DNA of 61,135 nucleotides from an uncultured Rhizobiaceae group bacterium (GTDB taxonomy: Bacteria > Pseudomonadota > Alphaproteobacteria > Rhizobiales > Rhizobiaceae). The notes below the pieces were generated by a model, which saw nothing but the letters and a program-made list of their open reading frames with translations, ran no database searches and had not been told where the DNA came from. Of the stretch, positions 1 to 61,135 are shown one piece after another. A program made the translations under genes and the position numbers. The first letter of the stretch is position 1. Each line of letters starts with the position of its first letter. Location of the stretch: the NCBI GenBank assembly GCA_938044775.1, contig CALIOE010000018.1:1-61135 (forward strand). Reading direction: 5' to 3'.

Positions 1-1381
1 CGTATATGCCACCCTCATTTCGGGTCTGGCGGCCAACGCGGATTTTAGCCGCTTGTTCTTTCATTTCCAGTTCGGCATAGGCGGCGGTGACCCTGACCTG
101 ATCACCTCTTCTGGAATCCAGGAAATCTTTTTCATAGGAACCAGAAAATCTGAATTTGAATCGATGGGCATTGTTTTCTGCCGTTGCAAACAAGTCGAGG
201 GAGGACAGAAGGGAGTTTTGAAAAGTATCGTCGTCGATGGTCTTTCGCCGGGATTCAAGCTCTGTCAGGCGGGTGGTCCCCTCGTTGTAATAGTAAAACT
301 GCGAGAAGCTGCCTCCAAATTCAGTCTCATAAGCAGTGGGATCGTCTGTGTCCTCAGCCGTCCGCGCGGTCCGATCAGTTCGCTCAGGGCCACCGTCGGG
401 AATTTGCGAAGACCTCGACTGTGCAGATTTCTTTGCATCTGCAGTCGACTTCTTCCGATTATTCTCCGCAAGATCGCCAGCCGGCGACGCCCGTTTCCTG
501 TCCTGGCTCGACGGCCTGGATCCTGCCTTGCGCAGTCTTCCGCGTGGTGATTCCTGTGCAGTTGCAATTGCCGCGAGCCGTTGCCGCACTCTGCTGGCTC
601 CCTTGCTCGACGGGTACTTTTTGAGGAATATTTCATACTCCGCTTTGGCATGTGCAAATTGTCTGTTGCGTTCGCGCACAACACCCAGAAGTTCCTGCGC
701 ATCCGCACTGAATTTGTGCTCAGGGTAAGTTGTTAGCTTGGTCAGGAGCTGCGCCGCTTTGCGGTATTCTTTTTGGGCTATTGCACGGCGCGCTCGTTGC
801 ATGACTGATCTGAGCTCTTCAGAGCTCGGGCGACCTGAGCCGTCCGACTTCGCCGTGTTTCGCTTAGCGCGAGATCCGGTATTAGTGGTTGGTGCCAGGT
901 CAGCGAGGCTAAGTCTGCACCGTCTTGACGCATCAATGCTGGCTACAGTGACTTCAATGCTTGCGAAATCTCGCCCCTGGCGGACTTTGTAGTTAACCGC
1001 CTCGGTAAAATAGACCATGAGCAACGGACCACTGCCGTTGGTTTCAAAATCAATTGCCCTAATTCGGTTGCCCGACGATGTGGGTGGCCTTACAGATTCC
1101 CGGGGAACGATCATATTTCTGCGCGCACCGCTTCTGCTCAAAGGTTTTACCTTAATTCTGAGCTCCCGGCCTCCTTTGGCCGGAAAATGCGTCACATAGG
1201 CCACTCGAAAGTTAAATCCGATCCGGACGACAGGGCAGCCATTCGCATCTTGCTTCAAAAGGGTTGCGCTTGACAGGACCTGATTGAGGGCTGGTTCGGC
1301 CGATGCAACCCGGACAGAAGAGACAACGAATATCGCGGTCAAGATCGATACGGCAACCTGGAGAATCCTTGTTGGCAGCAT
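1..1381 (-). CDS. TPR-containing outer-membrane beta-barrel-like protein, C-terminus cut by window edge
   Basis: An open frame runs from an ATG at 1381 leftward off the window with no stop; about 460 residues are visible. The first 28 or so residues form a signal peptide (ends ...VRVASA). A beta-rich domain follows to about residue 150. Residues 185-275 look like a TPR/YbgF-type repeat region (EYRKAAQLLTKL, FAHAKAEYEIFLKKYP). A low-complexity basic linker comes next, and from about residue 350 alternating beta-strand segments (FGGSFSQFYYYNEG, KFRFSGSYEKDF, AKIRVGRQTRNEGG) suggest the start of an outer-membrane barrel. It begins two bases after the stop of the multiheme cytochrome, so the two are almost certainly co-transcribed. 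I infer an exported outer-membrane partner of the cytochrome. The barrel reading rests on strand pattern only. Confidence 0.6.
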   Translation of the reverse strand, partial: MLPTRILQVAVSILTAIFVVSSVRVASAEPALNQVLSSATLLKQDANGCPVVRIGFNFRVAYVTHFPAKGGRELRIKVKPLSRSGARRNMIVPRESVRPPTSSGNRIRAIDFETNGSGPLLMVYFTEAVNYKVRQGRDFASIEVTVASIDASRRCRLSLADLAPTTNTGSRAKRNTAKSDGSGRPSSEELRSVMQRARRAIAQKEYRKAAQLLTKLTTYPEHKFSADAQELLGVVRERNRQFAHAKAEYEIFLKKYPSSKGASRVRQRLAAIATAQESPRGRLRKAGSRPSSQDRKRASPAGDLAENNRKKSTADAKKSAQSRSSQIPDGGPERTDRTARTAEDTDDPTAYETEFGGSFSQFYYYNEGTTRLTELESRRKTIDDDTFQNSLLSSLDLFATAENNAHRFKFRFSGSYEKDFLDSRRGDQVRVTAAYAELEMKEQAAKIRVGRQTRNEGGIY

Positions 1382-1383
1382 GC

Positions 1384-2433
1384 TCACCACTCTCTCCGGC
1401 TGGCTCGGTGTTCGCCGGTGCGTCTTTCCTCGATCCGGGATTGGGTCGCATCGGTGTAGACGTGGCAAGCTCCGGTGCAGTCACGAAGCTCGTTTACGCG
1501 ATAAGGGACTTCTGACGGATTTTCATACTTTTCGTGGGGACCGGGCCGGAAGTCCCTGGCATGACACCCGGCGCAGTCCGGCTGATATGCTGGTGTTGAC
1601 CATGCCGAAGCGGCTGAGTTGCCGCGGTGACAGTCAATGCAGTCGAGACCGGCGGAATGGCCGGTGGGAAACGCCGCTGACAAGTGCCGATAGTCAGCAA
1701 CCGCCCAGTTTGTGACTCTGTGACAGTCACTGCACTGTTGGTTCGTAACGAAGTGCCCCCGCGGCTTACCGGTCGCAATGCGGCCATTGTGACAACTCGA
1801 ACAGGTGCCGGTGACCGATGCGTGATCAAACCGCACATTCGTCCAGCTCGTCGAGACGTGACAATCTTCGCAGGTGTTTGACGACGGGATATGGTTTGCA
1901 GGCTTGCCGGTCGCTGTGCGGCCATTGTGACAGCTCGAACAGGTGCCGGTGACCGCTGAGTGGTCAAAACGTACATTCGTCCAGCTCGTCGAAACATGAC
2001 AGGACGAACAGTCCTCGGTTGATGCTAAGTGATCGCTGGCTTTACCTTTTGCAGTCGTACCATCGTGGCAGCTCTGGCAGGAGCGATCGATCCTGCTGTG
2101 ATCGTAATTGAAAGCGTTCCAGTTTGATGCCGTATGGCAGGTCGAACACTGATTTCCTGACGGAGGATGTGCTGCCGATTTACCCTTGGCGGCTACATTG
2201 TTATGACAGCTTGCACAGTCCGAGGGAGTGTTTGTCAGTTCGCCGTCAATATGGCACGCGCTGCAAGGTACGTTTGTGTGGGCACCAGTGAGCGGAAACG
2301 ATGTTGCATCGTGATCAAAGCCCGGAGGAGATTGTTCGCTTGATTCTGCAGTTTGCCCAATTGCAGGTGTCAAGATCAACGACGAAACGAAGACGACGCA
2401 CAAAATGATATGAGCTAGCGGCAAAAGCCGCAT
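1384..2433 (-). CDS. Periplasmic multiheme cytochrome c with 11 CXXCH motifs
   Basis: This 349-residue exported protein carries 11 CXXCH heme sites at residues 57, 73, 96, 119, 142, 165, 188, 211, 234, 265 and 287. A further CX3CH lies at 319-324. From 73 to 234 the sites recur exactly every 23 residues, in alternating paired repeats (STSWTNVRFDH then GTCSSCHNGR). The ATG at 2433 is chosen because it opens a good signal peptide (MRLLPLAHIILCVVFVSS); an upstream TTG at 2454 would add seven residues. There is no membrane anchor after the signal, so it should be a soluble periplasmic electron carrier of the cytochrome c3/doubled-CXXCH type. Its partner, two bases downstream, is the TPR/barrel gene. 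The redox partner and acceptor are unknown. Confidence 0.9.
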   Translation of the reverse strand: MRLLPLAHIILCVVFVSSLILTPAIGQTAESSEQSPPGFDHDATSFPLTGAHTNVPCSACHIDGELTNTPSDCASCHNNVAAKGKSAAHPPSGNQCSTCHTASNWNAFNYDHSRIDRSCQSCHDGTTAKGKASDHLASTEDCSSCHVSTSWTNVRFDHSAVTGTCSSCHNGRTATGKPANHIPSSNTCEDCHVSTSWTNVRFDHASVTGTCSSCHNGRIATGKPRGHFVTNQQCSDCHRVTNWAVADYRHLSAAFPTGHSAGLDCIDCHRGNSAASAWSTPAYQPDCAGCHARDFRPGPHEKYENPSEVPYRVNELRDCTGACHVYTDATQSRIEERRTGEHRASRREW

Positions 2434-2781
2434 CTTGACAAAACTCAATTCCAATCACCGCCGCACGGGTTTCGAGAGCGCCATCGGTAGGCGAATCGAA
2501 GCCAGAAAAAGTGTCGCAAATCTTATCGCGCGCCAGAAAATCGTCCAGACGTGTCAGGCTAAAGAGAATCGAAATAGGACCATTGCGCCTCTCGGACAGA
2601 CTAAGGTCTGATGAGGTTTTCCCGGTCCGAGAAATGGCGAAGTACTGTCCAGAGTATACATTCGATCTCAAGCCGCGACTCTGTTGTTCAGGCGGCAAAC
2701 CGTCCAGAACTGTGCCGGCAAAAAGGCAAAGGACCTCGCAAAGGCTTTTTACCAATGCTCATTTGCACAACTATGAAAACA
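2434..2781. other. Intergenic stretch without a supported gene
   Basis: Between the cytochrome start and the tRNA there are overlapping ORFs on both strands, but none has a ribosome-binding site or a recognisable protein. The plus-strand ORF here runs straight through the antisense of the tRNA. The stretch probably holds the promoter for the cytochrome operon. I see no clear terminator. Confidence 0.5.
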
Positions 2782-2858
2782 TGGTGATCCCGGGGCGATT
2801 CGAACGCCCGACCTACAGATTAGGAATCTGTTGCTCTATCCTGCTGAGCTACGGGACC
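2782..2858 (-). tRNA. tRNA-Arg, anticodon CCU
   Basis: On the minus strand a full cloverleaf can be drawn. The acceptor stem is GGTCCCG against CGGGATC with discriminator A and an encoded CCA. The D arm contains AGCTCAGCAGGATAGAGC, the anticodon stem is ACAGA/TCTGT around the loop TTCCTAA (anticodon CCT), and the T arm contains GTTCGAATC. It is 77 nt long. It would read AGG codons. Confidence 0.97.
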
Positions 2859-2901
2859 ACGAATTGTGCATAGCGAAAAACGCCGGGCAATTAAATAGGA
2901 T

Positions 2902-4098
2902 TCAACCGGAAAGGCCGGCAACTTCTTCGACGATGATCGTGGCGACCATTTCGCAGTCTTTTTCACTGAATGTCAGCGGCACCCGGATGTCACAGGTGGT
3001 CGCAAGAATTTCCAGCGTGTTCGGCAAAGTCGGCAAGTCGCCCAGATAGCGCCAGGAATCGTAACGACTGGTAAAGGCCCTGGGCTGATCAGCCCCGAAC
3101 CACTTGATATCAACACCGCGGCTGGCACAGTTTTGCATCAGGTCTTCGAACGGTTCTGAACCGGCAAGCCGGGGACGGAATTGAAACGAGGAACCGACAA
3201 ATTCCTCGTGTTGCGCACGCCGCGGTACGTCGATATCGGGGCTTTTTCGAACCACACGTTCCAGCGCCTGGTAACGCAGGTTCCAGCGGCGCACATTCTC
3301 CTCAAGCCCGGCCATCTGCCCGCGTAAAATCGCTGCGCGCACGTTGTCCATGCGCCCCGAAAAATTGGGGGTCTCCAACCGGACCCCGGCAAACACATCA
3401 GCAGCTGGCGCTGCGCCATGAGACTGGTACAGCATGTAAGAGCCGGACATCATGATCGCGCGGGCCGCCAGCTCAGGATCATCGGTCGTCAACAGGCCGC
3501 CCTCACCGGAATTGATATGCTTGTATGTTTGTGCCGAGAAGGCCGCCACCCGGCCGAAATTTCCTGAGCGGTTGCCCTTCCATTTCGCACCCATTGTATG
3601 CGCACAATCCTCAATCAGTGAGATTCCAAACTCCTCACAGATCGCGCAAACGGCGTCCATGTCTGCGATATGGCCGCGCATGTGGGACAACATGAGAAAC
3701 CGGGCGCCACTGGCCTCAGCCTTGGCGCGCAGATCATTGGTGTCGATGTGCCAGTTGCCATCAATCTCAACGAAAACCGGAACGCCACCGGCATTGTGGA
3801 TGGCACCGGGAACCGGGGCCAGAGTGTAGGCATTGGCCAATACCTTGTCGCCCGGTTGCAAGCCGGCGGCACGCAACGCGACATGCAGGGCATAACCGCC
3901 AGAGGAACAGGCGAGGCAGTACTTTGAACCCTGCCAATCAGCATAGTCCTTCTCCAGCAAAGCTGCTTCAGCTATTTCGTCTTCGATCGTGTTGTAGCGA
4001 TGCAGTCGGCCGGATCGCAAAATCCCGGAGACGCGCGCAATGGTCGCCTCGTCAATTGGCTCCTGCTGCGTAAAGGGTTTGTCGAAGACAGTTTTCAT
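2902..4098 (-). CDS. DegT/DnrJ/EryC1/StrS-family PLP aminotransferase
   Basis: A 398-residue fold-type I PLP enzyme of the sugar/polyol aminotransferase family. The Schiff-base lysine is K193 in AQTYKHINSGEGG. The cofactor region ACSSGGYALHVAL (63-75) and LIEDCAHTMGAKW (161-173) are also typical. The ATG at 4098 is used because it has GGGGAAG about eight bases upstream; the 34 extra N-terminal residues of the longer frame lie inside the preceding peptidase gene. It starts 13 bases after the stop of the M32 peptidase on the same strand. No sugar-nucleotide biosynthesis genes adjoin it, so the substrate (amino sugar, cyclitol or other keto compound) is unknown. Confidence 0.88.
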   Translation of the reverse strand: MKTVFDKPFTQQEPIDEATIARVSGILRSGRLHRYNTIEDEIAEAALLEKDYADWQGSKYCLACSSGGYALHVALRAAGLQPGDKVLANAYTLAPVPGAIHNAGGVPVFVEIDGNWHIDTNDLRAKAEASGARFLMLSHMRGHIADMDAVCAICEEFGISLIEDCAHTMGAKWKGNRSGNFGRVAAFSAQTYKHINSGEGGLLTTDDPELAARAIMMSGSYMLYQSHGAAPAADVFAGVRLETPNFSGRMDNVRAAILRGQMAGLEENVRRWNLRYQALERVVRKSPDIDVPRRAQHEEFVGSSFQFRPRLAGSEPFEDLMQNCASRGVDIKWFGADQPRAFTSRYDSWRYLGDLPTLPNTLEILATTCDIRVPLTFSEKDCEMVATIIVEEVAGLSG

Positions 4099-4111
4099 AA
4101 TCCGTCTTCCC

Positions 4112-5605
4112 CTAAGCCAAGTCGAAGAGCGTGCTGTACTTGTCCTCCAGATAGGACAACAGCGGTTCCGCAGACACCGCCGAGCCAACCGCTTTTTCAA
4201 TCAGTTCGGCCGGCGCGTGAAGGCTTCCCTTCCGGTGAACGTTGTCACGCAACCAGGTAAGCGCCGGTTGCATGTTGCCGGCTTCCACCATGCCGTCCAG
4301 GTCATTTACGTGATGACGCAGTGCGACGTTGAGCTGGCCGGCATAAATATTGCCAAGCGAATAGGTCGGAAAGTATCCGAACAGGCCAACCGACCAATGC
4401 ACATCCTGGAGTACGCCTCTTGAAGCATCCGGCACCGCAAGTCCAAAATCACGCTCAAAGCGTGTGTTCCAGGCTTCCTCCATATCCGCGGCCTCCAATT
4501 CGCCGGCAATAAGCTCCCGTTCGAGCTCAAAGCGCAGAAGGACATGGAGATTGTAGTGTACCTCATCGGCTTCGGTGCGAATGTAACCGGTTTCGACGCG
4601 GTTTATCGCGCGGTAAAGCTGCTCGGCATCGGCCAGGCCAAAGTCACCAAATGCATCAACCATGCGCGGGTAGAGCCAGACGCAAAAAGCACGGCTGCGG
4701 CCAATCTGGTTTTCCCAGAGCCGCGACTGGCTTTCATGGACACCCATGGATGCATGCTGACCGGCCGGTGTCAGCGCATGCTCGACAGGCGTGCCTTGCT
4801 CGTAGAGTGAATGGCCGAGCTCATGGATGGTCGAGTACAGACAATCAACCGGATTCTCTGCATCAACCCGCGTGGTTATGCGACTGTCGCCACCTGTGCC
4901 GGATGAAAACGGGTGAACTGAAAGATCGAGGCGTCCCGCTTCCCAGTTGTAGCCCAGCGCGTCGGCAATCAATCGAGACAGCTTCAGCTGGGCGTCAGGC
5001 TCGAAATGTCCCCGCATTTTTGGTTGAGCGTGTGATCTGTCAGCAATCGCTGCCCGCAAATTGGCCAGCCTCGGTCGCATTCCCTCGAGCAAAGGTTGCA
5101 ACACGGCCACCGTCATGCCGGGCTCGAAATCATCGAGCAAAGCATCGTACAGGCTGGTGCCCTCGGTAGCGAGGCAGGTGGCTTCCTGACGCTTCAGTTC
5201 AACAATGGTCGCAAGTGTCGGAGCGAAATCTTCAAAATTTTTCGCTGCGCGGGCGGCGGCCCAAATACCCTGCGCGCGGCTGGTGATACGGGCAATCTCA
5301 GCTGCCAGCTCTGCAGGAACACGTTTGGCGCGTTCATAGGCCCGGCGCGTCTTCTCGACATTGACCTGTTCAGCGCCATTGATCGATCCTTGATCCACCG
5401 CATCCAGCCAGTCACCAAGCTGCGGATCGGTTCGCCGTTCGTGCAGGGCGGCCTCCACCGCGGCAGCTTGTTCGGAGCGCTGCGCGGCACCATCAGGCGG
5501 CATCATGGTTTCCTGATCCCATTCCAGCAATCCCGCAACCTGCCCCAATGCATGGGTCTGTTTGATATGGGCGAGCAGATCGGCGTAGGCTTGGTCCGGT
5601 TTCAT
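4112..5605 (-). CDS. M32-family metallocarboxypeptidase (carboxypeptidase Taq type)
   Basis: A 497-residue cytosolic zinc carboxypeptidase, the usual length for M32 enzymes. The family motifs appear in order: HPF (231-233), DSRIT (240-244), the zinc-binding HELGH (261-265), HESQSRLWEN (290-299) and a Y-x-R-T-E-A-D-E segment further on. The family removes single residues from peptide C-termini with broad specificity, in peptide turnover. There is no signal peptide. It lies upstream of, and is probably co-transcribed with, the DegT-type aminotransferase; a functional link is not evident. Confidence 0.95.
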   Translation of the reverse strand: MKPDQAYADLLAHIKQTHALGQVAGLLEWDQETMMPPDGAAQRSEQAAAVEAALHERRTDPQLGDWLDAVDQGSINGAEQVNVEKTRRAYERAKRVPAELAAEIARITSRAQGIWAAARAAKNFEDFAPTLATIVELKRQEATCLATEGTSLYDALLDDFEPGMTVAVLQPLLEGMRPRLANLRAAIADRSHAQPKMRGHFEPDAQLKLSRLIADALGYNWEAGRLDLSVHPFSSGTGGDSRITTRVDAENPVDCLYSTIHELGHSLYEQGTPVEHALTPAGQHASMGVHESQSRLWENQIGRSRAFCVWLYPRMVDAFGDFGLADAEQLYRAINRVETGYIRTEADEVHYNLHVLLRFELERELIAGELEAADMEEAWNTRFERDFGLAVPDASRGVLQDVHWSVGLFGYFPTYSLGNIYAGQLNVALRHHVNDLDGMVEAGNMQPALTWLRDNVHRKGSLHAPAELIEKAVGSAVSAEPLLSYLEDKYSTLFDLA

Positions 5606-5689
5606 TCAGGCAATTCCAAATCATGGCAACTGGTGGCGAACGATAGACACCAATGCTTCATTTGCAACACCAGGCCGGAGGTCAGCGCT

Positions 5690-6340
5690 ATGGCCACGAT
5701 CACTTTTGTAAGCCTCGGCATGTCGTGCCAGGCCGCCCATCAACTGGCGCGATTTGCAGCCGCTGAGCCCAGCCGGGCGAATTTTGCCAAAGGCCCTTTC
5801 GACTGGCTGGTCTGTCCACCCGAAAACGCCGCAAACTGGCTCGACCAGGGATTGTGTGATTTTCGTCCCACCGACATTACTGAATTGAGGGAGCACGCCT
5901 ACTGGTCCCGCTTCGATATTTGGTTCTGGCATGGCTTCTACACAAAAACTGACCACTCGCGGGTGCTGGAACTTGCAAAAAACGCAGAACGCGAGCTGTC
6001 AAAACTAGACTATCAGCGCAAGACTTTTAAGGCGCTGGATCCCGGCAAAACGACCTTTATCGTTGCCAATACACAAAACAATCTCGCCGGCGCAGTCTTC
6101 AGGAAAGGCGAGGAAGACCGCTATCGTTTTTCGGAGGCGGCAATAGACAGACTTCAGTCGAGCCTGGATCACTATTTCGGCGCACCAACGACATTGTGTG
6201 TGGCGACACGGGCCGACCTTGCATCGCCAGGATTGCTCAGGCGAGATCAAACAACAGCACTGCCTGTCGAAGAGAGCGAGTGGAAGGGAGATGACGTATC
6301 CTGGAACATTTTTTTGGACGGGCTGAGCAAACCTTACTGA
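5690..6340 (+). CDS. DUF1796-type putative papain-like cysteine peptidase
   Basis: The protein begins MATITFVSLGMSCQAAHQL, followed by GPFDWLVCPP, which is the DUF1796 pattern (a cysteine after SLG, then an FDW block). The ATG at 5690 is preferred; the upstream in-frame extension is antisense to the M32 gene and has no protein-like character. The protein has 216 residues, no signal peptide and no membrane segment. The family is annotated as papain-like from fold prediction only and its biological role is unknown. It is divergent from the peptidase gene and precedes the GGDEF/EAL gene on the same strand with a 65-base gap. Confidence 0.7.
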   Translation: MATITFVSLGMSCQAAHQLARFAAAEPSRANFAKGPFDWLVCPPENAANWLDQGLCDFRPTDITELREHAYWSRFDIWFWHGFYTKTDHSRVLELAKNAERELSKLDYQRKTFKALDPGKTTFIVANTQNNLAGAVFRKGEEDRYRFSEAAIDRLQSSLDHYFGAPTTLCVATRADLASPGLLRRDQTTALPVEESEWKGDDVSWNIFLDGLSKPY

Positions 6341-6405
6341 AATCTTAACTCTTAGACCCTAAGATCTGAAAAACCGAACAATCCAAACGCCTTGCAGGGC
6401 TGACA

Positions 6406-8115
6406 ATGATCGATACCGATGCCCCCGGCAACCGTCGCTCCATCACTCAGGACGTTCTCCAATCGGTTGGAGAATGCGTTTATGAGTGGGATCTCGAGCA
6501 AGATGTTCTGGAATGGAATGAGGGCGCAGCCACGCTGCTTTGCACCTCTGAAGAAGCGATATCGTCCAACCGGAAGTACAGCCGACTGCTGTTGTCCTCG
6601 ACCTTGTCCAGCCGGGATGACACCATCATCTCCTCCGAGGAAAAAGATACGGGCAATGGTGTACCCTTCCGCCTGAAATATGCCCTTTCAGGCGCCCAGC
6701 TGGGAACGCAAAGCGATATTTGGGTCGAAGAATGCGGCCGCTGGTTTGCCAATGAGGCGGGCAAGCCGGCGCGGGCGCACGGCGTCATACGCATCATCAA
6801 TGAGCGCCGCAGCCTGGAAGAAAGGCTCGACCGTTTGTCACGTTTTGACGCCCTGACAGGTCTCTACAACCGGTCACATCTGAAAGTCTGCCTCGACGAA
6901 CTGTTTGAACGGGGCCTGCAGCACGATACTGGCGCCGCATTTGTCATTGTAGGCCTTGAGAACTTCGACATTATCAACTCTGTTTACGGCTTCGACGCCG
7001 GCGATGCCGTGATTGAGGAAATCGCCCGTCGACTAAAAGGCAATCTGCGGGACAATGATACGCTCGGTCGGTTCTCTGGCGCGAAGATTGGCCTCATTTT
7101 GCCGGAATGCAGCGAGACTGACCTGCAGGTCGCCGGAGAGCGCATCCTAAGCAAATTGCGCGAAAGCGTCGTACAGACCGAAAACGGCCCGGTTGCCGTC
7201 ACCATATCGATTGGTGCCGTTCTCATGCCGGCCCAGGCGCGCAACTCGCGAGAAGCATTCATGGCGGCGCACGAAGCGCTGCTGGAGTCCCGCCGGGCTC
7301 GCGATTTCGCCCTGATCAGCTACCGCAGAGACCCCGCGAAAGACGAAAAGCGACGTCAGGCTGCCGGAATGGCGGACCAGATCGTCAAGGCATTGCGACA
7401 GGGTCGCGTCCATCTCGCGTACCAGCCGATCGTCGACGCAGGAAGTTCCAGGGTTGCGTTCCATGAGGCATTGATTCGGCTGGAAACCGAGGACGGCGGA
7501 GCCTTTACGGCTGCGAATTTCGTTGAAACAGCGCAACATTTGGGCCTCATCCGCCTGGTCGACCACCATGCACTCGATCTGGCGCTGACGACTCTGGTAA
7601 AATACCCGATGGCAAACTTCTCCCTCAATGTCTCGAACGAAACCGCCTGCGACCCGGAATGGCTGGCCAAGGTTGGCAGGGTGGTGAAACGCAACCCAGA
7701 TGTGGCTGACCGACTGATTGTCGAGATCACTGAATCACACGCGGCAGAATCATTGTCCGAGGCGAAGCGTTTTGTTCAAAATGTCAAAGACATGGGGTGT
7801 CAGATCGCACTCGACGATTTCGGCGCTGGATTCACATCATTCCGAAACCTGAAAAGCCTCGACTTCGACATCATCAAGGTCGACGGCCAGTTTGTCGACG
7901 ACCTGAAGTCCTGTCATGAAAACCAGATGTTTATCCGCTCACTGGTACAACTGGCGCGCTTGTTCAACGCAAAAACCGTCGTGGAGTGGGTTGAGGACGA
8001 CGAAACTGCAACCATGCTGGCAAACTGGGGTGTGGACTATCTGCAGGGATATCGATTCGGTCAACCGAAACGGCACATTGAGTGGATGGAAGATCTGAAA
8101 CTGGAAGCCAGTTAG
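6406..8115 (+). CDS. PAS-like, degenerate GGDEF and EAL domain protein (cyclic-di-GMP turnover)
   Basis: A 569-residue cytosolic signalling protein. Residues 20-135 resemble a PAS sensor. Residues 145-310 are a diguanylate cyclase domain whose signature is SGAKI (224-228) instead of GGDEF, so cyclase activity is unlikely. Residues 325-560 are an EAL domain with EALIRL (354-359), an NVSNE segment, IVEITES, the DDFGAGFTSF loop and KVDG, so the phosphodiesterase residues look intact. I infer a cyclic-di-GMP phosphodiesterase with a regulatory GGDEF domain. The final VVEWVEDDE block differs from the usual VAEGVE. Its stop overlaps the stop of the convergent cupin gene. Confidence 0.9.
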   Translation: MIDTDAPGNRRSITQDVLQSVGECVYEWDLEQDVLEWNEGAATLLCTSEEAISSNRKYSRLLLSSTLSSRDDTIISSEEKDTGNGVPFRLKYALSGAQLGTQSDIWVEECGRWFANEAGKPARAHGVIRIINERRSLEERLDRLSRFDALTGLYNRSHLKVCLDELFERGLQHDTGAAFVIVGLENFDIINSVYGFDAGDAVIEEIARRLKGNLRDNDTLGRFSGAKIGLILPECSETDLQVAGERILSKLRESVVQTENGPVAVTISIGAVLMPAQARNSREAFMAAHEALLESRRARDFALISYRRDPAKDEKRRQAAGMADQIVKALRQGRVHLAYQPIVDAGSSRVAFHEALIRLETEDGGAFTAANFVETAQHLGLIRLVDHHALDLALTTLVKYPMANFSLNVSNETACDPEWLAKVGRVVKRNPDVADRLIVEITESHAAESLSEAKRFVQNVKDMGCQIALDDFGAGFTSFRNLKSLDFDIIKVDGQFVDDLKSCHENQMFIRSLVQLARLFNAKTVVEWVEDDETATMLANWGVDYLQGYRFGQPKRHIEWMEDLKLEAS

Positions 8116-8543
8116 TCATCCTCGGGGGATCTGGGCACGGGCCGCCAGTCCGGCGGCGCCATTTCGAAATTTGCAAAATCGAAACCCGGCGCCACGGTAC
8201 AACCAACCAGGGTCCAGTGACCCAGACTTTCCGCTGTCTGCCACCAACCGGCCGGAACAACCAATTGCGGTTTTTCACCTGAGATCAGATTGGGTCCAAG
8301 GCGGTGGGCCTCGGCGTCGTGACCGTTCGATGACAGCGTCAGGCTGAGCGGCCCTCCCGCATAGTGATGCCAGACTTCAGAACTGCCGTGAACGCGATGC
8401 CAGTGCGAGCAGTCTCCTGCTTCTAACAGATAGTAGATCGCGGTTGATCCTTCATCGCGGAAGGTCTCTGCGTAGTGACCACCTTCCGGGTGGGGTACCA
8501 GTTCGAGATGCGCGATGATCTCCGCCGCGCCTACATCATGCAT
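8112..8543 (-). CDS. Cupin superfamily protein (DUF985)
   Basis: A 143-residue single-domain beta-barrel protein with the DUF985 pattern: HPEGGHYAETFR, IYYLLEAGDCSHWHRV, VWHHYAGGPL, and VPAGWWQTAES near the C-terminus. Several histidines could bind a metal. The biochemical role of the family is unsettled (sugar- or nucleotide-linked epimerase-like folds are related). Its ATG overlaps the gloB stop by one base (TGATG), so it is translationally coupled to gloB. Confidence 0.85.
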   Translation of the reverse strand: MHDVGAAEIIAHLELVPHPEGGHYAETFRDEGSTAIYYLLEAGDCSHWHRVHGSSEVWHHYAGGPLSLTLSSNGHDAEAHRLGPNLISGEKPQLVVPAGWWQTAESLGHWTLVGCTVAPGFDFANFEMAPPDWRPVPRSPEDD

Positions 8544-9328
8544 CAGAACCTGTCCTTGCGCGCACGGATCTCCGTAAACACCTCTGCATCTGTTGCACCG
8601 GTCATTCCCAGATGCTCGCGTATGGCTGGATCAGCAGCCCGCAGAAACGGATTGGTTTTCTTTTCGAGCTCAATGGTCGTCGGCAAGGTTGGTGTGCCTT
8701 CGTCACGCAACAGCTCAATCTCCTTCGCCCGCGCCAGAAGTGCGTCATTTTCGGGGTCGATCGTTACAGCAAACCGGGCATTTGCCAGTGTGTATTCGTG
8801 ACCGGCATAGACCTTTGTTGCGTCTGGCAGGGCAGCAAGACGCTGCAACGCCATGTGCATCATCGGTCCATCGCCCTCAAAGATTCGACCGCAGCCCAGT
8901 GCAAAAAGGGAATCTGCTGCAAACACCATCCCCTGGTCAGGAAAATAATAGGCCACATGCCCCAGCGTATGCCCTGGCGTGCCGATCACCTCGATCCGGT
9001 GCCCGTTGAGCTCCAGGGAATCGCCATGGCCTGCTACCCGGTCGATTCCCGGAATGCGATCCCTTTCATCCGCCGGTCCGATGATCTCGCAACCATAGGC
9101 CGCCTTCAAACTCTCATTGGCGGCCACATGATCACCGTGATGGTGGGTGGTCAGAATATGCGTCAGCTTGATCCGCTTGGCCTCCAGAACATCGATGATC
9201 GGCTCTTCTTCAGGCGCATCGATTGATATCGCCAGTCCGCTCTCCGGGTCGTGCAGGACCACGCCATAATTGTCCTCGCGACAGGGAAACTGAAACGTTT
9301 TCAATCGCGCGGGTTTACCTTCACTCAT
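8543..9328 (-). CDS. gloB: Hydroxyacylglutathione hydrolase (glyoxalase II)
   Basis: A 261-residue metallo-beta-lactamase-fold hydrolase that cleaves S-D-lactoylglutathione to D-lactate and glutathione, the second step of methylglyoxal detoxification. The binuclear metal motif is TTHHHGDHVAAN, with further ligands in GTPGHTLGHVAYY, FAADSLFALGCGR and YAGHEYTLAN. The C-terminal NPFLRAADPAIRE is typical of glyoxalase II. The ATG at 9328 is chosen because GGAGAAAG lies just upstream; the longer frame has no such site. It is divergent from a methyltransferase gene with 63 bases between the starts, an arrangement familiar in Rhizobiales. Confidence 0.95.
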   Translation of the reverse strand: MSEGKPARLKTFQFPCREDNYGVVLHDPESGLAISIDAPEEEPIIDVLEAKRIKLTHILTTHHHGDHVAANESLKAAYGCEIIGPADERDRIPGIDRVAGHGDSLELNGHRIEVIGTPGHTLGHVAYYFPDQGMVFAADSLFALGCGRIFEGDGPMMHMALQRLAALPDATKVYAGHEYTLANARFAVTIDPENDALLARAKEIELLRDEGTPTLPTTIELEKKTNPFLRAADPAIREHLGMTGATDAEVFTEIRARKDRF

Positions 9329-9391
9329 TTCTTTCTCCACCGACGTGTTTGGCCGGTTCCGGCCTGACTGCAAACTTGTTATCGTATTTGC

Positions 9392-10171
9392 ATGCATATG
9401 GATATTGTTGATCTAAGGCAGTTTTACGCGACGCCGCTTGGACAGCTGGCCAGGCGATCACTTGAGCAGTCGATTGGAAGCGTATGGCAACCCCTGACAA
9501 ATGAACGACTTGTCGGTCTTGGATATGCAACACCCTATCTCGACCGGTTTCGCGCAGACACCGAACGAACGCTGGCCTTCATGCCTGCTGCCCAGGGGGC
9601 TGTTTCCTGGCCTCACGCTGAACCCAACGCTGCCGCGCTGGTGTTCGACGAAGACCTGCCGCTTCCGGATTCAAGCATTGACCGCCTGCTCATGGTTCAC
9701 GCGCTGGAACATTGCGAGAATGCCGATGAGACCATGAACGAAATCTGGCGCGTTCTCTCCCCCGGAGGTCGGCTCGTCATTGCGGTACCAAACCGGCGTG
9801 GTGTCTGGGCACGGGTGGAGCAGACACCATTTGGTTCCGGCAGGCCCTACTCCGGCGGTCAGTTGGTCAAGCTCCTGCGTCAAAATATGTTCACACCGAC
9901 TGCCTGGTCCGACGCGCTTCACTTCCCCCCGTCACGAAGCAAACTGACCACGGGCCTGGCCGGCTCATTTGAGCGAATCGGCCGCAAATTTGCCCCCGCC
10001 TTTGCTGGGGCAATCGTCGTTGAAGCGACCAAGCAGGTCTACCAGGGGCTGCCGGTCAAAGAACGCAAATCCAAGCGCGTCTTCGTGCCTGTACTCGCCC
10101 CTCAGGGAGCTGCCCGCTCTCACAAGGGTCAAAATGAGCGGGCACTTCCCACGGGCGACCGGTTAGCCTAA
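9392..10171 (+). CDS. Class I SAM-dependent methyltransferase (Methyltransf_11 type)
   Basis: A 259-residue protein with a Methyltransf_11 core. DEDLPLPDSSIDRLLMVHALEH (about 86-107) is the acidic-loop and motif II region, followed by NEIWRVLSPGGRLVIAVPNR. The canonical GxGxG motif I is weak, so SAM binding is inferred from the surrounding blocks. The first ATG is at 9392 and a second at 9398 gives MDIVDL. It is divergently placed from gloB and 39 bases upstream of hisC. The substrate is unknown. The C-terminus is basic (KERKSKRVF) and polar. Confidence 0.8.
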   Translation: MHMDIVDLRQFYATPLGQLARRSLEQSIGSVWQPLTNERLVGLGYATPYLDRFRADTERTLAFMPAAQGAVSWPHAEPNAAALVFDEDLPLPDSSIDRLLMVHALEHCENADETMNEIWRVLSPGGRLVIAVPNRRGVWARVEQTPFGSGRPYSGGQLVKLLRQNMFTPTAWSDALHFPPSRSKLTTGLAGSFERIGRKFAPAFAGAIVVEATKQVYQGLPVKERKSKRVFVPVLAPQGAARSHKGQNERALPTGDRLA

Positions 10172-10210
10172 ACCTCCCCGGTAATCCGAAAAATCACTCT
10201 GCTTGATGCC

Positions 10211-11311
10211 ATGATCAAAAAAACCCCACGCCCCCAGCCCAACGATGGTGTGATGAAAATCAACGCTTATGTGCCCGGTAAGTCCGCTGCACCGGCGGGC
10301 GTAAAACTGCACAAGCTTTCCGCCAACGAAACACCTTTGGGACCGAGCCCCAAAGCCAGGGAAGCTATGATCACAGTCGCAGACAGCCTGGAGGACTACC
10401 CTGACGGCAGCGCAAGCGACCTTCGCGGCGCAATTGCCAAACGGCATGGTCTGAACGCAGAGAACATTCTGTGCGGTAACGGATCGGACGAATTGCTGGG
10501 ACTCCTCGCGCAAGTCTATTTGGCGCCGGGCGATGAAGCGATCTACACGGAACATGGTTTTCTGGTCTACCGAATTGGCATCCTTGCTGCCGGTGCAACC
10601 CCGGTGGTTGCTCCGGAGCGTGACAATACCGCCGATATTGATGCCATCCTTGATCGGGTGACGGAGAAGACACGGATCGTGTTTCTGGCAAATCCGAACA
10701 ATCCGACCGGCACTTACATTCCCATGAGCGAAGTTCGGCGATTGCAGGAAAACCTGCCGACGGACGCCCTCCTGGTTCTGGATGCCGCCTATGCCGAGTA
10801 TGTACGGCGCAACGATTACGAAGCCGGAACGGAGCTTGTGGCCAACAGCGACAATGTGATCATGACCCGCACATTCTCAAAGATACACGGTCTGGCTGGT
10901 CTGCGGGTTGGCTGGATGTACGCGCCTGGCCCTATTATTGACGCTCTCAACAGGGTGCGGGGCCCCTTCAATGTGAACGCTGTAGCCCTGGCGGCTGCGG
11001 AGGCTGCAATAGAAGACCGGTCTATGGTGGACAAGGCCATCGCTCACAACGACAAGTGGCTGGCATGGACAACAGACCAACTGATTGCCCTTGGCCTTGA
11101 TGTGACACCCAGTGTAGGCAACTTCATTCTTGTGCATTTTCCCGACGATTCCGCCCGCAGTGCGGCCAGGGCAGATGAATTCCTGACGGAGCGGGGATAT
11201 GTGTTACGGCGGGTGGTTCCCTATGGATTTGAAAACGCTCTGAGGATGACCATCGGCACCGAGGAGGCCAACCGGGGCGTTGTGGAATCACTCAAGGAGT
11301 TCCTGGCTTAG
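10211..11311 (+). CDS. hisC: Histidinol-phosphate/aromatic aminotransferase
   Basis: A 366-residue class I/II PLP aminotransferase. The lysine is K224 in [16 protein letters not shown]. Other hallmarks are [14 protein letters not shown] (36-49), [12 protein letters not shown] (88-99), [11 protein letters not shown] (161-171) and DAAYAEY (191-197). Located directly before tyrA, it probably serves histidine biosynthesis (imidazole-acetol-phosphate to histidinol-phosphate), tyrosine/phenylalanine transamination, or both, as in Rhizobiales with this gene pair. The N-terminus [22 protein letters not shown] supports the start at 10211. The next gene begins four bases after the stop. Confidence 0.93.
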
Positions 11312-11315
11312 CAAC

Positions 11316-12239
11316 ATGGCAGATCCCATTTTCAAACGGCTTTGCCTGATCGGTATTGGCCTTATCGGCTCCTCCATTGCCCTGCGCGCGCGTCGCGACG
11401 GGTTGGCGGAATCGATTGTTGTATACACCCGACGCAAGGAGACGTTGGATCGCGCCCGCGAGCTCGATCTCGGCGATGAATACACCGATCGCATCGGCGA
11501 AGCGGTTGATGGAGCCGACTGCGTAGTTTTGTGCATACCAGTCGGTGCCTGCGCTGCCGTTGCCGAGCGCATGGCACCACACCTTGCTGCGGGTGCAATT
11601 GTTACCGATGTCGGTTCGGTCAAACAGTCGGTCATCAATCAGATCAAACCGCATTTGCCGGAAGGTGTGCATCTCGTTCCGGGTCATCCCGTCGCAGGGA
11701 CGGAATATTCGGGACCGGATGCAGGTTTCTCAACATTGTTCGACGAGCGCTGGTGCCTGTTGACACCTGAAGCCGGAACCGACATCCAGGCTATTGAGAC
11801 ACTAACAAAATTCTGGCAGGGCCTAGGCTCGACTGTCGACACAATGGACGCTAACCATCACGATCGCGTGCTGGCTGTTACGTCTCACATCCCCCACCTG
11901 ATCGCCTACAATATTGTCGGTACGGCCTCCGACCTCGAAGAAATTTCAGAATCAGAGGTGATAAAATTCTCGGCATCTGGCTTTCGGGATTTCACACGCA
12001 TTGCGGCATCTGATCCCGTCATGTGGCGAGATGTTTTTTTGCACAACAAAGAAGCAGTGCTGGAAATGCTCGGCCGCTTCTCCGAAGACCTCTCGGCTTT
12101 GCAACGTGCCGTACGCTGGGGTGACGGGGATCTCCTGTTTGAACACTTTACCAAGACACGTGACATCCGGCGCGGCATTATCGAGGCGGGCCAGGAGAGC
12201 GACGTACCGAACTTTGGCAGAGATCAGATTGAAGAATGA
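11316..12239 (+). CDS. tyrA: Prephenate/arogenate dehydrogenase
   Basis: A 307-residue NAD(P)-dependent dehydrogenase of tyrosine biosynthesis. The Rossmann motif is LIGIGLIGSSIAL near the N-terminus. VTDVGSVKQSV, PGHPVAGTEYSG and the VTSHIPHLIAY histidine segment are characteristic of the TyrA family. The start MADPIFKRL at 11316 lies four bases after the hisC stop, so the two form one operon. Whether prephenate or arogenate is preferred cannot be read from the sequence. No ACT domain is present, so feedback control may be absent or act elsewhere. Confidence 0.93.
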   Translation: MADPIFKRLCLIGIGLIGSSIALRARRDGLAESIVVYTRRKETLDRARELDLGDEYTDRIGEAVDGADCVVLCIPVGACAAVAERMAPHLAAGAIVTDVGSVKQSVINQIKPHLPEGVHLVPGHPVAGTEYSGPDAGFSTLFDERWCLLTPEAGTDIQAIETLTKFWQGLGSTVDTMDANHHDRVLAVTSHIPHLIAYNIVGTASDLEEISESEVIKFSASGFRDFTRIAASDPVMWRDVFLHNKEAVLEMLGRFSEDLSALQRAVRWGDGDLLFEHFTKTRDIRRGIIEAGQESDVPNFGRDQIEE

Positions 12240-12281
12240 TGGCCGGTTGATCTGTCGCAGTTGCCCGTGACGCGCCTGTTC

Positions 12282-13319
12282 CTAAAGTCGAAGCGCACCT
12301 AATTCGCCGATCTTCAGGAAACCCGGTCTGATCTCGCCGCGCTCGATCCGTAGCTGCACCGCCTTAATTTCTTCCTCTCCGAACATGACGGGCTTGCCAA
12401 GGGCATTCAGTCCGTTGCCGAGGTTAAGCAGAAAGGTTTTGAGGGCAGGGTCGAACTTTTCAAAGGCACTGGCAACGGCCTTCGGGTTTGCCATACCGAG
12501 CTGAATTTCACCACTGAGCAGACCATCAGTGTCCAACTGCAGAGGGCCGTTGAGCACCAGTTTGCCACCATTTGCTACTGAAATCGTCAAAGAACGGACC
12601 AGTCCCGATGCACCATCCGCAAGAACCCTATCAAGCGGCATTTTCATGGCCACGAAGTCGCGGTAGCCGTCATCCAGACGGGCATCAAAATAGACACTCA
12701 ATTTGGGAAACGCAGCACCGATGGCGCCAGACTGTTCGATCTGCTTAAAATCGGCAGCCACGTCCAGCGCCATTTTCGCTTGGCGTTCCTCGGTAGCGGG
12801 AGAGGGTCGCAGATGCAGCGCGCCTTCCGCAACTTTCAGACTCTGGCCCTTGAGCAAGGCGTCAAGGTCAGAGAAATTGAGCGATGCAAGATCAAAGCCT
12901 CCATCGAAACTGGCATCAAGAAATACCCGCAGCCGGGTCCAATTCGCTGCCACAGACTGGCCGTTCGCCTTCAGCTCAAAAGGCGCATCCAGTTCGCCAA
13001 CCATTTTTCCCGGGGCATAGAGCTGGGCCGCCGTGCGCAGGGTGCCGGATGTCGCCTGCAAACCGGAACGGGCGTCGGCCACATCAATCGAATTGCAGTG
13101 AATTCCCAGCCGAAACGGGAAGCCGCGGATATCCTGATCTCCGCACGAGATTTTCAATCCCCTGGCGTCCAGTTTTTGGAGGGTTTCGGTCACCTTACCA
13201 TCTGCATAGCCGGCGATGGCGAACCAGCCGATAAACCACAGCGCAAAGAGAGCCAGCATGAAAAGGCCCCACTTGGCCATGCCATGGGAAAAGAAGGACC
13301 GGGTTTCAGATTGGTTCAT
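12282..13319 (-). CDS. DUF2125 membrane-anchored protein
   Basis: A 345-residue protein with one N-terminal transmembrane segment (residues 17-38, GLFMLALFALWFIGWFAIAG) and a large periplasmic domain carrying CGDQDIRGFPFRLGIHC, a pattern of the alphaproteobacterial DUF2125 family. Function is unknown; the domain is beta-rich and AsmA-like in flavour. The ATG at 13319 is selected because it directly precedes the anchor; the longer frame adds low-complexity sequence overlapping the divergent chaC gene. It converges on tyrA with a 42-base gap. Confidence 0.82.
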   Translation of the reverse strand: MNQSETRSFFSHGMAKWGLFMLALFALWFIGWFAIAGYADGKVTETLQKLDARGLKISCGDQDIRGFPFRLGIHCNSIDVADARSGLQATSGTLRTAAQLYAPGKMVGELDAPFELKANGQSVAANWTRLRVFLDASFDGGFDLASLNFSDLDALLKGQSLKVAEGALHLRPSPATEERQAKMALDVAADFKQIEQSGAIGAAFPKLSVYFDARLDDGYRDFVAMKMPLDRVLADGASGLVRSLTISVANGGKLVLNGPLQLDTDGLLSGEIQLGMANPKAVASAFEKFDPALKTFLLNLGNGLNALGKPVMFGEEEIKAVQLRIERGEIRPGFLKIGELGALRL

Positions 13320-13414
13320 TTCGGATTGACTCGGGGCTGCTGTTCCGGTTGATGACGCGATAGCGCGAGGTTCGCGTTCTGTGGCAATCTCTATACAGGT
13401 TTTCAGGCAAATCC

Positions 13415-13957
13415 ATGGGCGACTACCAGCAAGACGAAGAAAACCACTTTTGGATCTTTGGCTATGGCTCTTTGATGTGGCGGCCTGGCTTTGACTATCT
13501 GGAGGCATGCAAAGCGACCATCACCGGGCTGCACCGAGCACCCTGCATCTATTCCTGGGTTCATCGGGGAACGCAGGAGAGACCGGGAATTGTTTTGGGA
13601 CTCGACAGGGGCGGCACCTGTACAGGCATGGCGTTCAAAGTTTCAAACACCATTCAAAAAGAAACAGTCGCATACCTGCAGGAACGTGAACTGGTTACCA
13701 ATGTCTACCTTGAATCCCATGACCGCGCGGTACTCGAAACCGGCGGTGAAATATCCTGTCTCACCTACATTGTCGACCAGAACCACGAGCAGTATGCGGG
13801 ACAATTACCGATAGATGAATTGATGCACCAGATTCGCGGCGCGATTGGCCAGTCCGGCCGCAACGAGGACTATTTCATCAACACAGCCCAAAAGCTGAAA
13901 GAACTGGACATCCGCGACGAACTAATGGAATCGATCGTCAAGCATTTGACGGATTGA
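13415..13957 (+). CDS. chaC: ChaC-type gamma-glutamylcyclotransferase
   Basis: A 180-residue protein with the ChaC signature FGYGSLMWRPGF at residues 15-26 and a GxxLGLDRGGTCTGMAFKV block. The family cleaves glutathione to 5-oxoproline and Cys-Gly and lowers cellular glutathione. The protein is cytosolic. Its 3-prime end overlaps the 3-prime end of the convergent small SOS-type gene by about 20 bases. Confidence 0.9.
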   Translation: MGDYQQDEENHFWIFGYGSLMWRPGFDYLEACKATITGLHRAPCIYSWVHRGTQERPGIVLGLDRGGTCTGMAFKVSNTIQKETVAYLQERELVTNVYLESHDRAVLETGGEISCLTYIVDQNHEQYAGQLPIDELMHQIRGAIGQSGRNEDYFINTAQKLKELDIRDELMESIVKHLTD

Positions 13958-14318
13958 TGTCACCCATGATCTCTGCGGCGTCTGCATCATCATCAAGCAG
14001 ATGGACATAAAGCGGCGTCCCGGCCCGAACTTTCGATGCATCGTCAAGCACGCGCACGTCGCCTGCAACGCCGGTAAGCGCAAACACAGCTCTACGATAC
14101 AATTCGACCTGTTCGGTGCGAATTGCAGAGAAAATGTAACGACGCCCGGACTGCCCTTTCAGATAGACAAAACGGCCAAGACCAGCTTCCTCGACCACGG
14201 ATTTGACCAACCGTGACACAGAAACCGGCCCGCCACAGGCATAGTCCGGAGCGTCAAAAGGCACGAAGGAGGAAACGGAAGTGGCGGCTGCGGGGGCTGG
14301 GTCAGAGTTGGCGTACAT
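13938..14318 (-). CDS. Small protein of unknown function behind two LexA boxes
   Basis: A 126-residue soluble protein I cannot assign. It has an Ala/Ser/Pro-rich N-terminus of about 25 residues, then a compact domain (SRLVKSVVEEAGLGRFVYLK, SGRRYIFSAIRTEQVELYRR) and a very acidic end (HLLDDDADAAE). The start at 14318 is fixed by AAGGAG seven bases upstream; the GTG at 14333 overlaps that site. Two GAAC-N7-GAAC elements lie 28-66 bases upstream, so damage-inducible expression under LexA is likely. It could be a division inhibitor, nuclease modulator or repair accessory, but nothing in the sequence decides this. Confidence 0.8.
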   Translation of the reverse strand: MYANSDPAPAAATSVSSFVPFDAPDYACGGPVSVSRLVKSVVEEAGLGRFVYLKGQSGRRYIFSAIRTEQVELYRRAVFALTGVAGDVRVLDDASKVRAGTPLYVHLLDDDADAAEIMGDINPSNA

Positions 14319-14345
14319 AATGTTCTCCTTCACACGATATCATGA

Positions 14346-14360
14346 GAACATATATAGAAC
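14346..14360. promoter_or_regulatory. LexA (SOS) box, proximal copy
   Basis: The 15-mer GAACATATATAGAAC is a perfect GAAC-N7-GAAC direct repeat. The alphaproteobacterial LexA site is GTTC-N7-GTTC, which is the same element on the other strand. It lies 28-42 bases upstream of the start of the minus-strand small gene, in an AT-rich core-promoter position. Confidence 0.8.
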
Positions 14361-14369
14361 AAATTAAGA

Positions 14370-14384
14370 GAACATTACAAGAAC
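14370..14384. promoter_or_regulatory. LexA (SOS) box, distal copy
   Basis: GAACATTACAAGAAC is a second perfect GAAC-N7-GAAC element, nine bases from the first. It sits between the plsC stop (14387) and the small gene. Two exact copies in 39 bases are hard to explain by chance and suggest tight LexA repression. Confidence 0.78.
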
Positions 14385-14386
14385 AA

Positions 14387-15181
14387 TTATTTTGGTCCCC
14401 GGCGTTTTTTCGCCAGTTCTATCCGCTCTTTCACAGCAACAGACAGAGGCGGAAGCACCGGGTCGTCCAGTGTTTCGAGATACAGATCGTCGCAACCCTC
14501 CTCAATTCGCCGCTCAAGCTCACTGGCAAAGGTCTTACCGTCCAGACCCGGCATAATCGGCTCGAGAAACCGCAGTCGGATCTTTCCCGGGTGACGAATG
14601 AACTTGCGGCGCGGCCAGTAAAGCCCTGATGTCAGGGCCACGGGAACCACCGGGCATCCCATCTCCAGATACATCCTCGTAATTCCGTAACGGTACGCCG
14701 GCTGCGCTCCAGGTGAGCGTCTCGTTCCTTCCGGAAAAATCAGAATTTGCCTGCCTTTCGCGATCTCCTTCTTGGCATCGCGCAGCATACCCTTGAGTGC
14801 TTTGCTGCGATCTCCGCGACGAATCGGTATGTGATCCAGCTTCGCCACATACCAGCCGAAAAACGGGATCTTCATCAATTCAGCCTTGAGGACAAAGGCA
14901 CTGTCCGACAGCATCTCATAGAGTGACAGGAAGTCCCACAGAGACTGATGCTTGGCGGCTACGACATATCCGCCGACCGGAAGATTTTCCTGCCCCGTGA
15001 CCTCATAGTCAGTACCTACGATCCATCGGTGAAACCAATACATGCTGCGCGCACAACGTTGCGGCACTTTGACTGCGCTCTTGTGCGACAGAAAAAAGTA
15101 GAAGGGAGTCTGCAGGATCATCTGCCCCAGAAGGTTCACGTAATAGACAATGTTGAAAAGAAACGATCTAAGATAAAGCAC
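14387..15181 (-). CDS. plsC: 1-acyl-sn-glycerol-3-phosphate acyltransferase
   Basis: A 264-residue membrane-associated acyltransferase that converts lysophosphatidate to phosphatidate in phospholipid synthesis. The catalytic HX4D is H78 to D83 in KHQSLWDF. The phosphate-binding FPEGTRR, IPFFGWYVAKLDHIPIRRGD and CPVVPVALTSG blocks follow in family order. A hydrophobic N-terminal segment (about residues 5-30) anchors it to the inner membrane. It lies 35 bases downstream of the DUF218 gene on the same strand. Confidence 0.94.
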   Translation of the reverse strand: MLYLRSFLFNIVYYVNLLGQMILQTPFYFFLSHKSAVKVPQRCARSMYWFHRWIVGTDYEVTGQENLPVGGYVVAAKHQSLWDFLSLYEMLSDSAFVLKAELMKIPFFGWYVAKLDHIPIRRGDRSKALKGMLRDAKKEIAKGRQILIFPEGTRRSPGAQPAYRYGITRMYLEMGCPVVPVALTSGLYWPRRKFIRHPGKIRLRFLEPIMPGLDGKTFASELERRIEEGCDDLYLETLDDPVLPPLSVAVKERIELAKKRRGPK

Positions 15182-15216
15182 GCGGCGCCCACGGAATATT
15201 CACAAACTATCCCTGC

Positions 15217-15915
15217 TTATCCGCCCCACATGCCCGCGCGCAAGGCGGCGATCGTCTTGGGGTCGAGATAATCGCGCAACCAGGCACCAATATACTTGGT
15301 ATATTCCGATAACATCACCCGCAAAATCTCTGGACGACCCCACCACCCATCGCGGTTCAACTCCTTCAGGGGCACAGGATAAGCAATCAGCTTGATTGAT
15401 GGTATCTGGCGTCGAAATTCCAGGATACTGCGTGGCATATGGTAAGAACTGGTCACCAGAATAAGAGATCTGTAACCGTTCCTTTTGGCCCACTTGCCTG
15501 TTTCTTCTGCATTTCCAACCGTGTTCAACGCCCGGCTTTCAACATCGACACAACAGTCAAAGAGTGGCCTGTGATTTGCATTCAGATTGGCAATATCACT
15601 GACCCGGGTTTCGGGATTAACACCCGAAATCAAAAGGCGTTGCCCTTTGGAATCGGCAATCAGATCCAGAGCCTTGGCGATTCGCGCGGCGCCGCCGGTG
15701 AGTGCAACAACACCATCAGCCGCTTCGACATTTGCAGGCACGGTGTAAGCTTCCACGGTGTTTGAAAACTTGAGAAAGCCCCCAGCGAAAAGTCCGGCAC
15801 CGATGAAAATCAACAAGAGCAGCAATTTGGAAGCAGTGCGAAATAGCCAGCCCACCGCGCGCAGGGGCGAGGACCTTAAATGCGACGAAGATGGCACTTC
15901 GCTGACCATGACCAT
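15217..15915 (-). CDS. YdcF/ElyC-like DUF218 membrane protein
   Basis: A 232-residue protein with one N-terminal membrane segment (about 28-48, LLLLLIFIGAGLFAGGFL) and a periplasmic DUF218 domain: DGVVALTGGAARIAKAL, RLLISGVNP, SRALNTVGNAEET, SLILVTSSYHMPRSILEF. The family (SanA, ElyC, YdcF) is linked to envelope integrity and peptidoglycan-precursor metabolism in other bacteria; the reaction is not settled. It precedes plsC and follows ftsX on the same strand. Starts at 15915 or 15909 are both possible. Confidence 0.88.
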   Translation of the reverse strand: MVMVSEVPSSSHLRSSPLRAVGWLFRTASKLLLLLIFIGAGLFAGGFLKFSNTVEAYTVPANVEAADGVVALTGGAARIAKALDLIADSKGQRLLISGVNPETRVSDIANLNANHRPLFDCCVDVESRALNTVGNAEETGKWAKRNGYRSLILVTSSYHMPRSILEFRRQIPSIKLIAYPVPLKELNRDGWWGRPEILRVMLSEYTKYIGAWLRDYLDPKTIAALRAGMWGG

Positions 15916-16026
15916 TTTAGACTTGCTTCAAACCCCGGAACGTCGGCAACCTACTATCCGAGTGTGTTCAACAGAGGGCAAGTCAATTCAGCGACCGGCC
16001 CGGTATTCAGATTACAATTCAACAGT

Positions 16027-17004
16027 TTATTCGTGTTCGGCGCTTCGGTCCAGCGTTCCCACGTGCCTGAACACGGTAAGCCGCGATGTCAGCGCGGTGA
16101 GAAGTGCAATTACGAAAATGAGTATAAGCACGCCCACATAGCCGCCAAGGCCGACGGAAAAGGTTCCGAAAAGAGCGGCCACCTGGTCGGCCGCAGGGTC
16201 TGCAACATTACTGCTGGCCCAGGCGCCGACGACGATGAAGCAGATGATGGCCAGCATACCGCCTGCCAGAGATCCCTTGAGGCCAAGAATGAGAAAGTGC
16301 TTTTGAAACTGGCCCGCAATATAGCCTTGCTCTGCGCCGACAAAATGCAGGACCTCAATAACATTCTTGTTGCCTGCCATTGCACCGCGGGTGGCGAAAA
16401 CAACGGTCAGAACCGTCGATGCCATCATCATCAGAAAAATGGCAAATCCACCGATAATTGTTGCGGATGCCATGGTCACCAACCGATCCAACCAGACACG
16501 GTGATCATCCAGTGAGGCACCCGGTACATTAGCTGACAACTCCGATCGCAGCGCAATGAAGTCCAGGTGCACGGCGCCGTCCAGCCGGACCTTCAGCAAT
16601 CGGGGAACGGGCAGCTCATTCAAATCAAGCCCGGCGCCGAGCCAGGGCTCCAGCAAGCGCGCCGTCGTCTCTTCGTCAACAACGGTAACTGAATCGACAC
16701 CTTCTCGCCGGGCAGCAATTTTCTGTGCCGCATCCAGCGCCTGTTGCATATCAACACCGTCGATTGGTCTGATCTGGATCGTCACTTCCCGCGAAATGTC
16801 GCTTTGCCAGCCACGGGCTGTGTCACTGACCAGAGTGACAGCTCCCAACGTGATGCTGGCGAGAAAAGCCATGATTGCGATAACCAACGTCAGAGCATTG
16901 CTGGCGACTGATTCATTGGGAACAATCGAATGGAACTTGCGTTCTCCGGCCGCTGCATCGGCAATGACACGACGGGCCGTTTGCTGATCATTGATTTCAG
17001 TCAT
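16027..17004 (-). CDS. ftsX: Cell-division ABC-type membrane protein FtsX
   Basis: A 325-residue protein with the FtsX plan: cytosolic N-terminus, first membrane helix (about 35-58), a periplasmic domain (about 60-180, ISREVTIQIRPIDGVD) and three further helices at about 187-215, 235-265 and 285-310. FtsEX links the cytosolic division ring to activation of peptidoglycan hydrolases. The ATG at 17004 overlaps the end of ftsE by eight bases, the usual coupling of this pair. Confidence 0.93.
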   Translation of the reverse strand: MTEINDQQTARRVIADAAAGERKFHSIVPNESVASNALTLVIAIMAFLASITLGAVTLVSDTARGWQSDISREVTIQIRPIDGVDMQQALDAAQKIAARREGVDSVTVVDEETTARLLEPWLGAGLDLNELPVPRLLKVRLDGAVHLDFIALRSELSANVPGASLDDHRVWLDRLVTMASATIIGGFAIFLMMMASTVLTVVFATRGAMAGNKNVIEVLHFVGAEQGYIAGQFQKHFLILGLKGSLAGGMLAIICFIVVGAWASSNVADPAADQVAALFGTFSVGLGGYVGVLILIFVIALLTALTSRLTVFRHVGTLDRSAEHE

Positions 17005-17656
17005 AGATCTGCATCCGCCCCTCATTGAGCACAAAGCGGCGCGCATCATATTGATCCATCAGGCCCAGATCGTGAGTGGCGATGACCACCGACGTGCCCG
17101 ATCTGTTCAGTTCAACGAAGAGGCGCAGCAAACGCTGGGCAAGCTTTGGATCGAGGTTTCCGGTCGGTTCGTCCGCGAGCAGAACTTCCGGCTGCCCGAT
17201 TAGAGCACGGGCGACCGCTGCACGCTGTTGTTCTCCACCAGACAGAACTTCCGGGAACGCGTCAATACGCTTGTCGAGGCCAACCCACTCAAGCAAATCG
17301 ATGACATCGCGGCGATAGCTGAGCTCCTCGACGCCGCGCACCCGAAGCGGCAGAGCCACGTTCTCGTACAGCGTCAGATGGTTGAGCAGCCGGAAGTCCT
17401 GAAACACAATGCCAATGCGCCGCCGCAAAGAGGGCAATTCGTTCTTTGTTATTGTGGAACTGTCGTGGCCAAAAATATTGATCAGGCCCCGGGTCGGTTT
17501 CAGCGACATGAAAAACAGGCGCAGCAGGCTGGTTTTCCCGGCGCCCGACGGGCCGGTCAAAAACTGGAAGGATCCCTTATCGATTTCGAAAGTGAGGTCT
17601 TTGAGAACCTCTTCCCCCATCCCGTATCTTACACCCACATTGTCAAAACGAATCAT
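16997..17656 (-). CDS. ftsE: Cell-division ABC ATPase FtsE
   Basis: A 219-residue ABC ATPase. Walker A is GPSGAGKTS at residues 35-43, the Q-loop is VFQDFRLL, the signature is LSGGEQQR, Walker B is VLLADEPTGNLD, and the switch histidine is in ATHDLGLM. The position upstream of ftsX with an eight-base overlap identifies it. A consensus CtrA box lies 68-83 bases upstream of the start, so cell-cycle control is plausible. Confidence 0.95.
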   Translation of the reverse strand: MIRFDNVGVRYGMGEEVLKDLTFEIDKGSFQFLTGPSGAGKTSLLRLFFMSLKPTRGLINIFGHDSSTITKNELPSLRRRIGIVFQDFRLLNHLTLYENVALPLRVRGVEELSYRRDVIDLLEWVGLDKRIDAFPEVLSGGEQQRAAVARALIGQPEVLLADEPTGNLDPKLAQRLLRLFVELNRSGTSVVIATHDLGLMDQYDARRFVLNEGRMQIYD

Positions 17657-17723
17657 GAAACGGGTCCTGGAATCATTGCTGGCTCATTCAAGTTCGCACA
17701 TGGAAACCCTTCGGTTACCAAGG

Positions 17724-17739
17724 TTAACACGGCCTTAAC
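17724..17739. promoter_or_regulatory. Candidate CtrA-binding site
   Basis: TTAACACGGCCTTAAC matches the CtrA consensus TTAA-N7-TTAA-C exactly. It lies in the divergent promoter region between ftsE (minus, start 17656) and the zinc-ribbon gene (plus, start 17887). The cpdR gene, whose product controls CtrA proteolysis in relatives, is 1.6 kb away. Binding is not shown. Confidence 0.5.
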
Positions 17740-17886
17740 GCGAGCGCTGCAGCAAGCAGGAATCAATGGTATTTTCAAAGGGTCGCAGCAATCCGTTAAC
17801 CATTTGACAGTTAGGTTTGGCAAGAATTTGTCAACCATGTTTCGTGTGTGCATGACGTGCCTGCGATACGACCCACCAGGTTTTAG

Positions 17887-18678
17887 ATGGCTATTATCTG
17901 CCCTTCTTGCGACGCGCGTTTTCGCGAGCCCGAAATTGAACTCCCAAAAACACGTGCCCTGCAATGCGGCAAGTGCGAACACGAGTGGGTTCCAGCCGAC
18001 CTTGAGGCGGAACACGTACGTCGCTCCATAAACCGTGGCGAAAGAGCAGCCGTCCCACCACCGCCGACTCAGCCGGGGATGGAAGATCTGATCGCCAACA
18101 AATCCAACGCAATTGAAACCGGTTTGCCGGTTATCATTCCCGGTGAAACTGCGAAAGACGTACCATCCAAACCCGTTATTGATATGCCGGTCCGCGAGCC
18201 GTTGTTTGTGGACAGGGAACCAATGCCCGCGCAACCACGCTCGCGCGCTGGGCTGTTCGCCTTTGCCGGTCTTGCCTGCATAAGCCTGCTCGCCGGGGCC
18301 ATTGCACTGAAGGCTGAGATTATTCGCTACATTCCTCAGTCGCAGCCGTTATATGCGCTGGCCGGATTGGCAACTGAGACGGATGGGCTGAAGATCGCCA
18401 ATGTCGAAACCCGAAAAACCAAGCTGGACGGTATCGGGCAGCTTATCGTTGAAGGTGAGATACAAAATGTGGCCGACCACTCTATCCCGGTACCTCCGCT
18501 GAAGCTGACCATGCGTGGCGAAAAGAGCGACCGCCTCTATGCCTGGACGGTTGCACCGGTTAAGACAACTTTGAACCCCGGAGAGAGCAGCGGCTTCACC
18601 GCCATCGCAAACGACTATCCGGACGGTGCAGTCAATGTGGAAGTCGTATTCGCTCCTCGAAAAAAGCCCGCGAACTAG
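17887..18678 (+). CDS. MJ0042-type zinc-ribbon membrane protein with DUF3426-like domain
   Basis: A 263-residue protein. The zinc ribbon is CPSC at residues 5-8 and CGKC at 27-30 followed by HEWVP, as in MJ0042 domains. A proline-rich linker follows, then a membrane helix at about 121-141, and a C-terminal DUF3426-like domain (GQLIVEGEIQNVADHSIPVP, TLNPGESSGFTA) outside the inner membrane. It is divergent from ftsE and 13 bases upstream of hpt. The function is unknown. Confidence 0.85.
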   Translation: MAIICPSCDARFREPEIELPKTRALQCGKCEHEWVPADLEAEHVRRSINRGERAAVPPPPTQPGMEDLIANKSNAIETGLPVIIPGETAKDVPSKPVIDMPVREPLFVDREPMPAQPRSRAGLFAFAGLACISLLAGAIALKAEIIRYIPQSQPLYALAGLATETDGLKIANVETRKTKLDGIGQLIVEGEIQNVADHSIPVPPLKLTMRGEKSDRLYAWTVAPVKTTLNPGESSGFTAIANDYPDGAVNVEVVFAPRKKPAN

Positions 18679-18691
18679 AGCCTGAATCATC

Positions 18692-19234
18692 ATGATAAAC
18701 GTCCGCGGAAAACGTATCTCAACGCTGTTCTCAGCGCGTGATATTGCATTGCGCATGGATGCGATGGCGGCTGAAATGGGCGCCAGGCCGCACAAGGACC
18801 TACTGGTGATCGCCATCCTCAAAGGGTCATTCGTGTTCGCCGCCGATCTGATCCGCGCCATGCATGCCAACGGAATCGAGCCGGAGGTCGAGTTCATTAC
18901 CTTGTCCAGTTATGGCAAGGGAACGGAAGGCGGAGTTGTCAGAATTCTTCGCGACATCGACAGTGACGTAAAAGGCCGTGACGTGCTCCTCATCGACGAT
19001 ATTTTGGAATCGGGCAACACATTGCGCTTTGCCGCCGACCTCATGGAGGAGCGGGGTGCAAATCGCATTGAAATAGCGGTGCTGCTGGACAAGCACTCAA
19101 AGCGTAAGGCCGATGTGGCAGCTGACTATGTTGGTTTCGATTGTCCCGATCACTTTGTGGTTGGCTACGGAATGGATGTGGGCCACGCCTTTCGCGAGTT
19201 GCCGTTTGTCGGCGTTGTGGAAGGCGACGCATAG
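18692..19234 (+). CDS. hpt: Hypoxanthine phosphoribosyltransferase
   Basis: A 180-residue purine-salvage enzyme joining PRPP with hypoxanthine (and guanine) to give IMP (GMP). The PRPP-binding loop is DVLLIDDILESGNTL, preceded by the flexible-loop region VEFITLSSYGKGTEGG. VGFDCPDHFVVGYGMD is the base-recognition segment of the Hpt group. It lies immediately downstream of the zinc-ribbon gene. Confidence 0.94.
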   Translation: MINVRGKRISTLFSARDIALRMDAMAAEMGARPHKDLLVIAILKGSFVFAADLIRAMHANGIEPEVEFITLSSYGKGTEGGVVRILRDIDSDVKGRDVLLIDDILESGNTLRFAADLMEERGANRIEIAVLLDKHSKRKADVAADYVGFDCPDHFVVGYGMDVGHAFRELPFVGVVEGDA

Positions 19235-19375
19235 GGTGCCGGGCACCACGACTTTGCCTTATTGCAAGAAAATACTCGCCTTTTTGGTGCGAATCACCCA
19301 ACAATAACCCAGAACAAAAGAGGGCCAGGGCAGGTCAGAAAGACTGCTCCACATGGTTCAGCAAGTGAGAGCAGC

Positions 19376-19768
19376 ATGGCCAAGATACTCCTGACCGAAG
19401 ATGACGATGCCGTGCGCACCTTTGTCTCACGTGCGCTCGAGCTGGACGGCCATCAGGTAGTCGAGGCCGAAGACGGCGAGGACGGCTATGATCGGCTGAA
19501 CGAGCATGAAGGCGAGTTCGACTTACTTCTGACAGATATAAAGATGCCGTTCATGGACGGCATTGCGCTATCACGAACCGCCGCGGCGTCGTTTCCCGAA
19601 TTGAAGATTCTCATGATGACCGGCTTTGCGGACCAGCGAGAGCGCACCGACGGCATCGAGAACATTGTCATAGATGTTGTGTCGAAGCCATTCACGCTTG
19701 AGCAAATCCGCTCGGCTGTCAGCAAGGCTCTGATTGAGGGCGAAGCCGCGCTGGACAAAGCGAGTTAA
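19376..19768 (+). CDS. cpdR: Single-domain response regulator CpdR
   Basis: A 130-residue receiver domain with no output domain. The acidic pocket is at E8-D11, the phospho-acceptor is D54 (LLTDIKMPFMDGIAL) and the conserved lysine is K104 in SKPF. The text MTGFADQRERTDGIE and the overall layout match CpdR. In Caulobacter and rhizobia the unphosphorylated form localises ClpXP and primes degradation of substrates including CtrA; here that role is inferred from homology. The ATG at 19376 begins MAKILLTEDD; the longer frame has no support. Confidence 0.93.
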   Translation: MAKILLTEDDDAVRTFVSRALELDGHQVVEAEDGEDGYDRLNEHEGEFDLLLTDIKMPFMDGIALSRTAAASFPELKILMMTGFADQRERTDGIENIVIDVVSKPFTLEQIRSAVSKALIEGEAALDKAS

Positions 19769-19812
19769 CATCTGAATTGCCTGCGCACCCGGCTCCTGAG
19801 CCGAATACAGCT

Positions 19813-20502
19813 TTATTCCCGAAAGGTCGCAAATTCCTCAAGCGGCGCGCGCTCGGTTTTTAAAGTGTTCTCCACCGCATGTTCGTCGGCGTAGCCAAGC
19901 GCCATGCCACACACCACAACTTCGGTTTCCGGAATGTCGAGCTCTGGTCGAATGATTTCCTGAAACGGTGCAAATGCCGCCTGTGGGCAGGTATCCATAC
20001 CCCTGCCCCGCGCCGCTATCATGATGTTTTCTAAAAACATGCCGTAGTCCAGCCACGACCCGATTTCCAGACGCCTGTCGATTGTGAAGATCATGCCAAC
20101 GGGCGCACCAAAAAAGACATAGTTGCGACCGTGCTGATTGTGCATCTTTTCCTTGTCGCCTTTTTCAATGCCCAGCAGGTTGTACAGGTCCCATCCCACC
20201 TTCCGGCGGCGGGATAGATAGGGCTCGAAGAATTCATGCGGGTAGTAGTCGTAAACCTGTGCCCGCCGGAATGCCTGATCATTGTGCGCTCGCAGAACGG
20301 CTTGTGAAAGACGTTCTTTGGCATCACCGGTTGTCACATACACCCTCCACGGTTGCATGTTGGTGCCCGACGGCGCACGGGCAGCAGCCTCCAAAATGGT
20401 AGCGACCTCTGATTGAGGTACCGTAGCGGGCAGAAAGGAACGCACAGAACGCCGCGTGGTGATGGCATGATCGACAATTTGGGAGTCGGTTTTGGTGGTC
20501 AT
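19813..20502 (-). CDS. Nitroreductase-family FMN oxidoreductase
   Basis: A 229-residue nitroreductase-fold protein. FMN-binding residues are in TTRRSVRSF (about 16-24) and APSGTNMQPWRVYV (about 43-56). The C-terminal block IPETEVVVCGMALGYAD is typical. The start MTTKTDSQ at 20502 is used; the long upstream extension lies in the divergent promoter region of the XRE gene. The substrate is unknown. It is divergent from the N-methyl-compound operon, and a second nitroreductase (50388-51065) sits beside the second such cluster, which hints at a shared redox role. Confidence 0.88.
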   Translation of the reverse strand: MTTKTDSQIVDHAITTRRSVRSFLPATVPQSEVATILEAAARAPSGTNMQPWRVYVTTGDAKERLSQAVLRAHNDQAFRRAQVYDYYPHEFFEPYLSRRRKVGWDLYNLLGIEKGDKEKMHNQHGRNYVFFGAPVGMIFTIDRRLEIGSWLDYGMFLENIMIAARGRGMDTCPQAAFAPFQEIIRPELDIPETEVVVCGMALGYADEHAVENTLKTERAPLEEFATFRE

Positions 20503-20715
20503 GATAATCCAGTGGTAATTCCGGGCTGAGACTGCATAGAGCCTGTTTCGGGAAGCAAAAGAACAGAACTTTGCCGCGCGCGCTTCCACGGTCAAGCCCA
20601 ATCGCCAGGTCGGCTTCATGGTCCTCATGAAAGCTGTGGTCGCAATTTCGTTCTGCGTGAAAAATCTCTTGATTTTTTCATGCAATTGGCGCTTTATATG
20701 ATCGGGAGAAGCGCC

Positions 20716-21303
20716 ATGGGCTTGCCGGCCGAAAATCAAGACATTGATGCTACCGCTCAGGCTCTGGGCAATGACGTGCGCGGGTTGCGCAAGTCCCATG
20801 GATTCACGCTCAATGAACTGGCTCTAAAAATCGGGCGCTCCGTCGGGTTCGTCAGCCAGGTCGAACGGGGCATATCATCTCCCTCAATCGACGACTTACG
20901 CTCCATCGCCGCAGCATTTGATGTTCCCACAAGTTGGTTTTTCACGACTGAGAACCAGAATGACAATGAACTGGGCATTATTGTCCGCGCTGACGCACGC
21001 CGCGCCCTTGGCACCCGGGAGTCCGGGATAGTCGAGGAGCTTCTATCGCCCGACCTTGGCGGATCCTACGAAATGTTCCGATCTGAATTTCGGCCAGGTG
21101 CTGAGATGAAAAATGAAGTGTTTCGCGAGACAGAAGAGGCGGGCTATGTCGTCCGCGGCAGCCTCGATCTCTGGATTGATGGCGTCCATTTCGAACTGAA
21201 AGCGGGAGACTCATTCCGCTTCGACCACAAACCCTATCGCTGGAAAAACGCAGGCACCGAACCAACGGTGATCATCTGGGTTGTCAGCCCACCCGTGTAC
21301 TAA
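20716..21303 (+). CDS. XRE-family regulator with C-terminal cupin
   Basis: A 195-residue transcription factor: helix-turn-helix at residues 20-75 (LRKSHGFTLNELALKIGRSVG) and a small cupin at about 105-190 (EEAGYVVRGSLDLWIDG, LKAGDSFRFDHKPYRWKN). This class usually senses a small ligand through the cupin and controls amine or amino-acid catabolism. It is the first gene of a tight operon, 11 bases before the FAD-GcvT dehydrogenase, so it probably regulates that operon. The ATG at 20716 has CGGGAGAA nine bases upstream; an ATG at 20680 is also possible. Confidence 0.88.
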   Translation: MGLPAENQDIDATAQALGNDVRGLRKSHGFTLNELALKIGRSVGFVSQVERGISSPSIDDLRSIAAAFDVPTSWFFTTENQNDNELGIIVRADARRALGTRESGIVEELLSPDLGGSYEMFRSEFRPGAEMKNEVFRETEEAGYVVRGSLDLWIDGVHFELKAGDSFRFDHKPYRWKNAGTEPTVIIWVVSPPVY

Positions 21304-21314
21304 TCGAGAGTTTT

Positions 21315-23780
21315 ATGACCGAAGAACAAGCGCCGTCCAAACTTCCCTCCCACGCTCGCGTGGTCATTATCGGGGGCGGAGCTGTTGGCGTCTCCGGTCT
21401 TTACCACCTTGCCAAAGCAGGTTGGAAAGACTGCGTTCTTCTTGAAAAGAACGAATTGACTGCAGGCTCAACGTGGCACGCCGCCGGCAACTGCCCCAAT
21501 TTCAGCTCGTCCTGGGCCGTCATGAATATGCAGCGGTATGGGCTGGCACTGTATCGGGGGCTGGCTGAAGAGGTCGACTATCCGATGAATTATCATGTCA
21601 CCGGATCCTTGCGCCTGGCCCACAGCAAAGAACGTATGCTGGAGTTCGAACGCGTGGCGGGCATGGGCCGCTATCAGGGCCTCGACATTGACATCTGCAC
21701 ACCTGAAGAATTGCAAAAACACAATCCCTTTATGGAAACCCATGAACTGACTGGCGGCATGTGGGACCCGCTGGATGGAGACATCGATCCGGCCCAGATG
21801 ACGCAGGCTCTGGCCAAGGGTGCCCGCGAAATGGGCCAAAAGATCATCCGCTTTACGCCCGCAACAGGCGTCAGTCGAGACGGAGACGAGTGGATCGTCC
21901 ACACTGACAAAGGCGATATCCGCTGCGAATACGTGGTCAATGCCTGCGGCTATTACGCTCAGCGCGTCGGCGAGTGGTTCAAACCATTTGGTGGTCGTAC
22001 CGTGCCGATGGTGGTTATGAGCCACCAGTACTTCTTGACGGAAGAAATTCCCGAAATTGAATCCTGGACCAAAGAGCACGGTCGCAAACTGCCAATGATC
22101 CGGGATGTCGACACGTCCTACTATCTGCGCCAGGACAAAAACGGACTGAATCTGGGACCTTACGAGCGCAATTGCAAAGCGCACTGGGTAACGCCTGAAG
22201 ATCCCATGCCCGACGACTTCTCGTTTCAGCTGTATCCTGACGATCTCGACCGCCTCGAATGGTACATCGAAGATGCCATGGCTCGGGTGCCCGTCCTGGG
22301 AACGCAAGGGGTTGGCCGAGTCATCAATGGTCCGATCCCCTATGCGCCCGACGGCCTGCCCATGATCGGGCCTATGCCTGGCGTAAAGAATGCATTTGAA
22401 GCCCATTCCTTCACGTTTGGCATCGCTCAGGCTGGCGGCGCCGGCAAGGTGCTATGCGAATGGATCACCGAAGGTGGTACCGAATGGGACATGTGGGCTG
22501 TCGATCCAAGGCGCTATACCGGCCATGCCGATCATGATTTTTGCCTCCAAAAAGCCATGGAAACCTACGGCCACGAATATGCGATGCATTTCCCGCACCA
22601 TGAGTGGCCCGCAGCACGCGATAAGAAGCTGTCACCAGTGCATGACCGGCTTCTGGCGCAAGGCGGTCAGATGGGCGCCTACAACGGTTGGGAACGCGCC
22701 AACTGGTTCGCCGGAGAAGGAGACGACACGTCGCCAGAAGCGACCCATACCTGGTCGCGCTCCGGTCCCTGGGAACAGCGCATCCGGGAAGAATGCGAGG
22801 CCGTTCGCGATGGTTGTGGGGTGCTCGATATGCCCGGCTTTTCCCGCTACAGCCTCAAGGGTACCGGCGCCGCCGACTGGTTGCGCAGGCAGATCACCGG
22901 CGGCATTCCTAAAGTTGGCCGGCTGAACCTGGGCTATTTCGCAGACGACCGGGGTCGCATCGTTACCGAGATGTCGGTGATGCGCCACGACGACGATGAT
23001 TTCACGCTGATGACGGCCGCAATTGCCGAATGGCACGACCTTGAGTGGCTGCAGAATACCCTGCCGGACGACGGTTCTGTGACGCTGACCAACGACACTG
23101 AAAACTATGCTGTCATTCTTGTTACCGGCCCCAAATCCCGTGAGCTGCTTTCCTCAATCGTTGAAGCCGATTTCAATCTGGGCTGGTTGACACATCAGCA
23201 GGCAAAGGCGGCCGGCGTCGAGTGCGCCCTTGCCCGGGTCTCTTTCGCTGGCGAGTTGGGTTGGGAGGTTCATGCCAAAACAGCAGACATTCCGGCTCTT
23301 TACGACGCGATCATCGAAGCCGGCGGAAAGCCTTTTGGGATGTATGCACTAAACTCGCTGCGCCTCGAAAAGGGCTACCGCACCTGGAAAGGCGACCTGT
23401 CGACCGATTACACGATTCTACAAGGCGGCATGGATCGCTTTGTGAAGTGGGACAAAGAGGAGTTTCGCGGCAAATCTGCTCTCGAAAATGAGCGCCAGCA
23501 GGGTGTTACCAAGAGGTTTGTAACGCTGACAGTCGAATCCAACGACTACGACGCGCCATACATGTCCACAATTTGGAATGGGGACGAGGTCGTCGGCGAA
23601 ACCACTTCAGGCGGCTGGGGCTATCGGGTTAACAAATCCATCGCCTTCGGCATGGTGAAAGCGGAATTGGCCACGCCCGGCACCGATTTGGAAGTCGAAG
23701 TCTATGGAGAACGCCTCAAGGCGACGGTTCAAAAGGACGAACCACTCTGGGATCCGGCAAACGAAAGAATACGTGCATGA
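21315..23780 (+). CDS. FAD-dependent dimethylglycine/sarcosine dehydrogenase-like protein with GcvT domain (1)
   Basis: An 821-residue protein. The N-terminal DAO-type FAD domain has the dinucleotide motif VVIIGGGAVGVSG (16-28). GSTWHAAG (51-58) has H55 at the position that carries covalent FAD in dimethylglycine and sarcosine dehydrogenases. The C-terminal half (about 430-810) is a GcvT-like folate-binding domain, where the formaldehyde equivalent from N-demethylation is passed to tetrahydrofolate. It is the second gene of the operon and overlaps the next gene by ATGA. The exact N-methyl substrate is not determined. It resembles dehydrogenase 3 (47730-50156) more than dehydrogenase 2. Confidence 0.87.
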   Translation: MTEEQAPSKLPSHARVVIIGGGAVGVSGLYHLAKAGWKDCVLLEKNELTAGSTWHAAGNCPNFSSSWAVMNMQRYGLALYRGLAEEVDYPMNYHVTGSLRLAHSKERMLEFERVAGMGRYQGLDIDICTPEELQKHNPFMETHELTGGMWDPLDGDIDPAQMTQALAKGAREMGQKIIRFTPATGVSRDGDEWIVHTDKGDIRCEYVVNACGYYAQRVGEWFKPFGGRTVPMVVMSHQYFLTEEIPEIESWTKEHGRKLPMIRDVDTSYYLRQDKNGLNLGPYERNCKAHWVTPEDPMPDDFSFQLYPDDLDRLEWYIEDAMARVPVLGTQGVGRVINGPIPYAPDGLPMIGPMPGVKNAFEAHSFTFGIAQAGGAGKVLCEWITEGGTEWDMWAVDPRRYTGHADHDFCLQKAMETYGHEYAMHFPHHEWPAARDKKLSPVHDRLLAQGGQMGAYNGWERANWFAGEGDDTSPEATHTWSRSGPWEQRIREECEAVRDGCGVLDMPGFSRYSLKGTGAADWLRRQITGGIPKVGRLNLGYFADDRGRIVTEMSVMRHDDDDFTLMTAAIAEWHDLEWLQNTLPDDGSVTLTNDTENYAVILVTGPKSRELLSSIVEADFNLGWLTHQQAKAAGVECALARVSFAGELGWEVHAKTADIPALYDAIIEAGGKPFGMYALNSLRLEKGYRTWKGDLSTDYTILQGGMDRFVKWDKEEFRGKSALENERQQGVTKRFVTLTVESNDYDAPYMSTIWNGDEVVGETTSGGWGYRVNKSIAFGMVKAELATPGTDLEVEVYGERLKATVQKDEPLWDPANERIRA

Positions 23781-24676
23781 CGCAAATCGTTCTGCTTGAC
23801 GGAGGCATGGGCCAGGAACTGATCGCCCGTTCAAGCGCGCCTCCGTCAGCCTTGTGGTCAGCAAAGGTGATGATGGATGAGCCGCATATCGTTGAGCAGG
23901 TTCATCGCGATTACATCAAAGCGGGCGCCAGGGTGCTGACACTGAATTCTTATTCAGCGACGCCCGAACGGCTGAAACGCGATGCCAGCGAAGCGCTGTT
24001 CAAACCTCTGCAGGCCAAGGCGATTGAACTTGCACAATCCGCCTCAGCCAACGGCGACATTACAATTGGCGGGTGTCTGTCACCGCTTTTCGGCAGCTAT
24101 CACCCTGAAGCAACTCCCGAATTCGATATTTGCCTTGAGACCTATCGGCGTGTGGTTGCACTGCAGAAGGACGCCGTTGATGTCTTCATCTGTGAAACGC
24201 TGTCTTCCATCAAAGAAATCAAAGCGGCCGTGCAGGCAGCTCACGAGTCAGGAAAGCCTGTCTGGTGTGGCATGAGTGTCATGGACGAAGACGGTACACG
24301 TCTGCGCTCAGGAGAGCCCGTGTCAGCTGGCGCAGCCGCTGCAAAAGAGGCAGGTGCCAGCGCCGTGATGATCAATTGCTCATGGCCAGAGGCGGTCACC
24401 CAGGCCATGCCGATCCTGGCAAAAGTCGGACTGCCATTCGGTGGGTTCGCGAATGGATTTACAAAAGCCGACAGTCTTCGGCTCGGTGGCACTGTGGATT
24501 CGCTGAAAGTGCGAACCGATCTGGGACCGGATCAGTATGCAGATCATGCCATGGGTTGGGTCGAAGCTGGTGCGACAATCATTGGAGGATGTTGCGAGGT
24601 CGGACCAGCGCACATTGCAACATTGGCTCAGCGGTTGGAAAGCGCAGGTCATGAGAGCGTTGGATGGTTGAAATGA
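23777..24676 (+). CDS. Homocysteine S-methyltransferase-family (BMT-type) protein
   Basis: A 299-residue TIM-barrel protein of the Pfam S-methyl_trans family. The start is LLDGGMGQELIAR, and the zinc ligands are C201 (INCSWPEA) and C272-C273 (IGGCCEVGPAHI). Enzymes of this family move methyl groups from betaine, S-methylmethionine or methyl corrinoids to homocysteine. Between two FAD-GcvT dehydrogenases and upstream of an MttB homologue, it most plausibly accepts the methyl group of a betaine-type compound, but the donor is not shown. Start and stop overlap both neighbours by ATGA. Confidence 0.88.
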   Translation: MTQIVLLDGGMGQELIARSSAPPSALWSAKVMMDEPHIVEQVHRDYIKAGARVLTLNSYSATPERLKRDASEALFKPLQAKAIELAQSASANGDITIGGCLSPLFGSYHPEATPEFDICLETYRRVVALQKDAVDVFICETLSSIKEIKAAVQAAHESGKPVWCGMSVMDEDGTRLRSGEPVSAGAAAAKEAGASAVMINCSWPEAVTQAMPILAKVGLPFGGFANGFTKADSLRLGGTVDSLKVRTDLGPDQYADHAMGWVEAGATIIGGCCEVGPAHIATLAQRLESAGHESVGWLK

Positions 24677-25155
24677 CCGCAGTAATTCCCACGGCCATTT
24701 TGCGGTTATTGGACGACTGGACTCTGGGTACAATTGCAACGGTCGACCCGGAAGGCGCTCCCAATCTTTCGCCCAAGGGCACATTCATCGCCGTTGACGA
24801 AACCACACTCGCTTTTGCTGAAATGCGTTCGCCAAACACCGTGCGCAACATTGCCGGTAATGACAGAGTCGCTGTTAACATCATCGATGTATTCGGCCGC
24901 AAAGGAGCGATGTTCAAAGGCGCCGCCAGGTTTGCCGAGCGCGGCGAAGACGAGTTTGAAAACCTGTACGGCCGATTTGAAGCAATATGGGGCAAAGAAC
25001 TTGGTGCTCTCTTCAATGGCATTGTCATCATCCAGATTGACGAAGTGAGGCCGGTGACAACGCCGGCCTACGACATAGGCGCAGACGAAAATGAGCTACG
25101 ACGCCACTGGCTGTCACGCTTCACAATTATGCAGGAACGTTTGATTCATGAGTAA
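24673..25155 (+). CDS. Pyridoxamine 5-phosphate oxidase-like FMN-binding protein
   Basis: A 160-residue split-barrel protein. TLGTIATVDPEGAPNLSPKG and the RSPNTVRNIAGNDRVAVNIID segment are typical of the PNPOx-like flavin-binding family. The ATG at 24673 gives an ATGA overlap with the methyltransferase stop and is preferred to 24664. Its 3-prime end overlaps the next dehydrogenase by eight bases. I infer an FMN or F420-like flavoprotein reductase serving the operon; the reaction is unknown. Confidence 0.8.
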   Translation: MTAVIPTAILRLLDDWTLGTIATVDPEGAPNLSPKGTFIAVDETTLAFAEMRSPNTVRNIAGNDRVAVNIIDVFGRKGAMFKGAARFAERGEDEFENLYGRFEAIWGKELGALFNGIVIIQIDEVRPVTTPAYDIGADENELRRHWLSRFTIMQERLIHE

Positions 25156-27601
25156 ACCAGTCCCATCAAAAGCCCGCGCCGTCATTATCGGCGGCGGAGT
25201 TGCCGGCTGCTCCGTTGCCTATCATCTTGCCAAACAGGGCTGGGAAGATGTCGTGCTGCTGGAGCGGAAACAGTTAACCAGCGGCACTACGTGGCATGCC
25301 GCAGGTCTTATCGCCCAGCTACGCGCCACAAAGAATATGACACGGCTGGCAAAGTACTCGCAGGAACTCTACGGCGAGTTGGAGGCCGAAACCGGTGTAG
25401 CAACGGGTTTTCGCCGTTGCGGCTCGATCACGGTGGCTCTTACTGAAGAGCGCCGGGAAGAGATTTTCCGTCAGGCCTCCATGGCGCGCGCATTTGGCGT
25501 CGACGTGGAAGAGATATCTGCCGTTGATGTCAAAGAGCGCTATCCGCATCTCAACACAGACGATGTTACCGGAGCCGTCTATCTCGACAAAGACGGCCAG
25601 GGCGACCCCGCAAACATCGCGCTGGCGCTGGCTAAGGGTGCACGACAGAACGGTGCTAAGGTTCTTGAAGGCATAAAGGTCACTGAAATTCACACGGCGA
25701 ACGGTGGCGTGAGCGGCGTGTCCTGGTCACGCGACGGCAGCGCCGAGACCGGCAGGATCGATGCCGACATTGTGGTGAATTGTGGCGGCATGTGGGCTCA
25801 TGAAGTGGGTCGGATGGCTGGTGTGAACGTTCCCCTTCACGCCTGCGAGCATTTTTACATTGTTACAGAGGCGATCGAAGGTCTGCCCCGTCTTCCGGTG
25901 CTTAGAGTTCCAGACGAATGTGCCTACTACAAGGAAGATGCAGGCAAGATGCTGCTGGGCGCTTTCGAACCCAACGCCAAACCCTGGGCTATGAAGGGCA
26001 TTCCCGAAGATTTTTGTTTTGATCAATTACCGGAGGACTTTGATCACTTCGAACCAATCCTCGAAGACGCCGTCAACCGCATGCCAATGCTTGCTGAGGC
26101 CGGTATTCACACCTTCTTCAATGGTCCGGAAAGTTTTACGCCGGACGATGCCTATCACCTCGGTGAGGCCCCCAACCTGACTGGTTTCTGGGTCTGCGCT
26201 GGTTTCAACTCCATCGGCATACAGTCCTCGGGCGGTGCTGGCATGGCGCTGGCGCATTGGATGGAACACGGTTATCCGCCCTTCGATATTGGCGATGTGG
26301 ACATCCGCCGCATGCAGCCGTTTCAGGGAAACAAGACATACCTCTACGAACGCGCAAAGGAATCCCTGGGACTGCTCTATGCCGATCACTTCCCTTTCCG
26401 CCAGATGGAGACCGCGCGTGGCATTCGCCGCTCTCCGTTTCATGAACACCTCAAAGCACGCGGCGCCGTGTTCGGTGAGGTCGCCGGTTGGGAGCGCCCC
26501 AACTGGTTTGCCGATGATGGACAGAAAGCCGAGTACGAATACAGCTGGAAACGCCAGAACTGGTTTGAAAACTCCAAACGCGAACATGAAGCCGTGCGCA
26601 GTAATGTCGGCATGTACGATATGACCAGTTTCGGAAAAATACGTGTCGAGGGCCCCGATGCCGAAGCCTTTTTGAACTTTGTTTGCGGAAACGATGTTTC
26701 CGTTTCAGTCGGCAAGATCACCTATACGCAATTCCTGAACTCCAGAGGCGGTATTGAAGCCGACGTCACCGTCACCCGCCTTTCAGAGACAGCCTACATA
26801 GTGGTTACACCCGCAGCGACTGTTCAACGGGAACTTTCATGGATGCGCAGGCACCTGCAAGACCACAATGTTGTCATTACCGATACGACCGCCCAGGAAG
26901 GCGTGCTTGCAGTCATGGGTCCCAATGCGCGAAAGCTGCTGCAAAAAGTCTCTCCGCACGACTGGTCGAACGACAACCACCCGTTTGGACAAGCGCACGA
27001 AATCGAGCTCGGCATGGGCCTCGCCCGGGCGCACCGCGTCACCTATGTGGGTGAACTGGGATGGGAGCTCTATGTCTCTTCGGACATGGCTGCACACGTC
27101 TTTGAGACGCTATGCGAAGCGGGCCGTGATCTCGAGCTGAAACTATGTGGCATGCATATGATGGACTCCCTGCGCATCGAAAAGGCTTTTCGCCATTTCG
27201 GCCATGACATCACCGAAGAAGACCATGTTCTGGAAGCCGGACTGGGCTTCGCCGTAAAGCTCAACAAACCCGATTTTGTTGGCCGCGAGGCGGTGTTGCG
27301 TAAGAAAGAGGAGGGGCTCGAGATGCGGATGGTTCAGTTTAAGCTGAAAGAACCGGAACCGCTGATCTATCACAACGAGCCCGTGGTGCGGGACGGGGAG
27401 ATCGTTTCCTACGTGACATCGGGAAATTACGGGCACACACTCGGCGGTGCTATCGGTCTGGGTTATGTGCCGTGCAGGGGAGAAAGCGTCGATGACGTCC
27501 TCTCATCAAGCTACGAGATAGAAATCGCCGGAAATCGGGTGGCGGCCGAAGCCAGCTTGCGTCCAATGTATGACCCCAAGTCAGAACGCGTGAAAGTCTA
27601 G
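25148..27601 (+). CDS. FAD-dependent dimethylglycine dehydrogenase-like protein with GcvT domain (2)
   Basis: An 817-residue protein with FAD motif AVIIGGGVAGCSV (11-23) and the covalent-flavin block SGTTWHAAGLIAQLRAT (H50). The tetrahydrofolate-binding GcvT half includes the segment beginning GMYDMTSFGKIRVEGPDAE. The text after H50 (QLRATKNMTRLAKYSQEL) is closer to canonical dimethylglycine dehydrogenases than that of dehydrogenase 1. Together the two could remove successive methyl groups. It is followed seven bases later by the PEP mutase-type lyase. Confidence 0.9.
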   Translation: MSKPVPSKARAVIIGGGVAGCSVAYHLAKQGWEDVVLLERKQLTSGTTWHAAGLIAQLRATKNMTRLAKYSQELYGELEAETGVATGFRRCGSITVALTEERREEIFRQASMARAFGVDVEEISAVDVKERYPHLNTDDVTGAVYLDKDGQGDPANIALALAKGARQNGAKVLEGIKVTEIHTANGGVSGVSWSRDGSAETGRIDADIVVNCGGMWAHEVGRMAGVNVPLHACEHFYIVTEAIEGLPRLPVLRVPDECAYYKEDAGKMLLGAFEPNAKPWAMKGIPEDFCFDQLPEDFDHFEPILEDAVNRMPMLAEAGIHTFFNGPESFTPDDAYHLGEAPNLTGFWVCAGFNSIGIQSSGGAGMALAHWMEHGYPPFDIGDVDIRRMQPFQGNKTYLYERAKESLGLLYADHFPFRQMETARGIRRSPFHEHLKARGAVFGEVAGWERPNWFADDGQKAEYEYSWKRQNWFENSKREHEAVRSNVGMYDMTSFGKIRVEGPDAEAFLNFVCGNDVSVSVGKITYTQFLNSRGGIEADVTVTRLSETAYIVVTPAATVQRELSWMRRHLQDHNVVITDTTAQEGVLAVMGPNARKLLQKVSPHDWSNDNHPFGQAHEIELGMGLARAHRVTYVGELGWELYVSSDMAAHVFETLCEAGRDLELKLCGMHMMDSLRIEKAFRHFGHDITEEDHVLEAGLGFAVKLNKPDFVGREAVLRKKEEGLEMRMVQFKLKEPEPLIYHNEPVVRDGEIVSYVTSGNYGHTLGGAIGLGYVPCRGESVDDVLSSSYEIEIAGNRVAAEASLRPMYDPKSERVKV

Positions 27602-27608
27602 GAAAACC

Positions 27609-28442
27609 ATGGATCAGGAAGACAAAGCCAAACTATTTGCAGAACTCCACCGGCCGGGGGATCCGTTCATTCTCGCCAATGCACACGACGTGGGAAGCGC
27701 CAAAATGCTGGCCGCCATGGGTGCACAGGCAATTGGTACGACCAGCGCTGGATTTGCATTCACCGCAGGCGAACCCGATGGTGCACGTATCTCGCGCGAC
27801 CAGATGCTGGATCACTGTGAGGATGTCGCCCGTGCTGTGAATATCCCCGTCAGTGGCGATCTTGAAAACGGCTATGCAGACGATCCCGCCGGCGTCGCGG
27901 AATGTATTGAGCTGGCAGCTGAAGTTGGACTGGTCGGCTGCTGTATCGAGGACAGTACATTCGACAAGGCAAAGCCGTCCTATGATTTCGATATTGCCGT
28001 AGAACGCATCCGTACCGCTGCAGAAGCCGCAGACGCCTTGCCCATCGACTTTTCACTTTGTGCCCGCGCAGATGGGGTGATGATCGGGTCATACGATGTT
28101 GAGGAAGCCATCCGCCGTTGCCAGGCTTTTGAAGAGGTCGGGGCGCATTCGGTCTATGCGCCGGTTCTACCGACCATTGATGATCTGGCGCGACTTTGTG
28201 CATCCGTATCCATCCCGGTGAACGTTTTATGCGCCGGGCCCTTTACCAAATTCTCGAAAACAGATTTCGCAAAGGCTGGCGCTGCACGCATTTCGCTGGG
28301 CAGTGCCCTTGCCCGCACCACCCACAGGCTCATGCTCGATATCGGGCACGCTATGCTGGACGATGGCGATTTCACAGCATTGGCGAAGAGCGTCAGCAGC
28401 GCCGAAATTGATCGCATGTTGATGGAGAGCGGCGGGGGATAA
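27609..28442 (+). CDS. Isocitrate lyase/PEP mutase-superfamily protein
   Basis: A 277-residue TIM barrel. The metal-binding loop is SGDLENGYADDP (82-93), with CIEDS (112-116) and SLCARADG further on. The isocitrate-lyase KKCGH motif is absent, so it belongs to the broader carboxyvinyl-phosphonate mutase/oxaloacetate decarboxylase/methylisocitrate lyase-like group. Homologues of this subgroup often sit in catabolic operons with unknown substrate. The operon position suggests that it processes a carbon skeleton released by N-demethylation. Confidence 0.82.
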   Translation: MDQEDKAKLFAELHRPGDPFILANAHDVGSAKMLAAMGAQAIGTTSAGFAFTAGEPDGARISRDQMLDHCEDVARAVNIPVSGDLENGYADDPAGVAECIELAAEVGLVGCCIEDSTFDKAKPSYDFDIAVERIRTAAEAADALPIDFSLCARADGVMIGSYDVEEAIRRCQAFEEVGAHSVYAPVLPTIDDLARLCASVSIPVNVLCAGPFTKFSKTDFAKAGAARISLGSALARTTHRLMLDIGHAMLDDGDFTALAKSVSSAEIDRMLMESGGG

Positions 28443-28480
28443 AATCACCCGACGGGTCAAGCAGTCTTGGAGGAAAACGC

Positions 28481-30061
28481 ATGAGCCTGATCGATGAAGA
28501 CACGCCGCCACCCGCACGACGCGCAGGCCGCGCCGGTGGCCGGCAGGCACGCCGTGACATGCGTGCCGCCCCACTGACCGCCGATGTTCGACCGATTAAA
28601 GCCGGCATGGAAGGCGGGACATACAAACCGCTTTCCGACAGCGACGTTGAAAAGGTCAACGAAGCGGTCCTCGATGTTCTGGAAAATATCGGTCTTTCTC
28701 AGGCGACTCCAACCTGCGTCACTGCCTGCGAGAAACTCGGGGCCATCATGGGAGACGATGGCCGTTTGCGTTTTCCACGCCAGACCGTGCTGGAAACGAT
28801 CAAGAACGCCAACCGCAGCTTTGCGGTGCATGGACGCAATCCAGAGCATGACATGCATCCACAGGGCAAAAAGGTCTATTTTGGCACCGCCGGCGCAGCT
28901 GTTCACGTGGTCGACGTCGAAAAGAACGAGTATCGCGAAAGTCAGCTCCGCGACATATATGACGCCGCCCGCATCGTAGAGAGACTCGACAACATACATT
29001 TCTTCCAGCGTCCGATGGTGGCCCGGGATGTGGAAAACCCGCTGAAAATGGATCTCAACACGCTTTACGCCGCTCTTTCCGGCACAACAAAACATGTCGG
29101 CACATCCTTCACGCTCGCCGAATATGTACCTGAGGCGCTGAAGATGATGTACAAAGTGGCTGGTGGGGAAGATCAGTTCCGTGCCAGGCCGTTTGTATCG
29201 AACACGAACTGCTTCGTGGTCCCTCCTTTGCGGTTCGCGGCTGACGCATGCGACGTTTTGGAGGAATGCGTCAGGGGCGGTATGCCTATCCTCCTTCTGT
29301 CAGCAGGACAAGCTGGCGCCACCGCGCCAGCCGCTATTGCGGGTGCAGTCGTACAGGCCGTGGCGGAAGTCCTCGCCGGACTGGTTTACGTCAACGCACT
29401 GGAACCTGGTCACCCGGCGATTTTTGGTACCTGGCCATTCGTATCTGACCTGCGTACGGGAGCCATGTCGGGAGGATCGGGAGAACAGGCCCTCCTGACC
29501 GCGGCCTGTGGTCAAATGGCCAACTTCTACAACCTACCCGGTGGTTCGGCAGCAGGCATGTGTGATTCAAAAATGCCCGACATCCAGGCCGGCTGGGAAA
29601 AGGGTATCGCCTATGTTCTGGCAGGCATGGCCGGCACAAACATCATCTACGAAGCGGCGGGCATGCATGGTTCGCTGATGGGCTTCTGTCTGGAAAGCCT
29701 TTTTCTCGACAATGACGCGCTCGGGCAGGCCATGCGGTGCGTACGCGGCATTGAGGTCAACGAAACGACTCTTTCAGTGGACGCGATGCGAGATGTATGT
29801 GTTGACGGGCCGGGGCATTATCTCGGTCATGAACAAACCCTCGATTTGATGCAGCGCGAGTATTTTTATCCAGATCTTGCAAACCGGTTCTCTCCCAAGG
29901 AATGGGCCGAACTGGGGAAACCAGACATCGTGCAAATGGCTATTGAGCGCAAGAACAAGGTGCTCTCGGAGTTTTTCCCTGACCACATTGATCGCGAAAC
30001 GGACAGCTGGTTGCGCGAGAATTTCTCGATCCTCCTGCCGCGTGGCCAGATGCGACCATAG
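28481..30061 (+). CDS. MttB-family (COG5598) methyltransferase homologue, non-pyrrolysine (1)
   Basis: A 526-residue protein of the trimethylamine methyltransferase superfamily, normal length. It opens with an Arg/Ala-rich tail of about 40 residues, then GGTYKPLSDSDVEKVNEAV. Conserved blocks include HVGTSFTLAEY, SAGQAGATAPAAIAG, GTWPFVSDLRTGAMSGGSGE and GHYLGHEQTLDLMQREYF. The frame has no internal amber codon; the only TAG is the terminal stop, so it is not pyrrolysine-dependent. Non-pyrrolysine members (MtgB, MtpB, MtcB) demethylate glycine betaine, proline betaine or carnitine with a corrinoid protein. No corrinoid protein gene is visible in the window. Last gene of the operon. Confidence 0.88.
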   Translation: MSLIDEDTPPPARRAGRAGGRQARRDMRAAPLTADVRPIKAGMEGGTYKPLSDSDVEKVNEAVLDVLENIGLSQATPTCVTACEKLGAIMGDDGRLRFPRQTVLETIKNANRSFAVHGRNPEHDMHPQGKKVYFGTAGAAVHVVDVEKNEYRESQLRDIYDAARIVERLDNIHFFQRPMVARDVENPLKMDLNTLYAALSGTTKHVGTSFTLAEYVPEALKMMYKVAGGEDQFRARPFVSNTNCFVVPPLRFAADACDVLEECVRGGMPILLLSAGQAGATAPAAIAGAVVQAVAEVLAGLVYVNALEPGHPAIFGTWPFVSDLRTGAMSGGSGEQALLTAACGQMANFYNLPGGSAAGMCDSKMPDIQAGWEKGIAYVLAGMAGTNIIYEAAGMHGSLMGFCLESLFLDNDALGQAMRCVRGIEVNETTLSVDAMRDVCVDGPGHYLGHEQTLDLMQREYFYPDLANRFSPKEWAELGKPDIVQMAIERKNKVLSEFFPDHIDRETDSWLRENFSILLPRGQMRP

Positions 30062-30084
30062 TTTCCCAAGGAGGGAATCCGAAT

Positions 30085-30411
30085 TCAGTCGACCAATTTA
30101 AGCTGCCGCTCAAACACTTTCAGGACCTGGCCGATTTCATGGCCGCGTTTCAAAACCGAACCATCGGCGCCCGTGACGCAATAAGCACCCTGCTTTCGGG
30201 TCAGCTTCGGGTTTTTTTCGACTTGATAAAGCGGCGCCTCGCTGGCTCGGCGAAACACCGAAAACACCGCACGGTCTTTCAGATGATCAATCGCATAGTC
30301 CCGCCATTCACCATCTGCCACCTTGAACCCATAAATGCGCAGAATCGCTGTGAGCTCTCGACGGTCGAAACTGACTTGAGAAGGCTTTGACGGATTTCCG
30401 GTCGAAGCCAT
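30085..30411 (-). CDS. DUF2794 protein
   Basis: A 108-residue protein with the alphaproteobacterial DUF2794 pattern: FDRRELTAILRIYG, EWRDYAIDHLKDRAVFSVFR, KNPKLTRKQGAYCV and VLKVFERQLKLVD. The ATG at 30411 leaves 14 residues before the domain, as in relatives; longer starts at 30501 or 30510 are possible. There is no signal peptide or membrane helix. The function is unknown. It converges on the MttB gene. Confidence 0.85.
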   Translation of the reverse strand: MASTGNPSKPSQVSFDRRELTAILRIYGFKVADGEWRDYAIDHLKDRAVFSVFRRASEAPLYQVEKNPKLTRKQGAYCVTGADGSVLKRGHEIGQVLKVFERQLKLVD

Positions 30412-30759
30412 GAAAGAATTCGCAATTCCTGCGGACTTTAGAGGTTTTCGTGAGGCCAAAGAGATCAAATTCGCGTCCAAATCGCTTTTTGCACCGCCCA
30501 TTGCACTCATTTCAAATCTCAGTGTTGCCCGAATAACCCACCAATTCTGGGAACAATATGCTAGGGTTTCAAGTGAAAAGATGCTCAGGCACCATTCGAT
30601 GCCTATCGCGCCGACCTTCGTTTCCAACAAACAGGCGGCGAGACGGAACAACTTTCGCAACAATCAGATATTTTGTTTGAACGCTGAATCACAATTTCGC
30701 CCGATTCAGAACAAGTTCCAGCCCGATTTCAAAGACAATGTTGCTGTGTTGCCCCGGCA

Positions 30760-30910
30760 ATCTGACTTGAATTTGTGTCCCGTTCACAGCCCCCCAGCCC
30801 CCCTGGGACACGTATTTAGAGCAGATATTTTACCCACCGGGACTGTCTCTTCCCCGGAGATAGGTGCAAATCGCAAGGTCGGCCACCTCAAGGTGAGCCG
30901 ACCTTCTTTT
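30760..30910 (+). ncRNA. Candidate small RNA with C-rich loop
   Basis: A plus-strand terminator with no coding gene in front of it implies a short transcript. Upstream of it, GTGTCCC (30775-30781) and GGGACAC (30805-30811) form a perfect 7-bp stem enclosing a 23-nt loop that is nearly all C. C-rich loops are a feature of alphaproteobacterial trans-acting small RNAs that pair with ribosome-binding sites. The 5-prime end is a guess; no convincing promoter was found. Confidence 0.35.
30875..30910 (+). terminator. Intrinsic terminator
   Basis: AAGGTCGGC-CACC, loop TCAA, GGTG-A-GCCGACCTT (one bulged A), followed by CTTTTT. The T-run is on the plus strand only, so it terminates rightward transcription. 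Confidence 0.8.
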
Positions 30911-30982
30911 TGGGCTGGCGCATTGCAATCACGACCCGCCAATGATGATAAAATCTCATTGAATCAAAAGAATAGACACCAC

Positions 30983-31756
30983 CTATCCAGCGAGATCATC
31001 GACAACAGTCGCTCCAACGATGGCCCCTGGCGTCCCTTGCTCAGTCGTCTCCTGAAGGAGAATGGCGCAGGCATCAAATCCCTTACGCTTCATCTCATCG
31101 AGCGGCAGAGTCACGGTGATCTCCCCGTTCTTCATCATTCCGAGCATGGAAAAGTCCTGAACCACATTGTGGTAGGTGATTGTCTTCCCGCGGTTTTCTC
31201 CGCGTTCAATCTTGACCGGTTTCTTGCGGTCGAAATAAACCACCCACATTGTTGCAGCCCTGCCACTCTGGGCCGAACTGGCAGATATCTCGATGGTCTC
31301 ACCCCTTCGCACCGCTGTCAGCGGGACGGTCAGACCTTTGCCCGAACTCTGATAGGAAGCCATGAGCGAACGGATAGTCTTGCCGTCAGAACCGACTGCA
31401 TGAGCTCTACCGTTGACAACCGCCTGCGGCGTGTAGAGCCCGCGCCTCTTAAAGGATACCGCATAGCGCTGCTGACGCTTAGTAAATTCGGGCTTTGAGA
31501 AAGTGTCCTTCCAACCCAGATAATTCCAATAGTCGACGTGCCACGAGAGCGCCAGAACCTGTTTCTTGCGGGCGTATTCGGACAAAATCTTGTCTGCTGC
31601 TGGGCAGGACGAACATCCCTGTGACGTGAACAGTTCGACCACCGCGACAGGTTTGCTCTGTGAACGGGCGTCCGGGATCCCCAAAGTCGCGGTTGCGAGA
31701 ACGCCAAGAGCAAAGACTCCAGGGCCAAAACCCGATCTGAAAACTGACTTGGACAT
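30983..31756 (-). CDS. DUF1223 secreted thioredoxin-fold-like protein
   Basis: A 257-residue exported protein: signal peptide over about residues 1-33 (...LGIPDARSQ), then VVELFTSQGCSSCPAADKIL with a CSSC pair as in the thioredoxin-like DUF1223 family, and VLALSWHVDYWNYLGWKD. The ATG at 31756 (MSKSVFRSG) starts the signal peptide. It is predicted to be periplasmic; the family has no firmly assigned function. It is divergent from the ffh operon. Confidence 0.88.
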   Translation of the reverse strand: MSKSVFRSGFGPGVFALGVLATATLGIPDARSQSKPVAVVELFTSQGCSSCPAADKILSEYARKKQVLALSWHVDYWNYLGWKDTFSKPEFTKRQQRYAVSFKRRGLYTPQAVVNGRAHAVGSDGKTIRSLMASYQSSGKGLTVPLTAVRRGETIEISASSAQSGRAATMWVVYFDRKKPVKIERGENRGKTITYHNVVQDFSMLGMMKNGEITVTLPLDEMKRKGFDACAILLQETTEQGTPGAIVGATVVDDLAG

Positions 31757-32106
31757 AATGAGCACCCTAGCAACTTGTCGGTGAAACGTGACCACAAAAG
31801 GCATAAAGTACAACTCACTTATCAGTGACGGTTGGTTGAGAGAGCGACCGGCTTCATGCCCTACCGGTTCCACCAGCTGTAGAATTGAAAGCAGCCATTA
31901 TTCTTGACTCCCGGGCCCCTTTGGTGTGTAAGCGCGACAAATCGACAAGATCTTTGTCAAAGAGCAACCGACCGGTCCGCCTAGCGGAAACGCCGGAGGT
32001 CCCCACCCGTCAGCGAGATTCGCCCGCGGGTGCTTTTTGCGTGTGGTCTTGAAGGTGCCAAAACCCTACCTTGTGGGCCAAAGCCAACAGGGACACACGA
32101 GAAGCC
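31757..32106. other. Divergent intergenic region before ffh
   Basis: The region contains no supported gene. It must carry promoters for the DUF1223 gene (leftward) and the ffh operon (rightward). A plus-strand terminator-like hairpin lies at 32004-32038, upstream of ffh. I looked for an SRP RNA tetraloop region here and did not find it. Confidence 0.5.
32004..32038 (+). terminator. Intrinsic terminator upstream of ffh (possible leader attenuator)
   Basis: CACCCG (32004-32009) pairs with CGGGTG (32027-32032). Inside it GCGA pairs with TCGC around GAT, and CTTTTT follows. It ends 68 bases before the ffh ATG, so it either ends a short upstream transcript or attenuates the ffh leader. Confidence 0.55.
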
Positions 32107-33648
32107 ATGTTTGAATCGCTATCCGATCGCCTGAGCGGCATATTTGATGGGCTCACACGCCGCGGTGCGCTGTCTGACAAGGACGTGTCGACAGCCCTCC
32201 GCGAAGTTCGCCGGGCGTTGATCGAGGCCGATGTGGCTCTCGATGTGGTGCGAGACTTCATCGAAGCCGTGCGTGAGAAGGCCGTCGGCGCTGAAGTCGT
32301 GAAGTCGGTTACGCCTGGTCAGATGGTCGTGAAGATCGTCCACGACGAGCTGGTCAAGATGTTGGGCGAGGAAGAGCAACCCGTTGATCTCAACGCCCCT
32401 GCTCCCGTTTGCATTATGATGGTTGGCCTGCAGGGTTCCGGTAAGACGACCACATCCGGCAAGCTTGCCAAGCGCATGACCGAAAAACAGCGCAAGAAAG
32501 TGCTGATGGCATCTTTGGATGTGCGCCGTCCTGCAGCCCAGGAGCAATTGCGCCAGCTCGGCGAACAGACAGCTGTTGATACGCTTCCGATTGTTGAAGG
32601 GCAGTCACCAGTTCAAATAGCCAATCGGGCAATCCAGGCAGCAAAGCTTGGCGGCTTCGATGTGGTGATCCTCGACACCGCCGGGCGCACGTCAATCGAT
32701 GAACCGCTAATGGCCGAAATGGCGGATATCAAACAAGCCGCCAATCCCCATGAAATACTGCTCGTCGCCGATTCATTGACTGGCCAGGATGCTGTCACAT
32801 TGGCGAAAAACTTCGATAGCCGTGTTGGCATAACCGGCCTCGTGCTGACCCGCATTGATGGCGATGGCCGAGGTGGCGCTGCGCTTTCCATGCGCGCGGT
32901 CACCGGCAAGCCAATCAAACTGATTGGTACAGGCGAAAAAATGGAAGCGCTTGAGGATTTCTATCCCAAGCGCATAGCCGACCGCATTCTGGGGATGGGC
33001 GACATTGTTTCACTGGTCGAGAAGGCCAGTGAGAACATCGACGCCGAACAGGCCGAGGCGATGGCCAGGAAGATGCAGAAGGGCCTGTTCGACATGGACG
33101 ACCTTTCCCAGCAGCTTGGCCAGATGTCGAAAATGGGTGGCATGGGCTCGATCATGAAAATGATGCCTGGCATCGGCAAAATGGCGAAGCAGATCGAAGC
33201 CGCGGGCATCGACGACAGCGTCTTCAAAAAACAGCAGGCGATTATATCGTCCATGACGCGCAAAGAGCGCAAAACACCCAAATTGCTTAATGCCAGCCGC
33301 AAGAAGCGCATTGCGTCCGGTTCCGGATCTTCTGTGCAGGAGGTGAACCAGCTTTTGAAGATGCACCGCCAGATGGCCGACATGATGAAAATGATGGGCG
33401 GCAAGAAGGGTAAAGGCATGATGGGCAAAATGGCTGCGGCCATGGGCATGCCCGGAATGGGTGGCCGCGGCGACATGGCCAGCCAGATGCGCGGCATGGG
33501 CGGCGCCGGCGGAATGGATCCCAAGGCGCTGGAGCAAATGGCCAAGGGCATGGGCGGCCCGGGTGGAATGCCGAAGCTTCCCGGTCTCGGTGGCCCCAAA
33601 CTTCCGGGCCTCGGCGGCGGTAACCCGTTGGGGGGCAAAAAGAAATGA
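32107..33648 (+). CDS. ffh: Signal recognition particle protein Ffh
   Basis: A 513-residue SRP GTPase that targets nascent membrane proteins to FtsY and the translocon. The N domain covers residues 1-90. In the G domain the P-loop is GLQGSGKTTTSGKLAKRM, and DVRRPAAQEQLR, DTAGR and TRIDGDGRGGAAL follow. The C-terminal M domain is very methionine-rich (MHRQMADMMKMMGGKKGKGM) and ends in a Gly/Met/Pro tail. The start at 32107 (MFESLSDRL) is standard. The stop overlaps the next ATG by four bases. Confidence 0.97.
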   Translation: MFESLSDRLSGIFDGLTRRGALSDKDVSTALREVRRALIEADVALDVVRDFIEAVREKAVGAEVVKSVTPGQMVVKIVHDELVKMLGEEEQPVDLNAPAPVCIMMVGLQGSGKTTTSGKLAKRMTEKQRKKVLMASLDVRRPAAQEQLRQLGEQTAVDTLPIVEGQSPVQIANRAIQAAKLGGFDVVILDTAGRTSIDEPLMAEMADIKQAANPHEILLVADSLTGQDAVTLAKNFDSRVGITGLVLTRIDGDGRGGAALSMRAVTGKPIKLIGTGEKMEALEDFYPKRIADRILGMGDIVSLVEKASENIDAEQAEAMARKMQKGLFDMDDLSQQLGQMSKMGGMGSIMKMMPGIGKMAKQIEAAGIDDSVFKKQQAIISSMTRKERKTPKLLNASRKKRIASGSGSSVQEVNQLLKMHRQMADMMKMMGGKKGKGMMGKMAAAMGMPGMGGRGDMASQMRGMGGAGGMDPKALEQMAKGMGGPGGMPKLPGLGGPKLPGLGGGNPLGGKKK

Positions 33649-33938
33649 CCGCAGATCAAACGCCCCAGGAAAAGCTCCTCGCAATGCGCGCATCCATAGA
33701 CAATTTTGACGCCGCGCTGATCCACATTCTGGCCGAGCGTTTCCGCAGAACCAAAGAGGTCGGATCGCTCAAGGCTGAACATGACCTGCCACCGTCAGAT
33801 CCGGTGCGAGAACAAGAACAGATCGCTCGTTTGCGCCGCCTGGCAGAGAAATCCGATCTAGACCCCGATTTTGCCGAAAAATTTCTTGAATTCGTTATTC
33901 GAGAAGTCATTCAGCATCACAAACAGGCCCGCGAATAG
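33645..33938 (+). CDS. AroQ-class chorismate mutase
   Basis: A 97-residue all-helical protein. MRASIDNFDAALIHILAERF (residues 14-33), RRTKEVGSLKAEHDLPPSDP and REQEQIARLRRLAEK carry the catalytic Arg and Lys pattern of AroQ chorismate mutases. It converts chorismate to prephenate for Phe and Tyr. It overlaps ffh by ATGA and lies 49 bases before rpsP. This ffh-chorismate mutase-rpsP order is common in Rhizobiales. Confidence 0.9.
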   Translation: MTADQTPQEKLLAMRASIDNFDAALIHILAERFRRTKEVGSLKAEHDLPPSDPVREQEQIARLRRLAEKSDLDPDFAEKFLEFVIREVIQHHKQARE

Positions 33939-33987
33939 CAGGCTTAAACCCACAATTTGAACAAACCTCCCATAAGGAACTCCAATC

Positions 33988-34482
33988 ATGGCTACCAAAA
34001 TTCGACTCGCCCGCGGCGGCTCCAAGAAGCGCCCTTTTTATCGCATCGTTGCTGCCGATGTTCGCGCGCCGCGCGATGGCCGTTTCATTGAAAAGCTCGG
34101 CACCTACAACCCGCTGCTTCCCAAAGAATCAGCCGAACGCATAACGATGGACAAGGAACGTATTCAATACTGGCTTGATCAGGGCGCAACGCCTACCGAC
34201 CGTGTGCTTCGCTTCCTCGATGCAGAGGGTATGGTAAAGCGCGAAGCGCGCAACAACCCGAACAAGGCCAGGCCGGGCAAAAAGGCGCAGGAACGCGTCG
34301 AAGAGAAGCAGCAGAAAGAGGAAGATGCCAAACAGGCCGCTGCCGATGCTGAAGCAGCGGCTAAGGCCGCAGAGTCGGAAGCCGCCGAAGCTGAAGCACC
34401 TGCGGAAGAAGCCGCAGCTGAAGAAGCACCTGCCGAAGCTCCCGCAGAAGAAGCGCCGGCAGAAGAAAAGCCTGCCGAATAG
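33988..34482 (+). CDS. rpsP: Small-subunit ribosomal protein bS16 with long acidic tail
   Basis: The first 85 residues are ribosomal protein S16 ([41 protein letters not shown]). A basic linker follows, then a tail rich in Ala, Glu and Pro, for 164 residues in all (a typical bS16 is about 80-90). Such tails are frequent in Alphaproteobacteria and are probably disordered. A strong ribosome-binding site, AAGGAA, precedes the ATG. Confidence 0.97.
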
Positions 34483-34503
34483 GCAAGCCGGTATCTTTTT
34501 GAG

Positions 34504-34535
34504 GGCGGCGGGCTTGTACAGCCTGCCGCCTTTTT
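34504..34535 (+). terminator. Intrinsic terminator or attenuator between rpsP and rimM
   Basis: GGCGGCGGGCT (34504-34514), loop TGTAC, then AGCCTGCCGCC (34520-34530, one G-T pair) and TTTTT. It lies directly between rpsP and rimM, so it may lower rimM expression relative to rpsP. Confidence 0.8.
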
Positions 34536-34548
34536 CTATGGGCGCATT

Positions 34549-35067
34549 ATGAAACTCGAAAATCCCATTCTTATGGCCACCATTGGCGGCCCTTCCGGAA
34601 TCCGGGGAGAGGTGCGTGTCAGAGCCTTTACGGCGGATCCCATGGCTCTGGGCGACTATGGATCGCTCTACAACGCCGATGGCGAGAAGTTCAAAATCAA
34701 CAATCTGCGGCCAGCCAAGAATGGGGTCGTCATCAAATTTAAAGGCATAAATACACGCAGTGATGCCGAAGGCCTGAATCGCGTGGATCTCTTTGTCGAC
34801 CGCTCCGCCCTGCCCGATGTGATTGAGGAGGACGAGTTTTACGTCAGCGATCTGATTGGGATGGAAGTCCGAAGCACAGATGGCGATTCGCTCGGCAGGA
34901 TAAGGGACGTGCCAAATTTCGGGGCTGGAGACATGCTGGAAATTGTTGCCGACGGAGAAACCCTGCTGATTGAGTTCAATCGTGCAAATGTTCCCAATAT
35001 TGATTTAGACAACAATTTTCTCACGATCATCCCACCGCTTGAAACAAGCGAACGCGATCAGGATTGA
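34549..35067 (+). CDS. rimM: 16S rRNA processing protein RimM
   Basis: A 172-residue ribosome maturation factor that binds protein S19 on pre-30S particles. The N-terminal RimM domain contains GGPSGIRGEVRVRAFTADP. The C-terminal PRC-barrel contains EEDEFYVSDLIGMEV, with IEFNRANVPNIDLDN near the end. It follows rpsP as usual, but the gene after it is thpR, not trmD. Confidence 0.95.
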   Translation: MKLENPILMATIGGPSGIRGEVRVRAFTADPMALGDYGSLYNADGEKFKINNLRPAKNGVVIKFKGINTRSDAEGLNRVDLFVDRSALPDVIEEDEFYVSDLIGMEVRSTDGDSLGRIRDVPNFGAGDMLEIVADGETLLIEFNRANVPNIDLDNNFLTIIPPLETSERDQD

Positions 35068-35076
35068 GATTTTCTC

Positions 35077-35640
35077 ATGCCCCGCCTGTTCACCGGTCTA
35101 CAAATCCCACAACTGCAGCGCACCCAGCTTTCGCTGTTGCAGTCCGGGTTGCAAAACGTTCGTTGGATTGAACCATCGGATATGCACATCACCTTGCGCT
35201 TCATCGGAGATGTGAGTCCGTCATTGGCAGAGGAAATCGCCGAGAGCTTGTCTTCAAGGAGCTGGTTCGCACCGCAGGTTGTGCTGGGCGAGTTGGCCGC
35301 TTTTGGCAGCAAGAAACCAAAGTCGGTTCACGCTTCCGTCCGGCTCAATCAGGAATTATCCGGACTGGCAGCTGGCCATGAACGTTTGATGCAACAAATA
35401 GGCCTGGAACCGGATGGCCGGAAATTTACCCCCCATGTAACTCTGGCTCGTTGCCGGCAGGTTGCCATTCCCAAATTAGCCCAATGGCTTGCCAGCAATG
35501 GTGGTTTCGTAAGTTCGCCTTTCACTCCAGATCGATTCGTCCTCTATTCAGCACGCGAGAGCACCGGTGGTGGGCCCTATGTAATCGAAAGAAGCTGGCC
35601 GCTGACAAGCAAGGCCGAACCCGCTCCACCAGCCACTTGA
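35077..35640 (+). CDS. thpR: RNA 2,3-cyclic phosphodiesterase (2-5 RNA ligase family)
   Basis: A 187-residue two-H phosphoesterase. The two catalytic HxTx motifs are HITL (37-40) and HVTL (120-123), in symmetric lobes. FTGLQIP near the N-terminus and RFVLYSARESTGGGPYVI at the end are typical of the bacterial family. It opens 2,3-cyclic phosphates on RNA; the in vivo role is unclear. It starts nine bases after rimM, so it is in the same transcript. Confidence 0.93.
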   Translation: MPRLFTGLQIPQLQRTQLSLLQSGLQNVRWIEPSDMHITLRFIGDVSPSLAEEIAESLSSRSWFAPQVVLGELAAFGSKKPKSVHASVRLNQELSGLAAGHERLMQQIGLEPDGRKFTPHVTLARCRQVAIPKLAQWLASNGGFVSSPFTPDRFVLYSARESTGGGPYVIERSWPLTSKAEPAPPAT

Positions 35641-35879
35641 GGCAAATGATGAATTTCTGAGACGTTAGTTTTGCTCGGAAATTCGAGCTGCTGACCGATA
35701 TGCAACCTGCCCATCCGGCTGGTTCCGGCAAGCCAATACACAACGTGTGCGTGGGTCTCGACGGGCACCCGGTTCCTGTTTGTTGCCAATTCCTGAAATC
35801 GCTGCGTCGGATTGCGATTTGCATCATATCCAACCACAGAGCATTCTTTGGGAAGACGAAATGTTGTGCGGAGCGAGAA

Positions 35880-36167
35880 ATGGCCGACAAACTGTCAGAA
35901 GCGGAGACGACAGCAGCGCTCGCCAGCCTGGATGGCTGGGAGCGTGTTCACAACCGTGATGCGATCCAGAAAATGTTCAAGTTCAAGAACTTCCTCGATG
36001 CATTCGCATTCATGACCAGGATTGCACCGGTCGCGGAAGAAATGAACCATCACCCTGAATGGAGCAACGTCTATAACCGTGTGGAAGTGACACTCACCAC
36101 GCATGATGCGGGTGGACTGACGGACCTCGACATTCAACTTGCAGGCAAAATGGACGGCCTTTCGTGA
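35880..36167 (+). CDS. phhB: 4a-hydroxytetrahydrobiopterin dehydratase (pterin carbinolamine dehydratase)
   Basis: A 95-residue PCD/DCoH enzyme. The catalytic histidines are in [18 protein letters not shown] (H57, H58) and TLTTH (H75). It recycles the carbinolamine formed by aromatic-amino-acid hydroxylases; bacteria also use it to suppress pterin by-products. The ATG at 35880 (MADKLSEAE) is preceded by a weak GGAGCGAG. The next gene overlaps by one base. Confidence 0.93.
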
Positions 36168-36736
36168 TGAGAATTGCGATTCTGGGGGTCATATCGGCCC
36201 TCTTTTGCGGATTAGCAGTGGCCGAAACCTGGGGGCCGGCGACCGCAAGTCCCGGCTCCGAACGCCGTAATAACAGTCTGAAGGAGGCTTTTCGGGAGTT
36301 GAAAATGGCTCCCAACGAGACAGTCTCACGTATTGTTATGGACCGGATCTGGGTGCTCTGGATGCAAGCTCCCGATTCGGAAACCGCAGAAGACATGAAC
36401 CGCGCGCTGCGCGCCCGCGGCGGCTACAATCTCGACAAAGCGCTGGGCATTCTCGACGGCATGATCGATCGACATCCCGACTACGCTGAGGTTTGGAACC
36501 AACGAAGCTACATCCATTTCCTGAAGGAAGACTTTGACAAATCGTTGTCGGATTGTGAAACGGCGCTTGAACTGGAACCGCGTCACATCGGTTGCATGAC
36601 GGGCATGGCGCGTATTCTCATTCGTCACCAGGGGCGTTTCAAGGCCGGAGAAAGTCTGCTGAAAGAGGCGATGAAGCTGCACCCGTTTGTCTATGAGAAA
36701 GTGCTATTAAAGGAGGTACCCGGCGAAGAGCTCTAG
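36167..36736 (+). CDS. Exported TPR protein
   Basis: A 189-residue protein with a signal peptide ([19 protein letters not shown]) and tetratricopeptide repeats (DKALGILDGMIDRHPDYAEVWNQR, DFDKSLSDCETALELEPRHI). It is probably periplasmic and a protein-protein scaffold. The ATG at 36167 overlaps the phhB stop (GTGATGA); a GTG at 36164 is the alternative. Its end overlaps the convergent yciB gene by four bases. Confidence 0.85.
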   Translation: MRIAILGVISALFCGLAVAETWGPATASPGSERRNNSLKEAFRELKMAPNETVSRIVMDRIWVLWMQAPDSETAEDMNRALRARGGYNLDKALGILDGMIDRHPDYAEVWNQRSYIHFLKEDFDKSLSDCETALELEPRHIGCMTGMARILIRHQGRFKAGESLLKEAMKLHPFVYEKVLLKEVPGEEL

Positions 36737-37338
36737 GTCTCATCTTCAAGGGTGTGGCGGCTGAGAAGTGGGGCCTGAGTCAGAACAAACAGCATGGTCA
36801 AACCGGTCATGCCCCAGAACTTGAAGCCAACCCAGAATCCTTCTGAAAAATTCCGCCAGACAATCTCGTTGACCACAGCCAGAAAGAGAAAGAATATCCC
36901 CCATCGCAGGGTCAGCTTTCGCCAACCTTCGTTGTCCAGCTGAAATGCTGCCCCCATGACCGTTTGCAAGAACGACTTGCCAAATGCCAGGCCGACCAGC
37001 AAGGTGACTCCAAACAGCGAGTTTATGATGGTCGGCTTCAATTTGATGAACAGATCATCCTGCAGATAGAGCGTCAGGCCCCCAAAAATCGTGATGATGA
37101 CCAGTGTCACAATCGGCATCGCCGGCAGCGTGCGAGTCAGCATCCATGAATAGAAAATGGCAATCGGCGTGGTCACCATCATCACGACGGTCGCCACAAA
37201 AATTGGCTGCTGCAGGCCGTCAGGCATCATAGCGACCAGGCCAAGCCTCTCGCCAAAATTGTAAGCCACTACAAAACAGGCAACGGGGCCGAGTTCCAGT
37301 AGCAGCTTGAGGCCCGGGCTAACCTGTTTGTCTGTCAT
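36733..37338 (-). CDS. yciB: Inner-membrane septation protein YciB/IspZ
   Basis: A 201-residue polytopic protein with about five to six membrane helices. LLLELGPVACFVVAYNFGERLG, GGLTLYLQDDLFIKLKPTIIN and GWRKLTLRWGIFFLFLAVVNEIVWR match the septation protein A family, which affects cell-envelope synthesis and septation. The ATG at 37338 (MTDKQVSPG) is chosen over the longer frame. Confidence 0.93.
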   Translation of the reverse strand: MTDKQVSPGLKLLLELGPVACFVVAYNFGERLGLVAMMPDGLQQPIFVATVVMMVTTPIAIFYSWMLTRTLPAMPIVTLVIITIFGGLTLYLQDDLFIKLKPTIINSLFGVTLLVGLAFGKSFLQTVMGAAFQLDNEGWRKLTLRWGIFFLFLAVVNEIVWRNFSEGFWVGFKFWGMTGLTMLFVLTQAPLLSRHTLEDET

Positions 37339-37416
37339 GTGTATTTTCCGCGGAAGACGAGTGCAGCGCCTATAGCAAATAGCTGCGGCATTTGAAAATG
37401 ACACTTTTGATAGCAT

Positions 37417-38661
37417 TCATCCCTTGGACAGTCGCGTAGCAACAGCAGAAGACGCCTCCAGAGTACGGTGTACCGGGCATTTGTCGGCAATCTCAAGCAA
37501 TTTGCCATCAAGCCCCTCCGGCGTGCCGCCTTCAATCGTGATTACCCGCTCAAACCGGTCAATGCGCGCGCCGGACGCCTTCTGGCTATCGCTGCATTCC
37601 ACACAATCGGCCGTATGCACCTTGGCGTGGGAAACCTCAACGCTGATGCGACCGAGTTCCAGACCTTTCCTGTCGGCATACATCCGCAAAGTCATGCCGG
37701 TGCATGCTCCCAGTGCGATGGAAAGAAAGTCGTAGGGAGACGGCCCCGAATCGAGGCCACCATAGCTTTCCGGTTCATCTGCAAATAGCCGATGTTTACC
37801 GGCCAGCACGGTTTGCTGGAACTTGCCTTCTCGTGTTTCTGTGACTCGAACGCTCTCATTTGGCTCATCAATACGAGGTTTGTCCGCCGGGAGATAGCGA
37901 TCGGCCCAGCCGGCAATGACGGAAGCAACATAGTCAGCATCTTCAGCCCGAGTGAGGAGGTGATCGGCCTGATCGAGTGAAATGAAGCTTTTTGGATGTT
38001 TTGCTGCCAGAAAGATGGCGCTCGCATTTTCCACGCCTACGGTCTGATCAATGGGCGAGTGCAAGACCAACAAAGGTCTTCCAAGCTTCGCAACCTGGTC
38101 TTTCAGATTGGCAGCGCGCGCATCCTCAACAAACTGCTTTTCAATCGTGAAACTTCGACCAGCCAGATTGACCTCCGCACGTCCATCGCTCTCAATGATT
38201 TCGATGCTGCTGCCAAAATTATGTAATACATGCTCTACATCGGAAGGCGCGCCAATCGTGGCTACGGCCTTGATTTCGGGAATGTCCGCGGCAGCAGCAA
38301 GAACTGCTGCTCCGCCCAGGGAATGTCCAATGATCAGGCTTGGAGCCTGGTAATTTTGACGCAGGTAGTCGGCTGCGATCAATAAATCCTGCAGATTCGA
38401 CGAGAAGTTTGTGCTTGCGAACTCGCCCTTGGACGAACCCAGACCTGTGAAGTCGAATCGCAGCACGGCAATGCCGGTCCGCGCCAGTTCCGCAGCAATT
38501 CGTTTCGCCGCCAGAAGGTCTTTCGAACAGGTGAAACAATGGGCAAACAAAGCCGTCGCACGCACCGGCCCCGCCGGTATGTCGAGTCGGGCTGCCAGCA
38601 TGTCACCTGAATGTCCGGGAAAACTGGTTTTAAGGGTGGTGGCGTTCAACTGGATATCCAT
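37417..38661 (-). CDS. Alpha/beta hydrolase-OsmC fusion protein
   Basis: A 414-residue two-domain protein. The N-terminal 260 residues are a serine alpha/beta hydrolase with nucleophile S114 in IGHSLGGAAV, oxyanion region AHCFTCSKD (40-48) and a late DQADHLLTRAED histidine. The C-terminal 130 residues are an OsmC/Ohr domain with a cysteine in ALGACTGMTLRMYADRKG and a second in DKCPVHRTLE, the thiol-peroxidase pair. The fusion is known in many Proteobacteria; the likely role is hydrolysis plus detoxification of lipid or acyl peroxides, which is inference. Confidence 0.92.
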   Translation of the reverse strand: MDIQLNATTLKTSFPGHSGDMLAARLDIPAGPVRATALFAHCFTCSKDLLAAKRIAAELARTGIAVLRFDFTGLGSSKGEFASTNFSSNLQDLLIAADYLRQNYQAPSLIIGHSLGGAAVLAAAADIPEIKAVATIGAPSDVEHVLHNFGSSIEIIESDGRAEVNLAGRSFTIEKQFVEDARAANLKDQVAKLGRPLLVLHSPIDQTVGVENASAIFLAAKHPKSFISLDQADHLLTRAEDADYVASVIAGWADRYLPADKPRIDEPNESVRVTETREGKFQQTVLAGKHRLFADEPESYGGLDSGPSPYDFLSIALGACTGMTLRMYADRKGLELGRISVEVSHAKVHTADCVECSDSQKASGARIDRFERVITIEGGTPEGLDGKLLEIADKCPVHRTLEASSAVATRLSKG

Positions 38662-38690
38662 TGTTTTCTCTATCTTTGATGTTTCGAGAT

Positions 38691-38728
38691 GGCCCCACCT
38701 TCCACAGGGGAGGAAAGAAGGTGGGGCC
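38691..38728. repeat. Perfect 12-bp inverted repeat upstream of the hydrolase-OsmC gene
   Basis: GGCCCCACCTTC (38691-38702) and GAAGGTGGGGCC (38717-38728) are exact complements around a 14-nt loop. There is no T-run on either side, so it is not a standard terminator. On the minus strand it falls 30-67 bases before the hydrolase-OsmC start and its loop reads CTTTCCTCCCC, resembling an anti-Shine-Dalgarno sequence. Confidence 0.6.
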
Positions 38729-38800
38729 GGGACAGTTCATGCCCCGTCTGAACCGTCCAGTCTTGCACAATGCGGCGAACGCCGCATCGTTGACGTCAAG

Positions 38801-39325
38801 TCAATTGTCGCCGGTCCGTTCGAGCCGGTGGTGCGCAAAACCGGCAACAATGACGCCGAACAGGATGTGACCCCAAAGCGCCACCCACGTTATTCCGCCC
38901 CATCCGAGAAACGGTGGGTTGCCCGCCACCAGATGAGCCATAACGTAGAGCGCAAACACAAACAGCACGCCTCCGTAGACAGCGCCGGTCACCCACCATG
39001 GAAGACGTATCACCGAATTCGAGATCGGTCGTGCCGCGAGAATGTAACCCAGAGGGTACAGCAGCAGGCCGGTCAGGGTGTGCAGGGCATGTCCGATGCC
39101 AAGCGAGCCAACAACCTTTGCCTGAACGCCCAGCAAAACCGCAAGCGACTGGTTGGCCAATGGTACAGGCGCCAGTTTCGCGCCAAGAAGAGGCGAGGCA
39201 ACACCCTTCAGCAGCGGTGACACGAACTGACCGAAAAGGTCAAAACCAATCGTTGCGAAGGCACCGGCAACCAGCGCGGTGTATAGCAGTTTCCCATCAA
39301 AGCGGGGCAGTATGAGCTTAGCCAT
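38801..39325 (-). CDS. Four-helix membrane protein of unknown function
   Basis: A 174-residue protein with about four membrane helices (LLYTALVAGAFATIGFDLFG; a GHALHTLTGLLLYPLGYIL segment; VYGGVLFVFALYVMAHLVAG; GHILFGVIVAGFAHHRLE). Several histidines lie within or next to helices, which could suit a heme or redox role, but this is speculative. It lies 32 bases after the DM13 gene on the same strand, so the two probably work together. Confidence 0.8.
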   Translation of the reverse strand: MAKLILPRFDGKLLYTALVAGAFATIGFDLFGQFVSPLLKGVASPLLGAKLAPVPLANQSLAVLLGVQAKVVGSLGIGHALHTLTGLLLYPLGYILAARPISNSVIRLPWWVTGAVYGGVLFVFALYVMAHLVAGNPPFLGWGGITWVALWGHILFGVIVAGFAHHRLERTGDN

Positions 39326-39357
39326 TTGTTATTCTCCCGATTGTGAGGCTCACTGGG

Positions 39358-39777
39358 TCAGTTCAGTTTTGCCGAGCCCAGCGAAACGCTGAATTTTTTG
39401 CACCAGACAACAAATTGGTCGTAGTTGGCGACGACTATGTTTTTTGGCAGTTCATAAACCTGCCGACCGTTCAGGTTTTTGAGTTTGGCGAAGAGAGTGC
39501 CGTTGTCGAACTTTCCATCCTTGGCAAAACCAAGTTGCGGATCGGGCGCGCCATCGAGGCTGAAATTGGGACCTAGCACGACCAACGTACGGTCACCGTC
39601 CTTTTCAATGGTCACTTTGCCGGTGGTTACATGATCGTTCTCCCCGGAAATTGCGCCAGATTTCAAAATCTCTCCCGCCATCGCCGAGGGCGGCGTTGTG
39701 AAGGCGAGCATTATGCCAAGAGCAAGGGCAGATGCAGCGGCAGGGGCGGCTTTGCGAATATTGGTCGCGAACGACAT
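39358..39777 (-). CDS. Secreted DM13-domain protein
   Basis: A 139-residue exported protein: signal peptide to about residue 34 (...TTPPSAMAG), then a DM13 domain with GKVTIEKDGDRTLVVLGPNF, NGRQVYELPKNIVVANYDQF and VVWCKKFSVSLGSAKL. DM13 domains are proposed to act in electron transfer; the lone cysteine in VVWCKKF is at the conserved place. The ATG at 39777 has AAAGGAAA upstream. It is divergent from the TetR gene across two operators. Confidence 0.87.
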   Translation of the reverse strand: MSFATNIRKAAPAAASALALGIMLAFTTPPSAMAGEILKSGAISGENDHVTTGKVTIEKDGDRTLVVLGPNFSLDGAPDPQLGFAKDGKFDNGTLFAKLKNLNGRQVYELPKNIVVANYDQFVVWCKKFSVSLGSAKLN

Positions 39778-39842
39778 TTGATTTCCTTTCGGGTTGTGGC
39801 GGGGAAGTCCTCCCGCTTTGGATGACACCAAGTTAGTAATTC

Positions 39843-39856
39843 GGAACCATTTGGTC
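39843..39856. promoter_or_regulatory. Operator copy 1 for the TetR regulator
   Basis: GGAACCATTTGGTC is the inverted copy, with one mismatch, of the element at 39890-39903. The core ACCATTTGGT is a near-palindrome. It is located in the divergent promoter between the DM13 and TetR genes. Confidence 0.65.
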
Positions 39857-39889
39857 TAATAACACCTAATCACCAAATTGTGAGTTATT

Positions 39890-39903
39890 GACCATATGGT
39901 TCC
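39890..39903. promoter_or_regulatory. Operator copy 2 for the TetR regulator
   Basis: GACCATATGGTTCC contains the perfect palindrome ACCATATGGT. It faces copy 1 at a 47-base start-to-start spacing and lies 48 bases before the TetR ATG, so autoregulation together with DM13-gene control is likely. Confidence 0.65.
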
Positions 39904-39950
39904 CTATATATAGGAAGCACGAAACAGAGCACGCTGCTGGGGTGGAATGG

Positions 39951-40529
39951 ATGTCCAGGCCAAGAGAATTCGAAATCGATGTCGCCATAGAAAAAGCCAT
40001 GAACGTATTTTGGACCCACGGTTATGACGGCACGAAACTTCCGGACCTTTTGAATGGAATGGGCATAGCCCGGGGCAGTCTTTACAAGGCATTCGGCAGC
40101 AAAAAGGAGCTCTTCCTGAGGGCGCTCGATCTTTACGATCACAAACATGTTCAGCCCGCTGTCATCATCTTGAAAGACGGAAACGTTCCCGGTGATGTGA
40201 GAATTTCCAATGTTTTTGCTGGTGCTCTTAAGCCCGCCGGCACCGGAGATCGTCGCGGCTGCTTGCTGTGCAACACCGCGGCCAGCACCTCATCGGAAGA
40301 TCCTGAGGTCGCGCTTATTGTCAACAACCAGCTGGATAGGATGACCAAGGCCTTTGCAGTTGCACTTGCCGACACAACCGCCTTTTCCGGACTGTCTGAG
40401 CGTGAACGCATGGCGGAGGCCAACAATCTGACCCTGCAATATGTCGGGCTGCGTGTAATGACCCGAGGTGGCCAGGAACTGAAAGCTCTGGAATCTGCGA
40501 CGGATCAGACGTTGTCGCGGCTGAGATAG
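39951..40529 (+). CDS. TetR/AcrR-family transcriptional regulator
   Basis: A 192-residue repressor-type protein. The HTH is in AMNVFWTHGYDGTKLPDLLN and GIARGSLYKAFGSKKELF (about residues 14-55). The C-terminal ligand domain has the GDRRGCLLCNTAAS cysteine block seen in TetR_C regulators of the YcdC/ComR-like class, which often sense electrophiles. The ATG at 39951 (MSRPREFEID) has GGTGGAATGG upstream. Confidence 0.9.
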   Translation: MSRPREFEIDVAIEKAMNVFWTHGYDGTKLPDLLNGMGIARGSLYKAFGSKKELFLRALDLYDHKHVQPAVIILKDGNVPGDVRISNVFAGALKPAGTGDRRGCLLCNTAASTSSEDPEVALIVNNQLDRMTKAFAVALADTTAFSGLSERERMAEANNLTLQYVGLRVMTRGGQELKALESATDQTLSRLR

Positions 40530-40608
40530 ATTTACGAGAGCATTTGAGTGAGCGAAAAGCACGCCGAGCAGTCTGCAGGTGTCGTTCTGTCAGGATGCGG
40601 TCAGAGCC

Positions 40609-42015
40609 CTATGTCAACATCAGCCTCGGCAAGAACAGCACGATGCCCGGGAAAGCAATCAAGACCGCGATGGTAATTGCATCAGCAACAAAAAACGGCG
40701 ATGTGCCGCGAAAAACGTCCTGAACCGAAATATCGTCACGCACGCCGGCAACAACAAAGCAGTTCAGTCCGATTGGTGGTGTTATCAGACAGAGCTCTGC
40801 CATTTTAACGACCAGAATGCCGAACCAGACCGCGCACAAAGTTCCGTTCATGCCAAAGGCGCTATCGGCTGCCGAAACGCTTTCACCACCGTTAAGTGCC
40901 ATAACCGCCGGATAAACGACCGGCAGCGTGAGCAGCAACATGCCAATTGCATCCATGAACATACCCAACACCGCGTAGGCCAGCAGAATGAGTACCAATG
41001 TCAGCATCGGGCTTTGCTCGAGGGTGGAAATCCAGTCCGCAAAGGCATTCGGCAGGTCGGCAAAGCCCAGAAAGCGCACATAGATTAATACGCCCCAGAT
41101 AATCGTAAATATCATCACCGACAGTTTGGCGGTTTCCAGCAAGGCGTCTTTCAATTGAGGCCAGCGCATGCCGCGGTAGAGAGCCATGCAGAACACGACA
41201 AAAGCACCCAGCGCGCCACCTTCGGTGGGTGTTCCAAACGCGTCCTCACCAAATGGATTGTAGACAAAGAAGATAATTATGATGACCACTGCAAAAATCG
41301 GCATGGCCGGCGGCAGGGATTTAAATCGTTCCAGCCAGCTGAAACCGCCGACAGGCGGCCCGAAGTTCTTGAAGCTCAACGCCAGTATGACCACCAACCC
41401 GCCATAGATCAGCGCGGAAACTGCACCGGGCAAAAATCCTGCCAGCAGCAGCAGGCCGACATCCTGCTCAACAATGATCGCATAGATGACCAGAATGGCG
41501 GATGGTGGAATGAGCGAAGCCAGCGTCCCGCCAGCCGCAACCACTCCCGCTGCGAAGCGTTTGTCGTAGCCAACCTTTAGCATTTCCGGGATCGCGATCC
41601 TGGCGAACACAGCGGAAGTTGCAACCGAGGCGCCTGATACAGCAGCAAAACCTGCCGTTGCAAAGACTGTTGACACCGCCAGTCCACCGGGAAGCCAGCC
41701 CACCCATTTTTTTGCTGCATCAAATAGCGCCTGTGTCAGGCCAGCATAATAGGCCAGATAGCCAATCAGAATGAAGGTCGGGATCAGCGACAGAACCTGA
41801 GACGCGACCTTGGAGTGTGGCACCTGACCTGCTGTCTTTGCGGCGATCGTGAGTGCCCAGGTGAATTGAGCCGGGTCATATCCCTTCTTGGCCCAAAATA
41901 TCCAGATGAGCCCCAACAGTCCGGTTAGTGCAGCCGCAAACGCGACCCGCATGCCAAGCACCACCATGACCAGCATGCCACAGCTGACGACGATCCCAAT
42001 CTCGATGGATGTCAT
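40609..42015 (-). CDS. TRAP transporter large permease (DctM type)
   Basis: A 468-residue polytopic protein with about 12 membrane helices, including GLAVSTVFATAGFAAVSGAS and the DctM-type GTLASLIPPSAILVIYAIIVE block. It is the sodium-driven transport subunit of a tripartite periplasmic transporter. It follows the small permease by 18 bases. The substrate cannot be read from this subunit. Confidence 0.94.
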   Translation of the reverse strand: MTSIEIGIVVSCGMLVMVVLGMRVAFAAALTGLLGLIWIFWAKKGYDPAQFTWALTIAAKTAGQVPHSKVASQVLSLIPTFILIGYLAYYAGLTQALFDAAKKWVGWLPGGLAVSTVFATAGFAAVSGASVATSAVFARIAIPEMLKVGYDKRFAAGVVAAGGTLASLIPPSAILVIYAIIVEQDVGLLLLAGFLPGAVSALIYGGLVVILALSFKNFGPPVGGFSWLERFKSLPPAMPIFAVVIIIIFFVYNPFGEDAFGTPTEGGALGAFVVFCMALYRGMRWPQLKDALLETAKLSVMIFTIIWGVLIYVRFLGFADLPNAFADWISTLEQSPMLTLVLILLAYAVLGMFMDAIGMLLLTLPVVYPAVMALNGGESVSAADSAFGMNGTLCAVWFGILVVKMAELCLITPPIGLNCFVVAGVRDDISVQDVFRGTSPFFVADAITIAVLIAFPGIVLFLPRLMLT

Positions 42016-42033
42016 TTGCCCCCCGGCCTGCTC

Positions 42034-42672
42034 TTAGAGTTTATCATCAAAGCCCGACACTGCTTCGGCTTCCTTGCGCGCCTGGGTGGCGGCATCTTCG
42101 ATCAGCGGCACCGCAACAGGATGGAGATGGTTCCCGATTACCGCCAGGACATAACCCCAAACCTGGAGTGCGAGTCGCGCCGCCAGGACAGAAAACGCAA
42201 CGGGAACCAGTAGCTTTGCCGGCCAGATTGGAAGCGCTATATCAATGGAGGAATCTCTGCTCCACAACGGAGACGCAAAATCAAAACTGCGCAGAAAATG
42301 CGAATAAGACCCATAGACCAGGATCAGCATCAGAATCAAAATCAGAAGCGTGGTGATCAGCTCCGCAAGCCACAGGGCTCTGCCGTTGAGCATTCCTACA
42401 AACAGATCCATTCTTATGTGGCCACCAAGACGCTGGGTATAGGCCACACCCATAAATGCGATGAGCGGCATGGCCTGCTCGATCCAGTCCACATAGCCAG
42501 GAATTGGCTGACCGAAAAAATTGCGTCCACTTACCGAAACGACCGCAAGAATCATCAGAGAAAAGACCGCCAGGCCGCTGATCAGGGCAAATACTGATTC
42601 GAGCTTGTACAGTTTCTGATCGAGCAGGCTGAGCGTCGATCCATCTGTCAGAACTGACGTGTTAGAGGCCAT
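42034..42672 (-). CDS. TRAP transporter small permease (DctQ type)
   Basis: A 212-residue protein with four membrane helices. VSGRNFFGQPIPGYVDWIEQ and FMGVAYTQRLGGHIRMDLFV are the DctQ hallmark region. It pairs with the large permease. A strong hairpin separates it from the binding-protein gene upstream. Confidence 0.93.
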   Translation of the reverse strand: MASNTSVLTDGSTLSLLDQKLYKLESVFALISGLAVFSLMILAVVSVSGRNFFGQPIPGYVDWIEQAMPLIAFMGVAYTQRLGGHIRMDLFVGMLNGRALWLAELITTLLILILMLILVYGSYSHFLRSFDFASPLWSRDSSIDIALPIWPAKLLVPVAFSVLAARLALQVWGYVLAVIGNHLHPVAVPLIEDAATQARKEAEAVSGFDDKL

Positions 42673-42698
42673 GAAATTCCGTCTTCAGGAGAAGGGAA

Positions 42699-42729
42699 AC
42701 CCCGGTCCATCGATCCGATGGACCGGGGT
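42699..42729 (-). promoter_or_regulatory. Long perfect hairpin between TRAP binding-protein and permease genes
   Basis: ACCCCGGTCCATCG (42699-42712) and CGATGGACCGGGGT (42716-42729) form a 14-bp stem with a three-base loop. On the minus strand it follows the binding-protein stop. It has no long T-run, so it more likely stabilises or partly terminates the upstream message, giving excess binding protein over permease. Confidence 0.7.
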
Positions 42730-42755
42730 CTCTACGCGTTAAGTTCGAACCGGAC

Positions 42756-43763
42756 CTACTTTGAGATGACGCCCTTGACCAATTCGAGCAACTCCTGTGC
42801 AGGCAGGCCCTTGGCGGTGTTGTCTTTCACCCACGCATCAGCCACAGGACCTGCAACCCGGTCTTTGAAGGCGGCGACTTCTGCTTCCGTATAAGTAACC
42901 TGCTCAATACCCTTTTCCTCAAGCTTGGGCCCCCAGGCTGCCATCGTCTTGCCCTCATAATTCTCGATGTAGTGATCGAGAGCCGGGCCAACAGAGTCCA
43001 TAAGAGCCTTGCGATGGTCATCCGACAGCGCTGCCAGGGCATCACTGTTGACAACAACCGGGCAGTTAACAGTTCCCGGGTTGAGGTTGGTTGTCCACCA
43101 TTTGGCTGTTTCCACGGTGCCGTAAGACATATGCGCATGTGGCGCGAAAGCGACCGATTTGACAACGCCACTGTCCAGTGCCTGGCGTGCCTCGGTGGCC
43201 GTCACCGACGTGGGAACTGAACCCAGCGCGGACATAGCCTGACCAATACCACCAGTGGCACGCACCGTCAGCCCGTCGAAGTCCGACAGAGATTTCGGAG
43301 CGTCGCCAACACCAACGATGTTGTATTGAGGCATTGGCGACGGCATCAGAAGCGTTGCATTCCAGCGCGCGAGGTCCTTTTGGACAGCAGGGTGCTGGTA
43401 CAGAACTTCGCTGACTTTGCGCTCCAACGCCAGTGAGTTAACGCCAAGGAATGGCAGTTCCAAAACTGTAATTGTGGGGTTTTTATCGCGGTGATAACCG
43501 GCACAGAACTGAGCCATCTCGAATGCGCCGATAGAGATTCCATCAAGATTCTCGCGGTTTTTGGACAGGCCTCCATAGGAGATATTGAGGGTAAACTCGC
43601 CGCCGGTTTTCTCCTTCACCAATTCCGCCAGCTTCTCCACATGCTCGGTGAACGCGCGGCGCTTACCCCAAACAGAGACATTCCATTCCACTGCCAGCGC
43701 TTCCGCACTGATACCCAATGCAAGCACCGAACTTAATGCTGCTGTGATGATCGACTTCTTCAT
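42756..43763 (-). CDS. TRAP transporter substrate-binding protein (DctP type)
   Basis: A 335-residue periplasmic protein: signal peptide MKKSIITAALSSVLALGIS...ALA, then VEWNVSVWGKRRAF and DGISIGAFEMAQFCAGYH. The DctP carboxylate-clamp arginine is probably in DFDGLTVRATGGIG. It captures a carboxylate-bearing solute. Placement beside an MttB homologue suggests a betaine- or amino-acid-like ligand, which is inference. The ATG at 43763 starts the signal peptide. Confidence 0.92.
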   Translation of the reverse strand: MKKSIITAALSSVLALGISAEALAVEWNVSVWGKRRAFTEHVEKLAELVKEKTGGEFTLNISYGGLSKNRENLDGISIGAFEMAQFCAGYHRDKNPTITVLELPFLGVNSLALERKVSEVLYQHPAVQKDLARWNATLLMPSPMPQYNIVGVGDAPKSLSDFDGLTVRATGGIGQAMSALGSVPTSVTATEARQALDSGVVKSVAFAPHAHMSYGTVETAKWWTTNLNPGTVNCPVVVNSDALAALSDDHRKALMDSVGPALDHYIENYEGKTMAAWGPKLEEKGIEQVTYTEAEVAAFKDRVAGPVADAWVKDNTAKGLPAQELLELVKGVISK

Positions 43764-44228
43764 TGTGTCCTCCCTGACAATCAATCGGTATTCCATGAGC
43801 TATATACAGCAATGAATCGGCCATCGGGCAAGCGGTAATGCCAATTCGAACCCACGAGATCGGCAGTGCTGGACAGAACAGTGAAATCGCGATGACTGCA
43901 GACGGGTGATAGTAACCTGAGACCCCGACCGAGCCTGTCGAAACAGCGTGGATCAGCGACTCGACGAAGTAGAATATCCTGACACAGCAATGATTGGCGA
44001 TGAAACGACCAGAGGCTTGTGTAGCTGAACAACGGCGACCAGCGTCAAAGATGGCTCCGGACTGGAAACCAGTCCACACTAAAGCCTATGCTGGTCACTG
44101 CGTGGGACTTGAGCTGAAACAGCAATCTTGTCTTAACGACAGGTGCGGCAGATGCGATCTGCGAACCTGCCTATCAACTCAAGACGCGTGGTGTCGAAAT
44201 AGCCAGTCTCCCAACAAACAGCAGAATA
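43764..44228. other. Divergent intergenic region between TRAP and ABC ATPase genes
   Basis: There are 465 bases with no supported gene. A short perfect hairpin, GGACTGG-AAA-CCAGTCC, lies at 44059-44075, without a T-run. The region should carry the TRAP promoter (leftward) and one for the ABC ATPase. I see no remnant of a permease or binding-protein gene. Confidence 0.5.
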
Positions 44229-44972
44229 ATGTCGGTTAGTGATGTGGACAAAGTATTCGGCGAGGAAATGGTCGCGCTGAGTGGCATGACGTTGCATGTG
44301 CACAAGGGAGATTTTATCAGCCTTCTGGGACCATCGGGATGCGGAAAATCCACGGCATTACGGTTGATCGCGGGCCTCTCACATCCGACACGCGGTTCGA
44401 TAATCTGGGAAAACTCCGACTCCGATGACAATCTGGGCGTTGTGCTGCAGGAGCCGACACTGATGCCTTGGGCAACGGTGGAGGACAATGTCTGGCTGCC
44501 ACTTCGTCTGAAGGGAAAATCCAAACAGGCAGTGCGTTCAGACATTGATGAAATGTTGGCATTCGTCGGTCTTCAGGGATCTGAAAAATCCTATCCTGCA
44601 GAATTATCCGGTGGCATGAAGATGCGCGTTTCAATCGCCAGAGCCATGGTGACCCGACCAAGACTTATGCTGATGGACGAGCCCTTCGCCGCGCTTGATG
44701 AGATCACCAGATTCAAACTCAACAACGACCTTTTGGCACTTAGGGAGAGAACCGGATGCACAGTGATTTTCGTAACACATTCAGTTTTTGAGTCGGTGTT
44801 TCTCGCTAATCGCGTTGTCGTCATGGCAACCCGACCAGGTCGTGTCGTCGAGGAACTGGCCATCGATACGCCCTACCCCCGGGATGATGCATTTCGTACT
44901 TCTTCCGAATACGCTTCTTACTGCCGCAACGCTTCTCATGCCCTGCAAAAAGCCATGGAAGAACCCGGTTGA
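44229..44972 (+). CDS. Orphan ABC transporter ATPase (nitrate/taurine/sulfonate type)
   Basis: A 247-residue ABC ATPase. Walker A is GPSGCGKST at 34-42, the Q-loop is VVLQEPTLMPW, the signature is LSGGMKMR, Walker B is LMLMDEPFAALDE, and the switch is VTHSVFES. SGGMKMR and the late VMATRPGRVVEE place it in the TauB/SsuB/NrtD group. No permease or binding protein adjoins it, so either its partners lie elsewhere or the gene is a leftover of a transporter operon. The N-terminus is a few residues shorter than usual, and no in-frame upstream ATG exists. Confidence 0.9.
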   Translation: MSVSDVDKVFGEEMVALSGMTLHVHKGDFISLLGPSGCGKSTALRLIAGLSHPTRGSIIWENSDSDDNLGVVLQEPTLMPWATVEDNVWLPLRLKGKSKQAVRSDIDEMLAFVGLQGSEKSYPAELSGGMKMRVSIARAMVTRPRLMLMDEPFAALDEITRFKLNNDLLALRERTGCTVIFVTHSVFESVFLANRVVVMATRPGRVVEELAIDTPYPRDDAFRTSSEYASYCRNASHALQKAMEEPG

Positions 44973-44991
44973 GGGTGTCGGGTGTGCGCCG

Positions 44992-46527
44992 CTAGAGCAG
45001 AATATTGTAACGATCGCGGATCATCCGATCCGCGGACGACGGAATATAGTCGGGATGATGATGCTTTAGAATAGACCTGGCCTTGTCTCGCGCAGTTTGC
45101 CAAGCGTTCTTCCCACCCTTCTGCTCCCACGTGCGCGGGTCATCGCGATCGGCAAGTTCAGGGTAGAAATAATCTCGCTGCATCGCATTCATGGTCTGGG
45201 CCGACCCCAGATAATGGCCTTCACCGGCAACGGTCGCACGGATGGTCTCGAATCCCAGTGTTTCTTCAGTCACCTCGACGCCACGCACCATGCGATTCAC
45301 ATGGTTGAGCATTTCATTGTCCAGAACAAACGCTTCGAATGAGGCCCCGAGCAAGCTGGCTGTCATGCCGCACGATTCATAAACCATGTTGGCTCCGGCC
45401 AGCCCGGTCGCCACCGCGCTCATTGCCTTTTCAGATCCCATTTGTGCATCGACCGCCTTGGCGTCGGTCATCGAGCTCGCGACGCCGGAGGGCAAACCCA
45501 GTCGGTTCGATATCTGGGCCGAGGCGGCGTTCAATATGGAAATCTCGCCTCCGCCGCCGGAGAACGCCCCGGTTCGCAGATCGATCACCAACGGCCAGTT
45601 GGAAAAAATCATCGGATAGCCCGGCTCGATGAGGTTGACCAGCGCCAGCGCGGCAAGCGTCTCAGCAGTCGTTTGCGCCAGCATGCCAGCCAGCGGTGCT
45701 GGCGCGGTTGCGCCGGATTGCGCAGCGATTATTGCATTAATGGGAACGCGGCGCCGGATACAAGCCTGCGTCACCTGCACGGCATCTTCGCCATAGCGCA
45801 GAGGCGATATCACCGGCGAAATGTGCGCTTTGCAAAAGGGTCGTCCAGCAAAGCGGCCTTCACCACCCAGCGCGCAATCATACATGTCGATCACCGGATC
45901 GACTGATTCTGCAACAGTGAAGCTGGTACCCACTGGTTTTCTGGTTCCGCGCAACAACGCATAAGCAGTATTGATGTCCAGATCCATGATATCCGGAACA
46001 TCAGTGGCGACACAGCAGCGGGTGAACCAGCTGATATTATCAAGCTTATCGATCAGGCGCGCGAAGTCAGACAGATCTCTGAGCGTTGAAGGCCGGTATG
46101 AGCCGCTTTCCAAATCCAGGGTCTGAACAGCGGCTCCACCGGTCCCGAAATGAACCCTGCGACCGCCGAGTTCGAAATCATATTTGGAGTCTCGCCCATG
46201 GAAGATGAACGACCTCGCTGCACCGTCAATTATGTCTTCCATCATAGAACGACTGAAGGTAAGACGCCCGGATTCATTGAGTTCCGCGCCCTTTTGAAGC
46301 GCCAGTGTTTGAAACGATGCAGGAACTTCCGACATTCCAATTTCAGCAAGGATCTGAAAAGCTGTGTCGATAATTTGCCGCTCATCAGCAATGCTCAGCG
46401 GCTTGTACTGGCCGCCCACCTGACCTGGCGGGCATGGATTGATCTCCGCTTCGGCTGCAGATCTCGCCGCCACCCGGGAAGCTCTGCCACCTTGTCTGCC
46501 CTGCCGTGCGTTTGTGCGATCTGCCAC
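44992..46527 (-). CDS. MttB-family (COG5598) methyltransferase homologue, non-pyrrolysine (2)
   Basis: A 511-residue paralogue of the 28481-30061 protein. It has the same basic N-terminal tail (QGRQGGRASRVAARSAAEAE), then GGQYKPLSIADERQIIDTA, PVGTSFTVAES, AAQSGATAPAPLAG, SNWPLVIDLRTGAFSGGGGE and GEGHYLGSAQTMNAMQRDYF. There is no internal amber codon; TAG occurs only as the terminal stop. It is divergent from the LysR gene and presumably demethylates an N-methyl compound with a corrinoid partner encoded elsewhere. The sequence differs enough from copy 1 to suggest another substrate. Confidence 0.88.
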   Translation of the reverse strand: MADRTNARQGRQGGRASRVAARSAAEAEINPCPPGQVGGQYKPLSIADERQIIDTAFQILAEIGMSEVPASFQTLALQKGAELNESGRLTFSRSMMEDIIDGAARSFIFHGRDSKYDFELGGRRVHFGTGGAAVQTLDLESGSYRPSTLRDLSDFARLIDKLDNISWFTRCCVATDVPDIMDLDINTAYALLRGTRKPVGTSFTVAESVDPVIDMYDCALGGEGRFAGRPFCKAHISPVISPLRYGEDAVQVTQACIRRRVPINAIIAAQSGATAPAPLAGMLAQTTAETLAALALVNLIEPGYPMIFSNWPLVIDLRTGAFSGGGGEISILNAASAQISNRLGLPSGVASSMTDAKAVDAQMGSEKAMSAVATGLAGANMVYESCGMTASLLGASFEAFVLDNEMLNHVNRMVRGVEVTEETLGFETIRATVAGEGHYLGSAQTMNAMQRDYFYPELADRDDPRTWEQKGGKNAWQTARDKARSILKHHHPDYIPSSADRMIRDRYNILL

Positions 46528-46595
46528 ATAACCTCCTGACGCAGTTCATAATGCATCGTCCCCTTGCATCGGCACAAAGCAAGCGCTTATCTATA

Positions 46596-46611
46596 TTTCG
46601 ATAATTCGAAA
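46596..46611. promoter_or_regulatory. Candidate LysR operator between mttB-like gene 2 and the LysR gene
   Basis: TTTCGATAATTCGAAA has exact 6-bp arms, TTTCGA and TCGAAA, around TAAT. It lies eight bases before the LysR start and 69 bases before the MttB start. A near copy occurs before the third dehydrogenase gene. Confidence 0.5.
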
Positions 46612-46618
46612 ACTTTAT

Positions 46619-47611
46619 TTGAGTAAATTGACGTCGTCAGAGCAGAGAGACAAGCTATCCTTTCGTGCGGTCGAAACGTTCGTCGCCGTGGTCGAGGAAC
46701 GCTCAATTTCGCGGGCTGCGAAGCGCCTGGGGGCAAGCATTTCCGCGGTGTCCCTTCAACTTTCGAATCTTGAAAAGTCTCTCGACACAAAACTCGTGGA
46801 GCGCTCTGCTCAGCGGTTTTCGGTAACTGAAGCGGGACATCTGTTTCGCGAACGCGCATTGCGGATTTTGGATGAAGTGAACGGTGCGCGTGCCGATCTG
46901 ATGAACCGCAGCGAAGCACCCCACTTCAAACTTCGCATGGCGGTGGTCGAGGACTTTGACAACCACATTCTACCCGCCTGGCTGGCGTCAATGAGCGAAA
47001 CATTTCCCAATTCGCGGTTTGTGGTGAAGAGTGGTCCAAGTCACGAGAACTTCTCCATCCTTGGCACCCGAGCAACTGACCTGATAGTTGCCGTCGATGC
47101 GATGCACCCCGTCGACTGGATTGAAGAACACGTTTTGATGCAGGATCCCTACATGCTGGTGACCGCGGAAAACATTCCCGAAGCAGCCGATCTTGATACT
47201 TTGAGAAAGAGTCCGTTCGTGCGCTATGCACGCGAACAGCACATGGGCCGCCAGATCGAGGCTCAATTGCGGCGCACCAAGTTTGTTCCGCCTAGAAAGC
47301 ACGAGTTTTCCTCAAATCAGGCGTTGTTCTCTATGGTTTCAAAGACTGGCGGTTGGGCGATCAGCACCGCTTCGGCCATTCACGGCACGCTCTCCCATCG
47401 CAATCCAGATCAACTGAAACTGCGTTATGCTTTGCTTCCTCTTCCCGCCTTCAGCCGCACCGTTTCTCTGTACGCACGCAAAGACATCCTGAGCTCGGTC
47501 CCCCAACAGGCTGCAATGTTGCTGCGCCAATGCCTGCAAAGAACATTTGATCACGCTGACAACAGACTGAAGCTGCCTTTGCTGCCGCGTATCATTTCGC
47601 AGGGCACCTGA
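46619..47611 (+). CDS. LysR-family transcriptional regulator
   Basis: A 330-residue regulator. The winged HTH covers about residues 14-72 (LSFRAVETFVAVVEERSISR, GASISAVSLQLSNLEKSL) and the effector domain extends from about 100 to 300. The start codon appears to be TTG at 46619, right after the palindrome; no good ATG is near. Divergent from MttB gene 2 and followed by dehydrogenase 3 on the same strand, it probably controls both. Confidence 0.9.
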   Translation: MSKLTSSEQRDKLSFRAVETFVAVVEERSISRAAKRLGASISAVSLQLSNLEKSLDTKLVERSAQRFSVTEAGHLFRERALRILDEVNGARADLMNRSEAPHFKLRMAVVEDFDNHILPAWLASMSETFPNSRFVVKSGPSHENFSILGTRATDLIVAVDAMHPVDWIEEHVLMQDPYMLVTAENIPEAADLDTLRKSPFVRYAREQHMGRQIEAQLRRTKFVPPRKHEFSSNQALFSMVSKTGGWAISTASAIHGTLSHRNPDQLKLRYALLPLPAFSRTVSLYARKDILSSVPQQAAMLLRQCLQRTFDHADNRLKLPLLPRIISQGT

Positions 47612-47627
47612 CCGAACTCAAACTGAG

Positions 47628-47644
47628 TTTCAGAATTTTCGAAA
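47628..47644. promoter_or_regulatory. Second candidate LysR operator, before dehydrogenase 3
   Basis: The reverse complement, TTTCGAAAATTCTGAAA, matches the element at 46596-46611 except for one substitution and one inserted base. It lies 86 bases before the ATG of the dehydrogenase. Confidence 0.45.
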
Positions 47645-47729
47645 TGCAGATTCAAACCACGCGAACGACTTGTCTGAATGCGCGCCAAACGCCACCGTCA
47701 ATACACCATTACCAGCAGGACATTTGGAT

Positions 47730-50156
47730 ATGAAATCTCACACGCAAGTGGTCGTCATTGGTGGCGGAATAGCAGGATGTTCAGCCCTTTATCATCTCAC
47801 GCAGGAAGGTATTACTGATTGTGTCCTGTTGGAGCGAGACGAACTTACCTCAGGCACGACGTGGCATTCAGCGGCACAGGTCACAAACTTTGGTCCCAAC
47901 CAAACCATGGTCGGACTCAAGACCCATTCAATCAATCTGTACAAGGAACTAGCAGACGATCCGGAATATCCGATCAACTATCATCATGGGACCGGCGGAC
48001 TGCGATTAGCGTCGACCCAGGATCACCTCGACGGTTATGCCCACTTTCAGTCCATGGCCAAGGGTATGGGTGTTGAGTGGGAAATTCTGCAGCCGGATGA
48101 GTGCAGACGGCGTCATCCTCTGATAACAACCGACAACCTGTTGGGAGCTCTATGGGACCCGCTGGACGGCGACATCGATCCGGCACAATTGTGTCAGGCC
48201 CTTGCCCGTCGCGCCCGACTGGCCGGTGCCGAGATCCATCGCTTCACATCAGTCAATGGCCTGACAGAGAATCCAGACGGCACGTGGATAGTAAGCACAA
48301 CCAAGGGAGATATTGCTTGCGAAAACGTGGTCAATGCAGGTGGCTACAGATGCAATGAAATCGGCGCCATGATGGGCGTCGAACACCCGGTGGCTTCGAT
48401 GGAGCATCAATACATGCTCACGGAAGACATCCCGGAGATCATGGAAATGGGTGAGGATTTTCGCGTGCCGCTTATCCGATGCCCAACCGCCGATTTCTAC
48501 CAGCGTGCAGAGAAAAAAGGGCTGCTGATCGGCTTTTATGAGCAGGGCTGCAAAACCTGGGGCCTGGGTGGCATCGACCCCGAATTCACCATGGCTCTCT
48601 GCCCCGATGATCTCGATCGTGTGATCGATGTTATGGAGGGAGCCTTCCATCGTCTTCCCTGCCTGGAAACAGTGGGAATCAAATCTGTCATTAACGGGCC
48701 TATCACCTACACGCCGGACGGACTGCCCATAGTCGGAAAGATACCCGGAAAACGTAACGCCTATTGCATTACGGGCTTACGCGCGGGGCTTGGCGAAGGT
48801 GGCGGGCACGGCTGGCTGCTTGCACAGATTATCGCCCACGGCGAGGCCTGTTACGACACCTGGTGCATCGATCCACGGCGGTTTACGCGATACGCAAATG
48901 AGGAATACACGGCGCTGAAGGCCGTCGAAGACTATCAGAATGAATTTCGGTTTCACATGCCACATGAACATCGCCCAGCAGGTCGCCCGATGAAAACGAC
49001 GCCGCTAACCAAATCCTTAGCTGAGTCCGGGGCCGAATTCGGCACGGTAAATGGCTGGGAGAGGGCTCTGTACTACAAGCCTGAGAGCGGGTTTCAGGAA
49101 CAGCATTCCTTCCGCTTCAACAACACATTTGAACTGGTCTCGGAAGAGGTTGCCAATGTTCAGTCGAATGTCGGCATTATGGAAGTGTCAGGTTTCAACC
49201 GGTACGAAATCACTGGTGCAGGTGTCCACGATTGGCTTGATGGAATCATGTGTAGCCGCATTCCCCGCCGGTCCGGGAAGGTAGGCCTGGCCTATTTTCT
49301 GAACCACCAGGGAAATGTGAAGGGTGAGGCGACGCTGGCAAATATCGGCAACGACCGCGTCTGGTTCGGCTCCGCGGCCGCCGCTGAATACCATGACCAC
49401 GACTGGTTGAGAGAAAATATGCCGACCAACAGTGAGATAACCATCAAGAGCCTGACCAACAGCCACACAATCCTCGTCTTGGCCGGGCCGGCGTCCAGAA
49501 AAGTCTTGCAGGCGGCTGCGCCACGCACCGACTGGTCGGCAACGGCTTTCCCGTGGCTGGCCTGCAAGAACGTCTTCATCGGCAACGCCGAAGCATTGGC
49601 GATGTCAGTTTCGTTCTCTGGCGAACTCGCCTTTGAACTTCACATCCCCAATGAGCAGCTGAATCTGGCTTTTGACACGCTGACAAACGCCGGCCAGCCG
49701 TTTGGTTTGAAGCCCTTCGGTCTGCTGGCAACCGAAAGCATGCGACTGGAGAAAGGATACCGTCACTGGAAGGCCGATCTTATTACGGAATTCGATCCGA
49801 TCGCATCTGGCCTGGAACGGTTTGTTGATTTCGGAAAGGCATTCATTGGAAAGGCGGCGCTGCAGGACAAAACAAAACAGCGCGGCAGGAGCGCTTTCGT
49901 TTCTCTGACTCTGTCTTGCACGGACGCCCCGGCTCATCCAGGCGACTCGATTGTGGCATCGGGAAATGTCGTTGGCAGCGTCACATCTGCGGCTTGGGGC
50001 CATCGTGTAAGCGAAAACATTGCCATGGGCTTTGTCGAAGCTGACATATTGAACGACCCAAAGGAGCTGGGAATTCTGAATCTTGGGCGCGTAACGCCTG
50101 CTGAGCTTGGACCAATCTGTCGATACGATGCCAGCAATCGACTTGTGCGCGGCTAA
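47730..50156 (+). CDS. FAD-dependent dimethylglycine/sarcosine dehydrogenase-like protein with GcvT domain (3)
   Basis: An 808-residue protein: FAD motif VVVIGGGIAGCSA (7-19) and the covalent-FAD position H46 in SGTTWHSAAQ. The stretch ALWDPLDGDIDPAQLCQALA is nearly identical to the equivalent in dehydrogenase 1 (MWDPLDGDIDPAQMTQALA), so the two are close paralogues. The C-terminal half is GcvT-like. The ATG at 47730 is preferred to a TTG at 47670. It probably N-demethylates the product of MttB 2 or a related amine, handing one carbon to tetrahydrofolate. Confidence 0.87.
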   Translation: MKSHTQVVVIGGGIAGCSALYHLTQEGITDCVLLERDELTSGTTWHSAAQVTNFGPNQTMVGLKTHSINLYKELADDPEYPINYHHGTGGLRLASTQDHLDGYAHFQSMAKGMGVEWEILQPDECRRRHPLITTDNLLGALWDPLDGDIDPAQLCQALARRARLAGAEIHRFTSVNGLTENPDGTWIVSTTKGDIACENVVNAGGYRCNEIGAMMGVEHPVASMEHQYMLTEDIPEIMEMGEDFRVPLIRCPTADFYQRAEKKGLLIGFYEQGCKTWGLGGIDPEFTMALCPDDLDRVIDVMEGAFHRLPCLETVGIKSVINGPITYTPDGLPIVGKIPGKRNAYCITGLRAGLGEGGGHGWLLAQIIAHGEACYDTWCIDPRRFTRYANEEYTALKAVEDYQNEFRFHMPHEHRPAGRPMKTTPLTKSLAESGAEFGTVNGWERALYYKPESGFQEQHSFRFNNTFELVSEEVANVQSNVGIMEVSGFNRYEITGAGVHDWLDGIMCSRIPRRSGKVGLAYFLNHQGNVKGEATLANIGNDRVWFGSAAAAEYHDHDWLRENMPTNSEITIKSLTNSHTILVLAGPASRKVLQAAAPRTDWSATAFPWLACKNVFIGNAEALAMSVSFSGELAFELHIPNEQLNLAFDTLTNAGQPFGLKPFGLLATESMRLEKGYRHWKADLITEFDPIASGLERFVDFGKAFIGKAALQDKTKQRGRSAFVSLTLSCTDAPAHPGDSIVASGNVVGSVTSAAWGHRVSENIAMGFVEADILNDPKELGILNLGRVTPAELGPICRYDASNRLVRG

Positions 50157-50387
50157 ATTCCCGTTGAGTCCAATCCCAGGTTCTGACAACACCGGTCGAC
50201 ATCTGTTCGTCCCGAGGCCAATTAGGCTGGTTTTCCAGGGATAACGTCCCTTCACGTTGGCGACGTGCCATATTGTCTGCTAGTTGCGTGAAAAGTCCGG
50301 CATTCGTTGGCCTTTGGCCGGGCCGGGTGCTTATAAGACAGCCGGCACAATTGAAGCCGTAACGAACAGCAATTGCAGGAGTAGTGA

Positions 50388-51065
50388 ATGAACCTCGATC
50401 AGGCGATGAAAGAACGTCGCTCCATCCGCGGTTTTCAAAACAAACCCGTTTCGCGTGAACTGCTTGAGGAGATTGTCGCGCTGGCAAACAGAGCGCCGTC
50501 TTCAATGAACACCCAGCCCTGGCACCTGCATATCCTTACAGGCGACCCGCTCGAACAGGTTCAAAAAGGCAACACTGAGCGTATGCTTGGCGGCGTAACG
50601 CCCAGCCGCGAGATCGAAGATTACGCCGCCTACGAAGGCGAACATCGCAAGCGACAGATCGAAATTGCGGTTCAACTCTTTGAAGCCATGGGAATCGAGC
50701 GCCATGATGCTGAACGGCGACAGGACTGGGTCATGCGTGGCTTTCGTCAATTCGACGCGCCGGTGTCAGTTGTCGTCTGTTTTGACCGCGCACTCCTGAA
50801 CAACACCATCGCCCATTTTGATACAGGCGCCATGACTTTCGGACTGGTGCTGGCGGCGTGGAGCAAAGGCCTTGGCGCCGTCATCAACGGACAGGGCATC
50901 ATGCAGAGCCCGGTCGTGCGCGAAGTGGCGAGCATCCCCGAGGATCAGGTCATCCTGACCTGTGTGGCGCTCGGCTGGCCTGACGATGACTTCGTCGCAA
51001 ATTCCGTCGTTTCACGTCGTCGACCGGTAGAAAACATCACCCGCTTTCTTGGTTTCGATGGCTGA
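50388..51065 (+). CDS. Nitroreductase-family FMN oxidoreductase (2)
   Basis: A 225-residue nitroreductase. KERRSIRGF and RAPSSMNTQPWHLHIL bind FMN. The late block IPEDQVILTCVALGWPDDDF is typical. CAGGAG lies eight bases before the ATG. It is 231 bases downstream of dehydrogenase 3, so it may have its own promoter. Its pairing with a second N-methyl-compound cluster mirrors nitroreductase 1 at 19813-20502. Confidence 0.9.
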   Translation: MNLDQAMKERRSIRGFQNKPVSRELLEEIVALANRAPSSMNTQPWHLHILTGDPLEQVQKGNTERMLGGVTPSREIEDYAAYEGEHRKRQIEIAVQLFEAMGIERHDAERRQDWVMRGFRQFDAPVSVVVCFDRALLNNTIAHFDTGAMTFGLVLAAWSKGLGAVINGQGIMQSPVVREVASIPEDQVILTCVALGWPDDDFVANSVVSRRRPVENITRFLGFDG

Positions 51066-51187
51066 GCCGTATGGCTGCATCCGCTGCAGCTGAACCGGGA
51101 GCAGTTCCGCCTCACAGACCTCCCGAACCGGGTGTCTGTGACCCCACACATATCCCGCATTCGCCCCCGCAAATGCGCATCAATTGC

Positions 51188-51511
51188 TCAACGACACTGA
51201 TACGCAATGGCGCAGCGGCGCTGGTCAGAGGTTATGACAAAGGTGGGGCTGGGAGCCGAATCTCGACCGCAGCGCACCATCCTGCGATCTCGTGCCGGTT
51301 TTCCTCCATAGATCGGGAGAACTGTTCCAGATCGCGTTCTTGTCATCACCCGCCCGTTTTGAAGGAAGACACTTTTTGCGCGCTCGCAGGTCATATTGTT
51401 GGTTAGTTGCTGCGCGTAAGCGGTTTGCGCCGATTGGAGGATAGCAGCAGATAAAATTGTCGCGAGAGCAATAGTTCTTCGCCCCCTGTTTCCGTTGATA
51501 ACGTTCTTCAT
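51188..51511 (-). CDS. Small secreted cysteine-containing protein
   Basis: A 107-residue exported protein: signal peptide to about residue 34 (ATILSAAILQSAQTAYA), then MTCERAKSVFLQNGRVM, MVRCGRD and a C-terminal AIAYQCR. The three cysteines in the mature part suit a disulfide-stabilised periplasmic protein. Similar small proteins (TCxxAxxxVxxxGxV pattern) are widespread in Rhizobiales with unknown function. The ATG at 51511 has AAAGG upstream; longer starts lack a signal-peptide context. Confidence 0.75.
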   Translation of the reverse strand: MKNVINGNRGRRTIALATILSAAILQSAQTAYAQQLTNNMTCERAKSVFLQNGRVMTRTRSGTVLPIYGGKPARDRRMVRCGRDSAPSPTFVITSDQRRCAIAYQCR

Positions 51512-51612
51512 GGTCTGACCTTTCTGTTCCCTGAGAACCCAATCCCCGGTCTTGGGCATTTGAATGCTGGTCAACAGCCACGGCACACCTGCCGCCCTAT
51601 CCCGTGTCGCCT

Positions 51613-52755
51613 CTATACCAGTTCCGCAAAGGCCTCCGGGCTGAAATCAATCCTTGGATCCCTGTCGATACCCTGGATCTTTGCGACCCAATTAGGGTCA
51701 GCGAGAATCGCACGGCCCACCGCAATCAGATCAAACTCTTCTCGCTCCATGCGGCGTACGAGTTCGTCCAGATCCGTGGGTTGTGAGCTCTTGCCTCCAA
51801 ACGCTCCAAAGAAATCACCGGATAGTCCAACAGAACCAACAGATATAGTTGTGGTACCGGTCAGCTTCTTGACCCATCCCGCAAAGTTAAGCCCGTCAGT
51901 CCCGTCAACATCTGGGAATTCGGGCTCCCAAAAGCGCCTCTGCGAACAATGTAACATATCGGCGCCGGCTTCTACCAACGGAAGAAGCCATTCGGTCATG
52001 GCTTCCGGTGTTTCGGCCAGGCGAACCTTATAGTCTTGCTGCTTCCACTGACTGACCCGCAATGCGATCGGAAAGTCGGCGCCCACCTCACGACGGACGG
52101 CACTGACAACCTCAGCGGCGAATCTTGACCTCTCCCGAAGCGTCGCTCCACCCCAGCGGTCATCACGCATATTGGTTCCCGACCAGAAGAACTGATCAAT
52201 CAGATAACCGTGAGCACCATGAATCTCGACCATGTCAAATCCCAGGCGCTTCGCCTCGCCCGCCGCCTTTGCATAGGCAGCAATCGCGTCGGTCACATCC
52301 TCATCGGTCATCGGATTGCCGCGTGGGTCGCCGGGGCCAACAAGACCCGACGGACTTTCCACGGGCTGGTCAGGCTCCCAACCGCGCTGACCTCGGGTTG
52401 ACCCGGTGTGCCAGATTTGTGGACCCATCTTGCCTCCGGCCTGATGAACTCCTTCAATGACCTGCTTCCAGCCGGATAGAGCCTCTTCACCATGGAAGAA
52501 CGGAATAGCCTCTTCATTCTTGGAGGCGGGTCTATCAATGACTGTTCCCTCAGAGAGGATGAGCCCAACTTCACCGGCGGCGCGCCGGCGGTAGTAGTCA
52601 GCTACATTGGACTTTGGCACGCCACCGGGCGAAAAAACGCGAGTCATAGGCGCCATGACAATGCGGTTTTGCATGGACAGGGACTTGAGCTTGAAAGGCT
52701 CGAAGAGGACGTCAGCGGTGAGGGATTTTGGCTTGGCTGTTATTGAAGCGGGCAT
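51613..52755 (-). CDS. NADH:flavin oxidoreductase, Old Yellow Enzyme family
   Basis: A 380-residue FMN TIM-barrel protein. RIVMAPMTR (31-39), QIWHTGS, EIHGAHGYLIDQFFWSGTN with the substrate-binding His pair, and RWGGATLRERSRF are all Old Yellow Enzyme blocks. It lacks the iron-sulfur and second flavin domain of trimethylamine dehydrogenase, so it is a simple ene-reductase type. It is divergent from the YcaO operon with 301 bases between. Confidence 0.92.
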   Translation of the reverse strand: MPASITAKPKSLTADVLFEPFKLKSLSMQNRIVMAPMTRVFSPGGVPKSNVADYYRRRAAGEVGLILSEGTVIDRPASKNEEAIPFFHGEEALSGWKQVIEGVHQAGGKMGPQIWHTGSTRGQRGWEPDQPVESPSGLVGPGDPRGNPMTDEDVTDAIAAYAKAAGEAKRLGFDMVEIHGAHGYLIDQFFWSGTNMRDDRWGGATLRERSRFAAEVVSAVRREVGADFPIALRVSQWKQQDYKVRLAETPEAMTEWLLPLVEAGADMLHCSQRRFWEPEFPDVDGTDGLNFAGWVKKLTGTTTISVGSVGLSGDFFGAFGGKSSQPTDLDELVRRMEREEFDLIAVGRAILADPNWVAKIQGIDRDPRIDFSPEAFAELV

Positions 52756-53056
52756 GAACCATGGCCTCTGATGGGAGAACTAGGTGTTTTAGTTATGGCT
52801 TCCGGATTGATATTCAACGAAAAAGATCGGGCCGAGGCTGTCAATCGCAGCTTGGCGAATTGCAAGGTGTGGGTGCCCTGCGCCCGATCGGTCGGGATCA
52901 GACCCAAATCCCGGCCTTTTTAGCTGCCATACATCATTCAAGCCGGCCCGCTATGCCTGCATCACGCAAGGGGAAAGACTGGCTGCGATCGCCATTGTTG
53001 AGTTTGTGTCATTCCTTAACGTAGTGTCGCAGTCCGGTAGGTGAACGATAGCTGGA
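52756..53056. other. Divergent intergenic region before the YcaO operon
   Basis: No protein gene is supported; the plus-strand ORF here has no ribosome-binding site and no protein-like features. The stretch holds a compact structured element ending in a plus-strand terminator at 52890-52921, described separately. Confidence 0.5.
52825..52921 (+). ncRNA. Candidate structured leader or small RNA ending in an intrinsic terminator
   Basis: GATCGGGC (52825-52832) can pair with GCCCGATC (52882-52889), enclosing a small GCTG/CAGC hairpin. Directly next to it GGTCGGGA (52890-52897) pairs with TCCCGGCC (52909-52916, one G-T pair), followed by TTTTT. It ends 135 bases before the YcaO ATG. It could be a short RNA or an attenuated leader of the YcaO operon. 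The terminator itself is the better-supported half. Confidence 0.4.
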
Positions 53057-54310
53057 ATGGGCAAAAATCGGACCATGGAGATTGATGCGGACGATCTTGG
53101 CGTGAAACAGTTTTCGGCTGGTATTCATCGCATCTGCAGTGCAAGTGCAACGCTGAAACACGTACTTCCATTGGCGCAGAAATTCGGCATCACACGGCTG
53201 GCAAATGTCACTGGCCTGGATTCGGTTGGACTTCCCGTCGTGATTGCAATCAGACCCAATGCCCGCTCCGTCGCCGTGTCTCAGGGAAAAGGCATGAGCC
53301 TGGATCAAGCCAAGGCATCAGCGCTGATGGAAGCGGTTGAAATATGGCATGCTGAAAACATCGACAATGCCTTACATTTCGGCAGGGCTGCGGAGTTGCA
53401 GGATCGAAAAGCCCTGGTAAGCCTTGAAAGATTGCCAACGGTTCAGAACAGTCAATTCAGCCATGAATTGAGAATGTTGTGGGCGGAGGCAACAGATCTG
53501 ATGAGCACAAGCGAAATTCTTGTGCCATTCGAGATGGTCCATGCGGATTACACCAACCCAATTCAGCCGGGTCACGGTTGTTTTCCCGCCAGCACCAACG
53601 GCCTTGCGTCAGGCAATCACATTCTGGAGGCCATATGCCACGGCATCTGCGAAGTTATTGAGCGTGACGCACTTTCGCTCTGGCATCATCAGAGCGAGGC
53701 ATATCGGGAATCACGGAGAATATCGCCATCGACCGTGGATGATCCCGACTGTTTGTCTGCACTCGAGCGATTTTCAGAATGCGGACTGGACTTCGGCATC
53801 TGGGATCTCACAACCGATGTCGGCGTAGCAACCTTCATGTGCGCCATCAAACAAGCTGACGGCCTCTCCGGCCATGTGGGGCTGGGCTCCGGAAGCCACC
53901 CGGATCGCAATATTGCGCTACGACGGGCGGCAACGGAGGCAGCGCAGACACGTCTGAACTACATAACCGGTTCACGAGACGATCTTGTTGCCGAAGAGTA
54001 CGAACCAGAAGGCATAGCAGAAAAGCACATTTTTTTCGGTGAGATGCTGTCCAGCCGTCAGGCGGAAAGGCATTTCGATCAGGTCGAAAGCACAAGGAAC
54101 GACACCCTGAAAGGCGATCTGGATTGGCTGCTTTCGAAGTTGGCCAATATTGGAATTCAACAAGTGGCCGTGGTCGATCTGACCAAGAACGAGTACAAGA
54201 TCCCGGTTGTGCGGGTCATCATACCCGGCCTGGAAGCACCGCATGATGATATCAGCTACCTGCCCGGACCAAGAGCCCAAATCGTAGGTGAGATGCGGGG
54301 GAAGGAATGA
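53057..54310 (+). CDS. YcaO-family ATP-dependent peptide-backbone modification enzyme
   Basis: A 417-residue YcaO protein. Family signatures: QGKGMSLDQAKASALMEAVE (76-95), the ATP/magnesium-binding glutamates in EAICHGICEVIERDA (E191, E199, E202), and LRRAATEAAQTRL (288-300). YcaO enzymes activate a backbone amide with ATP to make azolines, amidines or, with TfuA, thioamides. The C-terminus ends MRGKE and lacks the PxPxP motif of azoline-forming YcaOs, which favours the thioamide type. It overlaps the TfuA gene by ATGA. No ocin-ThiF-type or E1-like partner and no azoline dehydrogenase is nearby. The substrate is not proven; the repeat protein 2.2 kb downstream is the candidate. Confidence 0.9.
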   Translation: MGKNRTMEIDADDLGVKQFSAGIHRICSASATLKHVLPLAQKFGITRLANVTGLDSVGLPVVIAIRPNARSVAVSQGKGMSLDQAKASALMEAVEIWHAENIDNALHFGRAAELQDRKALVSLERLPTVQNSQFSHELRMLWAEATDLMSTSEILVPFEMVHADYTNPIQPGHGCFPASTNGLASGNHILEAICHGICEVIERDALSLWHHQSEAYRESRRISPSTVDDPDCLSALERFSECGLDFGIWDLTTDVGVATFMCAIKQADGLSGHVGLGSGSHPDRNIALRRAATEAAQTRLNYITGSRDDLVAEEYEPEGIAEKHIFFGEMLSSRQAERHFDQVESTRNDTLKGDLDWLLSKLANIGIQQVAVVDLTKNEYKIPVVRVIIPGLEAPHDDISYLPGPRAQIVGEMRGKE

Positions 54311-55098
54311 TCGTGTTCGCAGGTCCCTCGCTGGCAACAAGCGGACCCGTGTCGAGCACGGATCTCGACATACGCCCTCCTGCGAAGCAGGGAGATGTTT
54401 ATCTCGCAACTCTTGAAGAGCCCCGGGCCATAGGAATTATCGACGGGTACTTCGAAGGTGTACCGTCCGTTTGGCATAAGGAAATTCTATGGGCCCTGAA
54501 GCAGGGAATCGCTGTCTTCGGCGCGGCAAGTATGGGCGCTTTGAGGGCGGCAGAACTCGACGTTTTCGGAATGATCGGTGTTGGTTCAATCTACTGGGCC
54601 TACCGCGATGGTACAATTGAAGATGACGACGAGGTCGCACTGATCCACGGTCCGATGGAGACGAACTACATTGCCTTGAGTGTTGCCATGGTCAACGTCA
54701 CCGCCACCTGCTCAAAAGCACTGAACGATGGCATAATCACCCGGCAGCAATACGACTTGCTGACCCGAGCTGCCAAGGCGATGTTTTACAAGGAACGAAC
54801 CTGGGACACGCTGCTGGCAAATCCGGACAACAAAAACCTCAAGCCGTTCGAGGCGTGGCTTGAGAACAATGAAGTCGATCAAAAGGCACTTGATGCCCTT
54901 GAGATGCTTGATCGAATGCAGGGTTTTCTTGCAGATCCCGCGTCGGAAATCCTGCACTCAGACTTTCGTTTTGAAAACACCGATCTCTGGCAAACCAGTT
55001 GCCAACGGTGGCGACAAAACCAACAAAAAAATCAGGATTCTGATCGGGTTCGCAGTGGCGCGTATCGGCTTCTGGACAGCGGCAACTTTTTTCGCTGA
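54307..55098 (+). CDS. TfuA-like protein, partner of YcaO
   Basis: A 263-residue TfuA-family protein. The core is clear: GIIDGYFEGVPSVWHKEI (43-60), FGAASMGALRAAEL (71-84) and GVGSIYWAYRDGTIEDDDEV (91-110). TfuA proteins work with YcaO; in methanogens the pair is needed for thioglycine in methyl-coenzyme M reductase and in thiovarsolin biosynthesis for a peptide thioamide. TfuA is thought to supply or handle sulfur. The last 40 residues (SCQRWRQNQQKNQ...) are polar and unlike the core, and an overlapping reading frame there looks at least as protein-like, so the true C-terminus is uncertain. Confidence 0.9.
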   Translation: MIVFAGPSLATSGPVSSTDLDIRPPAKQGDVYLATLEEPRAIGIIDGYFEGVPSVWHKEILWALKQGIAVFGAASMGALRAAELDVFGMIGVGSIYWAYRDGTIEDDDEVALIHGPMETNYIALSVAMVNVTATCSKALNDGIITRQQYDLLTRAAKAMFYKERTWDTLLANPDNKNLKPFEAWLENNEVDQKALDALEMLDRMQGFLADPASEILHSDFRFENTDLWQTSCQRWRQNQQKNQDSDRVRSGAYRLLDSGNFFR

Positions 55099-55138
55099 TA
55101 TGATCGCAACGGGCAGTTGCCGCTGCATTAACGGATAA
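54971..55138 (+). CDS. Possible small membrane peptide overlapping the tfuA 3-prime end
   Basis: In the +1 frame relative to TfuA, a 55-codon ORF from a TTG at 54971 ends six bases before the metallopeptidase ATG. It encodes a basic N-terminus (DKTNKKIR), one hydrophobic segment (ILIGFAVARIGFWTAATFFA) and a tail ATGSCRCING with two cysteines. Third-position GC looks higher here than in the TfuA frame. It could be a small precursor peptide or membrane protein, or the real C-terminus of TfuA if there is a sequence error. There is no strong ribosome-binding site. Low confidence. Confidence 0.25.
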   Translation: MKTPISGKPVANGGDKTNKKIRILIGFAVARIGFWTAATFFADMIATGSCRCING

Positions 55139-55144
55139 AGCAGG

Positions 55145-56428
55145 ATGAACACACAGGTGGCAGGCGAAGGAACCCGGTTCAAGTTATACCCACAGCCTCG
55201 TTTTGTTGAAGGCTATCAGGAGCCTGAAACGGTCTACGTTTCTTCGCCAGCCGGGAGTCTGCTGCCCGGCCCGTCAGACCATCGGATGTACACGCTTTAT
55301 CCCATCGGAAAACCTGGACCTTATGGAATAAATCCCGACCCGGGCGATTCCTCAAAAGTGCTGTCGCCTCCGTGGACCGGCGCCTGCCATCCCCCCGCCA
55401 TGCCCAACGAAGAAGGGCATTTCGATCATCTGGAACCAAACACTGAACAGTTTGAGGCCGCTCACCTATTTGGAACCGTCCGCTTTGTTCTGGACATCTG
55501 GGAAGATTACTTTGGGCGCATCATTCCCTGGCACAGCAAGAAGCACTACGACCGGCTTGAATTGACCATTTTGCCGTCCCTTGAAAACGCGTATTCCGGA
55601 TATGGGTTTCTGGAAATGGGTGGCGATCGTAAGCACGGGGGCTTCAAGCCGTTCAGTTTGAATTTTGATGTTATAGCTCACGAAGTCGGCCATGCCATCA
55701 TCTACTCCGAGATTGGCGTTCCTGATCCGGCGGCTGCCACTGGAGAATATTTCGGCTTTCACGAAAGTGCCGCCGATCTCGTGGCACTGGTGTCATCGCT
55801 GCACTTCAATTCCCTGGTTGATCATCTCCTCCATAACACGAGGGGAAACCTGTACAGGTTGAACTCGATCAACCGGATGGCTGAACTGTCGGGTAACAAG
55901 CAAATCCGAATTGCAGCCAATGATGTGCGGCTGTCCAAATTCGCCCGAGGCTGGGTCAAAGAACACAAACTATCTCAACCCCTGACCGGGGCATTCTTCG
56001 ACATTCTGGTGGACATCTTTCACGAATGCCTGCTCGATTACGGTGCAATTAGCCCTGAGATGGAGGAGCTTTCAGATGAACTGCTGGCGACACCTGACTA
56101 CGCTCCGGTGATGCAGACGCTTTTTGACGGCGCCTTCGCCGCAAATCCCGAGGGATTTAAGCTGGCCCTGATAGATGCCCGTGACATATTGGGGACCTAC
56201 CTGGCAGATACCTGGACAAAGCTGGATCGGAACGACCTGAGTTTCGCCGATGTTGCATTCACTTTTCAACAAGTTGACCAAGAGCACACGGGCGGCCGTT
56301 TTGCCAATCAAATCCGGGGCAACTTCAGCATGCGCGATATAGGCCATGTGGAAGTCGGACCTCAACTGGCACCGCTTGAAAAAGACAGCCACGCAAATTC
56401 GGTTCGCACCCTAATTCCGGTAGACTAG
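55145..56428 (+). CDS. Gluzincin-type zinc metallopeptidase without signal peptide
   Basis: A 427-residue protein. Zinc motif HEVGH at 179-183 (VIAHEVGHAIIYSEIG) and a downstream glutamate at E207 in GFHESAADLVAL give the HEXXH plus E arrangement of thermolysin-like gluzincins. I could not place it in a named subfamily. The N-terminus (MNTQVAGEGTRFKLYPQ) is no signal peptide, so it should act in the cytosol or leave by an unusual route. It starts 46 bases after the tfuA stop and six after the small ORF, preceded by AGCAGG. In this context it may trim the modified substrate or act as its own substrate. Confidence 0.8.
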   Translation: MNTQVAGEGTRFKLYPQPRFVEGYQEPETVYVSSPAGSLLPGPSDHRMYTLYPIGKPGPYGINPDPGDSSKVLSPPWTGACHPPAMPNEEGHFDHLEPNTEQFEAAHLFGTVRFVLDIWEDYFGRIIPWHSKKHYDRLELTILPSLENAYSGYGFLEMGGDRKHGGFKPFSLNFDVIAHEVGHAIIYSEIGVPDPAAATGEYFGFHESAADLVALVSSLHFNSLVDHLLHNTRGNLYRLNSINRMAELSGNKQIRIAANDVRLSKFARGWVKEHKLSQPLTGAFFDILVDIFHECLLDYGAISPEMEELSDELLATPDYAPVMQTLFDGAFAANPEGFKLALIDARDILGTYLADTWTKLDRNDLSFADVAFTFQQVDQEHTGGRFANQIRGNFSMRDIGHVEVGPQLAPLEKDSHANSVRTLIPVD

Positions 56429-56496
56429 AAGCAGTCACTGCTCTAACCTGTTGGAGAACGGGGCGAAATTGATTAATCCTGAGTTTGGGGGACGAG

Positions 56497-57060
56497 ATGT
56501 CAGAAACGCTTTTGAGTGCGTCAAACATCGTACTGTTTGGTCGCGTGGTTGAAGATATTACTGTTGCAGCTGCCGAGTCTAAATCCGGAAAACCCGGATC
56601 GCCGGCGCAGGGTGTTGCGTCTGCAGCAGAACAGCAGCTCAATCAAAAGTCGGGAACGAAAAGTAAGCCTGTGACACCCAAATTCGCCAGAATTTATGGC
56701 TTCAGCTATGGCGGCGCCTATTTCGAGACAGGAACACCGGTGCTGTTTCTCGTGCACGGCGACGGCGTTGATCTCTCAAAGATCAAGGAGCCGGGTCCAA
56801 ACGCAAATGACAAGGCGTTTTATGACGATCTTAAGGCGTGGTCCTATGATCGCGCGGATCATACCATCCGGCTCGACATCGATTCAGGCAGTTTCGAACA
56901 ATTGCTTCTGGACGTGGGCGTCGAAGGAGGCCCGGGTGTTTCAGGTGCACGCGTTTCCGGGGCTCGGGTCTCAGGGGCCAGGGTGTCTGGTGCGCGCGTG
57001 TCCGGAGCCCGTATTTCAGGAGCGCGCCTCAGCGGTGCCCGTGGGGACGCCAGCGACTAA
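56497..57060 (+). CDS. Protein of unknown fold with C-terminal [V/I/L]SGAR repeats; candidate modified substrate
   Basis: A 187-residue protein I do not recognise. Residues 1-145 form a leader-like or folded domain: MSETLLSASNIVLFGRVVED, an Ala/Ser/Lys-rich linker (about 28-62), then FARIYGFSYGGAYFETGTPV and a DLKAWSYDRADHTIRLDIDS region. After GGPG come seven five-residue repeats (148-182) and the end GDASD. There are no cysteines. GGGGGAC lies five bases before the ATG; a TTG at 56485 is less likely. It is the last gene of the YcaO-TfuA-peptidase series, 68 bases after the peptidase. The repeats could be RiPP core units or a short pentapeptide-like helix. Confidence 0.8.
   Translation: MSETLLSASNIVLFGRVVEDITVAAAESKSGKPGSPAQGVASAAEQQLNQKSGTKSKPVTPKFARIYGFSYGGAYFETGTPVLFLVHGDGVDLSKIKEPGPNANDKAFYDDLKAWSYDRADHTIRLDIDSGSFEQLLLDVGVEGGPGVSGARVSGARVSGARVSGARVSGARISGARLSGARGDASD
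56938..57042 (+). repeat. Seven tandem 15-bp units encoding [V/I/L]SGAR
   Basis: The order of first residues is V, V, V, V, V, I, L. The repeats are exact in protein but heavily scrambled in codons: Ser uses TCA, TCC, TCT and AGC; Arg uses CGC, CGG, AGG and CGT. Recent DNA slippage would leave identical codons, so the peptide sequence is under selection. Confidence 0.97.
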
Positions 57061-57128
57061 CCACGCTTGAGCAGCTACGCAGGCGACCTGCAGAGGCAAC
57101 GAAATACCGCGACCGGGAGTGATTTTCT

Positions 57129-58895
57129 CTAGAGCCCTGCCCGTTCGAGACCTTCAGCAAAATGTGCGACATCGGCCTCGTACTTGTCGGGTTGAACGGC
57201 AGCCCAGTGCTTTACACTGAAATTCGGGTGGGCCGCGCGAACCTTCTCCGCTTCTGCTCTTGCTTCGGCTTCGCGACCCAAATGGGCGTAACTGGCCGCC
57301 AAAATCCTGCGGCCCTCGGTGGGATTTTGCATCTTGAGAATGGTGTGGATGGCTTCTTCGTATCGCTTCAGATTGAAGTACGCGCCGCCCAGATGCCAAA
57401 TGTACTGATCCGGATAGAACGGATTGAGTCGCATGGCCTTGTGCAAGAGATCGATGGCCTCTTCGGATCGGCCGGAATGGGCGAGTGCGTCTGCCATATC
57501 CGACATCAGATCCGCATCATTTGGATTAAGAGACAGAGCACGCTCATAGGCGTTGATCGCGGGTTCATGTTCCTTCCGATAGAGGTGGGCAAAACCCAGT
57601 TCGCCATATCCGCGGGCGTCGATGCCATCCAGGTCAATGGCGGTGCGCGCCAGTCCCAGGGCGTCATCCAGCGCAACATCCGGATGATCAGCCCAATCAT
57701 AGCGCCAGTCCAGGTTGAACGTCCTCGACTTGGCCGAAAGCGCCCGGGCATATTTGGGATCGTTATCGAGAGCTGCGTTATAAAGCCCCCGGGCCTCCCG
57801 AACCTCGTTTTGCGTATACCGGAAGATGTGGCGCTGACCCTGCAAAACGAAACCGTACGCGGCAAGGCTGGATGGCGGCAACTGCCGCAGCCGCTCGCGC
57901 TCCGACGCCTCGATTTTGGCTGCGGTTGCCGAGACAATGGTTTGCGTGATCTCATCCTGAAGATCGAAAAGGTCTTCAATATCGCGGTTGTATTGCTCGC
58001 CCCAGATAATTCGGTCCCGCTGAGCGTCGAGAAGCTGCAGCGTTATTCGAATGCGCGAACCGGCCTTTCGGACAGAACCATCCACCGCATACCGAACGCC
58101 AAGTTCCTTTGCCGCCGTTTTTGGGGAGACAGACCTTTCGCTGTACATATACGCCGAACCTCGAGCGATCACAAAGAACTCCTGGAAGCGGGACAGACTT
58201 GTTGTGATATCCTCGGTCAGACCATCGGCAAACCAGCTATCCGAATTATCACCTCCGCGAAAACTGAACGGCAACACGACAATGGACTGGTCTTTTACCG
58301 GGTCTCCGATAAAGCTCTTCGACCGTTCGCTGTCCTGACGTCGCCCGGGAGTCATAGCAGCGCTGGTCGGGTTCTCATGCACCTGGAAGACGTCGACGCG
58401 GTTCTTGATATTCTTAAATTCCTGAGCGCCGAGGAATTCGTAGCCAAAACTCAGTTTGTCACTGATGTGATCATACACCACACCTGAGATGCAAACCCTG
58501 CCCGGATTGGCAAATCCTTCAATTCGGGAAGCAATATTAATGCTGTCGCCGCTCAGGTCGTTATCATCGACCAATATCTCGCCGAGATTGATGCCAATGC
58601 GAAAATTGACTTGCTCGCTTTCTTCGAGCCCGGCGTTAAGCTCTTGCAACTGCTTTTGAATTTCGACGGAGAAAGCAACCGCGTCCACCGCGCTCTCGAA
58701 CAGCATGAACAATCCATCGCCAGCGGAGCGTACGATTTCACCGGAGTAACGACCAGCCAGTTCTGAAAAGAGCGCAATGCGCGACTTGACCGCCAAAGCG
58801 GTCTTCATCTCATTGTCACCCATCATGCGGCTGTAATTCGCGACATCGGCGAACACGATTGCCACAAGCCGGCGCTTCATCCCCCTCGCGTTCAT
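57129..58895 (-). CDS. Class III adenylate/guanylate cyclase with TolB-like and TPR domains
   Basis: A 588-residue cytosolic protein. Cyclase domain at about 6-175: metal aspartates D17 (VFADVANYSRMM) and D60 (RSAGDGLFMLF), with RIGINLGEI and GDSINIASRIEGFANPG. A TolB-like region (about 205-325) begins SIVVLPFSFRGG and includes WFADGLTEDITTSLSR. TPRs fill about 330-570 (AINAYERALSLNPNDADLMSDM, AIDLLHKAMRLNPFYPDQYI). This architecture is common in Hyphomicrobiales. It converges on the repeat-protein gene and starts one base after the GNAT stop, so the GNAT gene is upstream in the same transcript. Confidence 0.92.
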   Translation of the reverse strand: MNARGMKRRLVAIVFADVANYSRMMGDNEMKTALAVKSRIALFSELAGRYSGEIVRSAGDGLFMLFESAVDAVAFSVEIQKQLQELNAGLEESEQVNFRIGINLGEILVDDNDLSGDSINIASRIEGFANPGRVCISGVVYDHISDKLSFGYEFLGAQEFKNIKNRVDVFQVHENPTSAAMTPGRRQDSERSKSFIGDPVKDQSIVVLPFSFRGGDNSDSWFADGLTEDITTSLSRFQEFFVIARGSAYMYSERSVSPKTAAKELGVRYAVDGSVRKAGSRIRITLQLLDAQRDRIIWGEQYNRDIEDLFDLQDEITQTIVSATAAKIEASERERLRQLPPSSLAAYGFVLQGQRHIFRYTQNEVREARGLYNAALDNDPKYARALSAKSRTFNLDWRYDWADHPDVALDDALGLARTAIDLDGIDARGYGELGFAHLYRKEHEPAINAYERALSLNPNDADLMSDMADALAHSGRSEEAIDLLHKAMRLNPFYPDQYIWHLGGAYFNLKRYEEAIHTILKMQNPTEGRRILAASYAHLGREAEARAEAEKVRAAHPNFSVKHWAAVQPDKYEADVAHFAEGLERAGL

Positions 58896-58896
58896 A

Positions 58897-59523
58897 TCAT
58901 CCCCGCCTACTCGCAGTAGAATCCTGGTACATTTCTATTGAAATTCCACCTGCCATCGACAACTTCTGTTCTAATTCTTTCCTGGTATCAAGCCATTCAG
59001 ATTTCAACAGGCCGACCTGAACGACATCATTGTGGAGTCCCTTAGCGAACCAGCCTTCGCGGGTGCATCCTTCAATGCGAAATCCAGCCCGCTTGACGAT
59101 GTGGGCTGTAGCCGCATTGTCTGCACGATAATAGGTGGTCAGACGGTGTAACCGGAGGTGATCAAACCCAATATCGACCATCGATGTAGCCAGCGCTGAT
59201 GCGAGGCCCTTGCCGCGCATTTTTTGGGCCACGAACACTGGCAAGACAGCATCTCCGTGGATGTAGTTGATTGAGTGAAGTCCACACAGACCAACAGCCT
59301 CGTTTTCCTGATCCTCGACCATAAACCACAAAGCGCGAGGCGGGTTCGCAAACTCGATAGACGACTTCCAGCTCTCTTTGACAAACTCCGGCCCGACCGG
59401 AATCGGCAGCCCACGATCGAACAGGGCGACATCGTCAAAATTGACAAACCAGTCGGCGATGGAATCCATATCGCTCAGGCCCATTGGCCGAAGCAGAAAA
59501 TCTGCCTGCTCTTTTTTTGCCAT
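58897..59523 (-). CDS. GNAT-family N-acetyltransferase (RimJ/RimL-like)
   Basis: A 208-residue acetyltransferase. The acetyl-CoA P-loop region is LPVFVAQKMRGKGLASALAT, followed by HLRLHRLTTYYRADNAATAHI and VKRAGFRIEGCTREGWFAKG, the RimJ/RimL-type C-terminal pattern. There is no signal peptide. The target is unknown: protein N-terminus, amino acid or small amine. It probably forms an operon with the cyclase gene. Confidence 0.9.
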   Translation of the reverse strand: MAKKEQADFLLRPMGLSDMDSIADWFVNFDDVALFDRGLPIPVGPEFVKESWKSSIEFANPPRALWFMVEDQENEAVGLCGLHSINYIHGDAVLPVFVAQKMRGKGLASALATSMVDIGFDHLRLHRLTTYYRADNAATAHIVKRAGFRIEGCTREGWFAKGLHNDVVQVGLLKSEWLDTRKELEQKLSMAGGISIEMYQDSTASRRG

Positions 59524-59846
59524 ACAAGCTGACCCCTCAATGCATCATGGCACAGTCGGCACCAACCGGATGCCGGTTGTCAAGCAAACACGGGAGGTCA
59601 GCGACGCGACTACAGTCCGGGCACGTCCAGCAGCAACACATCACATGCAGGCATTGCTCCCGCGACATGACCGTCATTCGCGAACGACAGTGGACATTCG
59701 CGGTTGTGCGTGAAATAGCCTTTGGAAAAGGTCTTTAAATCGATTGAAAAACAGCATGCCGAAGGCGATTTAGGTTTTTTGATCCATACAAGACGCTAAA
59801 CACCTCACTCAAGACAACGAAAACGTTCCAGGCTGAAACCGAACCG
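59524..59846. other. Divergent intergenic region between GNAT and glgP
   Basis: There are 323 bases with no supported gene. Two overlapping plus-strand ORFs have no ribosome-binding site and run antisense into the GNAT gene. It presumably carries the promoters of both flanking genes. No inverted repeat stands out. Confidence 0.5.
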
Positions 59847-61135
59847 ATGCAATCAGAAATTCTTCACCACCTGAAATACTCCCTGGGAAAAGATCAGTCT
59901 CATGCAACGGTGTACGACTGGCGCATGTCCCTGTCTCTTGCTCTGCGCGATCGTGTGGTTGATCCCTGGTTTTCCAGCACCCGCAAAACCTACGAAGCCG
60001 GAGCAAAACGGGTCTACTATTTGTCCATGGAGTTCCTCATCGGTCGACTGATCGAAGATGTCATGATCAACCTGGATCTTGAAGCGAGTGCCAAACAAGC
60101 CCTCGAAGCTCTTGGACAGGACTATGAAATCATTGTTCACGACGAGCCCGATGCCGCCCTGGGTAACGGAGGATTGGGCCGACTGGCCGCCTGTTTCCTC
60201 GACAGCCTGTCCACGCTCGGAATCCCGGCCTACGGATACGGCATACGATACGAACACGGTCTGTTTGAGCAACGATTTGAAGACGGGCAACAGATTGAAA
60301 CCGCCGAGAACTGGCTGGCGCAAAAGCATGCGTGGGAATTCGAACGTCCGGAAGTGTCCTACGTCGTCGGGTTTGGTGGTTATGTCCACACATCATCCGG
60401 GAAGTCGACCTGGCATCCCGCAGAGACGGTTCTGGCGTCAGCCTATGACACTCCGGTCATTGGCTGGCAGGGAAAATGGGCAAATACTCTGCGTCTGTGG
60501 TCGGCGAAACCAACGAGGCTGTTCGACCTCAGCCGATTCAACCAGGGTCTCTACCTGGCTGCCAGCGAGCCCGAGGCCCTGGCAAGAACCATCTCTCGCG
60601 TTCTCTATCCCGATGACACAACAGAGAACGGTAAAGAACTGCGACTCAAACAAGAGTACTTTTTTACATCCGCCTCGATTCAGGACCTCGTGCGACGCTT
60701 CCTCTCCGAGGGGCACCAGCTCAACACGCTGGCCGATCATGTGGCAATTCAGCTCAATGATACGCACCCGGCAATTGCTGGCCCTGAATTGGTGCGTATT
60801 CTGGCTGACGACCACGGTCTTGAAATCAACGAGGCGATCGAGCTCGCCCGCAGGTGTCTGGCCTACACCAACCACACATTATTGCCCGAAGCGCTGGAGC
60901 GATGGGATGAAGGGCTGTTTTCTCGCGTTTTGCCCCGCCATCACCGGATCATCGAGTTGATCGAAGACCTTCATGTCAGCGAAAGTGACAGCACGGTCCG
61001 CATTATCGATGACGATTCCGTCAAGATGGGCGAACTCGCTTTCGTAATGGCGCACAAGGTCAATGGCGTGTCAGCTCTTCACAGCGAACTCGTCAAGGAA
61101 ACGCTGTTTGCGGACCTGCATGAAAGTTACCCGGA
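59847..61135 (+). CDS. glgP: Glycogen phosphorylase, 3-prime end cut by window edge
   Basis: About 429 residues of a glycogen/maltodextrin phosphorylase are visible, and the frame is open to the window end. VYYLSMEFLIGRLIEDVMIN, DAALGNGGLGRLAACFLDSL, GIRYEHGLFEQ, AIQLNDTHPAIAGPELVRIL and AYTNHTLLPEALERW are family blocks in order. The PLP lysine lies beyond the window. It releases glucose-1-phosphate from glycogen. The N-terminus before the YYLSMEFLIGR block is about 60 residues, shorter than in E. coli GlgP. ATG at 59847; a stop 99 bases upstream rules out a much longer start. No other glg gene is in the window. Confidence 0.95.
   Translation, partial: MQSEILHHLKYSLGKDQSHATVYDWRMSLSLALRDRVVDPWFSSTRKTYEAGAKRVYYLSMEFLIGRLIEDVMINLDLEASAKQALEALGQDYEIIVHDEPDAALGNGGLGRLAACFLDSLSTLGIPAYGYGIRYEHGLFEQRFEDGQQIETAENWLAQKHAWEFERPEVSYVVGFGGYVHTSSGKSTWHPAETVLASAYDTPVIGWQGKWANTLRLWSAKPTRLFDLSRFNQGLYLAASEPEALARTISRVLYPDDTTENGKELRLKQEYFFTSASIQDLVRRFLSEGHQLNTLADHVAIQLNDTHPAIAGPELVRILADDHGLEINEAIELARRCLAYTNHTLLPEALERWDEGLFSRVLPRHHRIIELIEDLHVSESDSTVRIIDDDSVKMGELAFVMAHKVNGVSALHSELVKETLFADLHESYP

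Follow-up and report, generated by a model that had tools for sequence, protein, structure and literature searches.

What does a YcaO-TfuA enzyme pair act on when its genes lie beside those for a metallopeptidase and for a protein that ends in seven short repeats? This question is raised by a locus in CALIOE010000018.1 (GCA_938044775.1), a contig of an uncultured Rhizobiaceae group bacterium, whose analyzed stretch of 61,135 nt (forward strand) we call the window. An earlier note on this DNA placed the genes for YcaO, TfuA, the peptidase, and the repeat protein correctly. Our frames agreed with it that the YcaO and TfuA genes overlap by ATGA, that a gluzincin gene with both of its sequence motifs lies 3' of TfuA, and that the tail consists of seven [V/I/L]SGAR units (Table 1). 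Of these units, five read VSGAR, and ISGAR and LSGAR occur once each. We took ATG 56497 as the start of the repeat protein; TTG 56485 would give the longest frame. Absent from the earlier note were a cyclase-TPR gene, divergent to the four-gene cluster, and a GNAT gene, and we found that both recur next to related clusters. We recognized no gene for an azoline dehydrogenase or an E1-like protein within the cluster, and no exporter gene was identified for it. Elsewhere in the source genome is a second YcaO-TfuA pair, which adjoins a small precursor-like frame.

Table 1. Features of the locus, with window coordinates
Feature	Coordinates	Strand	Basis	Proposed role
YcaO	53057..54310	+	PF02624, 8.8e-80	Proposed ATP-dependent thioamide-forming enzyme
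TfuA	54307..55098	+	PF07812, 9.6e-48	Proposed sulfide-delivery partner
Metallopeptidase (gluzincin)	55145..56428	+	HEVGH then HESAAD; thermolysin-like predicted fold	
Repeat protein, 187 aa	56497..57060	+	Frame plus homologues	Proposed precursor
N-terminal domain, residues 1-143	56497..56925	+	AlphaFold2 model	Proposed leader or docking part
Seven [V/I/L]SGAR units	56938..57042	+	Predicted disordered	Proposed cores
Class III nucleotide cyclase domain plus TPR protein	57129..58895	-	PF00211, TPR families	Proposed regulator
GNAT acetyltransferase	58897..59523	-	PF13302, 2.1e-16	Possible tailoring enzyme

The closest solved relatives of the two enzymes are archaeal proteins, MJ1094 for YcaO (E value, 1.5e-31) and 6xp8 for TfuA (E value, 8.4e-33), which we take to be of the McrA-thioamidation type. 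The NCBIfam McrA models also match both enzymes, though under the equivalog cutoffs of TIGR03266 and NF033432 (243.5 versus 365 bits for YcaO and 209.5 versus 235.2 bits for TfuA). In methanogens, YcaO and TfuA thioamidate a glycine of McrA (PMC5589413). Both enzymes of that system are homologous to those of the window, and glycine is the proposed site here too; the window enzymes differ in scoring below the McrA cutoffs, and their substrate would be the repeat-tailed protein rather than McrA. An E. coli-type YcaO places a backbone thioamide on the ribosomal protein uL16 (PMC13063428). That system resembles the one proposed here in its YcaO-made thioamide on a protein and differs, as described there, in working without TfuA and on a ribosomal substrate.

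We concluded that the peptidase is a gluzincin with a thermolysin-like fold, as judged from its motifs and a predicted model. The AlphaFold2 model (pLDDT, 89.1) matched thermolysin in Foldseek with an E value of 3.8e-8 and TM scores of 0.51 by query and 0.66 by target. The protein carries HExxH with a downstream Glu ligand, and H179, E180, H183, E207, and D211 are invariant in 29 aligned sequences. HExxH is present in 86 of 87 peptidase frames, and HExxH together with HExxxD was found by pattern in 73 of the 87; eight of the 14 frames without this combination were inspected, and all have E(A/S)xxD. The window peptidase thus shares a predicted fold and zinc motif with the thermolysin and M36 peptidases. 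It differs from them in sequence, with 10 to 15% identity among the best 30 Foldseek matches, no Pfam or NCBIfam family above the cutoff (Pfam M4 included), and a single match in a PDB sequence search (E value, 0.66). By eye, its N terminus shows no hydrophobic stretch or signal peptide.

We searched for related clusters with the peptidase as the seed and obtained 69 loci. YcaO, TfuA, and the peptidase occur in the window's order at 41 of these, with the repeat protein 3' of them at 39; at the other two (L043 and L046), the sequence stops before or inside the repeat protein. At the 28 distant peptidase loci, some of them short, we found no repeat-protein domain at an E value of ≤0.01; at one of them (L077), YcaO-TfuA is nearby. 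Further loci were added through searches seeded with the repeat-protein domain. The 59 repeat-protein loci, window included, comprise 49 of a window branch and 10 of a rhizobial branch; short stretches (L001 to L008 and L087 to L105) were left out of the counts, and L043 and L046 are not among the 59. YcaO and TfuA were never seeds for these loci, YcaO having been used once, solely for a look at plasmids. Of the plasmid matches, we read 5 of 51 from one search and 7 of 74 from the other.

Gene presence at the 59 loci was scored by tblastn (E value, ≤1e-5). Adjacent ycaO and tfuA genes, one of our criteria for a YcaO-TfuA thioamidated RiPP, were found in the window and at 55/59 loci. The earlier note's reading would have been at odds with a repeat protein that occurs broadly without these enzymes, and this is not what we found. 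TfuA is adjacent at 56/59 loci (at L085, YcaO lies on another contig), and the peptidase is adjacent at 57/59, a count that is biased because the peptidase seeded one search. None of these counts are independent, since many loci are close kin. The main exception is a Rhizobium plasmid lineage (L080 to L082; 3 read of 49 matching Rhizobium records), which has a window-type domain, the peptidase, cyclase-TPR, and a tail of three imperfect units and has no adjacent YcaO or TfuA. R. leguminosarum TA1, which has a locus of this type, carries another YcaO-TfuA pair with its own small frames on a different plasmid. The cluster is real and conserved, and the comparative data support the view that its genes form one unit.

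The same survey bears on the possibility that the N-terminal domain inhibits the neighboring peptidase or serves as its chaperone. Emfourin is a small inhibitor encoded beside a thermolysin-like protease, and the peptidase and repeat protein are likewise neighbors in nearly all of the family. We consider this explanation very improbable, since two Paracoccus loci (L078 and L079) keep the domain with YcaO-TfuA and are missing the peptidase, and since the domain is absent from all 28 distant peptidase loci, some of which are short.

We found that the system is patchy in distribution. Among 385 genomes sampled from the class, 5 have the window-type domain, the window's own genome included, and 1 has the rhizobial-type domain. 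The family is found in marine bacteria and on rhizobial plasmids, and named cultured strains with the cluster include, for example, Roseobacter insulae, Labrenzia alba, Ruegeria conchae, Roseibium aggregatum, and Hoeflea poritis. A phylum-search match (G627/L097) proved to be a PCAAN-repeat protein with no relation to the family, and we excluded it. Divergent loci showed no evident additional gene between TfuA and the peptidase; the TfuA frame itself is longer (442 aa) in L035. The four genes had no match in an anti-phage library, in which the cyclase-TPR protein gave weak cyclase and TPR matches.

In the AlphaFold2 model of the repeat protein (mean pLDDT, 65.7), the chain is structured to residue 143 and the tail is disordered, so that the conserved part next to YcaO-TfuA, the would-be leader, is a predicted folded domain joined to a repeated tail. 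A Foldseek search of the PDB with this model gave no fold match at an E value of ≤0.001; the domain may therefore be new or too poorly modeled. A PDB sequence search returned weak matches only (best E value, 0.0055), most of which involved the tail. Conservation is higher in the domain than in the tail, and G15, W115, and G131 do not vary in either branch.

We next consider the tail. Of the 49 window-branch tails, 47 are tandemly repeated, with a self-match score reached by 0 of 2,000 shuffles, and the window's own tail likewise scored above all 2,000 of its shuffles. The two misses are L079, with two units (19/2,000 shuffles), and L086, which has YcaO and TfuA and an Arg-rich, unrepeated tail (341/2,000). 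Unit length is lineage specific and ranges from 4 to 7 residues; the best period is 5 in 30 of the repeated tails, 6 in 11, 7 in 5, and 4 in 1. Unit types include VSGAR, VSGAK, VSGSR, VSGKR, YSGGKA, ASGQRVR, SAGSFVR, SSGASL, DLVGRS, MNVG, ADMTAR, and SRSGGAL, a variety too great for a single recognition motif that would cover all of them.

This range of periods is also what argues against an ordinary pentapeptide-repeat helix. The window tail has a period of 5, the window protein scores 19.8 to 19.9 bits with PF00805 against a cutoff of 20.2, and 4 of 23 family members match that model at an E value of ≤0.01. The best period is 4, 6, or 7 in 17/47 repeated tails, however, and the tail is predicted to be disordered. 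We rejected the helix as extremely improbable.

When the units within an array are compared, the pooled pS is 0.70 and the pooled pN is 0.07, with synonymous sites near saturation, and pS exceeds pN in 47/47 arrays, five of which have two units only. The seven DNA units of the window (pS, 0.78; pN, 0.14) differ mostly at synonymous positions and are therefore not recent slippage copies. High pS with low pN indicates that the units are old, translated, and maintained by selection. With the unit phase set on the glycine-rich column, a choice that favors this result, glycine is the only invariant position (200/200 units of 29 period-5 arrays); in these units, Ser is replaced by Ala in 14/200 and the last Arg by Lys in 43/200. 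Over all 47 arrays, glycine is present in 268/272 units, and the four without it are all in L064 (ADMTAR). At least one V, I, L, M, F, or Y is present in 272/272 units and exactly one in 254/272. These patterns support a reading of the tail as a series of repeated cores.

Azolines and amidines are well-known products of YcaO enzymes, and most units, including all seven of the window, contain Ser, so we asked whether the units might carry these groups instead of thioamides. We consider this quite improbable. For an azol(in)e peptide, every core would need a Ser, Thr, or Cys, and the Ala-bearing period-5 units depart from this, as do the MNVG units, which have no Ser, Thr, or Cys (the YcaO of the MNVG genome lies elsewhere). 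TfuA adjoins nearly every locus, and the cluster has no recognized azoline dehydrogenase or E1-like gene. A glycine that is invariant while Ser varies to Ala favors thioglycine over azoline. Thioamidation is thus the likeliest chemistry, with glycine as the likely site, as far as the sequences indicate.

The rhizobial branch has a different tail. Cyclase-AAA, YcaO, TfuA, the peptidase, and a repeat-less homologue occur together in three genomes, and plasmids of this branch come from Mesorhizobium, Sinorhizobium (S. meliloti Ak57 pSymB), Rhizobium, Phyllobacterium, and Ensifer. The idea that the tail-less branch lacks YcaO proved wrong, as longer loci carry cyclase-AAA, YcaO, TfuA, the peptidase, and the repeat protein. 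We found that the rhizobial and window domains are homologous (hhalign probability, 98.0; E value, 1.7e-13; 77 columns). The single rhizobial tail is unrepeated and keeps PGxRSPxxYAxxM in 9/9 aligned sequences; in a tenth, L119, Gln replaces the Met. Because this branch has one nonrepeated tail, the repeats are not essential to the system. The G-x-R spacing common to this tail and to SGAR may be a lead to the modified site, not proof of it.

A branch with no repeats could also mean that the residue modified by YcaO-TfuA lies in the folded domain, the tail being a docking or signal tag, and the three residues invariant in both branches would fit this. We think it improbable: the rhizobial tail is conserved too, and a tag would give little reason for selection to keep so many near-identical units with glycine.

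We also built a YcaO tree of 61 sequences (46 from the window branch, 9 rhizobial, and 6 others). The rhizobial group forms one side of a branch with support of 100/99, and the window group includes one outsider, L110. Other YcaO-TfuA enzymes fall between the two branches, which are not one clade with respect to them. Either of two histories may therefore apply: the enzymes came to the repeat protein independently in each branch, or other systems split off.

The earlier note's inventory of YcaO, TfuA, peptidase, and repeat protein held, and it needs to be widened, since a cyclase and often a GNAT also belong to the cluster. A cyclase-TPR or cyclase-AAA protein match was found at 54/59 loci; those without it are L012, L021, L028 (which ends about 600 bases past the repeat protein), L029, and L085. 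The Pfam cyclase domain is above the cutoff in the window, L035, L064, L079, L080, L111, and L113 and below it in L107 (20.0 versus 21.9 bits). Either of two GNAT types is present at 33/49 window-branch loci and 0/10 rhizobial loci; L119 has an annotated GNAT at a greater distance.

The frequency of the cyclase, the conservation of the predicted folded domain relative to the tail, and the lack of a visible signal peptide or identified exporter would all fit a tail that is thioamidated and left uncut. The whole repeat protein would then be the product, for example, in metal binding or signaling, and the peptidase would control its level. McrA and uL16 both stay whole after modification by YcaO (for uL16, PMC13063428). 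We regard this as unlikely, given that the peptidase adjoins almost all loci, its use as a seed notwithstanding, and that every unit has a bulky residue suited to cutting. Rather unlikely as well is the broader reading of a cyclase-linked system with a dense thioglycine array in the tail of a conserved protein, intracellular as the whole protein or as released peptides, which would serve signaling or metal handling and would not be an exported antibiotic. This reading places such a system in marine Alphaproteobacteria and on rhizobial plasmids.

On balance, we lean toward the reading that the cluster makes thioamide-bearing peptides from a multicore precursor and is a YcaO-TfuA thioamide RiPP system with a new precursor family. 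Its sequence basis is the parts, their association, the selection on the units, and the invariance of glycine; we infer what reaction takes place and where, along with cleavage, acetylation, and regulation. We counted against it L064, L086, L080 to L082, L078 and L079, the variety of motifs, the choice of phase, the YcaO tree, and the lack of an exporter. The comparative evidence agrees with the earlier note on one gene unit, on thioamidation as the likeliest chemistry, and on a core-like tail; to be revised are the place of the repeats, which the rhizobial branch does without, and that of the peptidase, which has a thermolysin-like predicted fold.

According to this model, the folded N-terminal domain (residues 1 to 143) would be the leader or docking part and the disordered tail would supply seven cores. 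Sulfide would reach YcaO from a thiocarboxylated carrier via TfuA (PMC13063428). YcaO with ATP would then turn the glycine amide of each unit into a thioamide, with a predicted shift of +16 Da per unit and of at most +112 Da in all. The thermolysin-fold peptidase, acting in the cytosol, would cut before the single bulky residue of a unit (R|V) and release short peptides such as V-S-G(thio)-A-R. Thermolysin-type peptidases prefer a bulky residue after the cut, and one bulky residue per unit fits such cutting. The GNAT may acetylate the released peptides, and the cyclase-TPR protein would regulate the pathway.

In its logic, the nearest precedent for the proposed system appears to be the thiovarsolins, N-acetylated APR peptides with a thioamide that come from a repeating precursor through YcaO and TfuA (PMC6511847). 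They are encoded by the var cluster of Streptomyces varsoviensis, and their precursor family ranges from nonrepeating to repeating (PMC6511847). YcaO and TfuA, repeated cores, and short Arg-containing units are alike in the two systems, the comparison of products being a proposal on our side. As described, the var cluster has no dedicated protease and has extra genes for heme-oxygenase-like, ATP-grasp, amidinotransferase, and transporter proteins (PMC6511847). In contrast, the present cluster encodes a peptidase, a cyclase, and often a GNAT, and its proposed precursor has a folded domain; we compared the precursors by description only.

Malit et al. (2021) counted more than 500 TfuA-YcaO clusters in Rhizobium (PMC8120280), and the rhizobial branch may be among those. 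The main text of that paper has no mention of repeats, cyclases, or Roseobacter, and overlap may sit in its supplements. A graspetide survey noted that one ATP-grasp branch has adenylate cyclases, YcaO, and TfuA nearby (PMC8939145), so the presence of a cyclase beside genes of this kind has some precedent. Our literature search, with supplements and most subscription papers outside its reach, found no description of this system, and the family looks undescribed.

To our knowledge, few products of bacterial YcaO-TfuA pairs are known. The present system adds a precursor family in which natural variation marks out the units: the glycine stays the same as the residues around it change. The same cluster encodes a candidate processing peptidase and a candidate regulator, and it occurs in cultured strains. 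The role of thioamides outside antibiotics and McrA thereby becomes directly testable.

We found the repeat-protein domain to be absent from the loci of 28 distant peptidase relatives (L048 to L063, L065 to L074, L076, and L077), some of which are short. Their hosts include Actinoplanes, Paenibacillus, Clostridium, and cyanobacteria. These peptidases are apparently a stand-alone family of thermolysin-fold proteins without a Pfam name. A region of less than 7 kb in Arenibaculum (L077) holds one of these distant peptidase genes together with a cyclase-AAA-type gene and a YcaO-TfuA pair, and it has no recognizable repeat protein. Upstream of the YcaO cluster in the window are a nitroreductase-family gene and an FMN oxidoreductase gene (see the table); a search for the FMN oxidoreductase across related loci gave a single weak match, in L055, and nothing else.

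We also examined 3 of the 49 Rhizobium records matched (L080 to L082). Each carries cyclase-TPR, peptidase, and repeat-protein genes on a plasmid, the repeat-protein tail consisting of three imperfect SRSGG units, with no adjacent YcaO or TfuA. Perhaps modification occurs in trans, or the locus is decaying.

The window's own genome contains an additional YcaO-TfuA pair on contig C101 (L002), preceded by a 92-residue precursor-like frame and by the terminal part of a TPR protein resembling the cyclase-TPR gene.

Coordinates of features in the window and in compared loci
Feature	Locus	Position	Strand
Nitroreductase-family gene	Window	50388-51065	+
FMN oxidoreductase gene	Window	51613-52755	-
Additional YcaO-TfuA pair	L002	39-3296	
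Precursor-like frame	L002	940-1218	
Peptidase, cyclase-AAA-type gene, YcaO-TfuA	L077	8001-14626	
BTAD-TPR regulator, small frames, YcaO-TfuA	L112	3773-8318	
BTAD-TPR regulator, small frames, YcaO-TfuA	L109	1996-6455	

BTAD-TPR regulators and small frames adjoin further alphaproteobacterial YcaO-TfuA pairs (L112 and L109). Because of these regulators, we suggest that TfuA-YcaO may often have a TPR-type regulator as a partner.
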